This document shows, piece by piece, positions 1 to 64,000 of a stretch of DNA of 64,000 nucleotides. Below the pieces are notes generated by a model. The model ran no database searches and was not told where the DNA came from. It saw only the letters and a program-made list of their open reading frames with translations. How positions within the stretch are numbered: position 1 is the stretch's first letter; every line of letters starts with the position of its first letter. Origin of the DNA: Marinobacterium litorale DSM 23545 (GTDB lineage Bacteria; Pseudomonadota; Gammaproteobacteria; Pseudomonadales; Balneatricaceae); contig NZ_AUAZ01000001.1 of assembly GCF_000428985.1 (NCBI RefSeq), forward strand, positions 248,001 to 312,000, in the 5' to 3' direction. A program made the translations under genes and the position numbers.

Positions 1-1793
1 GCGATCATCTGAGGGGTTGCCGGTGTTTCGTCGTCTGGCCGTTCTGTCCCAAGCAGGCGGGTGGTGGAGGACTGCCCCAGGTAGCGCACCAGCAGGCCGA
101 ACAGTTCACGTCTGCTGGCCTGGCCCTGCCAGATGGGGGCCTGCTCCGCTTCGGGCTTCAGTGCGTTGGTAAAAAGCGCCGCCTGAGTCTGTTCAAGATG
201 ACCCGGTCGGGCAAACAGTGAAATGCCGACCAGCAAGCCGATATTGACCAACATTGTCCAGAACAGCGCATGCGTATAGATATCCCAGCCTTCAAGCCCG
301 AACAGGGCGTAGGGGCGTAACGTCTCGATACCGAAAGGCCCCTGCTCGATAAAACCGGTATCAAGCCAGCCCGACAGGGCAAAGCCCGGAATCAACAGGG
401 TCCAGGCCCAGACCAGGATACCGGCGATCATACCGCAGGCTGCCCCGGTACGGCTGGCACCACGCCAGTAGAGGCCGAGCAGCAAAGCGGGGGCAAACTG
501 GGCAGCCGCGGCGAAAGAGACCAGGCCGATAGTGACCAGACTGTATGCCTCGCCGATCAGGGCGTGGTACAGATATCCGAGAATCAGGATGAAAACGATA
601 GCCACCCGTCGGATACCCAGCAACCAGCCGGACAGGTCTCGCCTCTGATCAAGCTGCAGGGCTCGCCAGCGCAGCAGCAACGGCATCACCAACTGGTTGC
701 TGACCATGGTTGAAAGCGCGATGGTTTCCACGATCATCATGCTGGTCGCGGCTGACAAGCCGCCGATAAAGACCAGCATCGGCAACCCGTTAAGCCCTGC
801 CGAGAGCGGCAGCGTCAGCACATAGTTATCGGGCTCACCGGTCGTACTCCCACCCAGCATGCCGGCCAGGGCAATTGGAATTACAAACAGGTTGATCAGC
901 AGCAGATAAAAAGGGAACAGCCAGCAGGCACGCTTCAAATGTTCTTCGTTGACGTTCTCCACCACGAGCACCTGAAACTGGCGTGGTAGCGTGATGAACG
1001 CCAGCATCGCGAGAATCAGGGTGCCAAACCAGCCCAGCGCGCCCCCGGGAATCTGCTCCAGGCCAAAGTGATGGGCGGCTTCAGGCAGGAGCTGGGCGGC
1101 CGTGGCAAACAGGTCAGCCGGCCCTTGGTAGAGCACAAAGGTGGCAAACACACCCACGGCCACGAATGCGAACAGTTTGACCAGTGACTCAAACGCGATA
1201 GCGGTGACCATCCCCTCATGCCGCTCGCTGGCGTCCAGGTGGCGGGTACCGAACAGAATGATAAACACGGCCAGCACCAGCGCGACCCAGAACGCTTTAT
1301 CGTTCCAGAAACCTGTCAGCGACAGAGCCGGTGGCGTTTGTCGGGGATACTCCGTCAGAATACCGTAACTGACCGTGATCGCTTTCAGCTGCAGGGCGAT
1401 ATAGGGCATGATCGCCACGATTGCGATGGCCGCGACCAGTGCGCCCAGTGCGCCACTCTTGCCATAACGCGCGCTGATAAAGTCGGCAATGGAGGTGATG
1501 CGCTGAGCGCGGGCGATACGGATCATCTTGCGGATCAGCATCCAGCCACAGAGCATGGCCAGTGTTGGCCCCAGGTAGATCAGCAGATAACTTAATCCGG
1601 TGGTGGCGGCTCGCCCCACACTGCCATAGAAGGTCCAGGCGGTGCAGTAAACGGCGATAGACAGCGCGTAGATCGTGGGTGAGTTGACCAGTGAACGGCG
1701 TTGTTCCGCCCGCCGGTCGCCCCAGGCGGCAATGATGAACAGCAGCGCCAGATAGCTGAAGGAGATGGTCAGCACCAGCCCTTCAATCCTCAT
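1..1793 (-). CDS. CbrA-like Na+/solute symporter-sensor protein (N-terminal part, runs off left edge)
   Basis: An open frame of 597 codons runs leftward from ATG 1793 to the window edge without a stop; I translated it by hand. It has about 13 hydrophobic segments typical of the sodium:solute symporter (SSS) family, followed near residues 540-580 by a soluble stretch (RRELFGLLVRYLG) resembling the STAC linker of CbrA-type sensors. In that family the linker is followed by PAS, histidine kinase and often receiver domains, which would lie beyond the edge. The start overlaps the end of the small membrane protein upstream, as in Pseudomonas cbrXA. Likely role: membrane sensor coupling a transported nutrient to phosphorelay. 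It could be a pure symporter if the missing part has no kinase. Confidence 0.8.
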   Translation of the reverse strand, partial: MRIEGLVLTISFSYLALLFIIAAWGDRRAEQRRSLVNSPTIYALSIAVYCTAWTFYGSVGRAATTGLSYLLIYLGPTLAMLCGWMLIRKMIRIARAQRITSIADFISARYGKSGALGALVAAIAIVAIMPYIALQLKAITVSYGILTEYPRQTPPALSLTGFWNDKAFWVALVLAVFIILFGTRHLDASERHEGMVTAIAFESLVKLFAFVAVGVFATFVLYQGPADLFATAAQLLPEAAHHFGLEQIPGGALGWFGTLILAMLAFITLPRQFQVLVVENVNEEHLKRACWLFPFYLLLINLFVIPIALAGMLGGSTTGEPDNYVLTLPLSAGLNGLPMLVFIGGLSAATSMMIVETIALSTMVSNQLVMPLLLRWRALQLDQRRDLSGWLLGIRRVAIVFILILGYLYHALIGEAYSLVTIGLVSFAAAAQFAPALLLGLYWRGASRTGAACGMIAGILVWAWTLLIPGFALSGWLDTGFIEQGPFGIETLRPYALFGLEGWDIYTHALFWTMLVNIGLLVGISLFARPGHLEQTQAALFTNALKPEAEQAPIWQGQASRRELFGLLVRYLGQSSTTRLLGTERPDDETPATPQMI

Positions 1794-1977
1794 GGCGGCC
1801 CTCCAGAATCAGTGCCGATATAAGTATCACCAGTGCCCAAATCAGGTAGATCGCCACTGGCAGTGCCGAAAAACCAAGGCCCAGTGGGCGGTCAAACAGG
1901 AGTAACAGGGGCGGGGAGAACAGCAGAAGCGCCAGAATCGTCAGTGCCAGTAAACGGCTTTCGGCGCGCTTTCTCAT
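1783..1977 (-). CDS. small two-TM membrane protein, CbrX-like
   Basis: This 64-residue protein has a basic N terminus (MRKRAESR) and two hydrophobic segments at about residues 9-27 and 35-59, separated by a short DRPLG loop. Its 3' end overlaps the start of the SSS sensor by 11 bases, and its own start overlaps the stop of the exonuclease fusion by four bases, so all are probably translationally coupled. In Pseudomonas a small membrane protein, CbrX, precedes cbrA in the same overlapping way. The size, topology and position match; sequence homology to CbrX itself is not proven here. Confidence 0.7.
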   Translation of the reverse strand: MRKRAESRLLALTILALLLFSPPLLLLFDRPLGLGFSALPVAIYLIWALVILISALILEGRHED

Positions 1978-4016
1978 GATAATGCTCCCTGTTTCTGGAA
2001 CTCCAGAGCGTCTCCCAGGTTCATAACGCCCCGGCTTTCCAGGCGCGGAATCAGCGCCAGCACCAGCTCGGCGGTTACCCGGGCATCGCCCAGCGCCGTG
2101 TGGCGAGTGCCGGGGGGAAACTGGATCTGGAAGCGGTCGGCCAGCGCATCCAGGCCGTGGGCTTCCAGTGTGGGGTCAAGAGCTCGGGATAATGCCAGAG
2201 TGTCCAGTACCGGCATATCAAACTGCAACTCGCTGCCTTCCGCTGCCAGGTTCAGAGCCAGCAGATCGAAGGCGGCATTATGAGCAACCAATACACCCCG
2301 GCCCACATATTCCCGGAAGCGCGGCAATACGACCGCCACCGGAGGTGCCTGGTTTACATCGTCATCGCACAGGCCATGGATCCGGGTGCTTTGTGGTGGA
2401 ATCGGGCGCTCCGGATTGACCAGTTGATCATAGTAGTCCTGTGCCAGCAGGCGTCCGTTAACAATCCGGCAAGCTGCCAGACTGATAACCCGATCGCCTT
2501 TGCGAAGCTCCAGCCCGGTCGTCTCGGTATCGAAGACCACCATCTCAAGTTGTGTCAGAGGGATCTTCTGTAACTGGCTATCGGGTGGGGGTAACTCCGC
2601 GATACTGAAGTCGTGAAACTCCGGACGTGCGTCCCGGTCGGTTGTCAGCGCCGGTGTCGCTGGCTCCAGACCGCGCTCGGAGGCGGGGAGTGGCAGACGC
2701 AGGCAGGCCAGGCCTCTGCGAGCCCCGGCCCGGGACCAGAGCTCTGCCCCATGCTGTGAGAGGACATCGGAGATCCGGGGAGAGAAGGGGTCATCGAACA
2801 GCGCGGTCGTCTCCCATTGCTGGATACGGGCGTGGCTGATCGGCTCTCCGTGCCAGGTGAGATCCAGATAAACCCGCCGGTTGCCCAGAAGCGGCTCGAT
2901 ATCCAGGGCATTGATCGACACCTCTTGCTGCAGCAAGCGAATCAGTACCGACAGCATTGAGAGTACGGCCGGGGCATCCACCTTCAGCCAGACCGGGATC
3001 CCCACCGGTGTGATGCTGATCTGTTGATCGGCGAGTCTTTCGCTCAGTGCCGCCAGCAGATCATTGGACCAGGTCTCCTCCAGCCGTGCCTGGGAGAGCT
3101 GCTGCGATTCGATCACCCGGGTCAGTCCGTCCAGTTCTCTGGCCAGTGCATCCCCTTCCTCGATAATAGCGCCGTGTAGACGGTCAAGTATCTGTGGATC
3201 ATCAGTTGCCTGCTCCAGTAGCTGGGCGGCGCTGTTAAGACTGCCCAGGTGGCCTCTCATCCGGGGGACCAGCGTGGCCAGTGAGCGGCGCCAACTTTGC
3301 TCCGCAGAGAGCTCGTGGGTCGTATCGTGAAGCGTGATCAGTGCCCCGCCATGACGCGCTCCGAGACGGCGCAGATCGCAGCGGTACCAACGTGAGCGTC
3401 CGGGCAAAAGCAGCTGGCGCGGGCTGCCATTATCAGGCAGCTGGCGCAGAGTTTCTCCCAGACTGGAATGTGGAATCAGCTGGGAGATACTGCGGCCCAA
3501 CCCAAGCGCCGGGTTCTCGGCAAATACGTTCTGAGCGGCGGGGTTAAACAGCAACAGTCGCTGGTGGCGGTCACAGATCAGCAGGGGTGTGGCGAGCTCC
3601 TGAACAACGCTTTCCAACTCCTCCTGAATAAACGCGGCCTTGCCTGCGCCTTCCTGGTGAGCGTGTTCAATCCGTGCCCGATCTTCGCGCCAGCCGCTGC
3701 GTATCCTGTCGAGATCCGGCTCCAGATTTATCAGCCAGCCGGAAAGCGGGAAATCGCCGCGGGCATCCGGGCTGGCTATCAGCCGTGCCAGCAATACTTG
3801 AAGCTGTCGTAGCGGTGCCAACAGCTTGCGCTCCAGCAGTGCTCCGCCGCACAGGACCAACGCGCCGGGCAGGAAAGCCAGACACCAGACAACGATCCGG
3901 GAGGGGCCGTCCAAGGTGTTTCGGGTTTCCAGCCATGCGATCAGGCCCAAGGGGATAAACAGACAGGCGCCGGCGAGCAGAAGCCAGATGCCGATCAATT
4001 GCTGGCGGGAGCGCAT
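1974..4016 (-). CDS. membrane PAS/degenerate histidine kinase fused to DEDDh 3'-5' exonuclease
   Basis: About 680 residues. Two membrane segments (about 8-30 and 42-64) are followed by a PAS-like region (about 130-235), a kinase-like region (240-440) and a C-terminal DnaQ-like exonuclease (about 490-670). The exonuclease shows the full DEDDh set: DTETTG, HNAAFD, and HTALGDA. The kinase region is degenerate: the H-box position reads RGHLGSL, and no clear N box or glycine-rich ATP loop is visible. The ATG at 4016 is preferred over TTG 4022 because GGAG lies about 7 bases upstream and it follows the receiver gene's TGA closely. It sits between a receiver protein and the CbrXA-like pair. Domain assignment is firm; cellular role is unknown. 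Confidence 0.82.
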   Translation of the reverse strand: MRSRQQLIGIWLLLAGACLFIPLGLIAWLETRNTLDGPSRIVVWCLAFLPGALVLCGGALLERKLLAPLRQLQVLLARLIASPDARGDFPLSGWLINLEPDLDRIRSGWREDRARIEHAHQEGAGKAAFIQEELESVVQELATPLLICDRHQRLLLFNPAAQNVFAENPALGLGRSISQLIPHSSLGETLRQLPDNGSPRQLLLPGRSRWYRCDLRRLGARHGGALITLHDTTHELSAEQSWRRSLATLVPRMRGHLGSLNSAAQLLEQATDDPQILDRLHGAIIEEGDALARELDGLTRVIESQQLSQARLEETWSNDLLAALSERLADQQISITPVGIPVWLKVDAPAVLSMLSVLIRLLQQEVSINALDIEPLLGNRRVYLDLTWHGEPISHARIQQWETTALFDDPFSPRISDVLSQHGAELWSRAGARRGLACLRLPLPASERGLEPATPALTTDRDARPEFHDFSIAELPPPDSQLQKIPLTQLEMVVFDTETTGLELRKGDRVISLAACRIVNGRLLAQDYYDQLVNPERPIPPQSTRIHGLCDDDVNQAPPVAVVLPRFREYVGRGVLVAHNAAFDLLALNLAAEGSELQFDMPVLDTLALSRALDPTLEAHGLDALADRFQIQFPPGTRHTALGDARVTAELVLALIPRLESRGVMNLGDALEFQKQGALS

Positions 4017-4018
4017 GA

Positions 4019-4399
4019 TCAATCTCCATCAGGTATCTGGGCCAGCAGCGACTGCACCCGCGTCACCAGCTCTTGCGTTGAGAACGGCTTGGTGACGTAA
4101 TCATTGGCCCCCAGTGCAATGCCTTTCTCCTTCTCGACCTCCCGCCCGTGGGCTGTGAGCATGATGACCGGCAGCGATGTACAGGCTGGGTTAGCGCGTA
4201 TCTCCTCCAGCAACTCAAAGCCGCTGGTATCGGGTAGGCTGATATCGAGCAGTACGATATCCGGGTGGCTTGCCTCGAGGTGCTCCCGGGCCTGGGCGCC
4301 TGTCGCGGCTGTCAGCACCTGAAAGCCGGAGCGCTGCATCAGAAACTCCAGCGAGAGCAGAATGTTGGGTTCGTCATCTACGATCAGAACCTGGGCCAT
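4019..4399 (-). CDS. single-domain response regulator (receiver only)
   Basis: A 126-residue CheY-like receiver with all key residues: acidic pair D8-D9 (IVDDE), phosphoacceptor D52 (VLLDISLPD), T82 and K104 (VTKPF). There is no output domain, so it acts by protein-protein contact. It is first in the leftward operon with the exonuclease fusion, the CbrX-like protein and the SSS sensor; its stop lies only two bases from the next start. The natural partner is the SSS sensor kinase or the kinase-like fusion, by inference from the operon. Confidence 0.9.
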   Translation of the reverse strand: MAQVLIVDDEPNILLSLEFLMQRSGFQVLTAATGAQAREHLEASHPDIVLLDISLPDTSGFELLEEIRANPACTSLPVIMLTAHGREVEKEKGIALGANDYVTKPFSTQELVTRVQSLLAQIPDGD

Positions 4400-4606
4400 T
4401 GGTACTCCTTACTTCGTTTTTGCACCGAAGGGTAGCGGGGAAAGGCTCTACAGGCAGTCTAGTGCGGGTTGAACAAAGTTGGTAACCGGTGGTAGCGGAG
4501 GATAACCGTAAAGTAGCAGCGAAAAAGTCGCGGCTTTGCTTTTTATCGCAGGTGCAACAGAGTTAAAATGCGGGTTTTATTGCTTCGCCAAGATAAAGGA
4601 ACTGCA

Positions 4607-5317
4607 ATGCTGATCGATAGGTTGCGTCAGGGCGCTGTGCTGGCTGCCGCTACGTTGACATTAACCCTGTCAACACAGGCCCACAGTGAGACGGAGGCGG
4701 ATCCATGGGAAGGGTTCAACCGTGCCATGTTCTCGTTTAATGAGCAGGTCGACCGTTATGCGCTCAAGCCGGTCGCTCAGGGCTATCGTTTCGTGATGCC
4801 TGACCTGGCGGAGCAGGGCGTATCCAACTTTTTCGACAACATCGGCGATGTGGGCTCTGCCGTCAATAATCTGCTGCAGGGCAAAGTGGATGCGGCATTG
4901 ACCAGTGTGACCCGGGTTGTTTTCAATTCGACGATTGGTCTGGCCGGTCTTATCGATGTGGCGACCCCCATGGGGCTGGAAGAGAAGCCGGAAGATTTCG
5001 GTCAGACTCTGGGCTACTGGGGAATGGGGTCCGGACCCTATCTGGTGCTACCGTTGCTCGGGCCGAGTTCTGTGCGAGATGGGCTTGGACGTATACCGAA
5101 TAGCATGCTTGATCCGGTTTCCGACGTTGATCACGTTCCAACCCGCAACTCCCTGTACGGGCTGCGTCTGATCGATGCGCGCGTGCGGCTGATGACAGCG
5201 GAACAGATCATTTCGGGTGATCGATACATCTTTGTGCGGGATGCCTATTTGCAGCGCCGTCAGTTTTTAGTCCATGATGGCCAGATACCCGTACGCTACG
5301 ACGATAACGACTTCTGA
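4607..5317 (+). CDS. mlaA: MlaA/VacJ-family outer membrane phospholipid-transport protein
   Basis: The protein has the MlaA hallmarks: DPWEGFNRAMFSFN near the N terminus, then the DFGQTLGYWG and GPYLVLPLLGPSSVRD motifs. MlaA sits in the outer membrane and removes mislocalised phospholipid from the outer leaflet. ATG 4607 is chosen over 4568 because AAAGGA lies just upstream and the following residues form a signal peptide. The signal ends in TQA-HSE and has no lipobox cysteine, so it looks like a signal peptidase I substrate; E. coli MlaA is a lipoprotein. The gene stands alone here, without mlaBCDEF. Confidence 0.9.
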   Translation: MLIDRLRQGAVLAAATLTLTLSTQAHSETEADPWEGFNRAMFSFNEQVDRYALKPVAQGYRFVMPDLAEQGVSNFFDNIGDVGSAVNNLLQGKVDAALTSVTRVVFNSTIGLAGLIDVATPMGLEEKPEDFGQTLGYWGMGSGPYLVLPLLGPSSVRDGLGRIPNSMLDPVSDVDHVPTRNSLYGLRLIDARVRLMTAEQIISGDRYIFVRDAYLQRRQFLVHDGQIPVRYDDNDF

Positions 5318-5387
5318 TTATCCCCGACCAAATGGGCTCAATGGGTGAGTCGGTCGTGGTCTATCAGCTAAATCGAGCAACTGATTA

Positions 5388-6551
5388 ATGAGTCTCAGAG
5401 AGCAGGCGATCCTGATGGTGTCGGCCTCGACAGCTGTCACTGATCTGATATTCGAGCTCTGCGAACAGTGTGAAAGTGAACACCTGCGCATTTTCGTTGC
5501 CCGCACGACGGACGAAGTGGAGCACCTGCTTGAGCATCGTATGATCTCGATGGCGATCGTCGACCGGTCGACTCTCTCCGATCTGCCCTATCTCAGTCAG
5601 CTGGCGCGCGCTATAAACCCCATGCCTACAGTCGCTCTGGTAGAGGAAGGAACCGCGGAAAGCCTGGTGGCGTCGTTACGTAATGGGGCCGACGATGTTT
5701 TTTCTCTGACAGAGTTGCAGACCCATCCTGAGCTGTTCGTTGATGCCATGACGCGCCAGCTCAAACGGGTGCAGATGATCGAAGAGGCGCGTTTCTTGCG
5801 AGAGAGCCTGGAGCGCAGCCTTGATGAGCTGCGCGCCGACCAGCACGCCGCTCAGCAGCTTCAGCAGAAGCTGTTGCCGCCGCCGGTTCGCGAACTCAAC
5901 CACGTCTGTTTTCAATATATCCTTCAGCCCAGCCTGTTGCTCAGTGGCGATTTTGTCGACTCAATAGCCATCAACGAGAATCAGACGGTTTTTTACCTGG
6001 CCGACGTATCCGGGCACGGAGCCTCGTCTGCACTGGTCACGGTGTTACTGAAAAACATGACCTACCGCCTGGTACGAAACTACAACCGCAACTCCAGTTT
6101 TGATATCCAGTCGCCGCTGGCAACGTTACACCGGGTCAACCGTGAACTGCTGTTGACCGGTCTGGGTAAACATCTCACGATGTTTATCGGCCTGATTGAT
6201 GAAAGGGACTCCAGTCTGACCTATGCTGTTGGGGGGCATCATCCAATGCCAATTCTCAGGCAACGGGGCGAGGCGGTGTATCTCGAAGGACGGGGTATGC
6301 CGATCGGTTTGTTTGAAGAGCCGGTATTCGATGAAAGACGTATTGATCTGGACCCCGAGTTTTCGCTTACCCTGTTCTCGGACGGAATCCTGGAAGTAGC
6401 CGAAGGTGAAACACTGGAAGCGAAGGAACAGCTTTTGCTGGAGGCGTGTAAAGGTAAAAATCTGTCGCCCCAATCAATTTTTGACTGTATCATCCCGGTC
6501 GGGCGCATAAACCCGGACGATGTAGCGATCATGACGGTAACTCGAGTGTGA
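5388..6551 (+). CDS. degenerate receiver + PP2C (SpoIIE-type) serine phosphatase
   Basis: 387 residues. The first 125 fold-match a receiver but lack the usual acidic pair; only the D in AIVDRS is in place. A helical linker (about 125-170) leads to a PPM/SpoIIE phosphatase with metal-binding aspartates in SGDFVDS, LADVSGHGASSAL, FSDGILEV and NPDDVAIM. Such proteins dephosphorylate a STAS anti-anti-sigma partner, and a STAS gene follows with a four-base overlap. The layout resembles HsbR-HsbA of Pseudomonas, but HsbR also has a C-terminal serine-kinase domain that is absent here. Likely role: input arm of a partner-switching circuit controlling motility or stress response (inference). Confidence 0.87.
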   Translation: MSLREQAILMVSASTAVTDLIFELCEQCESEHLRIFVARTTDEVEHLLEHRMISMAIVDRSTLSDLPYLSQLARAINPMPTVALVEEGTAESLVASLRNGADDVFSLTELQTHPELFVDAMTRQLKRVQMIEEARFLRESLERSLDELRADQHAAQQLQQKLLPPPVRELNHVCFQYILQPSLLLSGDFVDSIAINENQTVFYLADVSGHGASSALVTVLLKNMTYRLVRNYNRNSSFDIQSPLATLHRVNRELLLTGLGKHLTMFIGLIDERDSSLTYAVGGHHPMPILRQRGEAVYLEGRGMPIGLFEEPVFDERRIDLDPEFSLTLFSDGILEVAEGETLEAKEQLLLEACKGKNLSPQSIFDCIIPVGRINPDDVAIMTVTRV

Positions 6552-7039
6552 CTATGAGCGATGGCTCTATTTTTTACGCCTGTCGCGACGGCCATTACGT
6601 TCTGAAGTTTGTGGGTGAGGTGCGTCTGACGCTCTGCTCCACAATCGATCTGCACCTGGAATCTGTCCTGGCACGCCGCGAGATCAGTGATACGCTGATC
6701 GATCTGACCGAAACCACCACGATTGACAGTACCTCGCTGGGGTTGATCGCCAAACTCGCGATCAAGGCCTCTGAGCTGGGCATGCCGCGCCCGACGCTGA
6801 TCTCCACCAATCCTGATATTACCCGGATACTTTATTCCATGGGGTTTGATCAGGTTTTCCTGTTGCTCGACAGTGTGCCCACCAGTGGGGTCGATCTTGA
6901 GCAGGTGCCCTTTGTACAGGAATCCGAAGACCAGGTGCGAGAGCGGATTATCGGCGCACACCGGGTGTTGATCGACCTTAACGAAGCCAACCGGGCGGCG
7001 TTCAAAGACCTGGTGGCAACGCTGGAGAACTGCAGTTAG
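6548..7039 (+). CDS. STAS-domain anti-anti-sigma factor, HsbA-like
   Basis: About 160 residues; the first 100 form a STAS domain with the phosphorylatable serine region TIDSTSLGLIAKL, and the remainder is a charged C-terminal extension. The length matches HsbA-type proteins. The start is GTG 6548, overlapping the phosphatase stop (GTGA), or ATG 6554 two codons later. It is the expected substrate of the upstream PP2C phosphatase; when dephosphorylated such proteins bind an anti-sigma factor such as FlgM. The partner and regulon cannot be read from this window. Confidence 0.85.
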   Translation: MTMSDGSIFYACRDGHYVLKFVGEVRLTLCSTIDLHLESVLARREISDTLIDLTETTTIDSTSLGLIAKLAIKASELGMPRPTLISTNPDITRILYSMGFDQVFLLLDSVPTSGVDLEQVPFVQESEDQVRERIIGAHRVLIDLNEANRAAFKDLVATLENCS

Positions 7040-7057
7040 CGGGGCGGTCTTCAAAGC

Positions 7058-7100
7058 AGGCAATAAAAAAGGATCCCTGACGGATCCTTTTTTATTGCCT
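7058..7100. terminator. bidirectional rho-independent terminator
   Basis: A perfect 19-bp inverted repeat (7058-7076 and 7082-7100) with a CTGAC loop contains GGATCC cores flanked by A6 on one side and T6 on the other. It therefore works in both directions. It lies between the converging STAS gene and the transaminase gene. Confidence 0.93.
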
Positions 7101-7130
7101 GAAAAGCAGCGGGGCGTCCCCCGCGTTTTA

Positions 7131-7988
7131 TCAGTAGTCGAACTTGCGGTCGGTGTAGATACGGAACGCTTTTTCCCAGACAGGACCGACTTCGCCATTA
7201 CCGACCGGCTGATCATCCAGGCGGGTAACCGGCGCGATCTCTTTGGAGGAGCTGGTGATCCAGATCTCGTCAGCATTGCGCACTTCGTCCATGGTGATGG
7301 TACGCTCTTCCACCGGAATGCTGCCGTCGGCCTTAATGCTGTCGATGATGATACGGCGGGTAATGCCCGGCAGGATCTGGTTGTCTTCCACGGGCGTGAT
7401 TACGGTACCGTCTTTGACAATGAAGACGTTACAAGAGCTGCCCTCGGTCAATTCGTTTTTCTGGTTGTAGAGCAGGATTTCGTTATTGCCGGATGCATGC
7501 CCCTGCTGGAAGTGCATGACGTTGCCCAGCAGTGAGGTCGATTTGATGTTGCAGCGCTTCCAGCGCAGATCTTCGGTGCTGGAAACCTTGTAGGCGTGAA
7601 CGGCTGAACGATCCACCGGCTCCGGGTCCTTGATACCGAACGTGAACGCGAAAATGGTCGGCTCAACATTTTCCGGGTACGCATGGAAGCGTTTGGTATC
7701 GGCGCCGCGGGAAACGTGCAGATAAACACCGAAGTTGCTGCCTTCGTTCTGGTCGATCAGGGAATCAAGCAGCTGACGCCATTCGTCGATGCTCTTCTCG
7801 CACTTAATCTCAAGCGCCTTCAGGCCATTGATCATACGCTGCATGTGCAGAGCAAAACCCACGGGCTTGCGGTTGTAGTAGGGGATCACTTCATAGATGC
7901 CATCACCGAACAGAAAACCGCGATCCAGCGGAGAAATACGGGCCTCTTCAAGAGGAACAAAGGCGCCGTTTACGTAAGCAATACTCAT
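7131..7988 (-). CDS. dat: D-amino acid aminotransferase (class IV, PLP-dependent)
   Basis: 285 residues with the class IV transaminase signatures: K149 in CNIKSTSLLGN binds PLP, ELTEGSSCNVFI is the conserved cofactor region, and DRGFLFGDGIYEV is the N-terminal motif typical of D-alanine/D-amino acid transaminases. It interconverts D-amino acids and 2-oxo acids, commonly D-Glu/2-oxoglutarate with D-Ala/pyruvate. It is last in a leftward row after DUF1445-pxpABC-DUF4392-LysR, separated from the LysR gene by about 175 bases that probably hold its own promoter. The context suggests it consumes D-glutamate from that pathway. A branched-chain enzyme is less likely given the motif set. Confidence 0.88.
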   Translation of the reverse strand: MSIAYVNGAFVPLEEARISPLDRGFLFGDGIYEVIPYYNRKPVGFALHMQRMINGLKALEIKCEKSIDEWRQLLDSLIDQNEGSNFGVYLHVSRGADTKRFHAYPENVEPTIFAFTFGIKDPEPVDRSAVHAYKVSSTEDLRWKRCNIKSTSLLGNVMHFQQGHASGNNEILLYNQKNELTEGSSCNVFIVKDGTVITPVEDNQILPGITRRIIIDSIKADGSIPVEERTITMDEVRNADEIWITSSSKEIAPVTRLDDQPVGNGEVGPVWEKAFRIYTDRKFDY

Positions 7989-8165
7989 TATAAAAACCTC
8001 TCTATGTCCGGAGCCGGCTGGTAATCGCCAACTGGCATCTCATCTACTGTGTCATTGAAGCAAGAGTTTTATAAAAGTGGATATCTATTTCAATAACCCT
8101 GAAAAGAAAAAGATAATTTCACAAAAATGGTTAATATCCAGTTGTATTGGCCAATTTAAGGCGTT

Positions 8166-9074
8166 CTAACAGGATAAAGTTTCATGCTCCGGGATGTCAT
8201 TGATCATCTCCCGCGCCGTGGCCGACAGTAGACGTGGGAGAATCCGGTCATCATCCAGCCGCCAGGCACAGCAAAAGTTGAGAGCCGGAGCGGCCGGTAG
8301 ACGCTCAAGAACCTTCAAACGTCCTTCGTTGACGCCTGTCGCCACCAAAGGTTCCGGTAAAAAAGCGATACCGACGCCCTGCTCCACCAGCGTTAACAGA
8401 CTGGCCACTGAGCTGCATGTGTGCACCACCGGCGCTTGATCGCCCAGCGGTTCAAACAGCTTTTGCAGGTGCCGCCAGGGGCGTGTGCCTCGGGGGAAGG
8501 ATAAGACGGGCCGGTCTCGAAGATCGCCCAGGCCTCTGATAGAGCGCTCCTGCCCCAAGGCTGAACTTCCTACCCAGCATTGAGCGTAGCTGCACAGCGG
8601 CTCGGTGACAAATGCGGGCAGGGGGTGTTCATCGGCGACCATCAGTACCAGATCCAGCTCCGAGGCGTTGAGCTGATTGATCAGAGAGGCGGTGGTGTCG
8701 GAGATCAGTTCGTAAGCGATGAGGGGGTGCTGTTCATGCCAGATTGCCAGCAGCTTCGAGAGCCAGAGGTGTGCCAGGGTATCAACGATGCCGATTCTGA
8801 GAACGCCGCGCTCCGGTGCATCGTCGACCAGTTGGGCTTTCATCTCCCGGCTGATCGCCACCAGCTTTTCCGCATAGGGGAGAAGTTGGGTGCCCCTTGG
8901 AGTCAGATGAGTACCGCGTTTGTCACGAACGAATAGCTGGACATTGAGCTCATCTTCCAGCGCGGCAATCCGGGCAGAGATTGCCGGCTGGGAAGCGTGC
9001 AGCTGGGTGGCCGCCGAATGAAAGCTGCCCAGCCGCGCTACGGTTAAAAAGGTGTGAAGGTTTCGCAGGCGCAA
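8166..9074 (-). CDS. LysR-family transcriptional regulator
   Basis: 302 residues: an N-terminal winged helix-turn-helix (about 1-60; FHSAATQLHASQPAISARIAALE) and a periplasmic-binding-like effector domain (about 90-295). The start appears to be TTG 9074; a GGAG Shine-Dalgarno lies nine bases upstream and no ATG fits. It begins 22 bases after the stop of the DUF4392 gene and is co-directional, so it is probably the last gene of the oxoproline operon and its regulator. The effector is likely an intermediate such as 5-oxoproline or D-glutamate (inference). Confidence 0.9.
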   Translation of the reverse strand: MRLRNLHTFLTVARLGSFHSAATQLHASQPAISARIAALEDELNVQLFVRDKRGTHLTPRGTQLLPYAEKLVAISREMKAQLVDDAPERGVLRIGIVDTLAHLWLSKLLAIWHEQHPLIAYELISDTTASLINQLNASELDLVLMVADEHPLPAFVTEPLCSYAQCWVGSSALGQERSIRGLGDLRDRPVLSFPRGTRPWRHLQKLFEPLGDQAPVVHTCSSVASLLTLVEQGVGIAFLPEPLVATGVNEGRLKVLERLPAAPALNFCCAWRLDDDRILPRLLSATAREMINDIPEHETLSC

Positions 9075-9096
9075 ATCGGTTCGCTCCGCTAGAAGG

Positions 9097-9954
9097 CTAT
9101 TGGGGCGTCAGCGTTGCGAAGCCGGTGATTTCCCGAAGTTGCGCGATGACATACTCCCCTTCATTGAACGGGAGGCCGTCTTCGGTCAGTTCATTGAGTC
9201 GAGTGACGCCGTCCACGCTGCCGCGCTCGGAAAGATACCGCAGGATCGCCGGTGGGTCGATGCGAGCCAGCAGATCCTCGCCGCTCCAATAACCCAGCAG
9301 CGCGATCAGGCCATAGGCGCCCCAATTAGAAACATCGGCGATCAGTAGTTCATCAACGCGGGTGGCGCTGGGAACGATGTTCAGCTTGCTGATCGCATCA
9401 TAAATATTACCCATACCGATTTCGTTACCGCCATCGCCGATGCCGATGGTGGGGCAGTTGGCCGCACGAACAAAGGTGTCGAAGCAGGCGGTGCGAGCGC
9501 TGATGCTCTCGCCACGCATGTTGTAGTAGCCGCCATCTTTGGCTTGTCCCGGTCGCTCAATGGAGACAACCGCCTCCGGTCGGTAGCGGGCCAGGGCTTC
9601 CAGCGCTTCCAGTTCACGTTCGTCATGCTCGCCCACCTGGATCTCGTGGATCCGGTAATCCGGCGCCAACATCTTTGAGATCGGTTTACCGCAGACGATG
9701 ATCGGATCCGCACCCAGATGTTTGAGCGTCTGGTAAAGTGCAATAGCACCCACCGGCCCATCCGTCTCGAAGGTATCTACCACCGGGAAACCGGTGCCGA
9801 TCAAAACCGTACCCTTGATGTTATGCAGATAACGAGCTGCACGGGCGTAATAGCCGGTCTGCAACGCCGGTTGTACGTCGCGCATGCCGCGCAGGTTCTG
9901 GCGTACCAGAATATCCTCGATCTGCTTGCTGAGAGTGGAGTCTTGGCTTGTCAT
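9097..9954 (-). CDS. DUF4392 family protein, D-glutamate cyclase C-terminal-type domain
   Basis: 285 residues matching DUF4392, with GTVLIGTGFPV near residue 50, the ETDGPVGA motif, and a glycine-rich GIGDGGNEIGMGN segment. In mammals this domain forms the C-terminal half of DGLUCY, which opens 5-oxo-D-proline to D-glutamate; the N-terminal half is DUF1445. A DUF1445 gene starts this same operon, so the two halves are both present as separate genes bracketing pxpABC. It begins 16 bases after pxpC. Family assignment is firm; the reaction in this organism is inferred. Confidence 0.85.
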   Translation of the reverse strand: MTSQDSTLSKQIEDILVRQNLRGMRDVQPALQTGYYARAARYLHNIKGTVLIGTGFPVVDTFETDGPVGAIALYQTLKHLGADPIIVCGKPISKMLAPDYRIHEIQVGEHDERELEALEALARYRPEAVVSIERPGQAKDGGYYNMRGESISARTACFDTFVRAANCPTIGIGDGGNEIGMGNIYDAISKLNIVPSATRVDELLIADVSNWGAYGLIALLGYWSGEDLLARIDPPAILRYLSERGSVDGVTRLNELTEDGLPFNEGEYVIAQLREITGFATLTPQ

Positions 9955-9970
9955 GATGCTTGTTATCCTT

Positions 9971-10912
9971 TCAGACCGACACAGCGATAGGGTTAATCAT
10001 TTGATAGTAACGACGGCTTAGCAGCAGCTGGTTGTGTGCTTCATCCTGAGTAAAGGGGGTGAAGCTCACTTCGGTACCGGGCAGCATCTGTGCAAGACGC
10101 GCGGTATCCGGCGAGAACAGGCTGCCGATTTTCGGGTAGCCGCCGATTGTCTGGCGATCATTCAGCAGCACGATGGGTTGACCATCTGCCGGCACCTGGA
10201 TCGCTCCGAGGCAGATACCCTCTGACAGGATGCCGTTGATCGAAGGTGATATCGCCGGACCTTCAAGCCGATAGCCCATACGATCTGCCCGATCACTCAC
10301 CTTATAACTGCTGGTGAAGAGAATCTGTTTCTGGACCTCACTGAACGCGTCCTGCTGATAGCCCAGGATCACCCGCAATGGGCTGGTATCCCGGTAATCC
10401 GGTTGATACTGCTTGGGTAGCCGGTAGCCCGCCCCCTGGGGTTCGCTGGAGCAGGGGAGAATGTCGCCGCTTTGCAGCTTCTGGCCATTGAGTCCTCCCA
10501 GCTTTTCGCGTTGTACGGTTGCCGTGCTGTCGAACATGGGCTCAATCTGAAAGCCACCGCTCACCGCCAGATAAGCGCGGGCACCGGCTTTGCTAAAGCC
10601 GGCTTCCAGTCGCTCGCCCGCCCGGATCCGGTGGGCGCACCAGCGTTCCACTTCATTGCCTGCGATCTTCAGCGGCATCTCGCCGCCAGTCAGGACCACC
10701 CAGGTGTCGACCTGAGCCTCCAGAACCAAACCGCCAATGCTGATTTCCAGCACAGTGGCATTGTTGTCGTTATCGAGCAGCCGGTTGGCCCAGTCAAACG
10801 CACTGGGGTCCAGTGGACCGCCGGTGGTGAGGCCAATGCGGTGGTGGCCAAAGCGGCCACGGTCGGTGATCAGGGTCATCAACCCAGGCTGTAACACCTT
10901 GAATCCGTTCAT
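9971..10912 (-). CDS. pxpC: 5-oxoprolinase subunit C (biotin-dependent carboxyltransferase-like, AHS2)
   Basis: 313 residues of the AHS2/KipA family, opening with VLQPGLMTLITDRGRFGHHRIGLTTGGPLD and containing VSGGF and ILLNDRQTIGGYPKIG. With PxpA and PxpB it forms the ATP-dependent prokaryotic 5-oxoprolinase that opens L-pyroglutamate to L-glutamate. Its start overlaps the pxpB stop by four bases. Length and order match the usual pxpBC pair. Confidence 0.93.
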   Translation of the reverse strand: MNGFKVLQPGLMTLITDRGRFGHHRIGLTTGGPLDPSAFDWANRLLDNDNNATVLEISIGGLVLEAQVDTWVVLTGGEMPLKIAGNEVERWCAHRIRAGERLEAGFSKAGARAYLAVSGGFQIEPMFDSTATVQREKLGGLNGQKLQSGDILPCSSEPQGAGYRLPKQYQPDYRDTSPLRVILGYQQDAFSEVQKQILFTSSYKVSDRADRMGYRLEGPAISPSINGILSEGICLGAIQVPADGQPIVLLNDRQTIGGYPKIGSLFSPDTARLAQMLPGTEVSFTPFTQDEAHNQLLLSRRYYQMINPIAVSV

Positions 10913-11586
10913 AGTTCACCTCCCAGTTCCAGGTAGCGCTCTCTGCTGATCGGTTCGAAACTGACCCGGTCGCCAACCTGAACCGGCATGCTGGGATCCG
11001 CATCCGGGTTGAACATACGGGTCGGGCAGCGACCGATCAGGTTCCAGCCGCCAGGCGAGGCTGCTGGGTAAATGGCCGTTTGGCGGTCCGCGATGGCGAC
11101 TGAACCTCGCGGTACGGATTGGCGTGGGGTAGAAAGCCGTGGCGCTGCGATACGCTCATCCACCTGACCCAGGTAAGCGAACCCGGGGGCGAAGCCGATG
11201 GCATAGACCCGGTATTCGGTGTTGGCGTGCAGGTTAATCACCTCGTCGATGCTCATCTGTGCCCGTTGCGCCAGTGCTTCCAGGTCGGGCCCTGACTCCG
11301 TGTCATACCAGACCGGTAGCGTGATCAGGTTGCCTTCATGGGTGCTCTCCGCCGCGCCGGACTCTGCGATCGAACGCAACTGACGTCGAACCTCAAGATG
11401 GTCGGTCTGGAACGGATCGTAGATCACCAGCAGGGAGGCGTAGGAGGGCACCAGATCGATTATCGCGGATCCTAAAAGCCGTTCGGTTTCAGCAACGGCA
11501 TGCTGCACCTGAGCTGAGATCCGCGGGTCGGTTTCCTCGCCAAAATAGACGATCAGGGCGTTCTCGCCGGCGACTTCTATCCTCAT
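10909..11586 (-). CDS. pxpB: 5-oxoprolinase subunit B (KipI/AHS1 family)
   Basis: 225 residues of the AHS1/KipI family: the N terminus gives a short alpha/beta domain and the C-terminal half carries the cyclophilin-like region with GFAPGFAYLGQVDERIAAPRL and PGGWNLIGRCP. It is the partner of PxpC in the ATP-dependent oxoprolinase. It overlaps pxpA by four bases (ATGA) and pxpC by four bases, indicating tight coupling. Confidence 0.94.
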   Translation of the reverse strand: MRIEVAGENALIVYFGEETDPRISAQVQHAVAETERLLGSAIIDLVPSYASLLVIYDPFQTDHLEVRRQLRSIAESGAAESTHEGNLITLPVWYDTESGPDLEALAQRAQMSIDEVINLHANTEYRVYAIGFAPGFAYLGQVDERIAAPRLSTPRQSVPRGSVAIADRQTAIYPAASPGGWNLIGRCPTRMFNPDADPSMPVQVGDRVSFEPISRERYLELGGEL

Positions 11587-12311
11587 GATTTCAGCAGCTC
11601 CCGGATCTCTCGAATCGCTTCGATGCCTTCGGCGTTGTCACCATGGACACAGATGGTGTCGATATGCAGTTTCAGAGTATGACCGCTGACCGTGGTGATG
11701 GTCTGGCTGTCGGCGATCTGACGTACCTGTTCCAGCATCTTTTCCCGGGTATGGACGGCACCGGGTTTGGTGCGGGAAAGCAGTTTGCCGTCATCGTCAT
11801 AACAACGGTCGGCAAAGGCTTCGAATAACAGTTCGATGCCGTAGTGTTCCGCCTCCTGACGGTGGTTATCCGCCTCCGGGGTGGCCTGCAGCATCAGCTT
11901 GACCGGTCGATAATAATCGGCGATCGCCTTCATGATCGCTTGACGCACGGACGGCTTGGCCATCATGTCGTTGTAAAGCGCACCATGGGGTTTTACGTAT
12001 TCAAGATGCAGCTGTGCGGAAGCGGCCATGCCATCCAGTGCGGCAAGCTGATAATGGATCAGCGCGTGGATTTCATTGGCGCTGGCGTGGATTGAGCGGC
12101 GCCCAAACCCCATCAGGTCGGGGTAGGCCGGGTGAGCCCCAACCTGAACGCCATTTTCACGTGCCATGCGCAGCGTTTTCTGCATGACCAGCGGGTCGCC
12201 CGCGTGAAACCCGCAAGCGATATTGGCCTGATCGATGTGGGGCATAACGTGTTCGTCCATGCCCATGCTCCAGGCACCGAAGCTTTCGCCGAGATCACAA
12301 TTGAGCAGCAT
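11583..12311 (-). CDS. pxpA: 5-oxoprolinase subunit A (LamB/YcsF family)
   Basis: 242 residues with the LamB/YcsF hallmarks: LNCDLGESFGAW at the N terminus, IDQANIACGFHAGDP, and VKPHGALYND. PxpA is the subunit thought to act on the 5-oxoproline ring. It starts 20 bases after the DUF1445 gene and is followed by pxpB and pxpC, the canonical order A-B-C. Confidence 0.94.
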   Translation of the reverse strand: MLLNCDLGESFGAWSMGMDEHVMPHIDQANIACGFHAGDPLVMQKTLRMARENGVQVGAHPAYPDLMGFGRRSIHASANEIHALIHYQLAALDGMAASAQLHLEYVKPHGALYNDMMAKPSVRQAIMKAIADYYRPVKLMLQATPEADNHRQEAEHYGIELLFEAFADRCYDDDGKLLSRTKPGAVHTREKMLEQVRQIADSQTITTVSGHTLKLHIDTICVHGDNAEGIEAIREIRELLKS

Positions 12312-12331
12312 GAGTCCTCCCGTATGAAAAA

Positions 12332-13120
12332 TCAGAGAATGGCCAGACGGCTATTGGGCAGGTCGGTAACCAGCATATGGCCCGGGCTGTGAGTGATGCA
12401 GACCGGCGGTCGAGCGGATTCTATCGCCACCTGTGGTGTAACACCGCAGGCCCAGAATACCGGGACTTCGCCTTCATTAATGCTGACCGCATCACCGAAA
12501 TCCGGTTTGCTGAGGTCATTGATGCCGATGGCTGCCGGGTCGCCGAAATGCAGTGGCGCGCCGTGAACGGATGGGAACCGAGAGCAGATCTGGATCGCCC
12601 GGATCGCATCCGCCGGTTTCATCGGACGCATACTGACCACGGTAGTGCCGCTGAAGCGTCCCGCGCTCTTGCAGGGAATGTTGGTGCGATACATCGGCAC
12701 GTTCACTTTCTCTGTGATATTGCGGATTTCCAGACCATCCGCCATCAGCGCTTCTTCAAAAGAGAACGAACAGCCGAGCAGGAAGGCGACCATATCATCC
12801 TGCCAGTGGCCGGAAATATCGGTCACCTCTTCCACCAGCGCGCCATCCCGGTAGAGCCGGTAGCGGGGTACATCCCGGCGGATATCAATATCCTCGCCCA
12901 GGTCCGGCAGCATGAAGTCACCGGGCGAAGCCGACATGCCGATCAATGGGCAGGGTTTGGGGTTGAACTGGCAGAACTTGAGGAATTCATCGGCGTAGTC
13001 CGCCGGCAGAATGGCTAAATTGGCCTGCACATAGCCTGGGCAGTAGCCCGAGGTATTGCCATTGAATGCACCGCTGCGGATTTGCTGGCGCAGCGCCAGA
13101 GGGGTGGAGTTGTCTGCCAT
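12332..13120 (-). CDS. DUF1445/YcsI family putative hydro-lyase, D-glutamate cyclase N-terminal-type domain
   Basis: 262 residues of the DUF1445 family ([29 protein letters not shown] at the N terminus; [22 protein letters not shown] at the C terminus). ATG 13120 is preferred over 13162 because it matches the usual family start and has GAGG upstream. In mammals this domain is fused to DUF4392 in D-glutamate cyclase. It is the first gene of the operon with pxpABC and a separate DUF4392 gene. The region upstream holds an imperfect palindrome TGATAA-N7-TTATCA (13229-13247) that could be a regulator site. Confidence 0.88.
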
Positions 13121-13228
13121 GTATACAAAGCCCTCTTTATCAGAAATGGGTCGCATCGACATAAAAATGTGATAAAGAGAGTGTATAACGCTTTCAAGGG
13201 ATGTCTAATCGATATTGGCTGCTAGCGT

Positions 13229-13247
13229 TGATAACTTTTGTTTATCA
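13229..13247. promoter_or_regulatory. possible operator palindrome upstream of the oxoproline operon
   Basis: The sequence TGATAA-CTTTTGT-TTATCA is a 6-bp inverted repeat with a 7-base spacer, in the roughly 220-base non-coding region between tal and the DUF1445 gene. Its T-N11-A spacing is compatible with a LysR-type site, and a LysR gene closes the operon. No binding evidence exists. Confidence 0.35.
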
Positions 13248-13341
13248 GTGTGCGCGAGTTGAAAAGTTAAATTGAAAGAGTAAACAAGGTGGCCCGGCGG
13301 CCGCCATAAGACGGATGCCGGGGAATAGAGAGTGGGTGTTG

Positions 13342-14286
13342 TCAGCCTGCCAGCAGTTTTTCCAGTTTGACCTGATCCGCGGCAAAGTTGCGGATACCTT
13401 CGGCCAGTTTCTCGGTCGCCATGGCATCGCCGTTCATCGCCCAGCGGAAGCTCTGTTCATCCAGCTGTTCCTGTGCATCGTCGCTGCGGCTCTCGGGAGA
13501 GAGGCGGCGGTCCAGTGGCGCATTGGTTTCAGACAGCTCTTTAAGCAGCGCGGGGGAGATCGTCAGGCGGTCACAGCCGGCCAGAGACTGAATTTCTCCG
13601 ATATTGCGGAAGCTCGCGCCCATGACGATGGTGTCATAGTCGTGGTTTTTGTAATAACGGTAGATGCGGCTCACCGACTGAACGCCCGGGTCGTTATCCA
13701 GAGCGAAGTCAGCCTGCGGCTCACGCGCTTTATGCCAATCCAGAATACGCCCCACGAAGGGTGAGATCAGAAAAACCCCGGCGTCGGCACAGGCCTGAGC
13801 CTGGCTGAACCCGAACAACAGTGTGAGGTTGCAGTTAATGCCTGCCTTTTCCAGCTCTCTGGCCGCCTCGATCCCTTCCCAGGTGGAGGCGATCTTGATC
13901 AGAACGCGGGAGGCGTCCACGCCCTGCTGCTGATAGAGATCGAGCAGTCGCTTGGCCTTCTCGACGGTGCCTCGGGTATTGAACGAAAGGCGCGCGTCGA
14001 CTTCGGTGGATACCCGGCCCGGAACGATCTGTGTGATCTCGCGGCCGATCAGAACCGCCAGATAGTCGCACATGTTCGCCAGCTGCTCTTCCTGGCTGCC
14101 GCCCTGTGATGCAGCATACTGGCGAGCTTTCTCCAGCAGCGGCGCATACTTTTCATCCTGGCTTGCTTTAAGTAGAAGCGAGGGGTTGGTGGTGGCGTCC
14201 ACCGGCTGAAAGGTGCGGATGGCATCGATGTCGCCGGTGTCGGCAACAACCGTGGTCATCTGCTTAAGCTGTTCGAGCTGATCCAT
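13342..14286 (-). CDS. tal: transaldolase
   Basis: 314 residues from ATG 14286 (MDQLEQLKQ), the usual length and start of the TalB class; a longer reading frame upstream is not conserved. The Schiff-base lysine lies in [12 protein letters not shown], and [12 protein letters not shown] is the N-terminal signature. It transfers a dihydroxyacetone unit between sedoheptulose-7-phosphate and glyceraldehyde-3-phosphate in the pentose phosphate pathway. Its first 23 bases overlap the end of dusA. Confidence 0.96.
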
Positions 14287-15340
14287 GGGCGTTTTCGTCC
14301 TCTTGGGGCTGTGTATTCGGGGTAACAAACTCCAGTGCCTGGCGGAAGGTGTTTGCGCAGGCACCGCGCTGGTGGCCATTCTCGCTCAGATAGCGGCGGA
14401 ACTGTCGGCCGCCACGCTGGCCGTGGAACAGGCCCAGCAGGTGTTTTACAACGGCGTAGAGTGGGGCGCCTTCAGCAAGGCGACGCTCCAGATAGGGTAT
14501 AAAAGCTTCCGCTACTTCTATTCGGCTCAGCGGCGTCTCGTGGGTGCCAAACAGCTGCTGGTCCACTTCGCTGAGCAGTGGGTAGGGGTTCTGGTAGGCT
14601 TCACGACCAACCATGACGCCATCCACATGGGTTAGATGATGCTTGGCTTCTTCCAGAGATTTGATACCACCGTTAATAATGATCTCAAGCTCCGGGTAGA
14701 GTCGTTTGATCTCATAAACGAAGTCGTATTTCAGTGGCGGAATCTCGCGATTTTCCTTGGGGCTCAAGCCTTGCAAAATCGCTTTGCGTGCGTGAATGGT
14801 GAAGCTGGTGCAGCCGCTTTCACGGACCTGTTCAACAAAACCGTGCAGATGTTCGAAACTGTCCAACTCATCGATACCTAGGCGATGCTTGACCGTTACC
14901 GGAATGCGGGTGGTCGCCTGCATCTCGCTCAGGCATTCAGCGACCAGCCTCGGGTGGGCCATCAGACAGGCGCCGATCATATTGTTCTGGACCCGGTCGG
15001 AAGGGCAGCCCACGTTCAGGTTGACCTCATCGTAGCCGGCCTCCTCTGCCATGCGTGCGCAGAGAGCAAGTTCCTTGGGATCGCTGCCGCCAAGCTGAAG
15101 GGCAACCGGATGTTCGCTGGCGTCATAATGCAGGAAGCGCTCCCGGTCGCCGTGAATCAGAGCGCCGGTGGTTACCATCTCGGTATAAAGCAGTGTCTGA
15201 GCTGACATCAGCCTGTGAAAGACGCGACAATCCGACGTAGTCCAGTCCATCATCGGCGCTACGCTGAAGCGCCGGCTGGGTTCTTTCGCTTGAGTGTGCG
15301 TCAGGGGTTCTGCTTTGTCAGTCGTTGGTTTTTCGGTCAT
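14264..15340 (-). CDS. dusA: tRNA-dihydrouridine synthase A
   Basis: About 358 residues. The FMN enzyme reduces U20/U20a in tRNA D-loops. Visible features: [15 protein letters not shown] at the N terminus, catalytic cysteine in [26 protein letters not shown] and [13 protein letters not shown] 15340 (MTEKPTT) is preferred to 15403. The motif after the cysteine reads NNMIGACLM rather than the common NGRFGACLM, a minor variation. The 3' end overlaps tal by 23 bases. Confidence 0.94.
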
Positions 15341-15455
15341 CGAGGGCCGTGAAAAAAATCGTTGCACATACGCGGATGCGCCGTGGTGGAAATTGGCCGC
15401 CAATATATCACAGTGCCCGTGACAACCCTATTCCAGGCAGTGCTCCCCCTCTGGC

Positions 15456-16163
15456 TTAAGTCGGGTGGGCTGCATTTCGTGCGGCGATGCGGGTCGCGCG
15501 GCCCTCTCGTAGTGTTTGTCTCTCAATCACATCAAAGCCGCACAGCTTTAACAATTGTTCGATATCCTCGGCACTGTATCGATTGTGCTCAAAATAATCG
15601 CGAAAACACTCGTGCATCGTCGGGGCGTCGGCCGGGTCGTGAGCAAAGTCCAGGTCAGGGAACTTATGGTGCAGGAAGTTGACTACTGGCTGGCGCACCA
15701 TGTCGGTGAGAATCAAAACACCGCCGGGTTTAAGCCAGTGGCGCAGAGCCTGGAATAGATTGATCGGCTGGTACAGCTCGTGAATCAACATATTGGCAAG
15801 GCAGGCGTCGAGCGGGGCGCTGTCGAAAAAAGCAGGCCCGGGGGCATTAAGATCGGCGATGCGGATCTCCAGATTGGCGGGTTGATCCTCAACCCTGGCC
15901 AGCATGTAGGGTGCGATTTCGATTCCGGTGAGTCGGTAGTCCGGATGTTTCTGAGCGAGCTGCTTCAGAAACAGAGCGGGCCCACATCCCAGGTCGGCGA
16001 TGTGAAGCGCGTTCCCCGAAGGCGTATGAGCATACCAAAATGACCAGAAGTCATTATCATGGTTGCGCTCATGGGTATCGATGGTGCGCTCGGCGGCGCG
16101 GTGCCCATCACCACCGTGGTGCTGTTCGAGGTAGCGACGGGTTTTATTGAGTTCGTCGGTCAT
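15456..16163 (-). CDS. class I SAM-dependent methyltransferase
   Basis: 235 residues. Motif I is IADLGCGPALFLKQL, motif II is the acidic GIEIAP, and a later KPGGVLILTDM strand fits the class I methyltransferase fold. The C terminus has a HECFRDYFEHNRYS region seen in small-molecule methyltransferases. The substrate is not recognisable. It lies alone, upstream of dusA in the same direction with about 115 bases between. Confidence 0.85.
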   Translation of the reverse strand: MTDELNKTRRYLEQHHGGDGHRAAERTIDTHERNHDNDFWSFWYAHTPSGNALHIADLGCGPALFLKQLAQKHPDYRLTGIEIAPYMLARVEDQPANLEIRIADLNAPGPAFFDSAPLDACLANMLIHELYQPINLFQALRHWLKPGGVLILTDMVRQPVVNFLHHKFPDLDFAHDPADAPTMHECFRDYFEHNRYSAEDIEQLLKLCGFDVIERQTLREGRATRIAARNAAHPT

Positions 16164-16267
16164 GAGAGTGTCCTGCGCCGGTCGCGGTTAATCTGACGTT
16201 ATAGATGAGCATATCACGGGCTTACAATGACAAGACGCGTTGAGCTGTATTCTGTGGGGGAGTTTCA

Positions 16268-16648
16268 GTGTTTGTGACCAAGGCGACGGGTTTCGGCCGT
16301 TTTTATCATGCAACCCGTTACTCAATTAAGGGTATACGGGCGGCTTATCAGAGTGAACCGGCGTTTCGTTACGAGGCGTGGGCGGCTGCGCTGATGTTTG
16401 TGCTCTCTTTTTGGGTGGCCCAGACGGGATTGCAGTGGGGGCTGATGGTGGCCGCGCTGCTGATCGTTCTGCTCACCGAGCTGGTGAATACGGCCATCGA
16501 AGCGGTGGTTGATCGTGCGGGTACCGAATTTAATACGCTGGCCGGCTTGGCCAAGGATTTGGGCTCGGCGGCGGTTTTTTGTTCGCTGCTGATTACGGCG
16601 GCTATCTGGGGCGGTGTTATCTGGGACAATTACTTCTCGGGCATGTGA
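16268..16648 (+). CDS. dgkA: diacylglycerol kinase, DgkA type
   Basis: 126 residues with three membrane segments and the DgkA signature ELVNTAIEAVVDRAG. It recycles diacylglycerol produced during membrane-derived oligosaccharide and lipid A modification. The start is GTG 16268. It is divergent from the methyltransferase gene. The C terminus ends two bases before a region with a stem-loop facing the other way. Confidence 0.94.
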   Translation: MFVTKATGFGRFYHATRYSIKGIRAAYQSEPAFRYEAWAAALMFVLSFWVAQTGLQWGLMVAALLIVLLTELVNTAIEAVVDRAGTEFNTLAGLAKDLGSAAVFCSLLITAAIWGGVIWDNYFSGM

Positions 16649-16653
16649 GAAGC

Positions 16654-16686
16654 AAAAAAAACGCCGCTTACCTCTCGGTAGCGGCG
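16654..16686 (-). terminator. leftward-oriented rho-independent terminator
   Basis: The arms CGCCGCTTACC (16662-16672) and GGTAGCGGCG (16677-16686) pair with one bulged base. An A8 run precedes the stem on the plus strand, so the T run follows it for leftward transcription. It lies just after dgkA, which runs rightward, so it does not terminate dgkA in the classic way. Confidence 0.65.
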
Positions 16687-16973
16687 CATTCGCAGTGCCC
16701 CTCGTGTGCGAAAAAATGGTTGGAGTGCCGCTGCTTTGCGTCTGGCTACCAACCTGATTCGTATAAAGCACATGCTGTGCCAATTAGGTAAAAAGCGCTT
16801 TGTTCGGCGGTTTTACGGGCGATGTACCTGATATTTAACCGCTGGCTAACGGAAAATCTCACCAAATCGGTGCAGTGTTGCACGTTGCTGGTGCCAGAAA
16901 TGCTGCGCTGCGGCAGGCTGGATTTAAAACGGCGCAACTAAGCCGACGATAGCCGGGATACCTCTTTCAGGGC

Positions 16974-16979
16974 TATAAT
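16974..16979 (+). promoter_or_regulatory. -10 box of probable gltX promoter
   Basis: TATAAT lies 37 bases before the gltX ATG. No good -35 hexamer is seen at the matching distance, so the promoter is either weak or activator-assisted. Confidence 0.45.
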
Positions 16980-17016
16980 TGCCGCTTTTCCCAATACATT
17001 CTCGAATCAGGACATT

Positions 17017-18501
17017 ATGACCGTTCGTACCCGTATCGCACCCTCTCCGACCGGCGACCCCCACGTCGGCACCGCTTATATCGCTTTGTTCAACCTGGCA
17101 TTCGCACGTCAGCATGGTGGCCAGTTCGTGCTGCGTATCGAGGACACCGACCAGACCCGCAGTACGCCGGAGTCTGAGAAGGCGATCCTGGATTCCCTGC
17201 GTTGGCTGGGCCTGGAATGGGATGAAGGCCCGGATGTGGGCGGTGAGTTTGGTCCTTATCGTCAGAGCGAGCGCAAGGATATGTACAAGGACTTTGCCAT
17301 GCGCCTGGTGGAAGAGGGCAAGGCATTCCTGTGTTTCCGTACCGCCGATGAGCTCAATGAGCTACGTGAGGCCAATAAGGAAGCGGGTCGTCAGCGTGCA
17401 CTGAAGCAGGAAGACCTGGAACTGCCCGCTGATGAGGCAGAGCGTCGTATGGCCGCGGGTGAACCCTACGTGGTACGTATGAAAGTGCCCACCGAAGGTG
17501 TCTGCGAAGTCGACGATATGCTGCGTGGCACCATGGAGCTGGACTGGGCCCAGGTGGATGCACAGATTCTGCTTAAATCCGATGGTATGCCGACTTACCA
17601 CCTGGCCAACGTGGTTGATGATCATCTGATGAAGATCACCCATGTTATCCGCGGAGAGGAGTGGATCAACTCCGCGCCCAAGCACAAACTGCTGTACGAG
17701 TACTTTGGCTGGGATATGCCGCGTTTGTGCCATATGCCGTTGCTGCGCAACCCGGATAAAACCAAGCTCTCCAAGCGTAAGAACCCGACCAGTATTCTTT
17801 ACTACCAGCGCATGGGTTACATGCCGGAAGCGCTGCTGAACTATCTCGGCCGCATGGGCTGGTCGATGCCGGACGAGCGGGAGAAGTTCTCCCGTGCGGA
17901 GATGTTTGAGGCCTTTGATATTCAGCGCGTGTCCCTCGGTGGGCCGGTGTTTGATCAGGAAAAACTGAGCTGGCTGAATGGTCTCTGGATTCGTGAGGAT
18001 CTAACAGCCGAGCAGTTTGCTCAACGCTTCCAGCAGTGGGCGCTGAACCCGGAATACCTGATGCAGATTATTCCGCTGATCCAGCCTCGCGTAGAGAAGT
18101 TCTCCGATGTGGCACCACTGGCAGGCTTTTTCCTGTCCGGCATGATGCCGGTTAGCGAAGCGAGCTTTGAGCATAAGAAGCTGGAGATCGACGATGTGCG
18201 TCGGATTCTTCAGTTTGCTTCCTGGTACCTGGATGAGCAGCGCCACTGGGATCGTGATCAGCTGTTCAACGGCCTGAAAGCGCTGGGCGAAGCGCTCGGG
18301 TTCAAGATACGCGACTTCCTGTTCCCGCTGTTTGTAGCGATCTCCGGTACCGCTCAGACGGTCTCCGTTGTCGATGCGATGGAGATTCTGGGGCCGGATA
18401 TCAGCCGTGCCCGGGTGCGTCATGCGCTGGAGGTGATTGGTACGCCGTCCAAAAAGCAGACCAAAACCTGGGATAAAGAGTATCGTGGCCTAAGCGTGTA
18501 A
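17017..18501 (+). CDS. gltX: glutamate--tRNA ligase
   Basis: 494 residues of class I synthetase. The HIGH-type motif is [12 protein letters not shown] (residues 9-20) and the KMSKS-type motif is KLSKR (250-254). It charges tRNA-Glu, and a tRNA-Glu gene lies 260 bases downstream. It is a single-gene unit closed by its own terminator. Length and both motifs match the standard bacterial discriminating-type enzyme. Confidence 0.97.
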
Positions 18502-18526
18502 CCGCTTATGTTTGCTTTGTTACCGA

Positions 18527-18558
18527 ACGGCCACCCACTGCGGTGGCCGTTTTTGTTT
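18527..18558 (+). terminator. rho-independent terminator of gltX
   Basis: A perfect 9-bp stem (ACGGCCACC / GGTGGCCGT) with a six-base loop is followed by TTTTTGTTT, 25 bases after the gltX stop. Confidence 0.93.
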
Positions 18559-18617
18559 AAAAACTAACCTGTTGATCGTAAAAGAAAACTTGGGTAAAGG
18601 CCGGTGCTTAAAAACGC

Positions 18618-18646
18618 TTGACAGCCATCGGAGCGCTCAGTAGTAT
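18618..18646 (+). promoter_or_regulatory. promoter of the tRNA cluster
   Basis: TTGACA (18618-18623), a 17-base spacer and TAGTAT (18641-18646) precede the first tRNA by about 18 bases. The GC-rich stretch just after the -10 box (ACGCCCG) resembles the discriminator of stringently controlled stable-RNA promoters. Confidence 0.85.
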
Positions 18647-18664
18647 ACGCCCGGTCTTTACGGA

Positions 18665-18740
18665 GGGGCCTTAGCTCAGCTGGGAGAGCGCAACACTGGC
18701 AGTGTTGAGGTCAGCGGTTCGATCCCGCTAGGCTCCACCA
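18665..18740 (+). tRNA. tRNA-Ala (GGC)
   Basis: 76 nt with encoded CCA. The acceptor GGGGCCT pairs with AGGCTCC; the anticodon arm is CAACA-CTGGCAG-TGTTG, giving anticodon GGC. The T arm carries GGTTCGATC. Identical to the copy at 18868-18943. Confidence 0.97.
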
Positions 18741-18761
18741 AATCCGTAAATGTCACTCAGC

Positions 18762-18837
18762 GTCCCATTCGTCTAGTGGCCTAGGACACCGCCCTTTCAC
18801 GGCGGTAACAGGGGTTCGAACCCCCTATGGGACGCCA
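18762..18837 (+). tRNA. tRNA-Glu (TTC)
   Basis: 76 nt with encoded CCA. The acceptor GTCCCAT pairs with ATGGGAC; the anticodon arm CCGCC-CTTTCAC-GGCGG gives anticodon TTC. It lies between the two tRNA-Ala copies and near gltX, whose product charges it. Confidence 0.97.
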
Positions 18838-18867
18838 TTTCCTCTTCAGGTTTCATACCTGATTCGT

Positions 18868-18943
18868 GGGGCCTTAGCTCAGCTGGGAGAGCGCAACACT
18901 GGCAGTGTTGAGGTCAGCGGTTCGATCCCGCTAGGCTCCACCA
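18868..18943 (+). tRNA. tRNA-Ala (GGC), second copy
   Basis: 76 nt, identical to the first tRNA-Ala including the CCA end. It closes the cluster; the accessory patch with the IS remnant and hicAB begins about 200 bases later. Confidence 0.97.
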
Positions 18944-19098
18944 CTTTTGCGGCAGATCAGCCGAAATCACCACCAATTTCCTTTTCAGTAATCCATGCCT
19001 GCTGAGTTTTACGTTGCAGGGAAACTCTCTAAACAGCAATAGATAATCAGCTATGTGTGGATGCTAAAGACGTTGTTCCGGAATATGTGAGATGAGAA

Positions 19099-19124
19099 GT
19101 TCCCATTTAAAAATAGATGGGAAC
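19099..19124. repeat. short inverted repeat between tRNA cluster and IS remnant
   Basis: GTTCCCAT and ATGGGAAC form an 8-bp stem around a 10-base A-rich loop. The surrounding 200 bases (18944-19143) hold no gene. It has no T run and its role is unknown; it may be part of the junction left by insertion. Confidence 0.5.
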
Positions 19125-19144
19125 GTAATATGCACGAATCCAGA

Positions 19145-20308
19145 GGGTGTTCATAGTTCTGTATCAGCCAGTATTCACAGATCGACGTACTCGTCGATCC
19201 GCCCCTCAAAGTGGATGCTCAGCTGCGACAGCGTGAGGTTCCAGTTCTGGACCGGATGAGTCCATTTTTCGGAGGCCTTCAACATAGTACGCCGACAGAT
19301 TCTCCCACTTGCTACGCCAGGATTTGATCACCAGCGGATACTGCTGGCCCCATTTGGTTTCCAGGTCGTCCAACGCTTGTTCTGCCGCGTTTTGGGTTGT
19401 CGCCCGGTACACACACTTTAGATCCACCATAAAGGCCTTCTGGTTCTTGCTGGCGACGTACTTCATCGAGTTGCGGATTTGGTGGATGATGCAGAGCTGC
19501 ACTTCGGTTTTCGGGAAGATGGTGGCAATGGCTTCCGGGAAGCCGGCCAGGCCGTCCACTGAGGCAATCAGGATATCCTTGACGCCGCGATTGTTCAGGT
19601 CGGTGAGGATATTGAGCCAGTAGCGAGCCCCTTCGCTTTCGGACCGATAAAGGCCCAACAGCTCTTTCTTGCCCTCGATATTGAGGCCCAGGATGGTGTA
19701 GAGCACCTTGGAGACGAAGCTTCCGTTTTCCTTGACTTTGTAGTGGATCGCATCGAGCCAGACGAAAGGTTAGACCGGTTCCAGATCGCGTTCTTGCCAG
19801 GCTTTCAGCTCCGGTACCAAGCGGTCGGTAATGGCGTTGATGGTGCCGTTGGAGACCTCCAGGCCGTACAGATCCATCAAGTGCTCACGGATGTTCTGAT
19901 AGCTGTTGCCCAATGCGAACAGCAACGGCACCTTACGCTCCATTTCATCGGTCAGGCGGGTCTGGTATTTCTTTACGGTCTGAGGTTCAAAGGAGCCGTT
20001 ACGATCACGCGGCGTATCCAGTTCAAACTGACCGGATGAGGTCTTGATGGTCTTACGTGACGAGCCGTTCTTGCGATTGGGAGTCGCGTTGCTGGCGAGG
20101 TGGTGATCCAGTTCACCGGCCACAGCGGCTTCCGTGACCTGTTTGATCAGAGGTGTCAGCAAACCGTCCTTGCCGTTGATCGGCTGGCCGGACTGCAAAG
20201 CCTTGGCGAAGGCCTCAACGTCGATTTCAAATTTGTTGTCGGACATGGTGTGTCGTTCCCTGTTTGGAGCAGTTTAGGTAAACGACACAGAACTTTGAAC
20301 ACTACCCC
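19145..20308 (-). mobile_element. IS256-family insertion sequence, decayed
   Basis: About 1.16 kb, shorter than the usual 1.3 kb. Its ends carry related terminal repeats sharing GTGTTCA-N-AGTTCTGT-N-TC: near 19147-19165 at the left and, inverted, near 20284-20303 at the right. The transposase inside is broken by a nonsense codon and an internal deletion. No convincing 8-bp target duplication is seen, so exact outer limits are uncertain by a few bases. Confidence 0.8.
19175..20246 (-). pseudogene. IS256-family (mutator-type) transposase, inactivated
   Basis: The N-terminal part (20246-19770) matches IS256 transposases (AGELDHHL, TPRDRNGSFEP, GNSYQNIREHL). It stops at a TAA after LEPV, where the family has a Tyr (VYPFVWLDAIHYKV), so TAC became TAA. 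Reading on, the frame continues through LDAIHY and SVDGLAGF with the first two catalytic aspartates to about 19290. There it jumps, with a frame change, to the family C terminus (NWNLTLSQLSIHFEGR) ending at 19175. The missing central segment includes the region with the catalytic Glu (TTNA...E). It cannot encode active transposase. Confidence 0.9.
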
Positions 20309-20350
20309 ATCCGGGCCTCATAATTTTTTAAGGGGATGCCGTTCGATAAA

Positions 20351-20376
20351 AAACCCCGCCGAAGCGGGGTTTTATT
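20351..20376. terminator. rho-independent terminator after hicB, possibly bidirectional
   Basis: A 9-bp stem AAACCCCGC / GCGGGGTTT with loop CGAA is preceded by an A run and followed by TTTAT. For leftward transcription it ends hicAB, with a T6 run after the stem. Confidence 0.85.
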
Positions 20377-20782
20377 AACGTGCTGTTGATAATAACCTGA
20401 GAGCGGCTTCAACTAAAAAGTGTGATCTGTTTTTAAATAGTTTGTTCTCGCTGACTGTTTTATCGATTTTGGTTACAAGTAAGTGGGGTAATGTAATATT
20501 TAATCTATCGATTTGGCCCATATATCTGGTTAGGTCTACTTCGATCATAAACCACACACCTCCACTATACTCCTCCTGATGGGTTAGCTCCTCCAGTTGA
20601 CTGGCCTGAGGGATATCCTCCCCGTCTTCAACCAGGGTTTCCAATTGCAGATCGATCGCCTCGTTTACGTTACCGATGGCTTCTTCTAATGTATCACCTG
20701 CTGAAAAACAACCTGGGAGATCCGGCACAGTTACACCGTATGCGCTATTTCCCTCTTGATGAATCACCACGGGATACAGCAT
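20375..20782 (-). CDS. hicB: HicB-family antitoxin
   Basis: About 135 residues. The N-terminal half is the HicB RNase H-like fold (YGVTVPDLPGCFSAGDTLEEAIGNV) and the C-terminal part (about 95-135; ITLPHLLVTKIDKTV...FLVEAALRLL) is a ribbon-helix-helix DNA-binding domain. It neutralises HicA and represses its own promoter. ATG 20782 is preferred to GTG 20791 because AAAAGG lies at proper distance. It follows hicA, with 64 bases between. Confidence 0.92.
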   Translation of the reverse strand: MLYPVVIHQEGNSAYGVTVPDLPGCFSAGDTLEEAIGNVNEAIDLQLETLVEDGEDIPQASQLEELTHQEEYSGGVWFMIEVDLTRYMGQIDRLNITLPHLLVTKIDKTVSENKLFKNRSHFLVEAALRLLSTAR

Positions 20783-20846
20783 ATTTTTCACCTTTTGGTC
20801 CCTTTTGGATTACCAGTTACTTGCCTCTCGAGGAAAAGCAACCGGG

Positions 20847-21029
20847 CTATTTAAGCCCGGCCTGCTTCAAGATACTGGCAACAGTTTTGGATGGCAGATC
20901 CCTTTTAGGGTGAGGCAAGGTTACTTTGCCTTCTTTTGTGGGGGGCTTCAGTTGGTGATGCGAACCCCTTACCTTGTGGATATACCATCCATCTTCTTCC
21001 AGCACCTTCAGTAGATCCCGACTATTCAT
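20847..21029 (-). CDS. hicA: HicA mRNA interferase toxin
   Basis: 60 residues with the dsRNA-binding-like HicA fold: GWYIHKVRGSHHQLKPP holds the catalytic His (H24), and VTLPHPKRDLPSKTVASILKQAGL is the C-terminal signature. HicA cleaves mRNA and is inhibited by HicB encoded next. AGGGAG precedes the ATG at 6-7 bases. The pair is toxin-first, under one promoter-operator at 21062-21110. Confidence 0.95.
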   Translation of the reverse strand: MNSRDLLKVLEEDGWYIHKVRGSHHQLKPPTKEGKVTLPHPKRDLPSKTVASILKQAGLK

Positions 21030-21061
21030 CGGCTGCTCCCTGTCGGTTGCTGACTATTTCA

Positions 21062-21110
21062 ATTATACACACCATACACACTCAGTCAAATTGAAGTGTG
21101 TATGGTGTGT
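21062..21110 (-). promoter_or_regulatory. hicAB promoter with embedded operator palindrome
   Basis: On the minus strand TTGACT (plus 21084-21089), a 16-base spacer and TATAAT (21062-21067) form a near-consensus promoter. A perfect 16-bp inverted repeat ACACACCATACACACT / AGTGTGTATGGTGTGT (21067-21082 and 21095-21110) places one arm in the spacer and the other just upstream of -35. This is the expected architecture for autorepression by the ribbon-helix-helix domain of HicB. Confidence 0.85.
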
Positions 21111-21343
21111 GTTTCAGGGGAGCGTCTGAGCAAGTCCTCCGCATGAGACAATCCTCTGTTCAGGCATATCGGGGATATTTCAGCTTACCTTCTCTGACAG
21201 CGAGCTCAGCAACACGCGCCGTCAGACCGGCACGGAGAAGTTTTTGGCGGGGGACGATCACCTTGCTACTGGCAGACTGGCAGATTATCTGTTGTTATTT
21301 AGAGTGTTTTGGTACGACGTAAACCTCAGCAGGCAGATAAACG

Positions 21344-21856
21344 ATGATCTACTTTGCCTATGGTTCCAACATGTCTCTGGCCAGGCTGACTCAGCGAGCA
21401 CATGGTGCCCGACGGATCGCCTGCGGGCTGATCGAGGCTCATGATCTGCGCTTTCATAAGGTGAGTCCCGACGGTTCCAGCAAGTGCGATGCTTTTTATA
21501 CCGGTGAGCCGGACGATTGCGTTCATGGTTGTGTATTTGAACTGAGCCCGCACGAAGAGCTGATTCTCGATGAAGTTGAAGGCTTGGGCAGAGGCTACGA
21601 GAAGAAGACGGTCCCGGTGTTATGCGCCGATGGTGCTGTCATTCATGCACAAACCTATTATGCGACACTGATCGATCCGGCGCTGACCCCTTATGACTGG
21701 TATCTGAATCATGTGCTCGTCGGAGCCCGTGAACTGTTGTTGCCCGACAGTTACCTTGCCCGCATTGAGTCGGTTCCCAGCCGGGTTGACCCGGATCGCG
21801 AGCGAAGCCTGAGGCAGTGGTCTGTCCACAATAATAGCAATGCGAACCTGGCGTGA
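21344..21856 (+). CDS. gamma-glutamylcyclotransferase-like (GGCT/AIG2 fold) protein
   Basis: 170 residues starting MIYFAYGSNMS, the YGSN substrate-binding motif of the GGCT fold, with the catalytic Glu expected in LILDEVEGLGRGY. Family members release 5-oxoproline from gamma-glutamyl compounds, or act as gamma-glutamylamine cyclotransferases. It overlaps a small membrane protein gene downstream (21840). Substrate is not readable. The 230 bases upstream, after the hicAB operator, contain no gene. Confidence 0.85.
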   Translation: MIYFAYGSNMSLARLTQRAHGARRIACGLIEAHDLRFHKVSPDGSSKCDAFYTGEPDDCVHGCVFELSPHEELILDEVEGLGRGYEKKTVPVLCADGAVIHAQTYYATLIDPALTPYDWYLNHVLVGARELLLPDSYLARIESVPSRVDPDRERSLRQWSVHNNSNANLA

Positions 21857-22157
21857 TAGAGGGCTTTGGCGTTCGGCTTTTGCCGCGCTGCTGGGGCTGA
21901 TTGCGCTCTTCGCGTTGGGCCAGTCGGGTTATTTTCTTTGGCACACCTTTGTCAATCGCTCAGCCCCGGCCAGTGTTTTATCCGGATACTGGGCACCGGC
22001 AGTGGCTTTCTCTATTCCCGGCGCTGTTTTGTTATACCATGCTAGGGCTATTTTTCTGGGCCGCCCCGTTGGCTGGCGAGTGTGCATCGATATTCTGGTC
22101 GCACTGTTCTGGCTTGGGACGTTGCTCGTTTTTGGCCTGTTGGCCCTGGATCTTTGA
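21840..22157 (+). CDS. small membrane protein of unknown function, three TM segments
   Basis: 105 residues with hydrophobic segments at about 12-34, 50-65 and 83-104. Its ATG lies inside the end of the upstream GGCT-like gene (17-base overlap), so the two are probably co-translated. No family is recognised. Confidence 0.65.
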   Translation: MRTWRDRGLWRSAFAALLGLIALFALGQSGYFLWHTFVNRSAPASVLSGYWAPAVAFSIPGAVLLYHARAIFLGRPVGWRVCIDILVALFWLGTLLVFGLLALDL

Positions 22158-22196
22158 GCAGAGCCGTTCGGTGTAAAACTGAATCAGGGACTGATA

Positions 22197-23459
22197 ATGA
22201 CCCATTCCCAACTGCATTGGCCGTCGACCGATCTGGAAGCATTAAAAGCCAGGTTGCATCGTGTTGATGAGTTTCTGATCATTCAGGATCTGGATGGCGT
22301 CTGCATGGGGCTGGTCAATGATCCACTGACACGCCGGATCGAGCCAGGTTACCTGCACGCGGTATCTCGATTGAAAGGGCGCTTCTTTGTATTAACCAAC
22401 GGCGAGCATATTGGCTGTCGGGGCGTTAACGGAATCGTTGATCGGGCACTGAGCGAAAGCGACGCCGAACCCGAAGATCACGGGCTCTACCTGCCGGGGT
22501 TAGCCGCGGGCGGTGTGCAGTGGCAGACAGCCGGTGGCCAGGTTTCTCACCCTGGCGTTGAGGAGGCGGAGCTTGAATTTCTGGCATCGATACCGGCCAG
22601 AGCCCGCGTCTTTCTGGATCACTGGTTATCAGCCCGGGATTTAGGGCTCTCAGGGTCCGCGCTGGAGAGGCTGATCGATGCGACCGTGTTGGATAACCGG
22701 GTCTCGCCCACGCTGAACCTGAACTCCCTCTATCGGGTGCTGAGGGATAGCCTTGAAACCTATCGCCAGTTACAGACTGACGCGCTTGGGTTTATGCATC
22801 AGTGCCTGGCTGACGCGCAAGCGCTGGGTCTTGATGATGCGTTCTTCATTCACCTGGCACCGAATCAGGGAAGCGAGGCGGGGGTAGAGCGACTGAAACC
22901 GGCCAGTGAAACCGGTGCAGGCACCACGGATATACAGTTTATGTTGCGTGGTGCGGTCAAGGAGGCCGGCGTACTGGCGCTGTTGAATCGCTACTATGGA
23001 ACGCGCACCGGCCAATACCCGCTGGGGGAGGCGTTTAGCGTGCGGCAGGCGCCTCGATCGTTGGAGGCGCTGATTACGCTCGCGCAAGATGCGTTTGACC
23101 CAGAGCTTATGCCTGTGTTGGTAGGGGTGGGGGATACGCTCACCAGCTTTCCTGATAAAGGGCATTACCAGCGTGGTGGCAGTGACCGAGGATTTCTGAC
23201 CCTGCTCAAAGCTTTGGGCGATCGCTTTCACACGGATAGCCTGGCACTGTTCGTCGATAGCAGTGGTGGAGAAGTGGCCCGGCCCGGCGTCTTAGCCTCT
23301 GAGCTTGATACAGATCCGGCTCGGGCCTTGGCGGGTATCACTGATCCAGAGGATCCATTAAAAATTGATTTTGTGTTTACCGGTGGGCATCACCAGTATG
23401 TGAGTTTTTTCTGCGATCTGGCTCATGGGCTGACGCATCCAGGAGGGAGCATCCCGTGA
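22197..23459 (+). CDS. stpA: glucosylglycerol 3-phosphatase (StpA-like)
   Basis: 420 residues, the length of cyanobacterial StpA. The N-terminal motif LIIQDLDGVCMGLVNDPLTR holds the phosphatase aspartates, and other StpA stretches are recognisable: FVLTNGEHIGCRGVNGIV, LYLPGLAAGGVQW, KEAGVLALLNRYYGTRTGQYPLGE and VGVGDT. StpA dephosphorylates glucosylglycerol phosphate to the osmolyte glucosylglycerol. The matching synthase GgpS is not in this window. It overlaps the next gene by four bases (GTGA). Confidence 0.9.
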   Translation: MTHSQLHWPSTDLEALKARLHRVDEFLIIQDLDGVCMGLVNDPLTRRIEPGYLHAVSRLKGRFFVLTNGEHIGCRGVNGIVDRALSESDAEPEDHGLYLPGLAAGGVQWQTAGGQVSHPGVEEAELEFLASIPARARVFLDHWLSARDLGLSGSALERLIDATVLDNRVSPTLNLNSLYRVLRDSLETYRQLQTDALGFMHQCLADAQALGLDDAFFIHLAPNQGSEAGVERLKPASETGAGTTDIQFMLRGAVKEAGVLALLNRYYGTRTGQYPLGEAFSVRQAPRSLEALITLAQDAFDPELMPVLVGVGDTLTSFPDKGHYQRGGSDRGFLTLLKALGDRFHTDSLALFVDSSGGEVARPGVLASELDTDPARALAGITDPEDPLKIDFVFTGGHHQYVSFFCDLAHGLTHPGGSIP

Positions 23460-23839
23460 CCTATAAACAACTTGCTTTTATTCATTTGGGCCTGATTATT
23501 CCGGCGATTGTGCTGGGAGCAGGGCTTCTGTTGGCTAAGAAGGGCACCGATCGCCACCGGTTGGCAGGGCGGCTGTATATGGTGCTGATGTTTTCCACGG
23601 CGCTGGTCTCTCTGTGGATGCCCGCTCATGTGGGGCCGCAACTGCTATTTCACTTCGGTTACATCCATTTACTAAGTCTATTGACGCTGGTGACGGTACC
23701 TCTGGCCTGGTGGGGGATACGTCAGGGTAACCTGCGGTTGCACCGCAATGCGATGATCGGATTGTTTACAGGCGGTATACTGGTCGCTGGAACATTCGCG
23801 CTCATGCCGGGCCGGATGCTCAATAGCTGGATTTTCTAA
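23456..23839 (+). CDS. DUF2306-like membrane protein
   Basis: 127 residues, four hydrophobic segments, with conserved HRLAGRLYM and LHRNAMIGLFTGG motifs of DUF2306-type membrane proteins. The start is GTG 23456, overlapping the stpA stop. Function is unknown; coupling to stpA suggests a membrane or osmotic role (inference). Confidence 0.7.
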   Translation: MTYKQLAFIHLGLIIPAIVLGAGLLLAKKGTDRHRLAGRLYMVLMFSTALVSLWMPAHVGPQLLFHFGYIHLLSLLTLVTVPLAWWGIRQGNLRLHRNAMIGLFTGGILVAGTFALMPGRMLNSWIF

Positions 23840-23844
23840 TTCTG

Positions 23845-25476
23845 ATGTTTGCAAACCGCCGCAGCCTTTTTCTTCTGCTCTCGGTGCTGATCTTTCTGAC
23901 CGATGCGCTATTTGTTGTATTGAACTACCAGAGTGACCGGCAAACCCTCAATCAGACTCTGGCTGATGAGGGTAAAGCGCTACATAAGTCTTATCAGGTC
24001 GCGTTATCGATGACGCTGACCAATATGCAGCAGATAGCTACCTTCGTGGCCGGCGACCCTCGTGTACAGACTCTGTTTGAGCAAGCCGTGGACGCGGTGG
24101 AGCAGGAGGGTGGTGGTCCCGGCGGTCCGAAGGCCGCTCGCCTGAGAGATGAGCTGTATGAAGTGGTCGCGCCTGGTTGGCAGAAAATGACGGCCGAGTA
24201 TCAAGTTCGGCAACTTCATTTCCATCTGGGGCCTGGCTCCACCAGTTTTCTGCGCGTGCACAAGCCTGAAAAATTTGGCGACAATATGGATGATCTTCGC
24301 CATATGGTGGTCGATGTTAATCGTGATCGTCAGCCACGGACAGGGCTGGAGTTGGGGCGGGTATACGCGGGTTTGCGCGGTATTGTTCCGGTCTTCAGTC
24401 CAGCCAGTCCCAGAGAGCCCATCGGCGCCCTGGAAGTGGGGACCTCCTACGGTACCTTGATAGACTCCCTGAGTCAGTCGATCGGTGCACAGGTCGCCGT
24501 CCTGCTCAAAGAGCAGCGGGTGGAGGAAGCGACCTGGCAGCGGCCAAATGAGTCCCTGATGACTGATTGCGGTTGCTTTATAGAGGCAACGTCCTCGTCC
24601 TCTCTTATTGAGCTTCTGAGTCTGGAAGATGAATCGCACCAGCCCGCATCCTTCGAGGGCCGAACCTATCTGGTTGAAGCGGAGAGTGGGCACTACGCAG
24701 TCTCTGAGTTTGCGATTCGTGACTATGTCGGCCAGCGGGATGGCAGCGCAGATTCTGTAGGGCGGGTTGTGATCTGGTGGTCCGCCGATGATCTGATCGC
24801 CGGGCTGGAGGCGAGTACCTGGCGCAACGTGGTGTATGGCCTGATCGGTTTCGTGCTGATTGAGGTGGTCCTGTTCGGAGCGATGCGTCTGACTTTACGT
24901 GGGCTGGAAGGTGAGGTTGTGCGCCGTACACGAGAAATTCACGACTTGAATGACCGGCTGAAAAAGATAGCCCATCATGACTTCCTCACCGGTGTTTATA
25001 CCCGTCGGTATTTAATCGAACGGTTGCAGCAGGAATGTAATCGAGCCAGTCGAGAGCAAACGCCGTTAACGCTGCTGATGCTCGATATCGATTACTTCAA
25101 GATGATCAACGATACCTATGGACATCCTGCGGGCGATCAGGTGTTGGCGGACATGGGGGCGCAGTTGCTTGATAACTGTCGGGATTATGACCTGGTGGGG
25201 CGTTATGGTGGAGAGGAGTTCTGTGTCGTTCTGCCCGGTCTTGAGGTTGCTGAAGCGTTCAAGGTAGCAGAGGCGCTGCGCCTGCGGATTCAGCGCAGCC
25301 TGGCATTGCCGGATAAAGCCGGCAAACCGGTTACCGTCAGTATCGGCTTGGCCGAGTACGATCCGGAGCAGTCCTACCAGCAGTTAATCAAGACCGCTGA
25401 TCAGGCCCTTTACCGGGCCAAGGAAAATGGCCGGAATCGTTCGATCATATCTGAGCCTCTGGTGACTTCCGGCTGA
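23845..25476 (+). CDS. diguanylate cyclase with periplasmic Cache-type sensor
   Basis: 543 residues. A membrane segment (7-29), a periplasmic domain of about 300 residues fitting a double Cache sensor, a second membrane segment (about 334-356) and a C-terminal GGDEF domain (375-540). The active site is RYGGEEF, and RDYD five residues before it forms an inhibitory I-site, so the enzyme should make c-di-GMP with feedback control. The gene follows the DUF2306-like gene by five bases. Its last 32 bases overlap the convergent HD-GYP gene. Confidence 0.92.
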   Translation: MFANRRSLFLLLSVLIFLTDALFVVLNYQSDRQTLNQTLADEGKALHKSYQVALSMTLTNMQQIATFVAGDPRVQTLFEQAVDAVEQEGGGPGGPKAARLRDELYEVVAPGWQKMTAEYQVRQLHFHLGPGSTSFLRVHKPEKFGDNMDDLRHMVVDVNRDRQPRTGLELGRVYAGLRGIVPVFSPASPREPIGALEVGTSYGTLIDSLSQSIGAQVAVLLKEQRVEEATWQRPNESLMTDCGCFIEATSSSSLIELLSLEDESHQPASFEGRTYLVEAESGHYAVSEFAIRDYVGQRDGSADSVGRVVIWWSADDLIAGLEASTWRNVVYGLIGFVLIEVVLFGAMRLTLRGLEGEVVRRTREIHDLNDRLKKIAHHDFLTGVYTRRYLIERLQQECNRASREQTPLTLLMLDIDYFKMINDTYGHPAGDQVLADMGAQLLDNCRDYDLVGRYGGEEFCVVLPGLEVAEAFKVAEALRLRIQRSLALPDKAGKPVTVSIGLAEYDPEQSYQQLIKTADQALYRAKENGRNRSIISEPLVTSG

Positions 25477-26548
25477 CAAACTGTTGCCTGACTACGCTGT
25501 TAAACGCCTCAACGTAGCCTGCGTCGAACTGGCTCCCCGAGTTGGCGTTTACCTCCGATACGGCGCTGAGTAGCGAGCGTTTATAGCTGCGGTCCGCGCG
25601 TTCGCTGGTAATGGAGCAGAAGGTGTCGACGATTGCCAGAATTCTCGCGCCCGGATGAATCTGTTCTGCTTTCAAACCGCCGGGATACCCCTGGCCATCA
25701 ACGCGCTCATGATGCTGAAGTACGATAGTTGAAGCTTCATCCCATCCACCCAGGTTGATCAGTAACTGACTTCCCAGCTTCACATGCTCCTGCAGCAGCT
25801 TTGTTTCATGGTTGGTAAGGCCGGTTGTTTTTTCCAGAATCGTTTGGGGGACAAAGCCCATGCCTAAATCATGGACCAGTACGGCCGCTTCAAGTTGCTG
25901 GGGGCTGGCAGGCTTATCGAGCATGTCATTGAGTGCTAGGGCCAGAGCGAGCTCTTCCCTGGAGCGCTCCCGTCGGTAGATGCTTAACCCATCTATTTTT
26001 TCAGCCAGTGTCTGGAACAAAGCGCGGTGATCGGGTTTGAGCGTCAGGGCTGGGTTGGGTTTCACCGGTGCGCCAGTGACGGCCTGCCCGCCGATCCGGG
26101 ACAGGGCGCATTCAAGCGTTTCCACAAAACAGGGAGCGGGCGCCAGTACCAGCAGGTCGAGCTGATCGGCGAGGGTGATCAGTTTATTGTCATCTGTGAC
26201 GCCGTCAGCAATCAGCGTTCGCAAAAGGTATTCGGTCTGCGAGCAGGTCACGGACACCAGGTCGCTGACCCGATCAGACAGGGGGATTTCACATTTGCGG
26301 ATCCGGTCGAGAACCTCTTCCAGCCGATGCAGTATATCAACCACGGACTGAGCGCCGATCATGGCACAGTTGCCTTTGAACGAATGAAGGTGGCGGAAGA
26401 CGCCGTTCACATCATCCAGGCTTTGGCTGCGTTCAAGCGCTAGCAGCGAGTCCTGGATAGAGAGCAGGTTCTCTTCCATGCACTCGAAGAAATCAGCAAT
26501 CAGTGAGGGAGTGAGCTCCAGCTCATCCAAAATGACAACGGCGTTCAT
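25445..26548 (-). CDS. HPt + HD-GYP phosphodiesterase-like protein
   Basis: 367 residues. The N-terminal HPt domain has the phosphorylatable His in HLHSFKGNCAMIG (about residue 54). The C-terminal HD-GYP domain (about 190-360) has VHDLGMGF, HHERVDGQGYPGG and DTFCSIT. HD-GYP enzymes hydrolyse c-di-GMP; HPt domains relay phosphate from hybrid kinases. The combination in one protein is uncommon. It converges on, and overlaps, the diguanylate cyclase gene. Confidence 0.9.
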   Translation of the reverse strand: MNAVVILDELELTPSLIADFFECMEENLLSIQDSLLALERSQSLDDVNGVFRHLHSFKGNCAMIGAQSVVDILHRLEEVLDRIRKCEIPLSDRVSDLVSVTCSQTEYLLRTLIADGVTDDNKLITLADQLDLLVLAPAPCFVETLECALSRIGGQAVTGAPVKPNPALTLKPDHRALFQTLAEKIDGLSIYRRERSREELALALALNDMLDKPASPQQLEAAVLVHDLGMGFVPQTILEKTTGLTNHETKLLQEHVKLGSQLLINLGGWDEASTIVLQHHERVDGQGYPGGLKAEQIHPGARILAIVDTFCSITSERADRSYKRSLLSAVSEVNANSGSQFDAGYVEAFNSVVRQQFVSRKSPEAQI

Positions 26549-26748
26549 GATTCTTAAGTTACGGTGGTCGCTAACAGTTGTTCACCAATATATGTCACAA
26601 ATGTCGCAAAGTATATAAGTGCTTTGTTTGTCTGGGCTGAAATTTACTCATCGATCAGGTTTTGATGGCCGTTTCCGCCTATTGTGATTACGAGCGAAAC
26701 GATAAAATTGGATCGTCTTATTCACGGCAAATGGAGTTTGGTAACCCG

Positions 26749-27573
26749 ATGTCCCCCATTCTCAGAAAGGCGGCTCTCGCTGCTGCTGCACTTGTGCTTC
26801 TCGGCTGTTCGGCTTCACCCACCGGCGAAAGTACGTTATTACTGAACTCCCCGGAGCAGATGAATACGCTGGGGCGGCAGAGCTTCGAACAGCTCAAAGC
26901 GAATACACCAGTCGAGGATGATCCGGCGCTGAACGCTTATGTCAGCTGCGTTGCGCACGCGGTGCTTGATCAGGTGCCGGCTCATTACGGTTATGGAGCG
27001 GATGACTGGGAGGTTGTCGTATTCCGTGATGACGCCATCAACGCATTTGCGCTGCCCGGGGCCAAAATCGGCGTCTACACCGGCATGCTGAAAACCGCTC
27101 AGAATCAGGATCAGCTGGCGGCGGTGCTGGGTCATGAGGTTGCTCATGTGCTGGCTCAGCACGGCAATGCCCGGATGAGCCAGCAGCAACTGACTCAGAT
27201 AGGTCTAGGGATCACAACAATTCTTCTCACTGACCGGGTCGAGACCCGTACTCAGAAAATGTTGGTAGGTGCTTTGGGATTGGGGGCTCAGTTTGGTGTT
27301 CTGCTGCCATACAGCCGCAGTCATGAGCAGGAAGCGGATGTCATGGGGCAGGAAATAATGGCGAATGCAGGCTTCAACCCCACCGAGGCGGCGGAGCTCT
27401 GGCGTGTTATGGCGCAGCAGGGTGGTGCCCAGCCGCCGGAGTTCATGTCGACCCACCCGTCACAGTCGCGACGTATTGATATGTTGAGCCAGCGTGCCCC
27501 GGCGCTGATGCCACTCTACCGGCAGGCGCAGGCGGCGGGGTACAAACCCCAGTGTGAACGTCTCAGACGGTAA
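26749..27573 (+). CDS. M48-family zinc metalloprotease lipoprotein
   Basis: 274 residues from ATG 26749, chosen because it opens a lipoprotein signal ending in the lipobox LLGC. The zinc site is HEVAHVLAQH, with a downstream Glu in SRSHEQEADVMGQ. Such LoiP/YcaL-type proteases act at the outer membrane on misfolded proteins. It is divergent from the HD-GYP gene, with 200 bases between. It ends 59 bases before the next GGDEF gene. Confidence 0.92.
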   Translation: MSPILRKAALAAAALVLLGCSASPTGESTLLLNSPEQMNTLGRQSFEQLKANTPVEDDPALNAYVSCVAHAVLDQVPAHYGYGADDWEVVVFRDDAINAFALPGAKIGVYTGMLKTAQNQDQLAAVLGHEVAHVLAQHGNARMSQQQLTQIGLGITTILLTDRVETRTQKMLVGALGLGAQFGVLLPYSRSHEQEADVMGQEIMANAGFNPTEAAELWRVMAQQGGAQPPEFMSTHPSQSRRIDMLSQRAPALMPLYRQAQAAGYKPQCERLRR

Positions 27574-27632
27574 CCAACAAAAGATCAGTACCGAACATCG
27601 AAACAGGCTCCGGGACGAGCCAAGGAGAGTCA

Positions 27633-29165
27633 ATGTCGGATGTGCACAGTCACCGCGCTACGGATTCCAGGGTGCGGGGGCGGTTAGGGCCTTTTGAGCT
27701 ATGGACGCGAGGTCCACGCAGGCTGAGAAATCGGATCTTCGCGGCCTGGTTGATTAGTCTATTGGTCGCACTGGGATCTGGCTGGCTGGCCATGTCTCTG
27801 GGGTGGACGGGACTGTCCTGGCAGCTGGGTGCGACTCATTGGCATTTTTCTTTCTATCCGCCGGTCCTGATCGCCATGGGTTGGCTGCTCTGGTTTGGGT
27901 TCAGTTGGGCTGCGGCTCTTGCGTGGGTCGTGGGCTGGGTGTTACCCAGCGTTGGCGGCATGCCGGTTGGCGATGCCGCCTTTTATGCGCTGATCGATCC
28001 GGCCGGAATCGCTGTGTTCGCCTTGGTGTACTATGCGGTCCCTCAAACCGCTGACTTGCGGATCTGGCCGAATGTTATCCTGTTTGTCGTACTCTCGTTC
28101 GCTGCGGCGATCTACAGTTCGTTGGGCGCATTTTACTGGGCACAAAGCGTATCCGTTGCGCCTACCGATCTGCTCAGGTTATGGCAGGGATGGTGGCAGG
28201 GCTACCTGCTGCAGAGTCTTTCGGTACTGCTGCCTCTGGTTATGTTGCTCGATCGCAGCTTTAGACGCTGGCAGGCGCGTACGGGCCTTTGGAGTCTGCA
28301 ATTGCCGCACTCAGCGAGCTTCTCACGAATAACAGCCTCGGTGGTTGTGCTCCTTTCCGCATTCCTTCTATTTACCTACCTGTCTGTGGAACAGATTGAC
28401 GGCATCTTGAGGGTTGCGTCGCTCAGTCGTGAGCCAGCAGTGTGGCAACCGTTGTCGGCAGCGAGCCGGGACGCGATTGGCGCTCTTTTCTGGGTAGTGA
28501 TCTTGATTCTGTTGGCGGTTGCGGTATTCGGTATCGCTGTGTTTCGGTATTGGACGCGGCGCCTGCAGCGCTCCCGTCGCGCTTTGCTTGAGATTAACGA
28601 GGCCTTGCGTGAAGAGGTTCAACGGCGGGAGGCGGTACAGGCGGAGCTTTATCGGGAAGCTACAATCGACCCTCTTACCGGGCTGTATAATCGTCGTTTT
28701 ATGCGCTCCTGGCTTGAAAAGGAGCTGGCCCGGGAGCGTCGCCATGATGAAACACTGGCAATGTTGATGATCGATATCGATCACTTCAAGAAGCTCAACG
28801 ACCATTATGGCCATTCGGCCGGCGATAGTGCCCTGACCCAGCTCTGTACTTTTTTGCAGGAAAACGTACGTGAAAGTGACATCGCCTGTCGTTTTGGGGG
28901 GGAAGAGCTGGTGTTACTGATGGGGGATGTGGATCCCCCCAGTGCTCACCGGCGGGCCGTTGATCTGCTTGAAGGGGTCCGCGAGCTGGAGATATCGCAT
29001 GATGGTGAAAGGCTGCCTTCGCTGACTGTGTCGATCGGGCTGGCCCTGTCGCCCCGCGATGGGACCGACTTTGATTCGTTGATCCAGTCCGCCGATGATG
29101 CCATGTATAAAGCAAAGCGGTCTGGCCGTGATCAACTCTGTGTGGCCGGATCGGACAATGAATAG
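27633..29165 (+). CDS. multi-pass membrane diguanylate cyclase (MASE1-like N terminus)
   Basis: 510 residues. About eight membrane segments fill the first 300 residues (a MASE1-like integral sensor by topology), followed by a short coiled linker and a GGDEF domain (about 340-505). The active site is RFGGEEL, and RESD five residues before it is an I-site. It should synthesise c-di-GMP. A run of about 40 bases separates it from the ZIP transporter gene. Confidence 0.9.
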   Translation: MSDVHSHRATDSRVRGRLGPFELWTRGPRRLRNRIFAAWLISLLVALGSGWLAMSLGWTGLSWQLGATHWHFSFYPPVLIAMGWLLWFGFSWAAALAWVVGWVLPSVGGMPVGDAAFYALIDPAGIAVFALVYYAVPQTADLRIWPNVILFVVLSFAAAIYSSLGAFYWAQSVSVAPTDLLRLWQGWWQGYLLQSLSVLLPLVMLLDRSFRRWQARTGLWSLQLPHSASFSRITASVVVLLSAFLLFTYLSVEQIDGILRVASLSREPAVWQPLSAASRDAIGALFWVVILILLAVAVFGIAVFRYWTRRLQRSRRALLEINEALREEVQRREAVQAELYREATIDPLTGLYNRRFMRSWLEKELARERRHDETLAMLMIDIDHFKKLNDHYGHSAGDSALTQLCTFLQENVRESDIACRFGGEELVLLMGDVDPPSAHRRAVDLLEGVRELEISHDGERLPSLTVSIGLALSPRDGTDFDSLIQSADDAMYKAKRSGRDQLCVAGSDNE

Positions 29166-29204
29166 GTTGCCAGAGCAGTACTCGGTAACGGTAGGAGTGC
29201 AGGT

Positions 29205-30125
29205 GTGACAGAGCCTTCGGCACAAGCCAGTTTTTTTAGCGCCTGGGTGGCGGAAATGCGTGCGCGTCCCTATTCGGCAGTGGGGCTGGGCGCGGCTATC
29301 GCGGTTATTTTGCTTCTGCTGGTGAGTCAGTTGGTTGCCCATCCGGTCTCGGCGCGGGCGCTGGAAGTTGCGGCGATAGGTGGCTTGGCTGGCTTCGGGT
29401 CCACGGCAGCCGGCGCTGTGGGCGCGCTGTTCCTGCGTGGCTTGAGCCAGCGTGCAGAAGACAGCATGTTGGGTTTTGCCGCCGGTATGATGTTGGCGGC
29501 AGCTTCTTTCTCGCTGCTCCTCCCGGGGCTGGCGGAAGGAGAGCGGCTGACCAGCAGTGGCATACTCTCTGCCCTGATCATGACGGTGGGACTCGGGCTG
29601 GGTGTTGCCTTGATGTTAGGGCTGGATCGATTTACGCCTCACCAGCATGAGCATCTGGGTGCGTGTGGCCCGGCGGTGGCCCGGATCAGTCGAGTATGGT
29701 TGTTCACGTTGGCCATCGCCCTGCATAACCTGCCGGAAGGGATGGCCATCGGGGTCAGTTTCTCGGCGGGAGATCTGGCTGTTGGATTGCCGCTGACAAC
29801 GGCTATCGCGGTGCAGAACGTGCCTGAGGGGCTGGCTGTCGCCATGGCGTTACGGGCTGCTGGGATTACTCCCGGGCGCGCTGTGCTGTTTGCCGCCAGT
29901 ACCGGGCTGATGGAGTTGCTCGGCGCATTCCTGGGGCTGGGTGTTGCGGGCGGTTTGCCGCTTGCCTATCCGGTGGGGCTGGGGCTTGCGGCCGGGGCGA
30001 TGATCTTTGTTGTGTCCCATGAGGTCATTCCGGAGACTCATCGAAACGGTCATCAGACGCCAGCCACGCTGGGACTGATGATGGGTTTTGGCTTGATGAT
30101 GATACTGGATACGGCGCTGGGGTAA
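29205..30125 (+). CDS. ZIP-family divalent metal transporter
   Basis: 306 residues with about eight membrane segments. The metal-binding helices carry ALHNLPEGMAIG and AVQNVPEGLAVA, the two ZIP motifs. It probably imports zinc or a related divalent metal. The start is GTG 29205 with TAGGAG upstream. The next gene starts two bases after its stop and encodes a putative metalloprotein. Confidence 0.92.
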   Translation: MTEPSAQASFFSAWVAEMRARPYSAVGLGAAIAVILLLLVSQLVAHPVSARALEVAAIGGLAGFGSTAAGAVGALFLRGLSQRAEDSMLGFAAGMMLAAASFSLLLPGLAEGERLTSSGILSALIMTVGLGLGVALMLGLDRFTPHQHEHLGACGPAVARISRVWLFTLAIALHNLPEGMAIGVSFSAGDLAVGLPLTTAIAVQNVPEGLAVAMALRAAGITPGRAVLFAASTGLMELLGAFLGLGVAGGLPLAYPVGLGLAAGAMIFVVSHEVIPETHRNGHQTPATLGLMMGFGLMMILDTALG

Positions 30126-30126
30126 C

Positions 30127-30918
30127 GTGAGGCCGCCTCTGGAAACACGACACTTTTACCGGAACGGTCCCGACTATGCAGGGGCTGAAGTGGTGGACTT
30201 TGCCGCGATCCGGCGCCGGTTCGATTTTCGGACAATTCGTATCGGCCGTTGGGTCAAACCCGCAGAGCAGCAGCGTGCTGCGCGCCATTTTCATGATGCG
30301 CTCTGCGATCTGATGCAGATTCTTCAAGTTCCTGAAGAGGTGATTTCACTGCGTGGCACACTGGGGCTGCATTACGGGGCCGGTGGCCGGCCCGGTGTGG
30401 CTGCCCATTACGATGCAGGTGCCCGGGTCTTTGCGTTAGCCAAAAATGCGGGCCCCGGCAGCATCGCCCACGAATGGTTTCATGCCTTTGATCATTACAT
30501 CGCGTCGAATGCTTTCCAAAATGTGGGCGCGGGGCTTTTCGGTTCCCGTGCCTGGCTACATGACGCCACCGCGGTAGAGCATCCGTTGAACGTCAGGCTT
30601 TACGCCTGCTATCACGCCATCATGTTGTCGCCGGAGGGTGATGCGCCCAGCGAACTGGTTAATCGCTCCATGGTGGTCGATCGTAATCGCGGTGATCTCT
30701 ACTACAGTTTACCCGAAGAGGTCTGTGCTCGAGCATTCGAGGCCTGGGTACAGGATGCACCGTTGAAAAACCACTTTCTGGTCAAGGGCACCCGGCAAAC
30801 CAGAGAAGCACAACTGGGTCTTTATCCAGAAAAGGCGCAAAAGGAACGCGTCGGGAGGGCCTTCACGGCGTATTTTTCCTGTTTAGGACAATTAATGGTC
30901 GCTCAAAAGAGACGTTAG
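30127..30918 (+). CDS. LPD1/CLCA_X-like putative zinc metallopeptidase
   Basis: 263 residues. HEWFHAFDHY gives an HExxH zinc site, and ARAFEAWVQ later supplies a conserved Glu; together with GTLGLHYGAGGRPGVAAHY these match the LPD1 domain of polyvalent proteins and the CLCA_X group. Here the domain stands alone rather than inside a giant phage or plasmid protein. The start is GTG 30127, two bases after the ZIP transporter stop. Peptidase activity is inferred from motifs only. Confidence 0.7.
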   Translation: MRPPLETRHFYRNGPDYAGAEVVDFAAIRRRFDFRTIRIGRWVKPAEQQRAARHFHDALCDLMQILQVPEEVISLRGTLGLHYGAGGRPGVAAHYDAGARVFALAKNAGPGSIAHEWFHAFDHYIASNAFQNVGAGLFGSRAWLHDATAVEHPLNVRLYACYHAIMLSPEGDAPSELVNRSMVVDRNRGDLYYSLPEEVCARAFEAWVQDAPLKNHFLVKGTRQTREAQLGLYPEKAQKERVGRAFTAYFSCLGQLMVAQKRR

Positions 30919-31008
30919 TAAATCTATACTATACTATTCGCCACCATCCAAAGATGATCATTCGGTCAATAGTTTGGTCCGTATTCCGAGGGAGCTCAAT
31001 AGACGCGC

Positions 31009-32169
31009 ATGCAATATCTGTTTTATCTCAGCGCCAGCGAATCTGTGCAGGATGCCTTTACCAACGCGCTCGATCCCGTATGTGACGTGCTCATAGCCAG
31101 TTCGCCGGAGGCTTTTTGCCGGCAGCTTGTGGAAGTGGCTGTTGCCGGCAACTATGCCGGTGTACTGGTGATTGATGAGCCCGCTTATAAGCGTTTTGGC
31201 AGTGATATGTGTCAGACGCTGATTGCGCGTGCCCGGGAACATGCGTTGAGCAGCATCATGCTGATCCCCGAGCAGGCTCCACAGTTGAAAGTGACTGCAG
31301 CCAACGCGGGATTTGACGACACCATCAGCGCGCCGTTTATGACCGCTGTTATCGACAGCAAGCTGCGGACCCACTTCCGTCTGCAGGAGTTGACTCGGCG
31401 GGTTGATGAGCAGACAGATGCCATGGATCATGTCATGTCCGAACTTGCAGTCGTGCAGGACGCGGCTATTCTCAGCCTGGCGGCGATCGCCCGGGTACGT
31501 GATCACTCCACCGGTAACCACATTCTCAGGACCCAGCATTATGTCAAAGCGCTGGCGGAGCATCTGCGTTATCACCCAAGGTTCGAGGCGGAGCTGGATG
31601 AAGATACCATCGAACTGCTCTACAAAACCGCTGCTTTGCACGATATTGGCAAGGTGGCTATTCCCGACTCGATCCTGCAAAAGCCGGATCGCCTGACTGA
31701 TGACGAGTTTGTCATTATGAAGCGGCACACCCTGTTCGGCTTTCGTGCCATGCACACCGCTGAGCAGTTAATGGATCAAAAGGTGGGTGTGCAGGCGGCG
31801 CGTTTTCTCAAGATCGGTCAGCAAGTGACGTTGAGTCATCATGAACGCTGGGATGGGCTTGGCTACCCTCAGGGGCTTAAGGGCGAAGCGATCCCCGTGG
31901 TAGCCCGGTTAATGGCGGTGGCCGATGTCTACGATGCGGTTTCGTCCCGGCGCCCCTATAAAGATGCGTTGGGCCACAAGGCGGCTGCGCGAATTATTAT
32001 CGACGGTCGGGGAACCCATTTTGATCCAGATGTAGTTGATGCGTTCGTGGATCTCGCCGATACGTTTGAGCACATAGCGGGTGTGCTCGAAGATCGTTTC
32101 CCGTCATTAACGGATTTGACGCTGCACTCCATGGATGAGCTGATGCCCCATGAGCTGGATCAGCGTTAA
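31009..32169 (+). CDS. degenerate receiver + HD-GYP phosphodiesterase-like protein
   Basis: 386 residues. The first 125 look like a receiver without acidic pair or conserved Lys. The HD-GYP domain (about 150-350) is intact: VRDHSTGNHILR, ALHDIGKVAIPDSIL, HHERWDGLGYPQGL and ADVYDAVSSRRPYK. It likely hydrolyses c-di-GMP without being phosphorylated itself. It leads a co-directional set with the receiver-HDOD gene (55 bases later) and the histidine kinase. Confidence 0.92.
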   Translation: MQYLFYLSASESVQDAFTNALDPVCDVLIASSPEAFCRQLVEVAVAGNYAGVLVIDEPAYKRFGSDMCQTLIARAREHALSSIMLIPEQAPQLKVTAANAGFDDTISAPFMTAVIDSKLRTHFRLQELTRRVDEQTDAMDHVMSELAVVQDAAILSLAAIARVRDHSTGNHILRTQHYVKALAEHLRYHPRFEAELDEDTIELLYKTAALHDIGKVAIPDSILQKPDRLTDDEFVIMKRHTLFGFRAMHTAEQLMDQKVGVQAARFLKIGQQVTLSHHERWDGLGYPQGLKGEAIPVVARLMAVADVYDAVSSRRPYKDALGHKAAARIIIDGRGTHFDPDVVDAFVDLADTFEHIAGVLEDRFPSLTDLTLHSMDELMPHELDQR

Positions 32170-32224
32170 CGAACAGTCCGTCAGTTAACATACAGTTTGA
32201 ATTTCCTGCGCACGAAACTAATCA

Positions 32225-33301
32225 ATGACCGCTTCTGCCCCTCGCCTGTTCTTTGTTGATGATGAGCCCAATGTACTCAGCGCCCTGCGCCGGGCGCTGC
32301 GCTTTCGGTATGCGGACTGGACTCCCTGTTTCTTTTCCGATCCGGCTCAGGCTGAGCAGGCACTGGTTGAGAGTCCGCCCGATATTATCGTGTCTGAACT
32401 TCGCCTGCCGGGATACGAAGAGTCGAACAGTATGCTTGCTCTGGCCCGACGGCAGGCACCGACCGCGGTCAGGATACTGTTGAGTGGTGAGGTCAGTCTG
32501 GATGCGGCGCTTGCCGGCGCCAACAGTGCCCATTTCATGCTGCGCAAGCCTTTCGATTCCATGTCGCTGTTTCAGGTTCTCGAGACCGCTCAGCGACTCA
32601 TCGCGCTGCCTGTGAGCGAGCAGCTGCGAACGGATCTGGGGAAATTGAAGTCATTACCGGTGCTACCTCGGGTTTATCAGCAGCTGAGCGATGAGCTTCG
32701 TAAGGAGGAACCCAGTACCAAGCGGGTGGCGGCGTTGATCGGAGAGGATCAGGCGCTGATGACCAAGGTGCTACAGGTTACCAATTCGCCGTTTTTTGGG
32801 TTCTCTTCCCGAACCACGGAAATAGAAGTGGCTGTGACGCGGTTGGGCTTTACAACACTCAAAAGCCTGGTGCTGCTGGTTGAGCTTTATCACGGTGGTG
32901 ACGCACGCAGCTCTCGCTGGATGAACCGGTGGATGGACGAGGCGCTGACGATGGCGACGCTGGTGGACAGCGTACTGCGGGACAGCGAGCATACACTGGA
33001 TGCTGAAACACGCCACGCCTGCATGCTCGCCGGTCTGCTCTACAACGTGGGTAAACTGGTCAATCTCAGTCGCTGTGAACAGGGAGCCGAACCGCTTGAT
33101 ATGGCCTGGATAGAGGCCGATTTTGAGCATGCGGGTGGTTATCTGCTTGCGCTCTGGGATTTCGATACGCGGGTGGTGCAAGCGGTGTTACATCAGACGA
33201 GTGCTGTGCTGGATGCGAGTACAGATCCGGTGGTTATTGTTTTAAATCAAGCGCGCCGTCTCAGGGATGGCGAACTCAGCATTGAATCGGAGACTCCTTG
33301 A
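32225..33301 (+). CDS. receiver-HDOD protein with Glu at the phosphoacceptor position
   Basis: 358 residues. The receiver keeps D12-D13, S87 and K108 (LRKPF), but the acceptor position reads VSELRLPG with E58 in place of Asp, a natural phosphomimic. The HDOD domain (about 135-335) has LPVLPRVYQQL and VTNSPFFGF. HDOD proteins are regulatory scaffolds in c-di-GMP and stress signalling. Its stop overlaps the next kinase start (TGATG). Confidence 0.88.
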   Translation: MTASAPRLFFVDDEPNVLSALRRALRFRYADWTPCFFSDPAQAEQALVESPPDIIVSELRLPGYEESNSMLALARRQAPTAVRILLSGEVSLDAALAGANSAHFMLRKPFDSMSLFQVLETAQRLIALPVSEQLRTDLGKLKSLPVLPRVYQQLSDELRKEEPSTKRVAALIGEDQALMTKVLQVTNSPFFGFSSRTTEIEVAVTRLGFTTLKSLVLLVELYHGGDARSSRWMNRWMDEALTMATLVDSVLRDSEHTLDAETRHACMLAGLLYNVGKLVNLSRCEQGAEPLDMAWIEADFEHAGGYLLALWDFDTRVVQAVLHQTSAVLDASTDPVVIVLNQARRLRDGELSIESETP

Positions 33302-35604
33302 TGTCAGCGCATCAGCCCTCTGCACGACGCTCCATTTTCCACGTGATTGCGAACGGATATATCAAAAGTGCCCTGATTCCGGTCGTGCTTATCGAGCTTG
33401 CGCTGATAGCGGCTTACCTGGTGACCAACACCCTCATCCGTGATGAAAACATTCAGATGATGAATACCAGCGCACGGGCGAATCTACAGGAAACGGCGCG
33501 ACTGGAATCCTATGCTATTGATAACCAGCTTGAGGCGGTCACCCGGCAGACAGCGCTGTACGCAGAGCGAACCCGTCAGGCACTGGCCAGTGATTATCAG
33601 CCGAGCAGGGTAGAGTTGAATCGCTATGCCAACAGTGAAGGCGGGGCCTGGTACACCACCGAAGATACCGGTGGCTCGGCTCTGCTCTACTCGGCCATTA
33701 CCTCAGTGGGCCCGGAGGAGCGTGCCAAGGCCTGGCGACTTGAGCAGCTTGACCCGCTGATGAAAGAGATCGTGCGTACCAGTGATCTTGTAACCCAGGT
33801 CTATTTCAACAGTCACGATTCTCTCAATCGGATCTATCCCTATTTTGATGTCCTTGACCAGTATCCGGTCGATATCGATATCCCCAGTTACAATTTTTAT
33901 TATCTGGCCGATGCTCAGCACAATCCGAATCGGGAGGTCGTCTGGACGGATGTCTATGTTGATCCCGCGGGTCAGGGCTGGTTGGCATCGGCGATTGCAC
34001 CGGTCTATCGCCAGGGCGATGATTTTCTGGAGGGTGTCGTAGGCCTTGATATTCAGGTTAACTCGATTATCGAGCACGTGTTGCAACTGGAACTGGCCTG
34101 GGACAGCTATGCATTGCTGCTTGATGGCAGTGGCACCATTATGGCGATGCCCGGACGTGCTGAGACCGATTGGGGGTTGGCAGAGCTAACGGAGCACAGT
34201 TACGAGGAGGCGATTCATAGCGATATCTTCAAACCTGATGCGTTTAATATTTTTAAGCGTGAAGATACGCGGGGGCTGGCTGACCGGGTCAGTGCGACCA
34301 GCGGTGTGGCGGAGTTGACCCTGAATGGAGCCAGCAAACTGGCTTCATGGTCGGAAATTCCAAACACCGGCTGGCGGTTGCTGGTTGTCGCGGATGAAGA
34401 GCAGCTCTATGCGGATGCGAACGCGCTGAAAGATCGATTCGATCAGGTGGGCATCGCCATGATCGCCGGCCTGATCCTGTTTTACCTGCTGTTCATGTTT
34501 TACCTTTACCGGAAATCGCTGCGTCTCAGTGGAGAAATCTCCCGCCCCATGCAACAGCTGGAAGGGCAGATCAGTCAGATAGCCGATGGCGACTACGACC
34601 TGCCTGTTACCGACTTTCAGATCCGTGAGGTGCAGCATATATCGGACGGGCTCCAGGCCATGTCCGCCGAACTGGCAGCCGCGCACAATAAGCTGACCGA
34701 GATTAACCAGGATCTGGAGCAGCGGGTGCGTGAGCGTACCGATGAGTTGGAGCAGGCGAACCATCTGTTACGGGATGAGAAGTCGGAGCAGGAGCGATTG
34801 ATCACAGAACTGCGTGAGATGCAGGCGCAGCTGGTACAGTCTGAGAAGCTTGCTTCGTTGGGGCAGCTGTCAGCCGGGGTTGCCCATGAGATCAACAATC
34901 CGCTTGCTTTTGTCAGCTCCAATATCGATTGTCTGCGCGATTATACGGACTCACTGATGCGGCTTCAGTCCGGCACTGAGGCGCTGCTGGATAATGATGC
35001 ACAACGCAAACAGCTGGCGTCAATGAAAGCGCAGGAGCAGTTTGACGTAATCGCCGAAGAGCTACCGGATCTGATTGCCGACTCCGCGGAGGGCGCGCGG
35101 CGGATCAAGGTGATCGTCGATAACCTGCTCGACTTCTCCCATATTTCCAATACCGAATGGAAAACGGCCGATATCAACCAATGTCTGGAGACGACGTTGG
35201 TGATCTGTCGCAATGAGCTGAAATATAAGGCGGAAGTCACCAAGGAGCTGGCAACGTTAGAGCCGATAGTCTGTATCCCGTCGCAGATCAATCAAGTGAT
35301 TCTGACCCTTTTGATTAATGCGGCCCAGGCGATTGAGCAGCACGGGCGAATCGAAATCCGGACCCGGTCTGAACAGGGTGGGGTGAGCCTGCGTATCTGT
35401 GATAACGGCAGCGGTATCAGCGCCCAAGATCTGCCTCGGATATTCGACCCCTTCTTTACCACCAAGGAAGTGGGGCAGGGAACGGGGCTGGGGCTATCGG
35501 TTGCATATGGCATCGTGAATGCTCATGGCGGCCGTATTGAGGTGGACAGCACACCCGGAGAAGGTAGCTGCTTTACCGTTTGGCTGCCGGAGACCCAGAC
35601 CTGA
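33301..35604 (+). CDS. sensor histidine kinase with double-Cache, HAMP and coiled coil
   Basis: 767 residues from ATG 33301, which overlaps the upstream TGA. Membrane segment 1 (about 21-43), a large periplasmic domain with Cache-like strands (YPYFDVLDQ, GVVGLDIQVN), membrane segment 2 (about 380-402), HAMP, coiled coil (EINQDLEQRVRERTDELEQ), HisKA with AGVAHEINNPLAF, and an HATPase with GQGTGLGLSVAYGIV. It is a complete NtrB-like kinase. Its cognate receiver is not obvious, since the neighbouring HDOD receiver has Glu instead of Asp. Confidence 0.93.
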   Translation: MSAHQPSARRSIFHVIANGYIKSALIPVVLIELALIAAYLVTNTLIRDENIQMMNTSARANLQETARLESYAIDNQLEAVTRQTALYAERTRQALASDYQPSRVELNRYANSEGGAWYTTEDTGGSALLYSAITSVGPEERAKAWRLEQLDPLMKEIVRTSDLVTQVYFNSHDSLNRIYPYFDVLDQYPVDIDIPSYNFYYLADAQHNPNREVVWTDVYVDPAGQGWLASAIAPVYRQGDDFLEGVVGLDIQVNSIIEHVLQLELAWDSYALLLDGSGTIMAMPGRAETDWGLAELTEHSYEEAIHSDIFKPDAFNIFKREDTRGLADRVSATSGVAELTLNGASKLASWSEIPNTGWRLLVVADEEQLYADANALKDRFDQVGIAMIAGLILFYLLFMFYLYRKSLRLSGEISRPMQQLEGQISQIADGDYDLPVTDFQIREVQHISDGLQAMSAELAAAHNKLTEINQDLEQRVRERTDELEQANHLLRDEKSEQERLITELREMQAQLVQSEKLASLGQLSAGVAHEINNPLAFVSSNIDCLRDYTDSLMRLQSGTEALLDNDAQRKQLASMKAQEQFDVIAEELPDLIADSAEGARRIKVIVDNLLDFSHISNTEWKTADINQCLETTLVICRNELKYKAEVTKELATLEPIVCIPSQINQVILTLLINAAQAIEQHGRIEIRTRSEQGGVSLRICDNGSGISAQDLPRIFDPFFTTKEVGQGTGLGLSVAYGIVNAHGGRIEVDSTPGEGSCFTVWLPETQT

Positions 35605-35671
35605 ACCCTGCTTTTGCAATCGCAGACCTGTTCTGGAACACTGCGCGGCTCTGGATCAGGAGTACGGCACA

Positions 35672-36424
35672 ATGTCAGCAGGCGTAGAGGTTTTTTTGGC
35701 GCGGGATGAGTACGGCGTCATCCGTGTGCTGGATGATGGCGAGCGCCGCATTCTCAGCTTTGGCGGCGATGATGAGCAAAGCTGCGCGCTGCGCAGTGAA
35801 CCCTGGCGCCTGCAACACGAATACACGCGGGCGATGGTTCTGGTCCTGCTGTTCTGTCAGCCGCGACGGGTTTTGAGTCTGGGGCTCGGCGCTGGTTCAC
35901 TGAATACACTATTGCACCGCAGCATTCCCGGGTTGAAACAGCACGTTGTTGAACTGCGCCCCTCCGTCGTGGAAGCCGCCCGCGGCTTTTTCGGATTACC
36001 GGACGGTAAGCGACTGACCGTGGAGGTGGGAGACGCGGGTTGTTACCTGGATGGGCCGCCGGAGCGCCGTGTCGATCTGTTGTTCAGCGACCTGTACGGT
36101 CCCGAAGGAATGGATGATCAGCAGATCACAGAGCGGTTTGTCGAACGATGTCAGGTGCATCTCAAGGACGATGGCTGGCTGGTTTTAAACTGTTGGCGCG
36201 AGCATCAGGACAGTGATCTGATCAATGTGTTGAGTGGCGGTTTCAGTGAAATCTATGGTTGCCAGACGCCGGATGGTAACTGGATTCTGTATGCCGGTAA
36301 TCGGCCCGTTCAGCTGGGTAGCCGGGCGGTTCGTAAGCAGTTGCGTGAACTTGAGCAGCAGCTGGGCTTCTCGCTTTCCGCCACATTCAAACGCATCCGG
36401 GCAATACTGTACAGCGGCGACTAA
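35672..36424 (+). CDS. spermidine synthase-like methyltransferase-fold protein
   Basis: 250 residues from ATG 35672, with AGGAG about 8 bases upstream. The Rossmann core has VLSLGLGAGSLNTLL, the acidic strand VVELRPSVVEAA and DLLFSDLYGPEG, as in spermidine synthase-like proteins. Aminopropyl transfer is not certain because many such standalone proteins have no known substrate. It lies between the kinase and the frameshifted GGDEF gene, co-directional. Confidence 0.8.
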   Translation: MSAGVEVFLARDEYGVIRVLDDGERRILSFGGDDEQSCALRSEPWRLQHEYTRAMVLVLLFCQPRRVLSLGLGAGSLNTLLHRSIPGLKQHVVELRPSVVEAARGFFGLPDGKRLTVEVGDAGCYLDGPPERRVDLLFSDLYGPEGMDDQQITERFVERCQVHLKDDGWLVLNCWREHQDSDLINVLSGGFSEIYGCQTPDGNWILYAGNRPVQLGSRAVRKQLRELEQQLGFSLSATFKRIRAILYSGD

Positions 36425-36466
36425 ACTAGATGCTGCACCCACGTAACCGATGGCGTACAGGATGTT

Positions 36467-38030
36467 ATGAATGCTAAACCGACCTCCGGTGACCAGGGAG
36501 TTGGTCGTTTTTTAGAGCGATTGTCGAAGCTGAGGGCGCGTTCCGGCGCCCGTATCGCACTCGTTGCCGTGGTGCTGTTTCTGGTTTTCGATTTTACCGC
36601 GCTGGCGCTTAATTTCTGGCTTTCTTATCGAATTGAAACGCAGGCGGTCAATATCAATCTGGCGGGCCGCCAGCGGATGCTCTCTCAGCGTATGGTGAAA
36701 GTCTTACTGCAGATTGAGGACCAGCGGGCGCTGGATCAGGGGTCCGGCGACCTGATGCAGGAGTTGGCTCGAACCTATCGCCTGTTTGACAATACGCTGG
36801 AGAGTTTTGCCAACGGTGGTGTGACGACAGCTGCGCTCGGTGCCGAAATAGAACTGGCTCCACTGGTGGGGGCGAACAATCGAGCCCTGATCAATAACGC
36901 TTTATCACTCTGGAAACCCTACCGGGAAGCGGTGGGCGCGTTGTTATACACGCAAGCCGGCGATTCCGACACGCTTCAGCGTGCGGTTACGCTGGCGCGA
37001 AGCTCCAACCTGGAACTGCTTGATCTGATGAATCGACTGACCACGGAGCTGGAGCGTCAAACCCAGCGGGAAGCCCGTCAAATTCGCTTTTTCCAGGGGG
37101 CTCGCCTTCGTGCTTGCTCTGCTTAACTTCAGTTTTGCATTGTCGATCTATCTGCTGGATCTTCGGCGTACTCACCGTGAACTGGATTTAATCGACAGCA
37201 TAATCAATCGGGTTGCGGCCGGCGTTCTTGTTGCGGATAAATGGGGCAATATTCTACGTGTTAACCAGCCTATGGAGAGCCTGTTCGGTTACAGCGAATC
37301 TGAGTTGGTGGGTCACCCTGTGGGAAGTTTGATCCGGGAAGAGGCGGGGGAGCGTTTTGGCAGCCATCGTGATGGGCGCCAGCTCCACTGCTCGGTGGAG
37401 GTTAGCCAGGCGCAGCTCGGCGGGCGGCCGGTGCAGGTTTACACGGTGGTCGATGTCAGCGACGAACGTAAGGCACGAGACAGGCTGTCGGTGCTCGCTT
37501 ATCATGATCAGCTGACGGGGTTACCGAACCGTTTACTGTTTGATGATCGCCTCAAGCTGGAACTGAATCATGCCCGTCGGCGTAACTCGGTACTGGCTGT
37601 CCTGTTTATCGACCTGGATCGCTTCAAACCAATCAATGACAACTGTGGTCATGATGTGGGCGATCAGGTCCTACGCCAGCTGGCGCTTCGTATGACTGCG
37701 ACCCTGCGTAACAGTGACACCGTCTCTCGTTGGGGCGGCGATGAGTTCACGGTGATTTTGACCGACTTGGAAAGTGTGGAAGATGGTATTACGTTGGCGA
37801 ACACATTGATTGGCGAGATCACCAAACCTTATCGGGTTGAGGGGGGCACGCTTGAGCTGGGAGCCAGCGTCGGGATGGCCTGTTATCCCGTGGATGGAGA
37901 AAGCGCGGCACTGTTGCTGCAACGTGCGGATCAGGCGATGTACTGGGCGAAGCGGAACGAAACCGGTACGCTGGCGCTATTCAGCGGTCTGACACAGGCG
38001 GAGCAGCAGGAGTCATCGAGAGAATTATGA
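36467..38030 (+). pseudogene. PilJ-type sensor / PAS / GGDEF diguanylate cyclase, split by a frameshift
   Basis: The 5' part (36467-37126, 219 residues) has a membrane segment (about 30-52) and a PilJ/NarX-like sensor (INLAGRQRMLSQRMVK). It ends shortly after QIRFFQG. The 3' part (frame of 37110-38030) begins in the expected second membrane segment (FVLALLNFSFALSIYLL), then has PAS (about 30-130) and GGDEF with RWGGDEF and RNSD I-site. Removing one G from the GGGGG at 37096-37100 joins the parts in frame as RFFQG-LAFVLALL. It is either a true pseudogene, a phase-variable tract or a sequencing error. The GTG at 37110 could start the 3' part separately. Confidence 0.85.
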
Positions 38031-38464
38031 GTGGTGTTATCTGGAAACAAGCAGCCTTTCGTCTTCGGCCCCAGGCCCGAGGCTTTCATCTGATTACTGA
38101 CCAGATTGAACAAGCGCTGGTTGATGAACTGGCACCGGTCCGCTGCGGTCTGCTTCATCTTTTTCTACAACACACCTCGGCATCGCTGACACTGAATGAA
38201 AGCGCCGACCCCACGGTCAGGGTCGACTTTGAATCGCACTTCACGCGCAGTGTACCCGAGCAGCCAGGGCTCTATCGCCACGACTATGAGGGGCCGGATG
38301 ATATGCCCGCTCACCTGAAAAGTAGTTTGCTGGGTGCCGAGTTAACCCTGCCTGTCACTGAAGGGCGCCTCAATCTGGGGACCTGGCAGGGGATCTACCT
38401 CTGCGAGCATCGTGATGCTGCCGGAGCCCGACAGATTGTTGCCACGATTCAGGGACAGGGTTAA
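38027..38464 (+). CDS. yjbQ: YjbQ/UPF0047 family protein
   Basis: 145 residues with the family signature [25 protein letters not shown] and [13 protein letters not shown] near the end. E. coli YjbQ has weak thiamine-phosphate synthase activity in vitro; the natural role is unclear. It overlaps the upstream GGDEF reading frame by four bases (ATGA). Confidence 0.92.
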
Positions 38465-38509
38465 TTCCTTGAGAGCGCCACTCACCCGTTTTATTCAGGA
38501 GCTTGCGGC

Positions 38510-39007
38510 TTGACTCTGATGGATTGGGCCGGCCAGGTGGTCAGCCTCGTTGCGCTTGGCTTATGTGTCCTGGCCTTCTCCAGCAAAGATGATCGGAAGC
38601 TGATGAGCCTGCTGGTCTCTGCCAATATCGCATTCGCCATTCAGTTTGCACTGTTTGGCAGCTGGGCTTCCGCTCTGCTGACACTGCTGGTGATTGTACG
38701 CATCGTGTTGGCCCGACGATATGCGCGAAACTACTGGGTCATGTCCGGTGTGCTGGCGGCCAGCTGTCTCGGTGCCTGGTTTACCTGGCAGGGGCCTGTC
38801 GATCTTTTGCCACTGCTGGCAATGTTTCTGGGCACGCTGGGGATGTTTCTGCTGCGGGGAGTCCCCATGCGCCTGATGTTGGCGGCGGCCGCCACTGCCT
38901 GGCTGCTTGCCAATCTTGTCGTCGGCTCCATTGGGGGTGTCGTGGCGGAGGCCATTGTGGTTTTTACCAACCTGATCACCATTTTTCGGCTTATACGTCA
39001 GTCTTGA
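38510..39007 (+). CDS. ygjV: YgjV-family inner membrane protein
   Basis: 165 residues with five to six membrane segments and FSSKDDRKLMSLLVSANIAFAIQF, typical of YgjV. The start is TTG 38510, supported by AGGAG eight bases upstream; ATG 38519 would be 17 bases from it. Function unknown. Confidence 0.82.
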   Translation: MTLMDWAGQVVSLVALGLCVLAFSSKDDRKLMSLLVSANIAFAIQFALFGSWASALLTLLVIVRIVLARRYARNYWVMSGVLAASCLGAWFTWQGPVDLLPLLAMFLGTLGMFLLRGVPMRLMLAAAATAWLLANLVVGSIGGVVAEAIVVFTNLITIFRLIRQS

Positions 39008-39072
39008 GCCGGCCTGACCTTTGCTCTGGCCTGACCTTTGCTAAGTACAGGGGCGCAGTAGTAGAGGTGAAT

Positions 39073-40299
39073 ATGTCTGAAAAGTTGTTTCCCTGGTTTC
39101 AGCCGGTCGTTGATGTGGCCAGCGGCCGTGTGGTTGGGTACGAAGCGTTGGCACGGATGTGTGATGAAACGGGGGCTGTCGTTTCAGCGGCACCCCTGTT
39201 AAAAGCCGACTCGGCATCGGCGGAAGAGAGATTGCACCATGATCGTGCATTGAGATGGGAGGCGCTGCGCCTTTTTGCAGCACAGGACCGCTCGGATCAA
39301 ACTCTGGCACTAAACCTGTCACCGGAGTGGATCGACGCGCTGGATTCATTTGAGTTGCTACCGACGCTGGAGATGATCCGGGAAGCCGGCGTGCGCCCGG
39401 AGCAGGTGATTATCGAGATCACCGAGATCAACGGAGACCTGGACCGGATCTGTCAGCTGGCTCAGTGTTATCGTGACGCCGGTGTCAAAGTAGCCTTCGA
39501 TGATTTTGGCGCCGGTTTCCAACAGTTGGATCGAATTATTGCGTTTACGCCCGATATCATCAAAGTGGATATTCGCATGTTCTCGCCGGGTCGGATGACG
39601 CCCCAAAAACGCGCTTTGCTGCAGATGATGGGGGAGATGGGCGCCCGTCTTGGCAGTAAAGTGGTTTTTGAAGGGGTCGAGACCGAAGACGAGTTTTTTC
39701 TGGCCCTGCATTGCAACGCCAGCCAGATTCAAGGGTTTATGTTCTCCAAGGCCCGGCCTGATTTTGCCGGGCCTGACACGTTCAAGTCACAGGTTGCGGA
39801 TCTTCTGGCGATGCATCTGGATCTGGCGATCGAGGAGACCGCACGTCGCCAGTGGCATGCGGAAGGGATTCATACCGAGTTACTGGCCCTGCGCGGTCTG
39901 ATTTTAGCCGGTGAGCAGGCGTTATCTGAACATTTGGCCGGGTATCGCCCGGACCCGGACATCTTGCGCTTTTTTATCTGCGACCGGCAGGGACAGCAGC
40001 TTTCGCCCAACTGGCAGTATGATGGCAATCAGTGGTTCGGCGACAGCACGGTTATTGGCGCGAACCGCAGCTGGCGGCCCTACTTCTACCAGTTGGTGGG
40101 CGCCAGTGACTACGAGCGCCGTATACTGCGCTCATCCACCTACATCGATATCGAGAGTGGGCGGGAGTGTTACACACTGACGCTGGCGCTGGATGCTAAG
40201 CGCGTATTGCTGGTCGATGTGGCTGATCGTGCTCAGAGTCCGCGTCCGATGTCGGCACTGATCGCCTGCCAGAGTGATTTGATGCCCGCTTTATCCTGA
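39073..40299 (+). CDS. EAL-domain c-di-GMP phosphodiesterase with C-terminal sensor-like domain
   Basis: 408 residues from ATG 39073 (MSEKLFPWF), preceded by AGAGG. The EAL domain (about 5-245) has the full active-site set: YEALAR, LNLSPEW, IIEITE, AFDDFGAG, IIKVD, FEGVETEDE and IQGFMFSK. The C-terminal part (about 260-405) resembles the Cache-like C-terminal domain of YkuI-type proteins (DRQGQQLSPNW, RSWRPYFYQ). It should hydrolyse c-di-GMP. Its 3' end overlaps the convergent yfcL gene by 67 bases. Confidence 0.92.
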   Translation: MSEKLFPWFQPVVDVASGRVVGYEALARMCDETGAVVSAAPLLKADSASAEERLHHDRALRWEALRLFAAQDRSDQTLALNLSPEWIDALDSFELLPTLEMIREAGVRPEQVIIEITEINGDLDRICQLAQCYRDAGVKVAFDDFGAGFQQLDRIIAFTPDIIKVDIRMFSPGRMTPQKRALLQMMGEMGARLGSKVVFEGVETEDEFFLALHCNASQIQGFMFSKARPDFAGPDTFKSQVADLLAMHLDLAIEETARRQWHAEGIHTELLALRGLILAGEQALSEHLAGYRPDPDILRFFICDRQGQQLSPNWQYDGNQWFGDSTVIGANRSWRPYFYQLVGASDYERRILRSSTYIDIESGRECYTLTLALDAKRVLLVDVADRAQSPRPMSALIACQSDLMPALS

Positions 40300-40517
40300 T
40301 CACTGAGCTGGTCTACGGCAAAAGCCTGCTCGATACTGGTCTCCATCGCATCACTGAAGGGGGCTTCTGCCTGCGCCTCACTAGCTGCGATCAGGCTGGC
40401 ATGGCCGAGCAGATAGGCGGCGAAAAAACGTTGGTCTTCCTGTTCCGGCCCGGCGCTGGTTTCCAGGTCGAGCAGAGTTTGGTAGGCGCGCTCGGCGGTT
40501 TCAGAGAAGGTGTTCAT
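40233..40517 (-). CDS. yfcL: YfcL-family small protein
   Basis: 94 residues. The region FFAAYLLGHASL and the C-terminal LSDQDKAGIKSLWQAI align with E. coli YfcL by pattern. Function unknown. It follows the DUF3108 gene with a four-base overlap and converges with the EAL gene. Confidence 0.75.
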   Translation of the reverse strand: MNTFSETAERAYQTLLDLETSAGPEQEDQRFFAAYLLGHASLIAASEAQAEAPFSDAMETSIEQAFAVDQLSDQDKAGIKSLWQAISADIGRGL

Positions 40518-41212
40518 TGGGTCTCCACGTGGTTGAGCAGCAGTCCGTACTCTTTACCGTCGGACTCGGTTTGATGCAGTTTTACGATGAGATAGTCGAG
40601 CGCGGGTGCAAACCAGATATGGGTCGTTCTGGGGGAGTCCGTCTCGCGCACCCGTTCAACCTTCAAGGCGACGTAGTCGCCCTCGGGGGTGGTGACCGTT
40701 TCCTCTCCAAGCACCCGAAACCGGTATTCAGAGAGTGGCCCACCGTCCGCTACAGGGTAGAGTAGCTCGCGTTTACCGGCGGCGAGGTCGAGCCTGAGCT
40801 GGAGCTGGTAGCTGAGTTTGTCTTGAGTCGCAGGCGGGATATCCATCTGCCAGGGTTTGTTTTTGATACGGGTCGTTACCCGGTTGTGAGTCCAGTCAAA
40901 ACTGAGGTCGGCCGCGCGTTTGCGACCAAGGACTTTGCGCCGGTAGCGGTATTCCTGAGGCTGGATGCCATGACTGCTATAGGTGAACCGCGTCTCCTCG
41001 CTCTGTGAGGCCACCAGGGCCTGCGCCTGGGAGCTGAATAGCCAGCTGCCATCCTCCAGCTGCTTCAGTTCCCGGGTTGCATCAGCGGTAATCGCCACGC
41101 CCGTGTCCAGCGTGGCGCTGTAGGTTGCTCGGAAGGGCAGCAGTGTTTGGGCCAGAGCCATTGGAGTGGTGGCCACAAGCAGCAATACAACGGCCAGCCC
41201 CCGACGCACCAT
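40514..41212 (-). CDS. DUF3108 periplasmic protein
   Basis: 232 residues from ATG 41212 (MVRRGLAVVLLLVATTPMALAQ), giving a signal peptide; a longer frame upstream would overlap purN. The body matches DUF3108 (LPFRATYSATLD, YRYRRKVLGRKR, TTHIWFAPALDYLIVKL). Members are secreted and of unknown function. It lies five bases after purN and overlaps yfcL. Confidence 0.85.
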   Translation of the reverse strand: MVRRGLAVVLLLVATTPMALAQTLLPFRATYSATLDTGVAITADATRELKQLEDGSWLFSSQAQALVASQSEETRFTYSSHGIQPQEYRYRRKVLGRKRAADLSFDWTHNRVTTRIKNKPWQMDIPPATQDKLSYQLQLRLDLAAGKRELLYPVADGGPLSEYRFRVLGEETVTTPEGDYVALKVERVRETDSPRTTHIWFAPALDYLIVKLHQTESDGKEYGLLLNHVETQ

Positions 41213-41217
41213 CCCTG

Positions 41218-41865
41218 TTACTCCGTATAACGAAAGCCAGAGGCGGGCAGAGCGGTACCATCCAGGTGCACTGAGCCAGCGCGGAGGGCTAAACGATCCC
41301 GGCAGAACCACTCCACCGCAAGTGGATAGATCCGATGTTCCAGGGAATGCACTCGCTGCTGGAGGCTGTCGGCGTCGTCACCGGGTTCGATGGCCACGGG
41401 CGCCTGGACGATTAAGGGTCCCCCATCCAGCTCTTCGGTAACAAAGTGCACGGTACAGCCATGTTCCCGGTCACCCGCGTCGATTGCCCGCTGATGCGTG
41501 TGCAGGCCTTTGTATTTGGGCAGCAGTGATGGGTGGATGTTGAACAATCGACCGGCGTAGTGGCGCACAAACTCGGGTGTGAGGATACGCATGAAGCCCG
41601 CCAGCACGACCAGATCGGGTTCAAAACTATCGATCAGTTCCTGCAGCGCTGTATCGAAATGCTCACGATCAGCGAATTCCCGGTGGCTCAACACCCGTGT
41701 CTCGATGCCGGCGTTGGTCGCGCGGGTTAAGCCATAGGCGTCCGCCTTGTTGGATATGACGGCGCTGATCCGCCCAGGGATGTTGCCCTGGGCGAGGTGG
41801 TCGATAATAGCCTGGAGGTTGGAGCCGCTGCCTGAAATCAGGACGACGATCCGTTTATCACTCAT
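41218..41865 (-). CDS. purN: phosphoribosylglycinamide formyltransferase
   Basis: 215 residues. The GART signature NIHPSLLPKYKGLHTHQRA with catalytic Asn and His, and VTEELDGGPLIVQ with the Asp, are present. It performs the third step of purine synthesis. The start shares a base with the purM stop (TGATG), so the two are translationally coupled. Confidence 0.96.
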   Translation of the reverse strand: MSDKRIVVLISGSGSNLQAIIDHLAQGNIPGRISAVISNKADAYGLTRATNAGIETRVLSHREFADREHFDTALQELIDSFEPDLVVLAGFMRILTPEFVRHYAGRLFNIHPSLLPKYKGLHTHQRAIDAGDREHGCTVHFVTEELDGGPLIVQAPVAIEPGDDADSLQQRVHSLEHRIYPLAVEWFCRDRLALRAGSVHLDGTALPASGFRYTE

Positions 41866-42923
41866 CAGTTGCTCAGGCCCCGTAACTCCACCTGCTCTTC
41901 GCCTTCGCCGGCCTGCTCGATGGTGCCGATGATCCAGGCGGTCTCACCCTGTTCGGCCAGCAGTTTCAGCGCATGGGCGCTTTCGTCGGCGGGTACGCAG
42001 ATAACCATACCAACACCGCAGTTGAGGGTGCGGTACATCTCACGCTGAGCCACGTTGCCTTCCTGCTGCAGCCACTGGAAAACGGGTGGAATGGTCCAGG
42101 AGGTGGTGTCGATAACCGCTTTAGCATTCTCCGGCAGTACGCGCGGAATGTTTTCGAGCAAACCACCGCCGGTGATGTGGGAGAGGGCGTTAACCTGGCT
42201 TTCACGGATCAATTTGAGCAGCGGTTTAACGTAGATACGAGTCGGCTCAAGCAGTGCTTCTGCCAGTGTCTTGTCACCCATCGGCATCTGCAAATCAGCC
42301 TGGCTCACCTCAAGAATCTTGCGGATCAGAGAGTAGCCGTTGGAGTGTGGGCCGGACGAAGCCAGAGCGATCAGCGTATCACCAGTGCTGACCTGGGAGC
42401 CGTCGATGATCTCCTCTTTTTCGACAACGCCGACACAGAAACCGGCCAGGTCGTAGTCATCGCCGTCGTACATGCCCGGCATTTCGGCAGTCTCGCCGCC
42501 GACCAGTGCCGCGCCGGCCATTTCGCAGCCTGCGCCAATGCCGGTGACCACGTCTGCGGCCATATCCACGTTCAGGTGGCCGGTGGCGTAATAGTCGAGA
42601 AACAGCAGCGGTTCCGCGCCGGCAACGACCAGATCGTTCACACACATGGCGACCAGATCAATCCCGATGGTGTCGTGTTTTTTCAGATCCATGGCCAGGC
42701 GCAGCTTGGTGCCTACGCCGTCAGTGCCGGAGACAAGAACCGGCTGGCGGTAACCCGCAGGCAGCTCGCAGAGTGCACCAAAGCCACCCAGTCCGCCGAG
42801 AACCTCGGGGCGGGAGGTGCGTTTGGCGACGCCTTTAATACGCTCAACCAACGCGTTGCCGGCATCGATATCGACACCGGCATCCTTGTAGCTCAGTGAT
42901 GCTTTTTCAGAACCTGTAGACAT
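41865..42923 (-). CDS. purM: phosphoribosylformylglycinamidine cyclo-ligase
   Basis: 352 residues from ATG 42923; the longer TTG start at 42935 is less likely. [18 protein letters not shown] is the N-terminal signature, followed by [12 protein letters not shown], and [12 protein letters not shown]. It makes AIR in purine synthesis and heads the purMN operon. It is divergent from the DUF2066 gene, a common gammaproteobacterial arrangement. Confidence 0.96.
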
Positions 42924-43110
42924 GGAGTGAATCAACCTTTAAACAGCGGGACGTTATAAGGAGTGGCATTTTACAGCCCTCGACAGGGGCAAGGCCAGTT
43001 TAATGCCACGGGATTAGCCGGTTTTTCGCTGCGCTTACGTCGGCAAACTACGGTATGGTAAAGTTTAGCGCTATTTTCGCCAGCGCTCTTTGCCAGAGGA
43101 ACCGGCACCG

Positions 43111-44166
43111 ATGTTTTCAGTTCGACCGATACAACGCTCACTCCGTCATATCCTGTTGGGGATCTGTTGCCTGCTGCCGTTGTCGGCATCTGCCGAATCG
43201 CTCTACTCGGCGCGGGTCGGTGCCGGGTTGGCGCCGGAGCAGCAACTTCAGGCCGCTTTGAATGAGGTGGTTATCAAGCTCAGTGGGACTCGTTCAGTAC
43301 TGGAGCGCCCGGAGCTATCCACGCTCAGAGACAATGCGCCCCTGCTGGTTGAAAGCCGCGAGCCACAGGCAGAGGGCGAGGTGATCCGGTTTGAGGAGAA
43401 GGCGCTGACCAGCCTGATGGCCAATCTGGGGCTGCCGGTCATAGCCGGGCAGGATCGCCCGGAGCTGTTGGTCTGGTTGCTGCACCGTACCGCCAACGGC
43501 GTCGAGTTTATCGAGCCCGGTACGCTGTTCTACCCCGCCATGCGGGAGGTGGCGGCTTCACGTGGCTTGCCGCTGCGGGTGCCATTACTTGATCTGACCG
43601 ATCAACTGGCGATTACGCCTGAACAGGCCGCAGAGGGGGCTTCTCCGGCGCTGCTGAGAGCCTCTGCACGCTACCAGCCGGATGCGGTTCTGGTCGGTGT
43701 CATGGAGGGAGGGCGTGTACTTTGGAGCTACAGCAGCGGAGATCTGCGCTACCAACGCCAGAGCGATGCGTCCCAGGCCGGTATTGGCCCCGTATTGAAC
43801 GCCATGGCGGATCAGTTGCTGGCGGGTGAACCGCTGCCGCAGGAGACCGTCGAGTATCAGTTCCAGCGCGTGGTTGTCGATCAATACGTGCCGGCGGGTC
43901 TTGAGCTTGAACTGACCGGTATCACCTCGGCCGATGATTACCTTGCGGCAACGGCGGCACTGCGGAGTCTGCCTCAGGTTGACGCGGTGATCACCTCGCG
44001 CCAGACCTCTCAGCAGCTAATGCTGACCCTGGTGGGGCTATCCCCGGCCAGTGAAGGGCTGGTGAGACAGGATGCACGTTTCCAGATCGTCGCGCCCGGG
44101 CGCTATCGATGGGTTGGTTCGCCGGAGTCGGCAGTTCAGTCGCAGGGCGGCCAGCCGCAACCCTAA
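43111..44166 (+). CDS. DUF2066 secreted protein
   Basis: 351 residues from ATG 43111, with AGAGGA upstream; the leader (HILLGICCLLPLSASAE) is a signal peptide. The body matches DUF2066 (LNEVVIKLSGTRSVL). It lies directly upstream of the AI-2E transporter and hda, the usual conserved neighbourhood next to purM. Function unknown. Confidence 0.87.
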   Translation: MFSVRPIQRSLRHILLGICCLLPLSASAESLYSARVGAGLAPEQQLQAALNEVVIKLSGTRSVLERPELSTLRDNAPLLVESREPQAEGEVIRFEEKALTSLMANLGLPVIAGQDRPELLVWLLHRTANGVEFIEPGTLFYPAMREVAASRGLPLRVPLLDLTDQLAITPEQAAEGASPALLRASARYQPDAVLVGVMEGGRVLWSYSSGDLRYQRQSDASQAGIGPVLNAMADQLLAGEPLPQETVEYQFQRVVVDQYVPAGLELELTGITSADDYLAATAALRSLPQVDAVITSRQTSQQLMLTLVGLSPASEGLVRQDARFQIVAPGRYRWVGSPESAVQSQGGQPQP

Positions 44167-44190
44167 TCCGGCTCGACAGGGAGATCACTT

Positions 44191-45279
44191 ATGCAGATCA
44201 GTGAATCGCAACGCTGGTTTTTGCTGATTACGTCCATCGTGGCCGGGGTGCTGGTTTACCTGCTGGCACCGATTCTCTCGCCGTTTTTGGTGGGCGCCTT
44301 ACTGGCTTATTTGACTGACCCGGTGGCCGATCGACTTGAAGCCAGAGGTTTAGGCCGTACCCAGGCCGTGGTGCTGGTCTTTGTTATGCTGACGCTGTTG
44401 ATGGTGATCTCGGTACTGCTGTTGATTCCTCAGCTGAGTGAACAGATCCAGACCATGATCCGCCAGGTGCCGGCAGTACTGGATGTGTTGCATAACCGTT
44501 TACTGCCTTGGGTGGAGCAGACGCTGGGAGTGAGTTTCAGTCGCCCTGATATCGAGAGTGTGCGTCAGCTGGTACGTGAGCACTGGCAGCAGACCGGCAA
44601 CCTGGCTGCGCAATTGATGGGCGGTTTGACACGGTCGGGCCTTGCGGTGGTGGGTTGGGTCGCGAACCTGGTATTGATTCCGGTGGTGACTTTTTATCTG
44701 CTACGTGACTGGGATGTGATGATGGCGAATATCCAGCATCTGCTGCCCCGTAATCTGGAGCCCAAGGTGACGCTCTGGGCCCGTGAGTGCGATGAAGTGC
44801 TGGGGGCCTTTGTAAAAGGGCAGTTGATGGTCATGCTGGCGCTGGGCATTATCTATGCGGTCGGGCTTTGGATTGTCGGGCTTGATCTTGCGCTGCTCCT
44901 TGGTATGCTTGCCGGCCTCGCGAGCATCGTCCCCTACATGGGCTTTATCGTCGGAATTGTGGCGGCGGCACTGGCCGCCTACGTGCAGTTCCAGGATCCG
45001 GTCATTTTGGCCTGGGTGGCGGCGGTCTTCGGTGTCGGTCAGGCACTGGAAGGTATGGTGCTGACACCTCTGCTGGTGGGGGACCGAATCGGCCTGCATC
45101 CGGTTGCGGTGATTTTTGCGATCATGGCCGGAGGTCAGCTGTTCGGATTTGTCGGTGTGCTGCTGGCGTTGCCGGTAGCAGCGGTGATTATGGTTCTGTT
45201 GAGGCACCTGCACCAAGGGTACAAAAGCAGTCGGTTATATACGTCCGACCAACCGGATCAATCCGGTGAAGTAGAGTGA
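44191..45279 (+). CDS. AI-2E/PerM-family transporter
   Basis: 362 residues with about eight membrane segments, the central periplasmic helical hairpin region and IVPYMGFIVGIVAAAL, LVGDRIGLHPVAVIFAIMAGGQLFGFVG, which are conserved in the AI-2E family. Members export varied small molecules; the substrate is unknown. It ends one base before hda. Confidence 0.92.
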   Translation: MQISESQRWFLLITSIVAGVLVYLLAPILSPFLVGALLAYLTDPVADRLEARGLGRTQAVVLVFVMLTLLMVISVLLLIPQLSEQIQTMIRQVPAVLDVLHNRLLPWVEQTLGVSFSRPDIESVRQLVREHWQQTGNLAAQLMGGLTRSGLAVVGWVANLVLIPVVTFYLLRDWDVMMANIQHLLPRNLEPKVTLWARECDEVLGAFVKGQLMVMLALGIIYAVGLWIVGLDLALLLGMLAGLASIVPYMGFIVGIVAAALAAYVQFQDPVILAWVAAVFGVGQALEGMVLTPLLVGDRIGLHPVAVIFAIMAGGQLFGFVGVLLALPVAAVIMVLLRHLHQGYKSSRLYTSDQPDQSGEVE

Positions 45280-45280
45280 G

Positions 45281-45988
45281 ATGAGTACGAAAACGGCACC
45301 TCTGCAGCTACCTCTGGGTATCGGCCTTAGAGACGACGCACGCTTTGAGAATTATGTCAGTGGCGATAATGCGCTGGCCTGCGCCCAGCTGGAGCAGGCC
45401 GCCCGAGGGCAGGGCGAGCAGTATATCTATCTCTGGGGGCATCCCGGCGTAGGCTGTTCCCATCTGCTTCAGTCCTGCTGTCATGCCGCCGACCCGGTTA
45501 AGCGCACCGCGGTGTATCTGCCACTTTCCGAGCTGATGCATGCGGGGCCCGAGCTGCTTGATGATATGGACCAGCTGCAACTCGTCTGTATCGATAACCT
45601 GGAGCGGATCGCCGGACAGCGTGCGTGGGAAGAAGCGCTTTTTCATCTGTTCAATCGCATGCGTGCTGTGGGTCATGTGTTGATTCTGGCGGCTGATCGT
45701 TCGCCCAGACGCCTCGGTTTAGATCTGCCTGACCTGGAGTCGCGCCTGAACTGGGGATTAGTGTTTCAGGTCAGGCCACTGGATGATGCGGCTAAAATCG
45801 TTGCGCTGAAATCACGGGCTGCGGCACGGGGGTTAACGCTGGGTGACGAAGTGGTCCGCTACCTGATGCATCATGGTAGCCGTGATATGTCGAGCCTGCT
45901 TGTCACGCTGGATCGACTCGACCGCGCGTCTCTCAGCGCTCAGCGCCGGATCACCGTTCCCTTCGTCAAACAGGTGATGGGCTGGTAG
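45281..45988 (+). CDS. hda: DnaA regulatory inactivator Hda
   Basis: 235 residues. The N-terminal clamp-binding motif QLPLGIGL recruits the DNA polymerase sliding clamp, and the AAA+ core has a modified Walker A (GHPGVGCSHLL) as is usual in Hda. It promotes ATP hydrolysis by DnaA to prevent over-initiation. Location downstream of DUF2066 and AI-2E genes is conserved in the group. Confidence 0.94.
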   Translation: MSTKTAPLQLPLGIGLRDDARFENYVSGDNALACAQLEQAARGQGEQYIYLWGHPGVGCSHLLQSCCHAADPVKRTAVYLPLSELMHAGPELLDDMDQLQLVCIDNLERIAGQRAWEEALFHLFNRMRAVGHVLILAADRSPRRLGLDLPDLESRLNWGLVFQVRPLDDAAKIVALKSRAAARGLTLGDEVVRYLMHHGSRDMSSLLVTLDRLDRASLSAQRRITVPFVKQVMGW

Positions 45989-46079
45989 ATCAGGCCGGGT
46001 ATAAAAGGCCACACTGTCATCATAGGTTAATGCCTTATCGCTTAGGCTGAGCACTCCGATAACCCAGGGAGTGCGTGAC

Positions 46080-46502
46080 GTGATCGACCATGATAGACAG
46101 ATTCACTTCGCTTCGGAGGTGACTTCGGTCGCCGAGCCCGAGTCCTTTTCCTTGATTGTCCCTGATGTGCGCATGACGCTGGCGCATCGAGTCCGTCCCG
46201 ACCGGGGTTCACGTCCGCTGCTGGTTCGTCATTGGTTTGAAGGTGAGCTGGCCGGCAGGCCGGGGCGGCTTCTGGTATCTACCTCCGGTAAGGTGATCAT
46301 GGATCTGTATGTGCCTGACCGGCAGTCGGAGCAATTTAGTGTTGATCTGCCGACACTGGGCTGCCTGGAGTTCTATTTTGATGCCGACCGGTTTACCGAT
46401 CATCTCCACGGTGAGTGGGAGTTGCGTATCTATAGCGCCAAATCGGAGTCGATCGCAAAAATGCTCGGGCTCATTCGTGATGAGGACTTGATGGTCGATT
46501 GA
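46080..46502 (+). CDS. uncharacterised soluble protein
   Basis: 140 residues from GTG 46080, chosen because AGGGAG lies 8 bases upstream; GTG 46071 is too close to it. The composition is soluble and beta-rich, with no signal or membrane segment. No family is recognised. It overlaps the start of the pseudouridine-synthase reading frame by four bases. Confidence 0.6.
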   Translation: MIDHDRQIHFASEVTSVAEPESFSLIVPDVRMTLAHRVRPDRGSRPLLVRHWFEGELAGRPGRLLVSTSGKVIMDLYVPDRQSEQFSVDLPTLGCLEFYFDADRFTDHLHGEWELRIYSAKSESIAKMLGLIRDEDLMVD

Positions 46503-46534
46503 GCTTTAGAGGACAATTCGCGCCATCTTTCTTG

Positions 46535-47251
46535 ATGGCACGGCTCATGTATCGGCTTATCTCCCAGCACACCGATTTTATCGTTATCGATAAGTTTCCG
46601 GATATCAGCGTCCACCGTGACCAGGCGGAATGTGGCCTTGTGACCCGGATCGAAGCGGACCTTGGTCGTAAGCTCTGGTTGGTTCACCGCCTGGATAAAA
46701 TGACATCCGGATTGCTGTTGCTGGCCACATCCAAAGCCGCCTGTGAAGCGCTGGCCCGTCAGTTCCGGGAACATCGTATCGAGAAGTACTACCTGGCGCT
46801 CTGCGACCGCAAACCGAACAAGAAACAGGGGCGTGTAATCGGTGATATGGCGCGCAGTCGACGCAGCGGTTGGCGGTTGCTGAAAAGCCGGGAGAATCCG
46901 GCGATCACCGAGTTTTACAGCCGCTCAGCAGGCCCCGGCTTGCGTTTAGTGCTGTGCCGCCCGGCCACTGGGCAAACGCACCAGATCAGGGTGGCACTGA
47001 AAAGTCTCGGTGCCCCGATTATCGGTGATCCGCTCTACCATGAAAGTGTTCAACCGGCGCCCGACCGAGGCTACCTGCATGCCTGGCAGCTGTGCTTCAC
47101 AATGGGCGATGAAGCGTTCCGCTTTATAGCGCCGCCGTTGAATGGAGCTCTGTGGTCTGCAGACTCGGTGCGCGATGCGATTGAGCAGTTTAATCCACCC
47201 CGGCAGATGCGTTGGCGCGGGGCTGGCCCTGATCGGGCGCCGGCGGTATGA
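46535..47251 (+). CDS. RluA-family pseudouridine synthase
   Basis: About 235 residues with the catalytic motif VHRLDKMTSGLLLLA and C-terminal GQTHQIRVALKSLGAPIIGDPLYH. It isomerises uridine in rRNA or tRNA; which site is not clear. There is no S4 domain. The start is uncertain (TTG 46499, ATG 46535 or ATG 46547); none has a strong Shine-Dalgarno. Followed by the zinc-ribbon protein gene. Confidence 0.88.
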   Translation: MARLMYRLISQHTDFIVIDKFPDISVHRDQAECGLVTRIEADLGRKLWLVHRLDKMTSGLLLLATSKAACEALARQFREHRIEKYYLALCDRKPNKKQGRVIGDMARSRRSGWRLLKSRENPAITEFYSRSAGPGLRLVLCRPATGQTHQIRVALKSLGAPIIGDPLYHESVQPAPDRGYLHAWQLCFTMGDEAFRFIAPPLNGALWSADSVRDAIEQFNPPRQMRWRGAGPDRAPAV

Positions 47252-47281
47252 TCGGTCGCTTTTCCGCAAAGGGGAAGCGTC

Positions 47282-47500
47282 GTGGCTGAAGAGACGCCAA
47301 TTCCACGGGATTTTTATGCCCGTGATCCTGAAGACCAAAAACTCCTGCTCCAGGAAACCTGGTGTGATCACTGTCAGCAGGTGGGCCTGGGCATGACTGA
47401 GCCCGTTGAATACGAACTCTTTGGTATTATCTTCATTGAAGGCAAATGTTGTCAGTGCGGCGAAACGGTAATGACCGAACTGACCGACGACGATTTTTAA
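47282..47500 (+). CDS. small zinc-ribbon protein
   Basis: 72 residues with two Cys pairs, WCDHCQQ and KCCQCGE, likely binding one zinc. The start is GTG 47282 with AGGGGAA upstream. It sits between the pseudouridine synthase and tcdA genes. Function unknown. Confidence 0.75.
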   Translation: MAEETPIPRDFYARDPEDQKLLLQETWCDHCQQVGLGMTEPVEYELFGIIFIEGKCCQCGETVMTELTDDDF

Positions 47501-47511
47501 CGGAGTCATCT

Positions 47512-48306
47512 GTGGATCAACAGCAGTCCGAACGTTTTGGCGGTACCGAGCGCCTTTACGGCGTTGATGCCGTAGAACTGTACCGGCACAGTCATATCGC
47601 TGTGATTGGCGTTGGCGGCGTCGGCTCCTGGGTAGCCGAAGCGTTGGCGCGAACAGCCATTGGTGAGGTGACGCTGATCGACCTGGATGATGTTTGCGTG
47701 ACCAACACCAATCGGCAGATCCATGCGCTCAGTTCCACCGTGGGACAATCCAAGGTGGCCGTGATGGCGGATCGAATGCGTGATATCAACCCGGATTGCC
47801 TGGTGCATGAAGTGGAAGAGTTTGTCAGCCGCGATAATCTCGACGAATTGATCCACACCGAGTTCGACTACGTGATCGACTGCATCGATTCCGTGGGCGT
47901 TAAAGCGGCGCTGATCCACCACTGCAAGCGACGTAAGATTCCGATCATCACCGTTGGTGGTGCCGGTGGTCAGGTCGATCCAACCCGAATCGCAATCGCT
48001 GATTTGAGCCGCACCGAACACGACCCCCTGGCAGCCAAACTGCGTAACCTGCTACGCCGTCATTACGGCTTCAGCAAAAGCGGCCGCCGCTTCGCGGTGG
48101 ACTGCGTCTACTCCACCGAGCAACTGCGTTATCCCCAGCCCGACGGGTCCGTCTGCGCCACTAAAACCGTCCATGACGGCCAAACGCGTTTGGACTGCTC
48201 CGGCGGCTTTGGTGCATCCACCTGTGTTACTGCAAGCTTCGGATTTGTGGCCGTATCGCGGGTATTACAGAAGATGTATGAGCGTTATCTGCGTCATAGC
48301 GGTTGA
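47512..48306 (+). CDS. tcdA: tRNA threonylcarbamoyladenosine dehydratase
   Basis: 264 residues of the E1/ThiF-like family. The nucleotide-binding loop is VIGVGGVGSWVAEAL and the rest includes LIDLDDVCVTNTNRQIHAL and DCIDSVGVKAALI. TcdA cyclises t6A at tRNA position 37. Start is GTG 47512, eight bases after GGAG; a longer frame upstream overlaps the zinc-ribbon gene and is unlikely. Cysteines near GGFGASTCVTASFG are conserved in TcdA. Confidence 0.95.
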   Translation: MDQQQSERFGGTERLYGVDAVELYRHSHIAVIGVGGVGSWVAEALARTAIGEVTLIDLDDVCVTNTNRQIHALSSTVGQSKVAVMADRMRDINPDCLVHEVEEFVSRDNLDELIHTEFDYVIDCIDSVGVKAALIHHCKRRKIPIITVGGAGGQVDPTRIAIADLSRTEHDPLAAKLRNLLRRHYGFSKSGRRFAVDCVYSTEQLRYPQPDGSVCATKTVHDGQTRLDCSGGFGASTCVTASFGFVAVSRVLQKMYERYLRHSG

Positions 48307-48323
48307 TCTGTTTTGTCGCGTCT

Positions 48324-49025
48324 CTAGACCAGCGTCGCTCCATCGGCGGTGATGCTCAGGCTGCCTCCTTCGGTAAACAGAAGAGCGATCTCGGGGTAAC
48401 GGGTCCTGTCGCTTAACAGGTGGCTGTACTTCTCGATAACGGCATTAATTTGTGCCTGGCTCTCGGCCTGGGCATATTCCTCATGGAACGGCTCCAGCTC
48501 TTTCAGCGCGGCGAGATGTGAAGAGAGCGCGTTCGCGGTGCTCAGTTCCCGTGCCATAGCCGGATCGTTTTCCAGTGCGGATCTGAGCTCATCGGCGTAG
48601 GGATAGTCCGGCGGCAGAACCATTTTTCCCTCTGAATCGTAACGAATACGCTCCGGCACTTCGGGGATACCGTTGGCAGCCAAGAAATCGGGGAACACGC
48701 TGGAGATATGGTCCTGCAGTGCCCTGACGTTTTTCTCGCTGGGCAGCAATAGACCATCCAGTGATAGGGAGGGCTGGGAGTAACCATCGGAAAAGTAGGT
48801 TCCAAGGCTTAAATTCCGTTCGCCTTTGCCTGTATCCATCGCATAAACATCGGCGGCATCGGCGACCGTTTGCCCCAGTGCTGATATCTGGGTCGAGCGG
48901 TCAGTATTTTCCGCCTGGGGGCGCTGTGTTGCCGCAGCCGGGCTGCCGCTGGTATTCGAGTTGCCGGTGGTTTTGTTCAATAAACCGATATAACTGGCGG
49001 CGTGACCGATTTGAATTGCCATCAC
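48324..49025 (-). CDS. uncharacterised soluble protein
   Basis: 233 residues, no signal peptide; the first 50 residues are low-complexity (SNTSGSPAAATQ). The later part (about 110-230) is helical with YADELRSALENDPAMARELSTANALSSHL and YPEIALLFTEGGSLSITADG. I recognise the pattern as recurring in proteobacteria but know no name or function. It converges with tcdA. The 260 bases beyond its start hold only the terminator of the NCS1 gene. Confidence 0.7.
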   Translation of the reverse strand: MMAIQIGHAASYIGLLNKTTGNSNTSGSPAAATQRPQAENTDRSTQISALGQTVADAADVYAMDTGKGERNLSLGTYFSDGYSQPSLSLDGLLLPSEKNVRALQDHISSVFPDFLAANGIPEVPERIRYDSEGKMVLPPDYPYADELRSALENDPAMARELSTANALSSHLAALKELEPFHEEYAQAESQAQINAVIEKYSHLLSDRTRYPEIALLFTEGGSLSITADGATLV

Positions 49026-49198
49026 GGACTTCCTTTCGTCTTGAACTCAAATAGATCAAAAGCAAGTTAGGGGCCAAGTTTAATATCCTTAGCCCCTCGT
49101 TCTCTATTGCTGCCACTGGATGAGACCGGTGCTAGAGGTCGAGTCAGTTATTGAGTGTTCCTCTGCCAGCTTTCTGGGGGCTGGACCAATAGAGGACG

Positions 49199-49231
49199 GA
49201 AAAAAAAGCGCTCGGTTTTATAGCCGAGCGC
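49199..49231 (-). terminator. rho-independent terminator of the NCS1 transporter gene
   Basis: An 8-bp stem GCGCTCGG / CCGAGCGC with an 8-base loop has an A run on the plus-strand left, which is the T run for leftward transcription. It lies 54 bases after the NCS1 stop. Confidence 0.9.
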
Positions 49232-49284
49232 AAGAACGGTTTGTGACACTTCAGGCAGCGTCGAACCAAACCGGAACAGCGCCG

Positions 49285-50649
49285 TTAAGCTAGTTCGTCT
49301 TTGATGAACCAGTGATGCTTGGCGCTGTTGAGGAGCGTCAGATACACGCAGAAAGCAATTAGAAAGGTGAGTGGTGCTGAAAAGAGTGCCAGTGATGCGT
49401 TGCCAAAGTTGAGCACCAGTATTCCGATACCCGCACCGGCAAACCAGGCGGTAAGCCCACAAGGGTTCAAGGCGGTCACGCGACGGTGGTCACACTCTAT
49501 ATGTCCGTCAAACAACTGGTCATATTTTGGCGAAAAAATATGTGCCAGCGCGATGGCCACCCAGGCCACAACAAAAATACCCTGATAGGCAAGTGCTTGA
49601 AGGATAAAGTTGAATACGTTTAACAGCATCAGGGCGTAAACGATACCGCCCACCAAGATTGCCCATCCAAAACGGGGAATGTTTGTAATGCCAAACCGCT
49701 CAAAGAAGGCCTGCATGTTCTCTGCTGCCAGGTAGAAGTTGGCCGTATTTATCCGAGTTTGGCTTACCCAGACGAAAAGCAGTCCCCAGATACCCATCAG
49801 TTTCAGAATAGCGAGAACCACTGATACTTCAGAAAGCCCGCCCTCCGTCGGAATTGTAGCGGCGAGAAAAATACCAATGGTGCCGTTGATCAGAAAGGTG
49901 AAAAGGTAAAACGGCATACCAAAGTTTATTCGGGCATGAAATTCAGAGTCGCTTTCCCGGCCGAAGCGTGCGTAATCCCAGGTGTACATCATGAGAATCC
50001 ATACGCCCATAAAGTAGGTAAAGCAGTTCCACCAGCCATTTTCGGGGTTACCGCCCTCGGGGCCAAGCGCCAGCCAGGCATGGCTGTAGCCGAACTCGTT
50101 GATTGAGAAGGCGACAGCCGCAACCAAACCGAGTATGTAGAACGGGAGCAACACGCCGTTAAATTTATCGAGCCAGTTTTGTACGCCACCGAACACCAGC
50201 GGAACGCTATAGAGGACCACGATCAGGTAGGCTATCTCGAGGCTGAGGCCAGGGAAGTAGGCTTGGATAGCGACTGCGATCACGGAACCCTCAAACACGC
50301 TGTAGTAGATTGCAGTCGCGAAGAAAATCAAGGTGGCCAGTGCGGCACCGACCTTACCGAACAGTACCCTTGAGAACAGGGCCACCGATAGCCCGGTTCG
50401 GATGGCGTAGCGGGTAATGATCGAATTGATTATCCCGTAGGTAACCACGGACAGAGCAAGCCCGATCAGGGCGTTGATCGTACCGAAGTTCATCGCCAGT
50501 GTGGCGGAGACCACCAGCCAGAACATCGCGCTGCAAATCGCCCACCATGCCATGCTCAGAGAGCGGCGGTTCAACCGCTCCGTTTCAGGAACAGGCATCG
50601 ACGCGTTGGCATCAATCCCGTCTTCTTTTTGATTTATTTTTCCTGCCAT
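49285..50649 (-). CDS. NCS1-family nucleobase/hydantoin permease
   Basis: 454 residues from ATG 50649 (MAGKINQ). About twelve membrane segments with the NCS1 pattern (MAWWAICSAMFWLVVSATLAM; MGVWILMMYTWDYARFG). Members carry purines, cytosine, allantoin or hydantoins. Location directly downstream of hydantoinase genes and an AraC regulator suggests import of their substrate (inference). A terminator follows. Confidence 0.88.
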   Translation of the reverse strand: MAGKINQKEDGIDANASMPVPETERLNRRSLSMAWWAICSAMFWLVVSATLAMNFGTINALIGLALSVVTYGIINSIITRYAIRTGLSVALFSRVLFGKVGAALATLIFFATAIYYSVFEGSVIAVAIQAYFPGLSLEIAYLIVVLYSVPLVFGGVQNWLDKFNGVLLPFYILGLVAAVAFSINEFGYSHAWLALGPEGGNPENGWWNCFTYFMGVWILMMYTWDYARFGRESDSEFHARINFGMPFYLFTFLINGTIGIFLAATIPTEGGLSEVSVVLAILKLMGIWGLLFVWVSQTRINTANFYLAAENMQAFFERFGITNIPRFGWAILVGGIVYALMLLNVFNFILQALAYQGIFVVAWVAIALAHIFSPKYDQLFDGHIECDHRRVTALNPCGLTAWFAGAGIGILVLNFGNASLALFSAPLTFLIAFCVYLTLLNSAKHHWFIKDELA

Positions 50650-50809
50650 GGGAGTTCTCTCTTGTTCTCTCAATTGCTGATTGAATGGCCCGGATCCCGA
50701 CGACATATTTGATCGGCGGAAAACGGGCTATTCACAGGCTAAGCGGCGGGAGAGATGAAAGATTGTGCTTGAGGGGCCTTACTTTTGTTTGTAGAGGAAC
50801 CTTGGCTTA

Positions 50810-51754
50810 TTAACGCTGCTCGCGTGCCTCCCTGGGCGTGCAACCGAAGCGTGATTTAAACTGCCGGCAAAAGTGAGCCTGGTCATTAAATCCCCAGCGG
50901 TAGGCTATTTCTGCCAAGGTGACATGACTGGGCTCGGCACGGATATCGTTGAGTGCAGACTGCAGTCGCAGTTCGCGAATCCACTGGCTAACCGTTTGGT
51001 TGGAATCTTTGAAGAGTTTGTGTAGGTAACGGGTGGAAATCTGGCATGCCTGCGCGATCTGATCAGGTTTCAGGTCGCTGCGCTTCAGGTTTGCACGGAC
51101 ATAGTGCTCAATATTATGCAGGTGTGCGCTGCGAAGGCCTGATTCTTGGCTCATCAGTACACGATCGTCGTTCTCCAGGCTTAGTGCAAGTATGTCGATG
51201 AGTTGTTGGCTGAGGTAAGGGTGACTGCTTGGCGCGGCGTGGCTGGATTGAAGTACAAGACTTTGTAGCAGGGTGAAAAAAACGGCTCCGATCCCTTTCT
51301 GGCGGTCAAACTCCATGTACAGATAGCGTTCGGGCGCACGGATGCGAGTGCACAACTGTGATAAGGGAATTCGCAGAACCCACAGGGCGTTGTGGCTGTT
51401 GTAACTGAAATCATATGGTAAATCACTGCGTTCAAGTATAAACGCCCCCGATTGGCAGACCACTGAGTGGTTGGCCTGGCTGAAGCTGACAGAGCTTTGA
51501 TCGGGGACGGTGATCAGGTAGCAGGGCTCTTCGCTGTCATCTATATGATGATGGTGGCGACGAAATCGGGTCGGTGAGCTTTCCAGGCGCGATATGCCGA
51601 TCTGGCCAAGCTGCCACTGCTTGAGGTTTCCATGAAGACGCTCGGGCTGGGCCATCTCCAGGTCGAGCGGAAAGTAGGTGCGACCAATGACGTCCTGCCA
51701 GTAGGCCTGCCGTTCGGCCTGCGGCAACGTGTGGGTGCTATAGCTGCTGTGCAT
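50810..51754 (-). CDS. AraC-family regulator
   Basis: 314 residues: an N-terminal cupin-like AraC-binding domain and a C-terminal double helix-turn-helix (about 210-312; AEIAYRWGFNDQAHFCRQFKSRFGCTPREAR). It lies between hyuA and the NCS1 permease on the same strand and probably controls both. A second AraC-type gene is divergent from hyuB. Confidence 0.9.
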   Translation of the reverse strand: MHSSYSTHTLPQAERQAYWQDVIGRTYFPLDLEMAQPERLHGNLKQWQLGQIGISRLESSPTRFRRHHHHIDDSEEPCYLITVPDQSSVSFSQANHSVVCQSGAFILERSDLPYDFSYNSHNALWVLRIPLSQLCTRIRAPERYLYMEFDRQKGIGAVFFTLLQSLVLQSSHAAPSSHPYLSQQLIDILALSLENDDRVLMSQESGLRSAHLHNIEHYVRANLKRSDLKPDQIAQACQISTRYLHKLFKDSNQTVSQWIRELRLQSALNDIRAEPSHVTLAEIAYRWGFNDQAHFCRQFKSRFGCTPREAREQR

Positions 51755-51824
51755 AGCGACCTCGCTGTTATTATTGTTCGGGTCATTTGACTGTAAGACA
51801 TAATACCCCGTGATGGGGGAAAGA

Positions 51825-51851
51825 CCAGACCCGCGCAGTTGGCGGGTCTGG
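51825..51851 (-). terminator. hairpin after hyuA (terminator-like, weak T run)
   Basis: A perfect 10-bp inverted repeat CCAGACCCGC / GCGGGTCTGG with a 7-base loop lies just after the hyuA stop. In the leftward direction only TCTTTCC follows, so termination may be partial, letting araC be read at reduced level. Confidence 0.6.
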
Positions 51852-51857
51852 GCTGGG

Positions 51858-53945
51858 TCAAAAGCTCTTTTTTCGACTAAGTCGGTAACAGTGGTTGGGT
51901 TCCAGAACGAGTTCCCAGCCGGGACGCACGACTATATTTGTGGTGGGCTCCTCCACAATAGCGGGACCTTCGATCACCCTTCCCAAATCCAATGTCGGAC
52001 CCGAGTAAACAGCGGTATCGGTCCAGTGGCCCTGGTCGTCGAACAGCGCTGGGCGATACTCGATCAGTGCTGAGTCGGCACTATGGCCTTTAGTCTTGAG
52101 AGGGGCCAGCTCGGGTTTTTGTACTTTGCCCACCAGTGTCGATTCGATGTTGACGAGTTCAACCGGGTTGTGAGGCTCTGCATAGGTGTAGAGCTCCTCA
52201 TGGCGTTTGTGAAAGTCGTCGATGACCGCTGCAATTTTTTCGCGCGTGATCCGGCCTGGATGGATCTCCACATTACACTCGTGAATCTGGCCAACATAAC
52301 GCATCTCCACGCTACGTGAGCAGCTGATCTCGTTATCCTTGAATCCATCGGAGAGTAGATGCTCCCGACCCTGGCTTTCCAGATCGTCAAACTTCCTGTT
52401 CAGTTTGCTCAGGTCGGCGTTGCCATCAAGGCGCATGGGTTCAGATGCCAGGTAGTTGTAGCGTACATCGGAGATGATCTGGCCAAAGGCGCAAAATACC
52501 GATGACACCTTAGGCACCAACACCGTGGTACTTCCGATCTCTTCGGCCAGTGCGGTAATGTGCATGCCGGCAGCTCCACCGGCGCACAGCAGGGCAAAGT
52601 CCCGTGGGTCATATCCACGCTCAATAGAGACGCGACGGATGCCGTTGACCATGTTCAGGTTAACGATGGTACTGATACCGTAGGCGGCTTTCTCAACGCT
52701 GATACCCAGGGGATCTGCGACATGCTCTCGTACAGCTCTGACGGCAGCCTCTCGGTCCAGACGGATAGTGCCACCCAGCACAGCGTCTGGGTTGAGGTAG
52801 CCAAGGACCAGGTTTGCATCGGTGACTGTCGGATAGGTGCCGCCCTTGCCGTAACAGACCGGCCCCGGGTTGGCTCCGGCACTTTCCGGTCCGACCTGAA
52901 GCATACCGTACTCATCCACGTGGCATATGGAGCCGCCACCGGCTCCCAGCGTTTCCACCTGAATCATCGGCACGCCGATCCGGTAACGCAGAAAGTCGAT
53001 ATTTTTATTGAGATTGGTTTGGCCATCCTTGGTCAGCGTAATGTCAAACGAGGTACCGCCCATATCGACCGTAATTACGTTATCAATTCCAAAGGGTTGC
53101 CCCACATATATTCCTGCCTGGGGGGCTGAGGCGGGCCCGGAATTTATTGCATTTACAGCCCGGCCCTGCATGGCTTCGCCGATCGCCAGCCCACCGTTGG
53201 ATTGGAAATAACGTACCGGATATCGGGCACCGAGACTCTTGAAGTATTCATCGATTCGTTCAACGTAACGACGCATGACCGGGCTGAGATACGCGTTGAC
53301 GACCGTTGTAGAGGTGCGAGTGTACTCCCGGACTTGTGGATAGACTTCGCTGCCGGTGCAGACGAATACGCCGGGCATCATCTCCTGGACGATCGCTTTG
53401 GCTCTGCGCTCATGCTCGGGATTACGTACCGCCCAGACAAAAGAGATTGCGACGCTTTCGACCCCTTGATCACGGAAATAAGCGACGGCATCGCGGATCT
53501 CCTGGTCGTTGAGGTTGCGGTCAATACAGCCGTCAGCAAGCACGCGTTCGTTGATCGGACGGCGCAAATGCCGGGGCACTATCATGTGGGCCGGAGGGAA
53601 GTCAGCTTCATATCTATAGCCTTCCTCTTTATGCCCGAGACGAATTTCCAGGCTGTCTTCGTGACCAGCGGTGCACAATAATCCAACCTTTACACCTTTT
53701 TTCTCAATTAGCGCATTTAAAGCGACAGTAGTACCGTTAATGCAGAGGTCACACTCGCTGACGATCTCTTCGATCGGGCGACCCAGGGCTTCGCTGATCT
53801 GGGCGAGGCCGGCTCTGATCGCCAGTGTTCCATCCTGAGGTGTCGATGGACTCTTGAAAACTCGAAGGTCACCATTTTTTTCTGCCAGTACAAAGTCGGT
53901 AAAGGTTCCGCCGGCATCGATACCCAGTCGGTAAGTATTTCGCAT
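51858..53945 (-). CDS. hyuA: hydantoinase/oxoprolinase subunit A (HyuA)
   Basis: About 695 residues from ATG 53945 (AAGGATAAG upstream). The ASKHA-type ATP site is visible as LGIDAGGTFTDFVL at the N terminus and ITVDMGGTSFDI in the middle; CAGGAAGMH follows. With HyuB it forms an ATP-dependent amidohydrolase acting on hydantoins, N-methylhydantoin or 5-oxoproline. It is 23 bases after hyuB. The exact substrate cannot be read; the NCS1 permease hints at a hydantoin- or pyrimidine-like compound. Confidence 0.92.
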   Translation of the reverse strand: MRNTYRLGIDAGGTFTDFVLAEKNGDLRVFKSPSTPQDGTLAIRAGLAQISEALGRPIEEIVSECDLCINGTTVALNALIEKKGVKVGLLCTAGHEDSLEIRLGHKEEGYRYEADFPPAHMIVPRHLRRPINERVLADGCIDRNLNDQEIRDAVAYFRDQGVESVAISFVWAVRNPEHERRAKAIVQEMMPGVFVCTGSEVYPQVREYTRTSTTVVNAYLSPVMRRYVERIDEYFKSLGARYPVRYFQSNGGLAIGEAMQGRAVNAINSGPASAPQAGIYVGQPFGIDNVITVDMGGTSFDITLTKDGQTNLNKNIDFLRYRIGVPMIQVETLGAGGGSICHVDEYGMLQVGPESAGANPGPVCYGKGGTYPTVTDANLVLGYLNPDAVLGGTIRLDREAAVRAVREHVADPLGISVEKAAYGISTIVNLNMVNGIRRVSIERGYDPRDFALLCAGGAAGMHITALAEEIGSTTVLVPKVSSVFCAFGQIISDVRYNYLASEPMRLDGNADLSKLNRKFDDLESQGREHLLSDGFKDNEISCSRSVEMRYVGQIHECNVEIHPGRITREKIAAVIDDFHKRHEELYTYAEPHNPVELVNIESTLVGKVQKPELAPLKTKGHSADSALIEYRPALFDDQGHWTDTAVYSGPTLDLGRVIEGPAIVEEPTTNIVVRPGWELVLEPNHCYRLSRKKSF

Positions 53946-53968
53946 GGTTCTTATCCTTGTTTTTTGAG

Positions 53969-55741
53969 TCAAACGCGGTTGCAGTCGCGGGTGGCCGTAA
54001 GTTCGCGACGCAGCTTTTCGGTCGCATCGAGATCAATACCGGTTAGGGCGTCATTGAGGACTACGCCGTATTCGGTTCGCGCCGCCGCCGGGGAGACCAG
54101 ACCATTAATGACATCCGCGAGAACGGAGTTGGTTGAGCGTTGGAATGGATCTCCATAACCGCCGCCGCCGGGGTTGAAGTTCGAGACTGTTTGTCCGGGT
54201 TTGACCGTGAGGATTGTGTTCTGAGTATGAACCGTTTCTTCGCTGTTACTGTGCACCACCAATTTGCCAAGCTTGGGTGGTAAGAGCTGATTTCGGGCAC
54301 CGGCTGCACCCATGGTCGGTATTTGACGACCTTCACCAAAGGCGATCACGGTCATCTCGTGGTCGATGGGTTCCACTTCCCAGACGGTACCCGAGCCGCC
54401 GCGGTACGTGCCTGCGCCACCGCTGTCGGTGATCAGACCGTATCGGCGGATAATGATTGGATAGGAGTACTCGAGCAGCTCAGTGTCACCGGAACTGAGT
54501 GCGCCAAAGCAACAAAGGGGGCCACAGGCATGCCAGCCGTCCATTACCTGAGTGGCACCGGCACCCGAAATAATAGAAGCCAGTACCATGGTGACATATT
54601 GCTCATTTGTGCGGGGATCGATACCGGCAATATTGATGCCGCTGGCATGGCCCCAGCTTGCAGTTACCCGTTCCGGAGCTGCTTTCTCCAGTGCCTGGCG
54701 TACCGCATCCGTGAGGGTCTCCATCGGGGTCGTTGTGCAATTGACGTGGGGGGCTGGTTCCTGAGCATTGCACAGCGTCCCTTTCGCGCCCAGGTCGACG
54801 GTGACACAGCGATACATCCCTTCGTTATAGGGCGGTGGCAGCTGAGCGAACATCATCAATCCGAGATAAACGCCGGACATGGAGTTGCCTTCATAGGAGT
54901 TGATGAAATAGGGAATCTGAGGCGGACTCTGTACTTCGATATGGATATGATCATCCTTGATCGTGGCTTTCGCTGTGATCTCCATCTGTCCGAAACCGTG
55001 GCCAGAGTCCTCCAGCACAGCCGATCCAAAGTATTCGCCATCCGGCACTTCACGGATCAGGTTGCGCATCTGCCGGTCGGCCATGTTTTTCAGTTCAGCT
55101 ATGCAGGCCTGAACCTGCTCCACACCGTATTTTTCGAGTAGCGCTAACAGGTTTCGCTCGCCGACTCGGCAGGCACCGAACTGAGCGTTGAGGTCTCCCT
55201 CTTGGTCCCGGCGGGCTCGCATGTTGGTCAGAAGAAGATTGATAACATCTTCGCGACGTTCGCCCTTGTCCCAAAGCTTTACCGGCGGAATACGTAGTCC
55301 TTCTGCATAGATCTCCTTCGCATCCGGGTTATAGCCAGCGGGCACCGGCCCCCCAATGTCAGTGAGATGGCCTTTACAGACGGTCCAGAAAACCAACTCA
55401 CCCCGGTAGAACACCGGTTTGTACATACAGCAGTCGAGGATGTGGCTGCCCTTGTAAGCGGGGTCATTGTGGTAAATGACATCGCCTTCGTGAATATCCT
55501 CGCCGAAAAACTCAGCGATCTCTTTCATCGCAGGGATCAGTGAGCCCAGGTGAATGGGAATATCCTGGCCCTGAAGGATCATGTCGGGATAGTGGTCGAA
55601 GAGGGCATTACTGTAGTCGTGGGCCAGATTAAAGACACTGGAGCGCCCGGTTTTTTCCAGCGTTAACGTCATTTCGCGCTGGGCAGTCTCTAATGCGCCT
55701 CGGACGACGGCGAGAGTTATTGGGTCAACGTGAGTGGACAT
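53969..55741 (-). CDS. hyuB: hydantoinase/oxoprolinase subunit B (HyuB)
   Basis: 590 residues: VDPITLAVVRGALETAQREMTLTL at the N terminus, GDVIYHNDPAYKGSHILDC, and the C-terminal glycine-rich RGGSGTVWEVE and NPGGGGYGDPFQR. It is the partner of HyuA and usually its first gene. It is divergent from an AraC gene at 56148. Confidence 0.93.
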   Translation of the reverse strand: MSTHVDPITLAVVRGALETAQREMTLTLEKTGRSSVFNLAHDYSNALFDHYPDMILQGQDIPIHLGSLIPAMKEIAEFFGEDIHEGDVIYHNDPAYKGSHILDCCMYKPVFYRGELVFWTVCKGHLTDIGGPVPAGYNPDAKEIYAEGLRIPPVKLWDKGERREDVINLLLTNMRARRDQEGDLNAQFGACRVGERNLLALLEKYGVEQVQACIAELKNMADRQMRNLIREVPDGEYFGSAVLEDSGHGFGQMEITAKATIKDDHIHIEVQSPPQIPYFINSYEGNSMSGVYLGLMMFAQLPPPYNEGMYRCVTVDLGAKGTLCNAQEPAPHVNCTTTPMETLTDAVRQALEKAAPERVTASWGHASGINIAGIDPRTNEQYVTMVLASIISGAGATQVMDGWHACGPLCCFGALSSGDTELLEYSYPIIIRRYGLITDSGGAGTYRGGSGTVWEVEPIDHEMTVIAFGEGRQIPTMGAAGARNQLLPPKLGKLVVHSNSEETVHTQNTILTVKPGQTVSNFNPGGGGYGDPFQRSTNSVLADVINGLVSPAAARTEYGVVLNDALTGIDLDATEKLRRELTATRDCNRV

Positions 55742-56147
55742 ATGCGTTCCCTTATTGTTTTTGGGTGGGACGGTCGCGGCGACGGGGATACCCGAACTCG
55801 CTTAAAATTCAGTGTAAGAACTTGGAAAAGAGGAATATTGATTGGCAGCGTCTGGATCGTTGATGTTCAGCGCACCGCTGACTGAGATGCCTGGGTAAAG
55901 GCGCGAGGAGTTTTAGGTGTATTGAGCGCAATGTTCGCGGTCTTAGTCGCCTGCTAGCGATTACTTAATTATCAGTTTCGGGAAATTGAGATCCTGAATA
56001 TAGCTCCATGCTCTAACCCTCGTCATGACAGGCCTAGAACGGATTCGCGGCGATTCCCACAGTGGCGCTGTGGCATTGCTGGCGCTAGTCTTATTTACTT
56101 ATAATAAAGTCATTCACTATAAATATAAAAAAACAGGTAGCGCCGCA
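55742..56147. promoter_or_regulatory. divergent control region between hyuB and araC
   Basis: About 400 bases without a supported gene. It becomes AT-rich toward the AraC gene (CTTATTTACTTATAATAAAGTC, then ATAAATATAAAAAAACAGG), which may hold its promoter. No clear palindrome is seen. Confidence 0.5.
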
Positions 56148-57122
56148 ATGCTCAACAATGTTTTGAACAACGCCAGTGTGTTTGAAGGTGCCCATCCCCT
56201 CCAGGTTTCAGAGTACGTTAATCAGCATGTGGGTCGCCATCGAATCCGACTGAATGGCGGCAGCGAGTCCAAAGGGCCTTCAACCAATGCGAGACTGAGC
56301 TATACCGATTTTGCTGATCTTGGCCTTTCACGCATCAGTTACGGTGATGCGGTAACCGTGTCCTGCCCCGATCTGGCTGAGGTCTATCATTTTCAAGTGG
56401 TCACGCATGGTGAATGCTACTGGCACTATGCCGATGATCAACGCCTGCGGTTACGGACCGGTCAGGCTTTGATGATGAACCCGAAGGAGCAGATTGACCT
56501 TTCTTACTCACCGGATTGCGAAAAGGTGATCATAAAAGTGCCGGAGCAGGTTCTGATCAGCCAGTGCATTGAGCAGGTGGGTGTGCTGCCAAAAAGTGGT
56601 ATTCGCTTTGCGCGACGGGCAATTGATCTGGATAGCTCGGTCTGTTTACTGAGATTTCTGGATGCGCTGCTGACGGAGGCGAGCGAGAGCGAGCTGGAAC
56701 TGGAGAGTCTCCAGATACCCTACCGCGATATCCTGCTTAACAAGTTGCTTCAGCACTTTGACAGTAACTTCAAGGACAACGCCAGCGGTGGGATTTCTGA
56801 TCGGGGCTTCGCTGAGTTGATCGCTTTTATCGATATGAACCTGAAGGCAGAGCTTGAAGTGGAAGAGTTGGCGCGCATGAGCAATGTGAGCGTGCGTACG
56901 GTATACAATCTGTTCGCTAAACACTTTGGGCTTACTCCGCGGCTCTATATTAAGAACGCGAAGCTCAGAGCGCTGCGCAACGAGCTGGTTGGTAACACCC
57001 GCCTGCGCAACGTAACCGAGGTGGCGCTGGATTATGGTTTCTCCCACCTAGGGCGTTTTTCATCCGATTATCGAAAAATGTTTGGTGAGTTGCCGTCGGA
57101 AACCTTTCGCCGCCACCACTGA
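56148..57122 (+). CDS. AraC-family regulator (AraC-binding-2/XylS-type)
   Basis: 324 residues from ATG 56148, with CAGGTAG upstream; an upstream extension to 56025 is unlikely. The N-terminal effector-like domain contains GECYWHY and ALMMNPKEQIDLSYS; the C-terminal HTH includes VEELARMSNVSVRTVYNLFAKHFG and ALDYGFSHLGRFSSDYRKMFGELPSE. Many regulators of aromatic and hydantoin catabolism have this layout. It could control hyuBA or the aromatic genes to its right. Confidence 0.9.
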   Translation: MLNNVLNNASVFEGAHPLQVSEYVNQHVGRHRIRLNGGSESKGPSTNARLSYTDFADLGLSRISYGDAVTVSCPDLAEVYHFQVVTHGECYWHYADDQRLRLRTGQALMMNPKEQIDLSYSPDCEKVIIKVPEQVLISQCIEQVGVLPKSGIRFARRAIDLDSSVCLLRFLDALLTEASESELELESLQIPYRDILLNKLLQHFDSNFKDNASGGISDRGFAELIAFIDMNLKAELEVEELARMSNVSVRTVYNLFAKHFGLTPRLYIKNAKLRALRNELVGNTRLRNVTEVALDYGFSHLGRFSSDYRKMFGELPSETFRRHH

Positions 57123-57134
57123 GTGAAATGACGC

Positions 57135-57950
57135 TTAGCCGCGCCGTCCGCAGATTGTATCAGTGGTGCGGCGTGTGCATTCCATCAGCGCCCTGTGATA
57201 GGGGCTCCCGGGTTCAACATCGATATCGCCAGCAATACCCATCAGGCTGATGACTGATGAGATGTTGCCGTTGATATCGTAAACCGCGCTGCCCATGACG
57301 TTAATGTCAGGCAGGTAGTCGCCGTAGAAACAGCAGTAATTTTGTGCCTTTATCTGCCCCAGATGCTCATAAAACGCCGCTTTCTGCATCGGCTCGCCCC
57401 GATGACGGGGAAGGGCGGGTGGGTCTTTATAAAAGCTTTCGATGATCTCTTGTCTGCGCCGGTCCGGCAGGTTGGCCAGGAACAGTCGTCCGGAGACCGA
57501 GAAAAAGGGGGAAAGCTCGATGCCTAGCCGAACGTTTACGGCTACTGGAATACTGGCATCAAGCCACTTGATGACCAGAGGCGCATGACCATTCCAGATG
57601 GTCACGGAGCTGGTTACGTCCTGCTCCTCGTTCAGCCGGTCCAGTGCCGCAAAAGTCTGCTGGATCGGGTCGATACGTTTAAGTGCAGAGACCCCCAACG
57701 TCAGACTGGCCTGACCCAGGCTATAGCTGTTCTGTACGTTCTGCACGATATAGCCCGTACGCATAAAGCTAACCAGGTACTTGTAGATCCGACTGGGCGA
57801 CATCTCCAGCGTGTCTGACAGCTGTTTAAGGCTCACCGGGTGGCTGGATTCCGCGATCCTGTCGAGGATTTTCAAGCCTAGCTCCAGGGAACCGATACCT
57901 TGGCGGGCGCCGTTGATACTTTTTTCAGCGTCAGGCATCTTTGAACTCAT
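57135..57950 (-). CDS. IclR-family regulator
   Basis: 271 residues: N-terminal winged helix (about 15-75; VSLKQLSDTLEMSPSRIYKYLVSFMRTGYI) and C-terminal GAF-like effector domain. IclR proteins commonly control aromatic-acid catabolism. It is downstream of livF and co-directional with it, with 105 bases between, and converges with the AraC gene. Confidence 0.9.
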   Translation of the reverse strand: MSSKMPDAEKSINGARQGIGSLELGLKILDRIAESSHPVSLKQLSDTLEMSPSRIYKYLVSFMRTGYIVQNVQNSYSLGQASLTLGVSALKRIDPIQQTFAALDRLNEEQDVTSSVTIWNGHAPLVIKWLDASIPVAVNVRLGIELSPFFSVSGRLFLANLPDRRRQEIIESFYKDPPALPRHRGEPMQKAAFYEHLGQIKAQNYCCFYGDYLPDINVMGSAVYDINGNISSVISLMGIAGDIDVEPGSPYHRALMECTRRTTDTICGRRG

Positions 57951-58021
57951 CGCATCTAATCAGCCATATTCGGAAATCTTGCGCCATTCTAAAACAAGGG
58001 CTTGATCAACTAAATCAGTTT

Positions 58022-58049
58022 ACCGGCCTTCGTTGCAGCGAAGGCCGGT
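58022..58049. repeat. perfect inverted repeat between livF and iclR
   Basis: An 11-bp perfect repeat ACCGGCCTTCG / CGAAGGCCGGT with loop TTGCAG begins just after the livF stop. There is no T run, so it is not a standard terminator; it may protect the 3' end of the transporter mRNA. Confidence 0.8.
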
Positions 58050-58055
58050 CAGGGC

Positions 58056-58766
<711 letters not shown>

Positions 58767-58770
58767 CGCT

Positions 58771-59532
58771 TCAATACACCTCATCGCCCTGGCCCAGATA
58801 GGCTTCACGTACCCGTGGGTCTTCACGTACCTGTTCAACTGAGCCCGTAGTCAGGTGCTGTCCATCCACCATGACGGTCAGTTGATCGGAGAGCTCGAAA
58901 ATCGCATCCATATCGTGCTCCACTAGGACGATGCAGTATTCCTGTTTAAGTCGTTTTAGCAGGTCGATAATCAGCAACGACTCCTCATGCCCCATGCCGG
59001 CCATGGGTTCGTCCAACAACAGGACACAGGGGGAGGTGGCCAGTACCATAGCGATCTCGAGCTGGCGCTGTTCGCCGTAGCTGATATGCGCGGCAACCTC
59101 ATCGCGGCGCTTGGCCAGACCTACTTTTTCCAGGGCATGGGTGGCCAGCTCCTCCAGCACTGTCTGGTTATAGCGTGAGCGCAGGAAATTGAAGCTGCCC
59201 CCCATGCGGCGCTGGGCTGAGATACAGCAGTTCTCCAGGCAGGTAGCGCTGGGATAGATATTGGTTTTCTGAAAGCTCCGGCCAATCCCTCGTCGCGCGA
59301 ATGCATAGGGCTTGATGGCATCGATCGGTGCACCTTCGTGGATTATCTTTCCGCTGGTGGGTTTGTAGTGGCCACACAGCAGGTTAAGAAGAGTGCTTTT
59401 ACCCGCGCCGTTGGGGCCGACCACGCCGTGTAACTGGCGGTCTTTGAACTTCAGGGAGATATCATCCAGTGCCTTCAATCCGCCCCAGTATTTGCAAAGA
59501 CCTTCTGTTTCCAGAATTACATTGGTGTTCAT
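58771..59532 (-). CDS. livG: branched-chain-type ABC transporter ATPase (LivG)
   Basis: 253 residues: Walker A GPNGAGKST, signature SYGEQRQLEIAMVLA, Walker B VLLLDEP. Longer than LivF as is usual. It overlaps livM by four bases. Confidence 0.94.
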   Translation of the reverse strand: MNTNVILETEGLCKYWGGLKALDDISLKFKDRQLHGVVGPNGAGKSTLLNLLCGHYKPTSGKIIHEGAPIDAIKPYAFARRGIGRSFQKTNIYPSATCLENCCISAQRRMGGSFNFLRSRYNQTVLEELATHALEKVGLAKRRDEVAAHISYGEQRQLEIAMVLATSPCVLLLDEPMAGMGHEESLLIIDLLKRLKQEYCIVLVEHDMDAIFELSDQLTVMVDGQHLTTGSVEQVREDPRVREAYLGQGDEVY

Positions 59533-60491
59533 GAGCGTTTCTCCAGCAACTTCTCCAGATATCCGGCGATTCCGTTCTTGAACAGGATGACCATCAGAAT
59601 GATCAACGCCCCCATGAACAGCAGCCAGTGCTCGGTCATGTGTTCAAGTACATAGTGCAGCCCCTCATAAACGAAGGTGCCGAGAATAGCGCCGTACAGG
59701 GTGCCGAGGCCGCCAAGAATCGACATCACCAGTGCCGAGCCGGAGGTCTGCCAGGAAAGCATGGAGGGGTTGACGAAACCGTACTGCATGGTGAACAGGT
59801 AGCCGGCATAGGCTCCCAGAGCCGACGCCATGACATAGGCCATGAGCCGGAACACGAACACGTTATAGCCAAGGGCAGTGGTACGTCCGGGATTCTCATG
59901 TATTGCATCTATGACCCGGCCGAACCTTGAACGGGTTACGATGCGAAAGAAGAACAGCGTATTGAACAACGAAAGCAGGCACAGATAGTAGAAGTGGATC
60001 GGGTTATCCAGATCAAACATGCTGATACCAAACAGGCTGGTATCTGGCTTAACGTAGATAAATACCCCGTCGTTTCCGCCGAACTCGATCGAGTCGGAGA
60101 AAAAGTAGAAAGCCATCTGGGCGAAGGCGAGGGTAATCATGATCATGTAGATACCGCTGGTGCGCAGCACCAGGAATCCGATAATCAAAGCCACCAGCGC
60201 GGATATCGCACAGATATAAAAGGTGTAGATCCAGAAGTTTACCGCCTCATATTCCGGGGCGATCATCACGAAAATATACCCGCCCATGCCATAGAACATG
60301 GCATGGCCCAGAGTGATCAGACCACAGCGGCCCACCAGATAATCCAGCGACATCACAAAGATGGCAAAGATCATGATTGTCGTCAGCTTGCTGACGTAGA
60401 AGGTGTTTTGTTCCAGAAAGAGCGGCATCATTAAAGCCAGGGGGAAAAAGACCCAGATAAAGATGCGCTCGGCGCGTTTGTGAAACAGCAT
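59529..60491 (-). CDS. livM: branched-chain-type ABC permease (LivM)
   Basis: 320 residues with about ten membrane segments and the inner-membrane permease motif IHENPGRTTALGYN. It is the second permease of the system. It follows livH with 13 bases between and overlaps livG. Confidence 0.93.
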   Translation of the reverse strand: MLFHKRAERIFIWVFFPLALMMPLFLEQNTFYVSKLTTIMIFAIFVMSLDYLVGRCGLITLGHAMFYGMGGYIFVMIAPEYEAVNFWIYTFYICAISALVALIIGFLVLRTSGIYMIMITLAFAQMAFYFFSDSIEFGGNDGVFIYVKPDTSLFGISMFDLDNPIHFYYLCLLSLFNTLFFFRIVTRSRFGRVIDAIHENPGRTTALGYNVFVFRLMAYVMASALGAYAGYLFTMQYGFVNPSMLSWQTSGSALVMSILGGLGTLYGAILGTFVYEGLHYVLEHMTEHWLLFMGALIILMVILFKNGIAGYLEKLLEKRS

Positions 60492-60504
60492 GAGATAGGC
60501 TCCT

Positions 60505-61368
60505 TCAGGATGAGAATAAACCCTGAGGTTTCAGCAGCAGGATGAAGGCCATGAGGATGTAGATCATCATGCTGGAAAGCTGTGGTACCAGTATCGAAGC
60601 GAAGGTATCCACCAGACCGACCAGCAGGGCACCGACGAGCGCACCTTTGATCGACCCCATACCGCCGATAACCACGACGACAAAGCAGGCGATCAGTACG
60701 TGTTCACCCATGCCGGGTACAATCGAACTCATTGGGGCTGCGGCCACGCCCGCGACTGCAGCCAACATCACGCCAATGGCGAAAACCACGGTATATAACC
60801 GGCTGATATCGATCCCCAGGCATTCCACCATCTCCCGGTTTGATTCACCGGCACGAATCAGCATACCGAGGCGGGTCCGGTTGATCAGGTAGTACATCAG
60901 CACGGCAATAGCTACACAGAGAAAGGCCACAAAAATGCGGTAGACGGGATACTCCACCACTTCCGTCAGGGGTACGGAGCCTGACAGGGCATTCGGGACC
61001 TGAACACCCAGAGGGTCATCGCCCCATAGAATGCTTTGCAGTGCATTGAAGACGAAGATCATGCCGATGGTAAGAAGCACCTGGTCCAGGTGGTTACGCT
61101 TATACAAGCGCTGAATCAGAGTCTTCTCCACCACAATCCCTATCCCCAGTGCGATCACCGCAGAAATGATCGCACTGAGCGTGAAACTGCCGGTGTTCTC
61201 GACGAAATACCAAGCCAGGTAGGCACCGATCATGTACATGGAGCCGTGGGCCAGGTTGAGAATGCCCATCACGCCGAATACCAGCGTCAGGCCTGACGCG
61301 ATCAGGAACAGGAGTAGCCCGTACTGCAGTCCGTTGATCAGCTGCACAAAGAACAATGAGGTAGTCAT
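60505..61368 (-). CDS. livH: branched-chain-type ABC permease (LivH)
   Basis: 287 residues, about eight membrane segments, with INGLQYGLLLFLIASGLTLVFGVMGILNLAHG at the N terminus and the EAA-like segment RAGESNREMVECLGID. It is the first permease of the system and lies 82 bases after the binding-protein gene, separated by a hairpin. Confidence 0.94.
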   Translation of the reverse strand: MTTSLFFVQLINGLQYGLLLFLIASGLTLVFGVMGILNLAHGSMYMIGAYLAWYFVENTGSFTLSAIISAVIALGIGIVVEKTLIQRLYKRNHLDQVLLTIGMIFVFNALQSILWGDDPLGVQVPNALSGSVPLTEVVEYPVYRIFVAFLCVAIAVLMYYLINRTRLGMLIRAGESNREMVECLGIDISRLYTVVFAIGVMLAAVAGVAAAPMSSIVPGMGEHVLIACFVVVVIGGMGSIKGALVGALLVGLVDTFASILVPQLSSMMIYILMAFILLLKPQGLFSS

Positions 61369-61402
61369 GGATCAATCCGTAAATCAGATGGCGAGCGACA
61401 GG

Positions 61403-61434
61403 GGGCAGCAAACGCCTTGGCGTTTTCGCTGCCC
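61403..61434 (-). repeat. intercistronic hairpin between binding protein and livH
   Basis: GGGCAGC-AAACGCC pairs with GGCGTTT-TC-GCTGCCC around a short TT loop, with a small bulge. Hairpins at this place commonly raise the amount of binding protein over the permeases by stabilising the upstream mRNA. Confidence 0.75.
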
Positions 61435-61450
61435 GAACTAAGCGCTTCAA

Positions 61451-62626
61451 TCAGAGCTTGCAGCCGCGCGCCGGATCCTCCAGCGCAGCGGAAGGCACGT
61501 CGATCACCTTGTTTTCGCCATCAATAACCTGGCGCAGGTAGATGTTCTGAATCGGGTTATGGGCTTTGGAAAAGGTGATTTCGCCGCGAGGACTGAACAG
61601 TTTGGTTTCCTCCATTGCTTTGATCAGCGCTGCCTGATCGGCAATGTCACCGCCGAGCTTATCCACGGCAGAGGCTATCAATAGGCCCGCATCATAGCCC
61701 TGTACCGCGTAGATATCGGCGGGCTTTTCGAACATTTGCTGGTAGCTCTGGCGGAACTTGGCGTTGACCTCGTTATCGAGCGCATCGGCGTAGTGCAGCG
61801 CGGTCCGCACACCTTCGGCGGAAGGACCTTGAGCCTCCAGGGTGCCCTCGGTCAGGAAGCCGCTACCAAGGAGCGGAATCTTGCCCTTGAGGCCCAGTGC
61901 GTCGTAATCCTTGACGAACTTAACGGCGCCACCTCCAGCGAAGAAGACAAAGACTGCATCCGGGTTGATAGAGCCAATCTCGGAAAGATAGGACTGAAAC
62001 TCGGTTTTGGGGAAGGGAACCAGGATCTTCTTAACGATCTCGCCGCCGCCAGCGGTATAGGATTCCTCGAACGCATCCAGGCTTTCGCGCCCCATGCCGT
62101 AGTTCCAGCTCATGGTGACGACACGCTTATAACCGTTGTCCAAGGCTACTTTGCCCATGGGATAAGAGGGCTGCCAGGAGGAGAAAGACGTACGGAAGAT
62201 ATTGGGGGCACAGAGTGGGCCTGTAGCCGCACCGGCACCGGCGTTAGGGATAATCATCACGGTATCTTTGTTGCGCAGGACCTTGATCATGCCCATGGCA
62301 ACGCCGGAGTGCACCGGTCCGATAATGAAATCGGCATTATGTTGGTCGAGCAGGGAAGAGGCGATCTCTGGCGCGCGCTCGGGGCGGGCCTCGGTATCCA
62401 TTTCGATAAATTCAATTTTACGGCCATGTAGCTCGGCGGCCTTCTCCTCCAGGGCCATTTTCAGACCGTTACGCCCGGCGTCGCCCAGCGCGGCGTAGAT
62501 ACCGCTGAACGGCAGCATGATTCCCACCTTGATCGGCTCCTCGGTTGCGGCAAATGTTGGAGCAGAGAGCGCACCGGTAAGAGCACCGGCGATAAGAAGA
62601 TGGCTGAGCTTCTTGTTGTTTTCCAT
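61451..62626 (-). CDS. branched-chain-type ABC substrate-binding protein
   Basis: 391 residues. A signal peptide (LLIAGALTGALSAPTFAATEE) is followed by a type I periplasmic binding fold (IKVGIMLPFSGIYAALGDAGRNGLKMALEE; FIIGPVHSGVAMGM). Family members bind amino acids or aromatic acids. It is first in the leftward transporter operon, divergent from the catechol 2,3-dioxygenase gene, so an aromatic substrate is plausible. The 258-base gap between the two has no gene. Confidence 0.92.
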   Translation of the reverse strand: MENNKKLSHLLIAGALTGALSAPTFAATEEPIKVGIMLPFSGIYAALGDAGRNGLKMALEEKAAELHGRKIEFIEMDTEARPERAPEIASSLLDQHNADFIIGPVHSGVAMGMIKVLRNKDTVMIIPNAGAGAATGPLCAPNIFRTSFSSWQPSYPMGKVALDNGYKRVVTMSWNYGMGRESLDAFEESYTAGGGEIVKKILVPFPKTEFQSYLSEIGSINPDAVFVFFAGGGAVKFVKDYDALGLKGKIPLLGSGFLTEGTLEAQGPSAEGVRTALHYADALDNEVNAKFRQSYQQMFEKPADIYAVQGYDAGLLIASAVDKLGGDIADQAALIKAMEETKLFSPRGEITFSKAHNPIQNIYLRQVIDGENKVIDVPSAALEDPARGCKL

Positions 62627-62884
62627 GTGAGACCTCTACTTGGGTTCGTTGTTTTTATGTCTGGTTGATTAGAAAGAAGCCCCCCTTAAAGCAATAGCCG
62701 CCCAGTGCAGATCAGTGTCCAGAATCTGCAATCTCTGCATGACACACCGCTCTTTGCACACAGTGGATAGGGCTTGCAGCGAGCGGATTTCCCGTTGCGC
62801 CCGCGCTGACGAATATCGTTCTCGTACCCCTTTGCCCCGCCCCTGTGGCGCTCCACGGGCATACAAACAACGAGAGGTGTGACG

Positions 62885-63808
62885 ATGAAAAAAGGTGTAA
62901 TGCGACCGGGACACATCCAGATTCGCGTTCTGGATCTGGATGAGGCATTGGCCCATTACCGTGATCTGCTGGGTCTGATCGAGGTGGGCCGCGACAGTCA
63001 GGGAAGGGCCTATCTGAAGGGTTGGACCGAAGTCGACAAGTTTTCAGTGGTGCTGCGTGAGGCCGATACTGCCGGTATGGATTTCATGGGCTTCAAATGC
63101 GTGAGTGAAACCGTGGTGGATAGCCTGCGTGAGGAATTGATCGCTTTCGGCTGCTCGGTGACTGATGTGCCAGCCGGTGAACTGGACGGCTGTGGTCGCC
63201 GGGTTCGGTTTACCGCACCGAGTGGCCACGATTTCGAGCTCTTTGCCACCAAGGAGCAGACCGGCAAATGGGGCCTGGCAGCGCGTAACCCGGAGGCTTG
63301 GCCGCGCGATCTCAAGGGGATGAAAGCAACACGGTTCGATCACTGTCTGCTGTATGGCACCAACCTGGATCAAACCTGGGATTTGTTCCGTGACGTGCTT
63401 GGCTTTGATATGGCCGAGCAGGTGATGACGCCGGATGGGAAGCGGGTCGGGCAGTTCCTGACTGCATCCATGAAAGCCCACGATCTGGCGTTTATCGATC
63501 ATGCAGAACCCGGCAAATTCCATCATGCCTCGTTTTTCCTGGAGACCTGGGAGGATGTGCTGCGTGCGGCGGACCTGATCTCCATGACCGATACCTCTAT
63601 TGATATCGGGCCTACCCGTCATGGTCTGACCCACGGAAAAACCATCTACTTCTTTGACCCCTCCGGCAACCGTAATGAGGTTTTCTGCGGCGGCGATTAC
63701 CACTACCCGGATCATCCCCCTGTGACCTGGGATGCGGACCAGCTCGGCAAAGCGATCTTCTATCACGACCGTGTGCTGAACGAGCGTTTCTTGACCGTTT
63801 TGACCTGA
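62885..63808 (+). CDS. catechol 2,3-dioxygenase (extradiol, VOC fold)
   Basis: 307 residues from ATG 62885, with AGAGG seven bases upstream; GTG 62879 is less likely. The iron ligands match the XylE/DmpB class in number as well as context: H153 (DHCLLY), H214 (KFHHASFF) and E265 (GNRNEVF). It opens catechol or a substituted catechol by meta cleavage to a muconic semialdehyde. It is followed 120 bases later by a probable ring-hydroxylating dioxygenase gene, suggesting a meta-pathway. Confidence 0.95.
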
Positions 63809-63928
63809 GAAACCTCACCGACCCGTGCAGTGGCACAGGTCTGCAAACAGCGGATAAAAGAGCGCGAGTTCTGGATAGTGAGCCCCGACGCGCCCTTTTA
63901 ATCTGATAAAAAATAAGGAGGGTAACGC

Positions 63929-64000
63929 ATGAATAACGAACTGATCGACAAGCTCAACAGCATGGTGGAAGAGGATAAAGAGAAAGGTCTTTATCGCTGC
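63929..64000 (+). CDS. probable aromatic ring-hydroxylating dioxygenase alpha subunit (N terminus, cut by right edge)
   Basis: Only 24 codons are visible, starting at ATG 63929 with a strong AAGGAGGG site. The start MNNELIDKLNSMVEEDKEKGLYRC resembles the beginning of benzoate/anthranilate 1,2-dioxygenase large subunits. The assignment rests on this short stretch and on the neighbouring catechol 2,3-dioxygenase. Confidence 0.5.
   Translation, partial: MNNELIDKLNSMVEEDKEKGLYRC

Follow-up and report, generated by a model that had tools for sequence, protein, structure and literature searches.

A membrane pseudokinase fused to a DEDDh exonuclease in a conserved SLC5-type kinase cassette points to a possible undescribed switch tied to nutrient uptake

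The window analysed here is the whole 64,000-nucleotide stretch of contig NZ_AUAZ01000001.1 (positions 248,001 to 312,000, forward strand) of Marinobacterium litorale DSM 23545, assembly GCF_000428985.1. It contains a cassette of four genes, all on the minus strand: a lone receiver (4019..4399), a membrane-anchored fusion of PAS domain, pseudo-histidine kinase and DEDDh exonuclease (1974..4016), a 64-aa CbrX-like two-helix membrane hairpin that overlaps both its neighbours (1783..1977), and an SLC5-type histidine kinase (3..1793), of which 597 of 917 aa lie inside the window and the HisKA and HATPase_c domains outside. Only 2 bp separate the receiver stop from the fusion start, the fusion stop and the CbrX-like start overlap by 4 bp, the CbrX-like ORF and the sensor overlap by 11 bp, and a GGAG-like site was found 5' of each of the four genes. 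No promoter or terminator was found in a scan of positions 4300-4700. A gene encoding a DUF294 nucleotidyltransferase of 398 aa lies just outside the window.

The receiver (126 aa; Pfam Response_reg, E 4.9e-32) has no output domain. With D8, D9, D52, T82 and K104 in place it is predicted to be phosphorylatable, and the acceptor Asp was present in 79 of the 80 cassette receivers aligned. The label given to the 64-aa ORF derives from its position and two hydrophobic segments alone, and NCBIfam gave no match for it; by a strict rule, 38 of 69 kinases had a CbrX-like ORF immediately in front of them. Taken from the whole genome, the sensor is complete, with an SSF domain, HisKA and HATPase_c. Its residues 7-670 matched at 42% a kinase of the same genome that we label CrbS-like, over a span that covers the region where a STAC domain would lie.

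The fusion gene is a real open reading frame, running from the ATG at 4016 to the TGA at 1974-1976 and encoding 680 aa; residues are numbered in the 682-aa frame of the gene caller, which begins at a TTG at 4022. Two transmembrane helices are followed by a PAS domain (Pfam; residues 134-235, 3318..3623), a degenerate DHp and ATPase-like core (residues about 235-449, 2676..3320, delimited by profile alignment, Foldseek and a structure model) and the exonuclease domain (residues 495-655, 2058..2540), all on the minus strand. Pfam matched RNase_T at 495-653 (E 6.6e-29) and gave no HisKA or HATPase match in the fusion, even to E 1. The same domain order was observed across the 27 fusion loci found by similarity, and a chance or artefactual frame was ruled out by this and by the lack of internal stops in the fusion rows of the genome searches. 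Judged from the reading frame and these alignments, the fusion is real and conserved, which confirms the initial observation. In the structure model of the fusion (pTM 0.41) the interdomain arrangement is unreliable.

Besides the 27 loci found by similarity, others were collected by scanning GTDB contigs with peptide patterns; the named pattern-found loci are the best 80 of 545 confirmed, and related species are counted more than once, as are G105 and G236 with two loci each. Among 107 loci, a single one (L137) was not called as a fusion, because its frame is split; in the flank survey, the fusion call also required an exonuclease match above 60 bits. Contigs labelled Nitrospirota, Acidobacteriota, Desulfuromonadales and Caldilineaceae belong to metagenome-assembled genomes and may be misbinned.

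In the window fusion, all five DEDDh residues are found in three Exo motifs (D498, E500, D586, H641 and D646), and the C-terminal domain is thus a predicted, intact-looking DEDDh exonuclease with a complete motif set. The five residues were kept in 27/27 similarity-found loci and in 79/79 pattern-found loci (from the best 80 of 545). As the scan patterns included the first three catalytic residues, D498/E500 or D586 is partly guaranteed in the pattern-found loci; H641 and D646 lie outside the patterns, and the 27 similarity-found loci are free of this bias. Selection on catalysis best accounts for this conservation. The nearest relatives of the domain in the PDB are DNA-proofreading exonucleases, the PolC and E. 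coli epsilon chains giving 29-34% identity by Foldseek; fold and motifs are common to them, whereas the fusion exonuclease has no polymerase link. Furthermore, 28 fusion exonucleases hand-picked from the 106 loci (79 of these from the best 80 of 545) formed one clade with a support of 0.943.

In a global profile-profile alignment to the cores of the neighbouring SLC5-type kinases, which are intact, the kinase-like core gave a probability of 99.6% over 215 columns. In this alignment the acceptor-His column holds Pro in the window fusion and Glu in 67 of 106 fusion homologues (27 similarity-found and 79 from the best 80 of 545). Neither the H-box nor the N-box pattern was found in any of the same 106 loci, so that a complete kinase was excluded, and the motifs of the ATP lid, judged by eye from the alignment, are absent. 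The H-box was present in 70 of 71 neighbouring kinases of the listed fusion loci. The structure model nevertheless predicts a DHp and ATPase-like fold for the core, and Foldseek with this model matched sensor kinases, including DivL (4q20).

When the N-terminal 481 residues of the fusion, excluding the exonuclease, were searched against 369 genomes of the class (E up to 1e-6), 22 genomes were matched. Eighteen of these carry a fusion, all 18 with the exonuclease, which ruled out its absence from homologues; the remaining four hits are ordinary kinases, which have an H-box and in whose stretch no exonuclease motif occurs. The sequence-only reading had described a full DEDDh set, a kinase-like core in which neither N box nor ATP loop was clear, and an operon with a lone receiver, a CbrX-like protein and an SSS sensor. 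All of these were recovered, the genes being tightly packed, and the domain search that it proposed returned RNase_T and PAS and neither HisKA nor HATPase. Its term "CbrXA-like" suits the sensor and the hairpin, but not their adjacent partner: where a CbrB-type transcription factor would be expected, there is a lone receiver.

Work on SLC5-type kinases has dealt with their transcriptional control of acetate, pyruvate and histidine use. The cassette sensor has SSF, HisKA and HATPase_c in common with the SLC5/STAC kinases CbrA, CrbS/MxtR and RpuS, and the two-helix ORF overlapping the sensor start resembles CbrXAB in its position and two hydrophobic segments only. Unlike CbrXAB, the cassette has no adjacent REC-AAA+-HTH protein of the CbrB kind; in place of a CbrB or CrbR transcription factor, the partners are the 126-aa receiver and an exonuclease-bearing pseudokinase. 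DivL, to which the modelled kinase fold is similar, also misses the acceptor His, and is a pseudokinase read by docking of the receiver DivK; it is not known to have an enzyme domain of the DEDDh kind.

The cassette of lone receiver, fusion, CbrX-like hairpin and intact SLC5-type kinase occurs across Proteobacteria. Where 1 kb or more of upstream sequence was available (100 loci), a receiver was found within 1.5 kb of the fusion in 88 and was missing from the other 12; in 87 of the 88 it lies upstream on the same strand. Among the 74 loci flanked on each side by 6 kb or more, an SLC5-type kinase was near the fusion in 59, DUF294 in 49, and either one in 67; DUF294 was not within 8 kb in 25, although some of these stretches stop at 6 kb. 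Short flanks removed 6 of the 106 loci from the receiver count and 32 from the full-flank count, and 79 of the 106 are from the best 80 of 545. In a set of 38 relatives, the fusion was present in nine, the orthologous SLC5-type kinase in exactly the same nine (at least 648 bits; next 528), and the orthologous DUF294 in eight of the nine and in none of the other 29 (at least 347 bits; next 129). These genome comparisons showed that the cassette is conserved, in most cases together with a neighbouring DUF294 nucleotidyltransferase gene, and that among near relatives it is gained or lost largely as a unit.

The 398-aa protein has DUF294 and DUF294_C domains with a GS...DxD active site, whose G101, S102, D113 and D115 were invariant (16/16). 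At E<0.001 its structure model matched GlnE domains and DrrA only (4/4 chains), with E about 0.5 for uridylyltransferases and a non-significant 0.15 for the CD-NTase HalB. A sequence-profile search of the PDB was uninformative, the best 60 of 105 matches being of CBS type because alignment A2 contains CBS-bearing rows. GlnE, GlnD and DrrA are protein nucleotidyltransferases, and in GlnE and GlnD removal falls to a domain of the same protein (a second NTase and HD, respectively), whereas the presumed eraser in the cassette is a DEDDh protein. DUF294_C has been grouped with the C-terminal helical domains of GlnD/GlnE in a passage of PMC3710099, and protein nucleotidylation was predicted for the family in 1999, as cited in a passage of PMC5715377. 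No DUF294 target is reported in the literature searched.

A DUF294 gene was found in 25/25 fusion genomes tested, from 19 genera. With an analyst-set cut of 75 bits dividing DUF294 from GlnD/GlnE-like frames, it was present in 32 of 114 genomes of the class, including all seven with a fusion (P 8e-5), or six of six without the genome studied here (P 3e-4), both tests being post hoc and uncontrolled for genome size. A DEDDh-type domain lay within 3 kb of the DUF294 domain in 26 of 42 cases, 23 of them downstream on the same strand; the 26 include L204, one of two fused DUF294-exonuclease proteins, in which the exonuclease residues are lost. The other (L203) combines RNase_T, CBS, DUF294 and DUF294_C with intact exonuclease residues. 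By hand count, a stand-alone exonuclease follows 21 of 30 DUF294 domains in class genomes devoid of the fusion, and 29 of the 32 DUF294 genomes have a partner exonuclease or a fusion, the exceptions being G141, G085 (at a contig edge) and G069. By gene order and co-occurrence, the DUF294-exonuclease linkage is strong. In 17 of 23 stand-alone partner exonucleases, however, Glu stands at the alignment position of the second Asp, and L204 has lost its residues, so the two may not always be opposed enzymes.

A related pair exists in Pseudomonas putida, where PP_0354 is presumably a DUF294 protein. According to passages of PMC9927547, PP_0354 (CBS-domain) and PP_0353 (RNase_T) form an operon of the MxtR/ErdR acetate-pyruvate regulon, which is controlled by an SLC5/STAC kinase; in some species this operon adjoins actP. 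The same passages report that deletion of PP_0353 leads to poorer growth on pyruvate, as does deletion of the transporter ActP-I, while deletion of PP_0354 leaves it unimpaired, and that PP_0353 is dispensable for growth with DNA; its authors speculate on RNA turnover by PP_0353 and call the mechanism unclear. The association of an exonuclease with an SLC5-type kinase is common to both systems, but the exonuclease in these passages of PMC9927547 is small, whereas that of the cassette is part of a membrane pseudokinase and has a dedicated kinase and receiver alongside; PP_0353 belongs to a related regulon and is distinct from the fusion protein. The phenotypes would be those expected if PP_0354 added an inhibitory mark that PP_0353 removes; alternatively, PP_0354 could have no role at all.

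These data point to an undescribed on/off switch tied to nutrient uptake. In the preferred reading, to which we assign a probability of roughly 0.4, the cassette is a transporter-coupled two-component system with an enzyme output, in which DUF294 and the exonuclease would be writer and eraser of a nucleotide mark. Solute binding or flux would control the SLC5-type kinase, which would phosphorylate the lone receiver; as this receiver has no output domain, it may dock on the pseudokinase at its DHp-like helices, in the way of DivK on DivL, and so make the membrane-bound exonuclease more or less active. With less certainty, the GlnE-like DUF294 protein would attach an NMP to a protein that takes part in the uptake or use of the solute. 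The DEDDh domain would strip it by hydrolysing the 5'-NMP phosphodiester and releasing 5'-NMP, the bond chemistry being that of exonuclease action. Solute supply would then set the state of the target, probably a protein of nutrient uptake, through writer and eraser.

The sequence-only reading had imagined a ligand- or phosphate-gated degradation of DNA, RNA or a nucleotide signal. A gated exonuclease remains a fair reading, since the exonuclease is kept in 18/18 fusion genomes and the H- and N-boxes in 0/106 loci (79 from the best 80 of 545); with DUF294 just beyond the window, the likely substrate moves from bulk DNA or RNA towards a DUF294-added nucleotide mark. It is possible, and proposed tentatively, that the DEDDh domains here are protein-denucleotidylation erasers, taking NMP off a transport or metabolic protein marked by DUF294, the fusion eraser being switched by the transporter-kinase via phospho-receiver and pseudokinase. 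Removal of nucleotides from proteins is not known for any DEDDh enzyme; if the proposal were true, a new enzyme class would be defined by its reversal of protein nucleotidylation, and two-component systems would gain a new kind of output. In this widespread branch of SLC5-type kinases the adjacent partners have no DNA-binding domain, and an enzyme of nuclease fold seems to be where the signal ends. The tie to DUF294 gives a testable role to the DUF294 and exonuclease families, and could explain the P. putida mutant phenotype. No description of the cassette was found in the open-access literature searched (one library).

The same genes could serve signal-gated RNA turnover, the kinase-receiver-pseudokinase chain gating a 3'-5' exoribonuclease that would trim or degrade transport or central-carbon transcripts, with DUF294 as a separate regulator or RNA tailer. 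The DEDDh active site and RNase_T match of the fusion agree with this, as does the suggestion made for PP_0353 in passages of PMC9927547, but we regard it as doubtful, the DUF294 model resembling protein adenylyltransferases rather than RNA-tailing enzymes such as the uridylyltransferases. The negative net charge of the exonuclease domain is undecisive here because that of DnaQ is negative too, and charge was discarded as a substrate clue. The writer/eraser-like linkage would also suit a small linear or cyclic oligonucleotide made by DUF294 and destroyed by the DEDDh domain. DEDDh enzymes active on dinucleotides are known, oligoribonuclease destroying pGpG, and among five DUF294 proteins scanned four had CBS and two a cNMP-binding domain, though the cassette's own protein has neither. 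The insignificant CD-NTase match of the model and the grouping of DUF294_C with GlnD/GlnE domains make such a second messenger unlikely.

The dead kinase core retained in the fusion, and the loss of exonuclease residues in L204, would be explained if the exonuclease fold were a mere binding module, without enzymatic use, on a scaffold of an ordinary two-component system; the five catalytic residues conserved in every similarity-found and pattern-found locus (the latter from the best 80 of 545) make this quite improbable. A DNA repair or scavenging enzyme standing by chance beside a sensor operon is hardly credible, even though its nearest solved relatives proofread DNA and sbcD and sbcC lie upstream of the DUF294 gene in this genome and in the relative L067. 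The fusion is a membrane protein, PP_0353 is dispensable for growth with DNA in passages of PMC9927547, and receiver and kinase recur across loci, unlike sbcCD. The latter was rejected as a cassette member, its full matches among the 27 loci being confined to this genome and L067 and the stretches available around the other 25 giving only a weak 93-aa antisense match (L078).

Elsewhere in the same genome, a further locus (L090) holds DUF294 and RNase_T beside an SSF transporter and a CrbS-like kinase.

The fusion protein is encoded on the minus strand at window 1974-4016 (ATG at 4016, 680 codons; residue numbers follow the 682-residue frame with a TTG start). When compared with Pfam, it contained a PAS domain at residues 134-235 and an RNase_T domain at 495-653 (E 6.6e-29), with no kinase domain matched up to E 1. 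The nearest PDB sequences to its C-terminal part were the PolC and DnaQ epsilon exonucleases. In an AlphaFold2 model built from 12 homologues (mean pLDDT 80.6, pTM 0.41), long N-terminal helices were followed by a PAS-like region, a pair of DHp-like helices (235-271 and 276-308) and an ATPase-like region (315-447), connected to the exonuclease by a badly ordered linker (pLDDT <50 at 451-472). Foldseek matched this model to sensor kinases, among them WalK, 4i5s, ThkA and DivL, and separately to DnaQ, ExoX and RNase T. Hydropathy placed membrane segments at 7-25 and 39-57, and two such segments were found in 93 of 103 homologues longer than 650 residues. N-terminal of the exonuclease, the motif [RK]-P-x-[FY]-[YH]-D-F was present in 87/106 fusion loci, with a spacing of 31 residues in 70 of these 87.

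The 106 fusion loci compared were obtained by similarity (27) and by a scan of GTDB contigs (79). As the scan patterns contain parts of the first two DEDDh motifs, the 27 similarity-found loci provide the fair test of conservation: residues D, E, D, H and D were all present in 27/27 of them, and in 79/79 of the pattern-found loci. The H and the last D, kept in all 106 loci, can be used as a fair test beside the 27. Neither the H-box nor the N-box pattern was detected in any fusion locus (each 0/106); at the acceptor-His column, Pro was found in the window's fusion and Glu in 67/106 loci. The neighbouring SLC5-type kinases carried the H-box in 70/71 cases and an N-box-like motif in 71/71. Profile comparison of the two cores gave a probability of 99.6%, and the pseudokinase is thus regarded as a kinase relative without its former catalysis. 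Judged from the alignments, catalysis would most simply have been lost before the family spread, and the exonuclease domain looks intact. The degenerate kinase core and intact DEDDh exonuclease proposed by the sequence-only reading were both upheld by these counts.

That the exonuclease is kept in homologues was also borne out by a query restricted to the N-terminal 481 residues (E ≤1e-6), which matched 22/369 genomes of the class. In 18 of these the match was a fusion, with the exonuclease present in all 18; the other four (G109, G118, G163, G397) contained ordinary kinases with an H-box. The whole fusion protein occurred in 9/38 relatives. The GTDB contig scan returned at least 545 relatives, and the best 80 of these, which were used here, included Halomonas, Vreelandella, Marinobacterium, Ectothiorhodospira, Colwellia, Azospirillum, Stappia, Magnetococcales, Thauera, Dechloromonas, Azonexus and Rubrivivax, among others. 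When 28 chosen fusion exonucleases were placed together with DUF294-partner exonucleases and DnaQ in a tree of 68 leaves, they formed one clade (support 0.943). One copy, in a Halomonas MAG (L137 9697-12085), was broken across several frames, by sequencing error or decay.

Coupling of the fusion to a lone receiver, a CbrX-like ORF and an SSS sensor, as initially proposed, agreed with the packed gene order, in which a 2-bp gap is followed by overlaps of 4 and 11 bp. The sensor is complete beyond the window (917 residues with SSF, HisKA and HATPase_c). Convergent with this SLC5-type kinase, and overlapping its 3' end by about 105 bp, a 398-residue DUF294 + DUF294_C protein is encoded just outside the window (G000:C1:245949-247145 of the same genome; L063 7949-9145).

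Neighbours were examined at 107 loci, in 106 of which the fusion was called. A receiver lay within 1.5 kb of the fusion in 88/100 loci with at least 1 kb of upstream sequence (87 same-strand upstream); the acceptor Asp was present in 79/80 cassette receivers and the Lys in 80/80. Among 74 loci with at least 6 kb on both sides, an SLC5-type kinase was found within 6 kb in 59, a DUF294 gene within 8 kb in 49, one or the other in 67, and an ActP-like transporter within 8 kb in 24. A two-helix CbrX-like ORF, called by a strict hydropathy rule, stood directly 5' of the kinase in 38/69 cases. Among the 38 relatives, the orthologous kinase was present in all 9 fusion genomes and confined to them (648-1305 bits; next-best match 528 bits, from a longer CrbS-like protein), and orthologous DUF294 was present in 8 fusion genomes (all but G019) and in 0/29 others. 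Four fusion copies (L087, L088, L171, L173) had neither receiver nor kinase nearby; the first three are divergent from a 557-residue SSS-type transporter, and a comparable gene lies upstream of L173.

Sixteen DUF294 proteins share invariant G101, S102, R105, E107, D113, Q114, D115 and N116, the nucleotidyltransferase GS...DxD signature. A structure model (pLDDT 90.7, pTM 0.87) matched four PDB chains at E<0.001, namely the GlnE C-terminal adenylylation domain (two), the GlnE N-terminal domain and DrrA; weaker matches were aminoglycoside nucleotidyltransferases (from E 0.03), HalB (0.15) and RNA uridylyltransferases (about 0.5). The GlnE domains and DrrA add AMP to proteins or remove it. DUF294_C has been placed with GlnD/GlnE C-terminal domains in the available text of PMC3710099, and in that of PMC5715377 nucleotidylation is predicted for Pflu5625 (cAMP-binding, CBS and nucleotidyltransferase domains), whose mutant had no phenotype.

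All three DUF294 genes of the M. litorale genome have a DEDDh-type gene in their vicinity. At C1:210-212 kb, beside a BCCT transporter, and at C3:24-25 kb, where the neighbours are an SSF transporter and a CrbS-like kinase, the DUF294 gene stands immediately upstream of the DEDDh-type gene; the third is 3.5 kb away from the fusion's exonuclease. DUF294 scored above 75 bits in 32/114 class genomes (42 domains), lower matches coming largely from long frames, as GlnD/GlnE would give. A DEDDh-type domain was found within 3 kb of 26/42 (23 same-strand downstream, 2 in the same frame, 1 the fusion); without the seven fusion genomes, 21/30 had a stand-alone exonuclease downstream and a further 2 were fused to one. 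Of the 42 domains, the 16 with none within 3 kb comprise three tandem genes (4.7-5.2 kb from the exonuclease), three in the fusion cassette (3.5-6.1 kb) and ten with no exonuclease gene in the stretch examined. Two of these ten are at a contig edge (G085, and G130, which also has the fusion), five belong to genomes that carry the fusion at another place (G111, G143 three times, G105), and the last three are from G141 (twice) and G069. In 24/32 DUF294 loci (L175-L206), the stretch included an SSS-type transporter or kinase, and DUF294 was present in 25/25 fusion genomes tested (best match 122-164 bits). At L203 4825-6924 (minus strand), RNase_T-CBS-DUF294-DUF294_C form one 699-residue protein with intact exonuclease residues; by profile, this layout recurs at L204 4177-6270, with these residues lost and no RNase_T match at E 0.001. 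Counting against the linkage, the second Asp aligns with Glu in 17/23 stand-alone partner exonucleases (e.g. L091 9117-9872), which may reflect altered chemistry or a misplaced column. On genomic grounds, DUF294 and DEDDh are judged to belong together. At L140 8112-14355 (assembly labelled uncultured Comamonas), a DUF294 and stand-alone exonuclease pair adjoins the fusion and a second DUF294.

Since a lone receiver has to act through a partner protein, and the next gene encodes a kinase fold with DHp-like helices and no phosphoryl chemistry, the simplest signal chain would run from kinase to receiver, pseudokinase and exonuclease. As the GlnE-like nucleotidyltransferase DUF294 is the exonuclease's frequent genomic companion, the simplest substrate would be its product. 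DEDDh enzymes hydrolyse phosphodiesters to 5'-NMP, and AMP or UMP taken off Tyr would yield the same product. PP_0354, the operon partner of the P. putida exonuclease gene PP_0353, is presumably a DUF294 protein. According to the available text of PMC9927547, growth on pyruvate was slowed by deletion of PP_0353 or ActP-I, and not by that of PP_0354; its authors suggested mRNA degradation for PP_0353. The phenotypes fit a model in which PP_0354 writes an inhibitory mark and PP_0353 erases it.

No description of the receiver/pseudokinase-exonuclease fusion, and no paper pairing 'DUF294' with 'exonuclease', was found in the open-access literature searched. The SLC5-type kinases CbrA, CrbS and RpuS are already described, as are CbrX, a hairpin bound to CbrA (available text of PMC13022988), and the PP_0354/PP_0353 operon, for which that of PMC9927547 gives no mechanism. 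The cassette would represent transporter-kinase two-component signalling with an exonuclease-bearing pseudokinase as output.

Also in the window, a SpoIIE-type phosphatase (5388-7039, plus strand; Pfam match at 197-385 only, with no domain assigned to the N-terminal part) is followed by a STAS protein, likely as a partner-switching pair; three relatives of the same genus (L064-L066) also have the SpoIIE gene close to the cassette.
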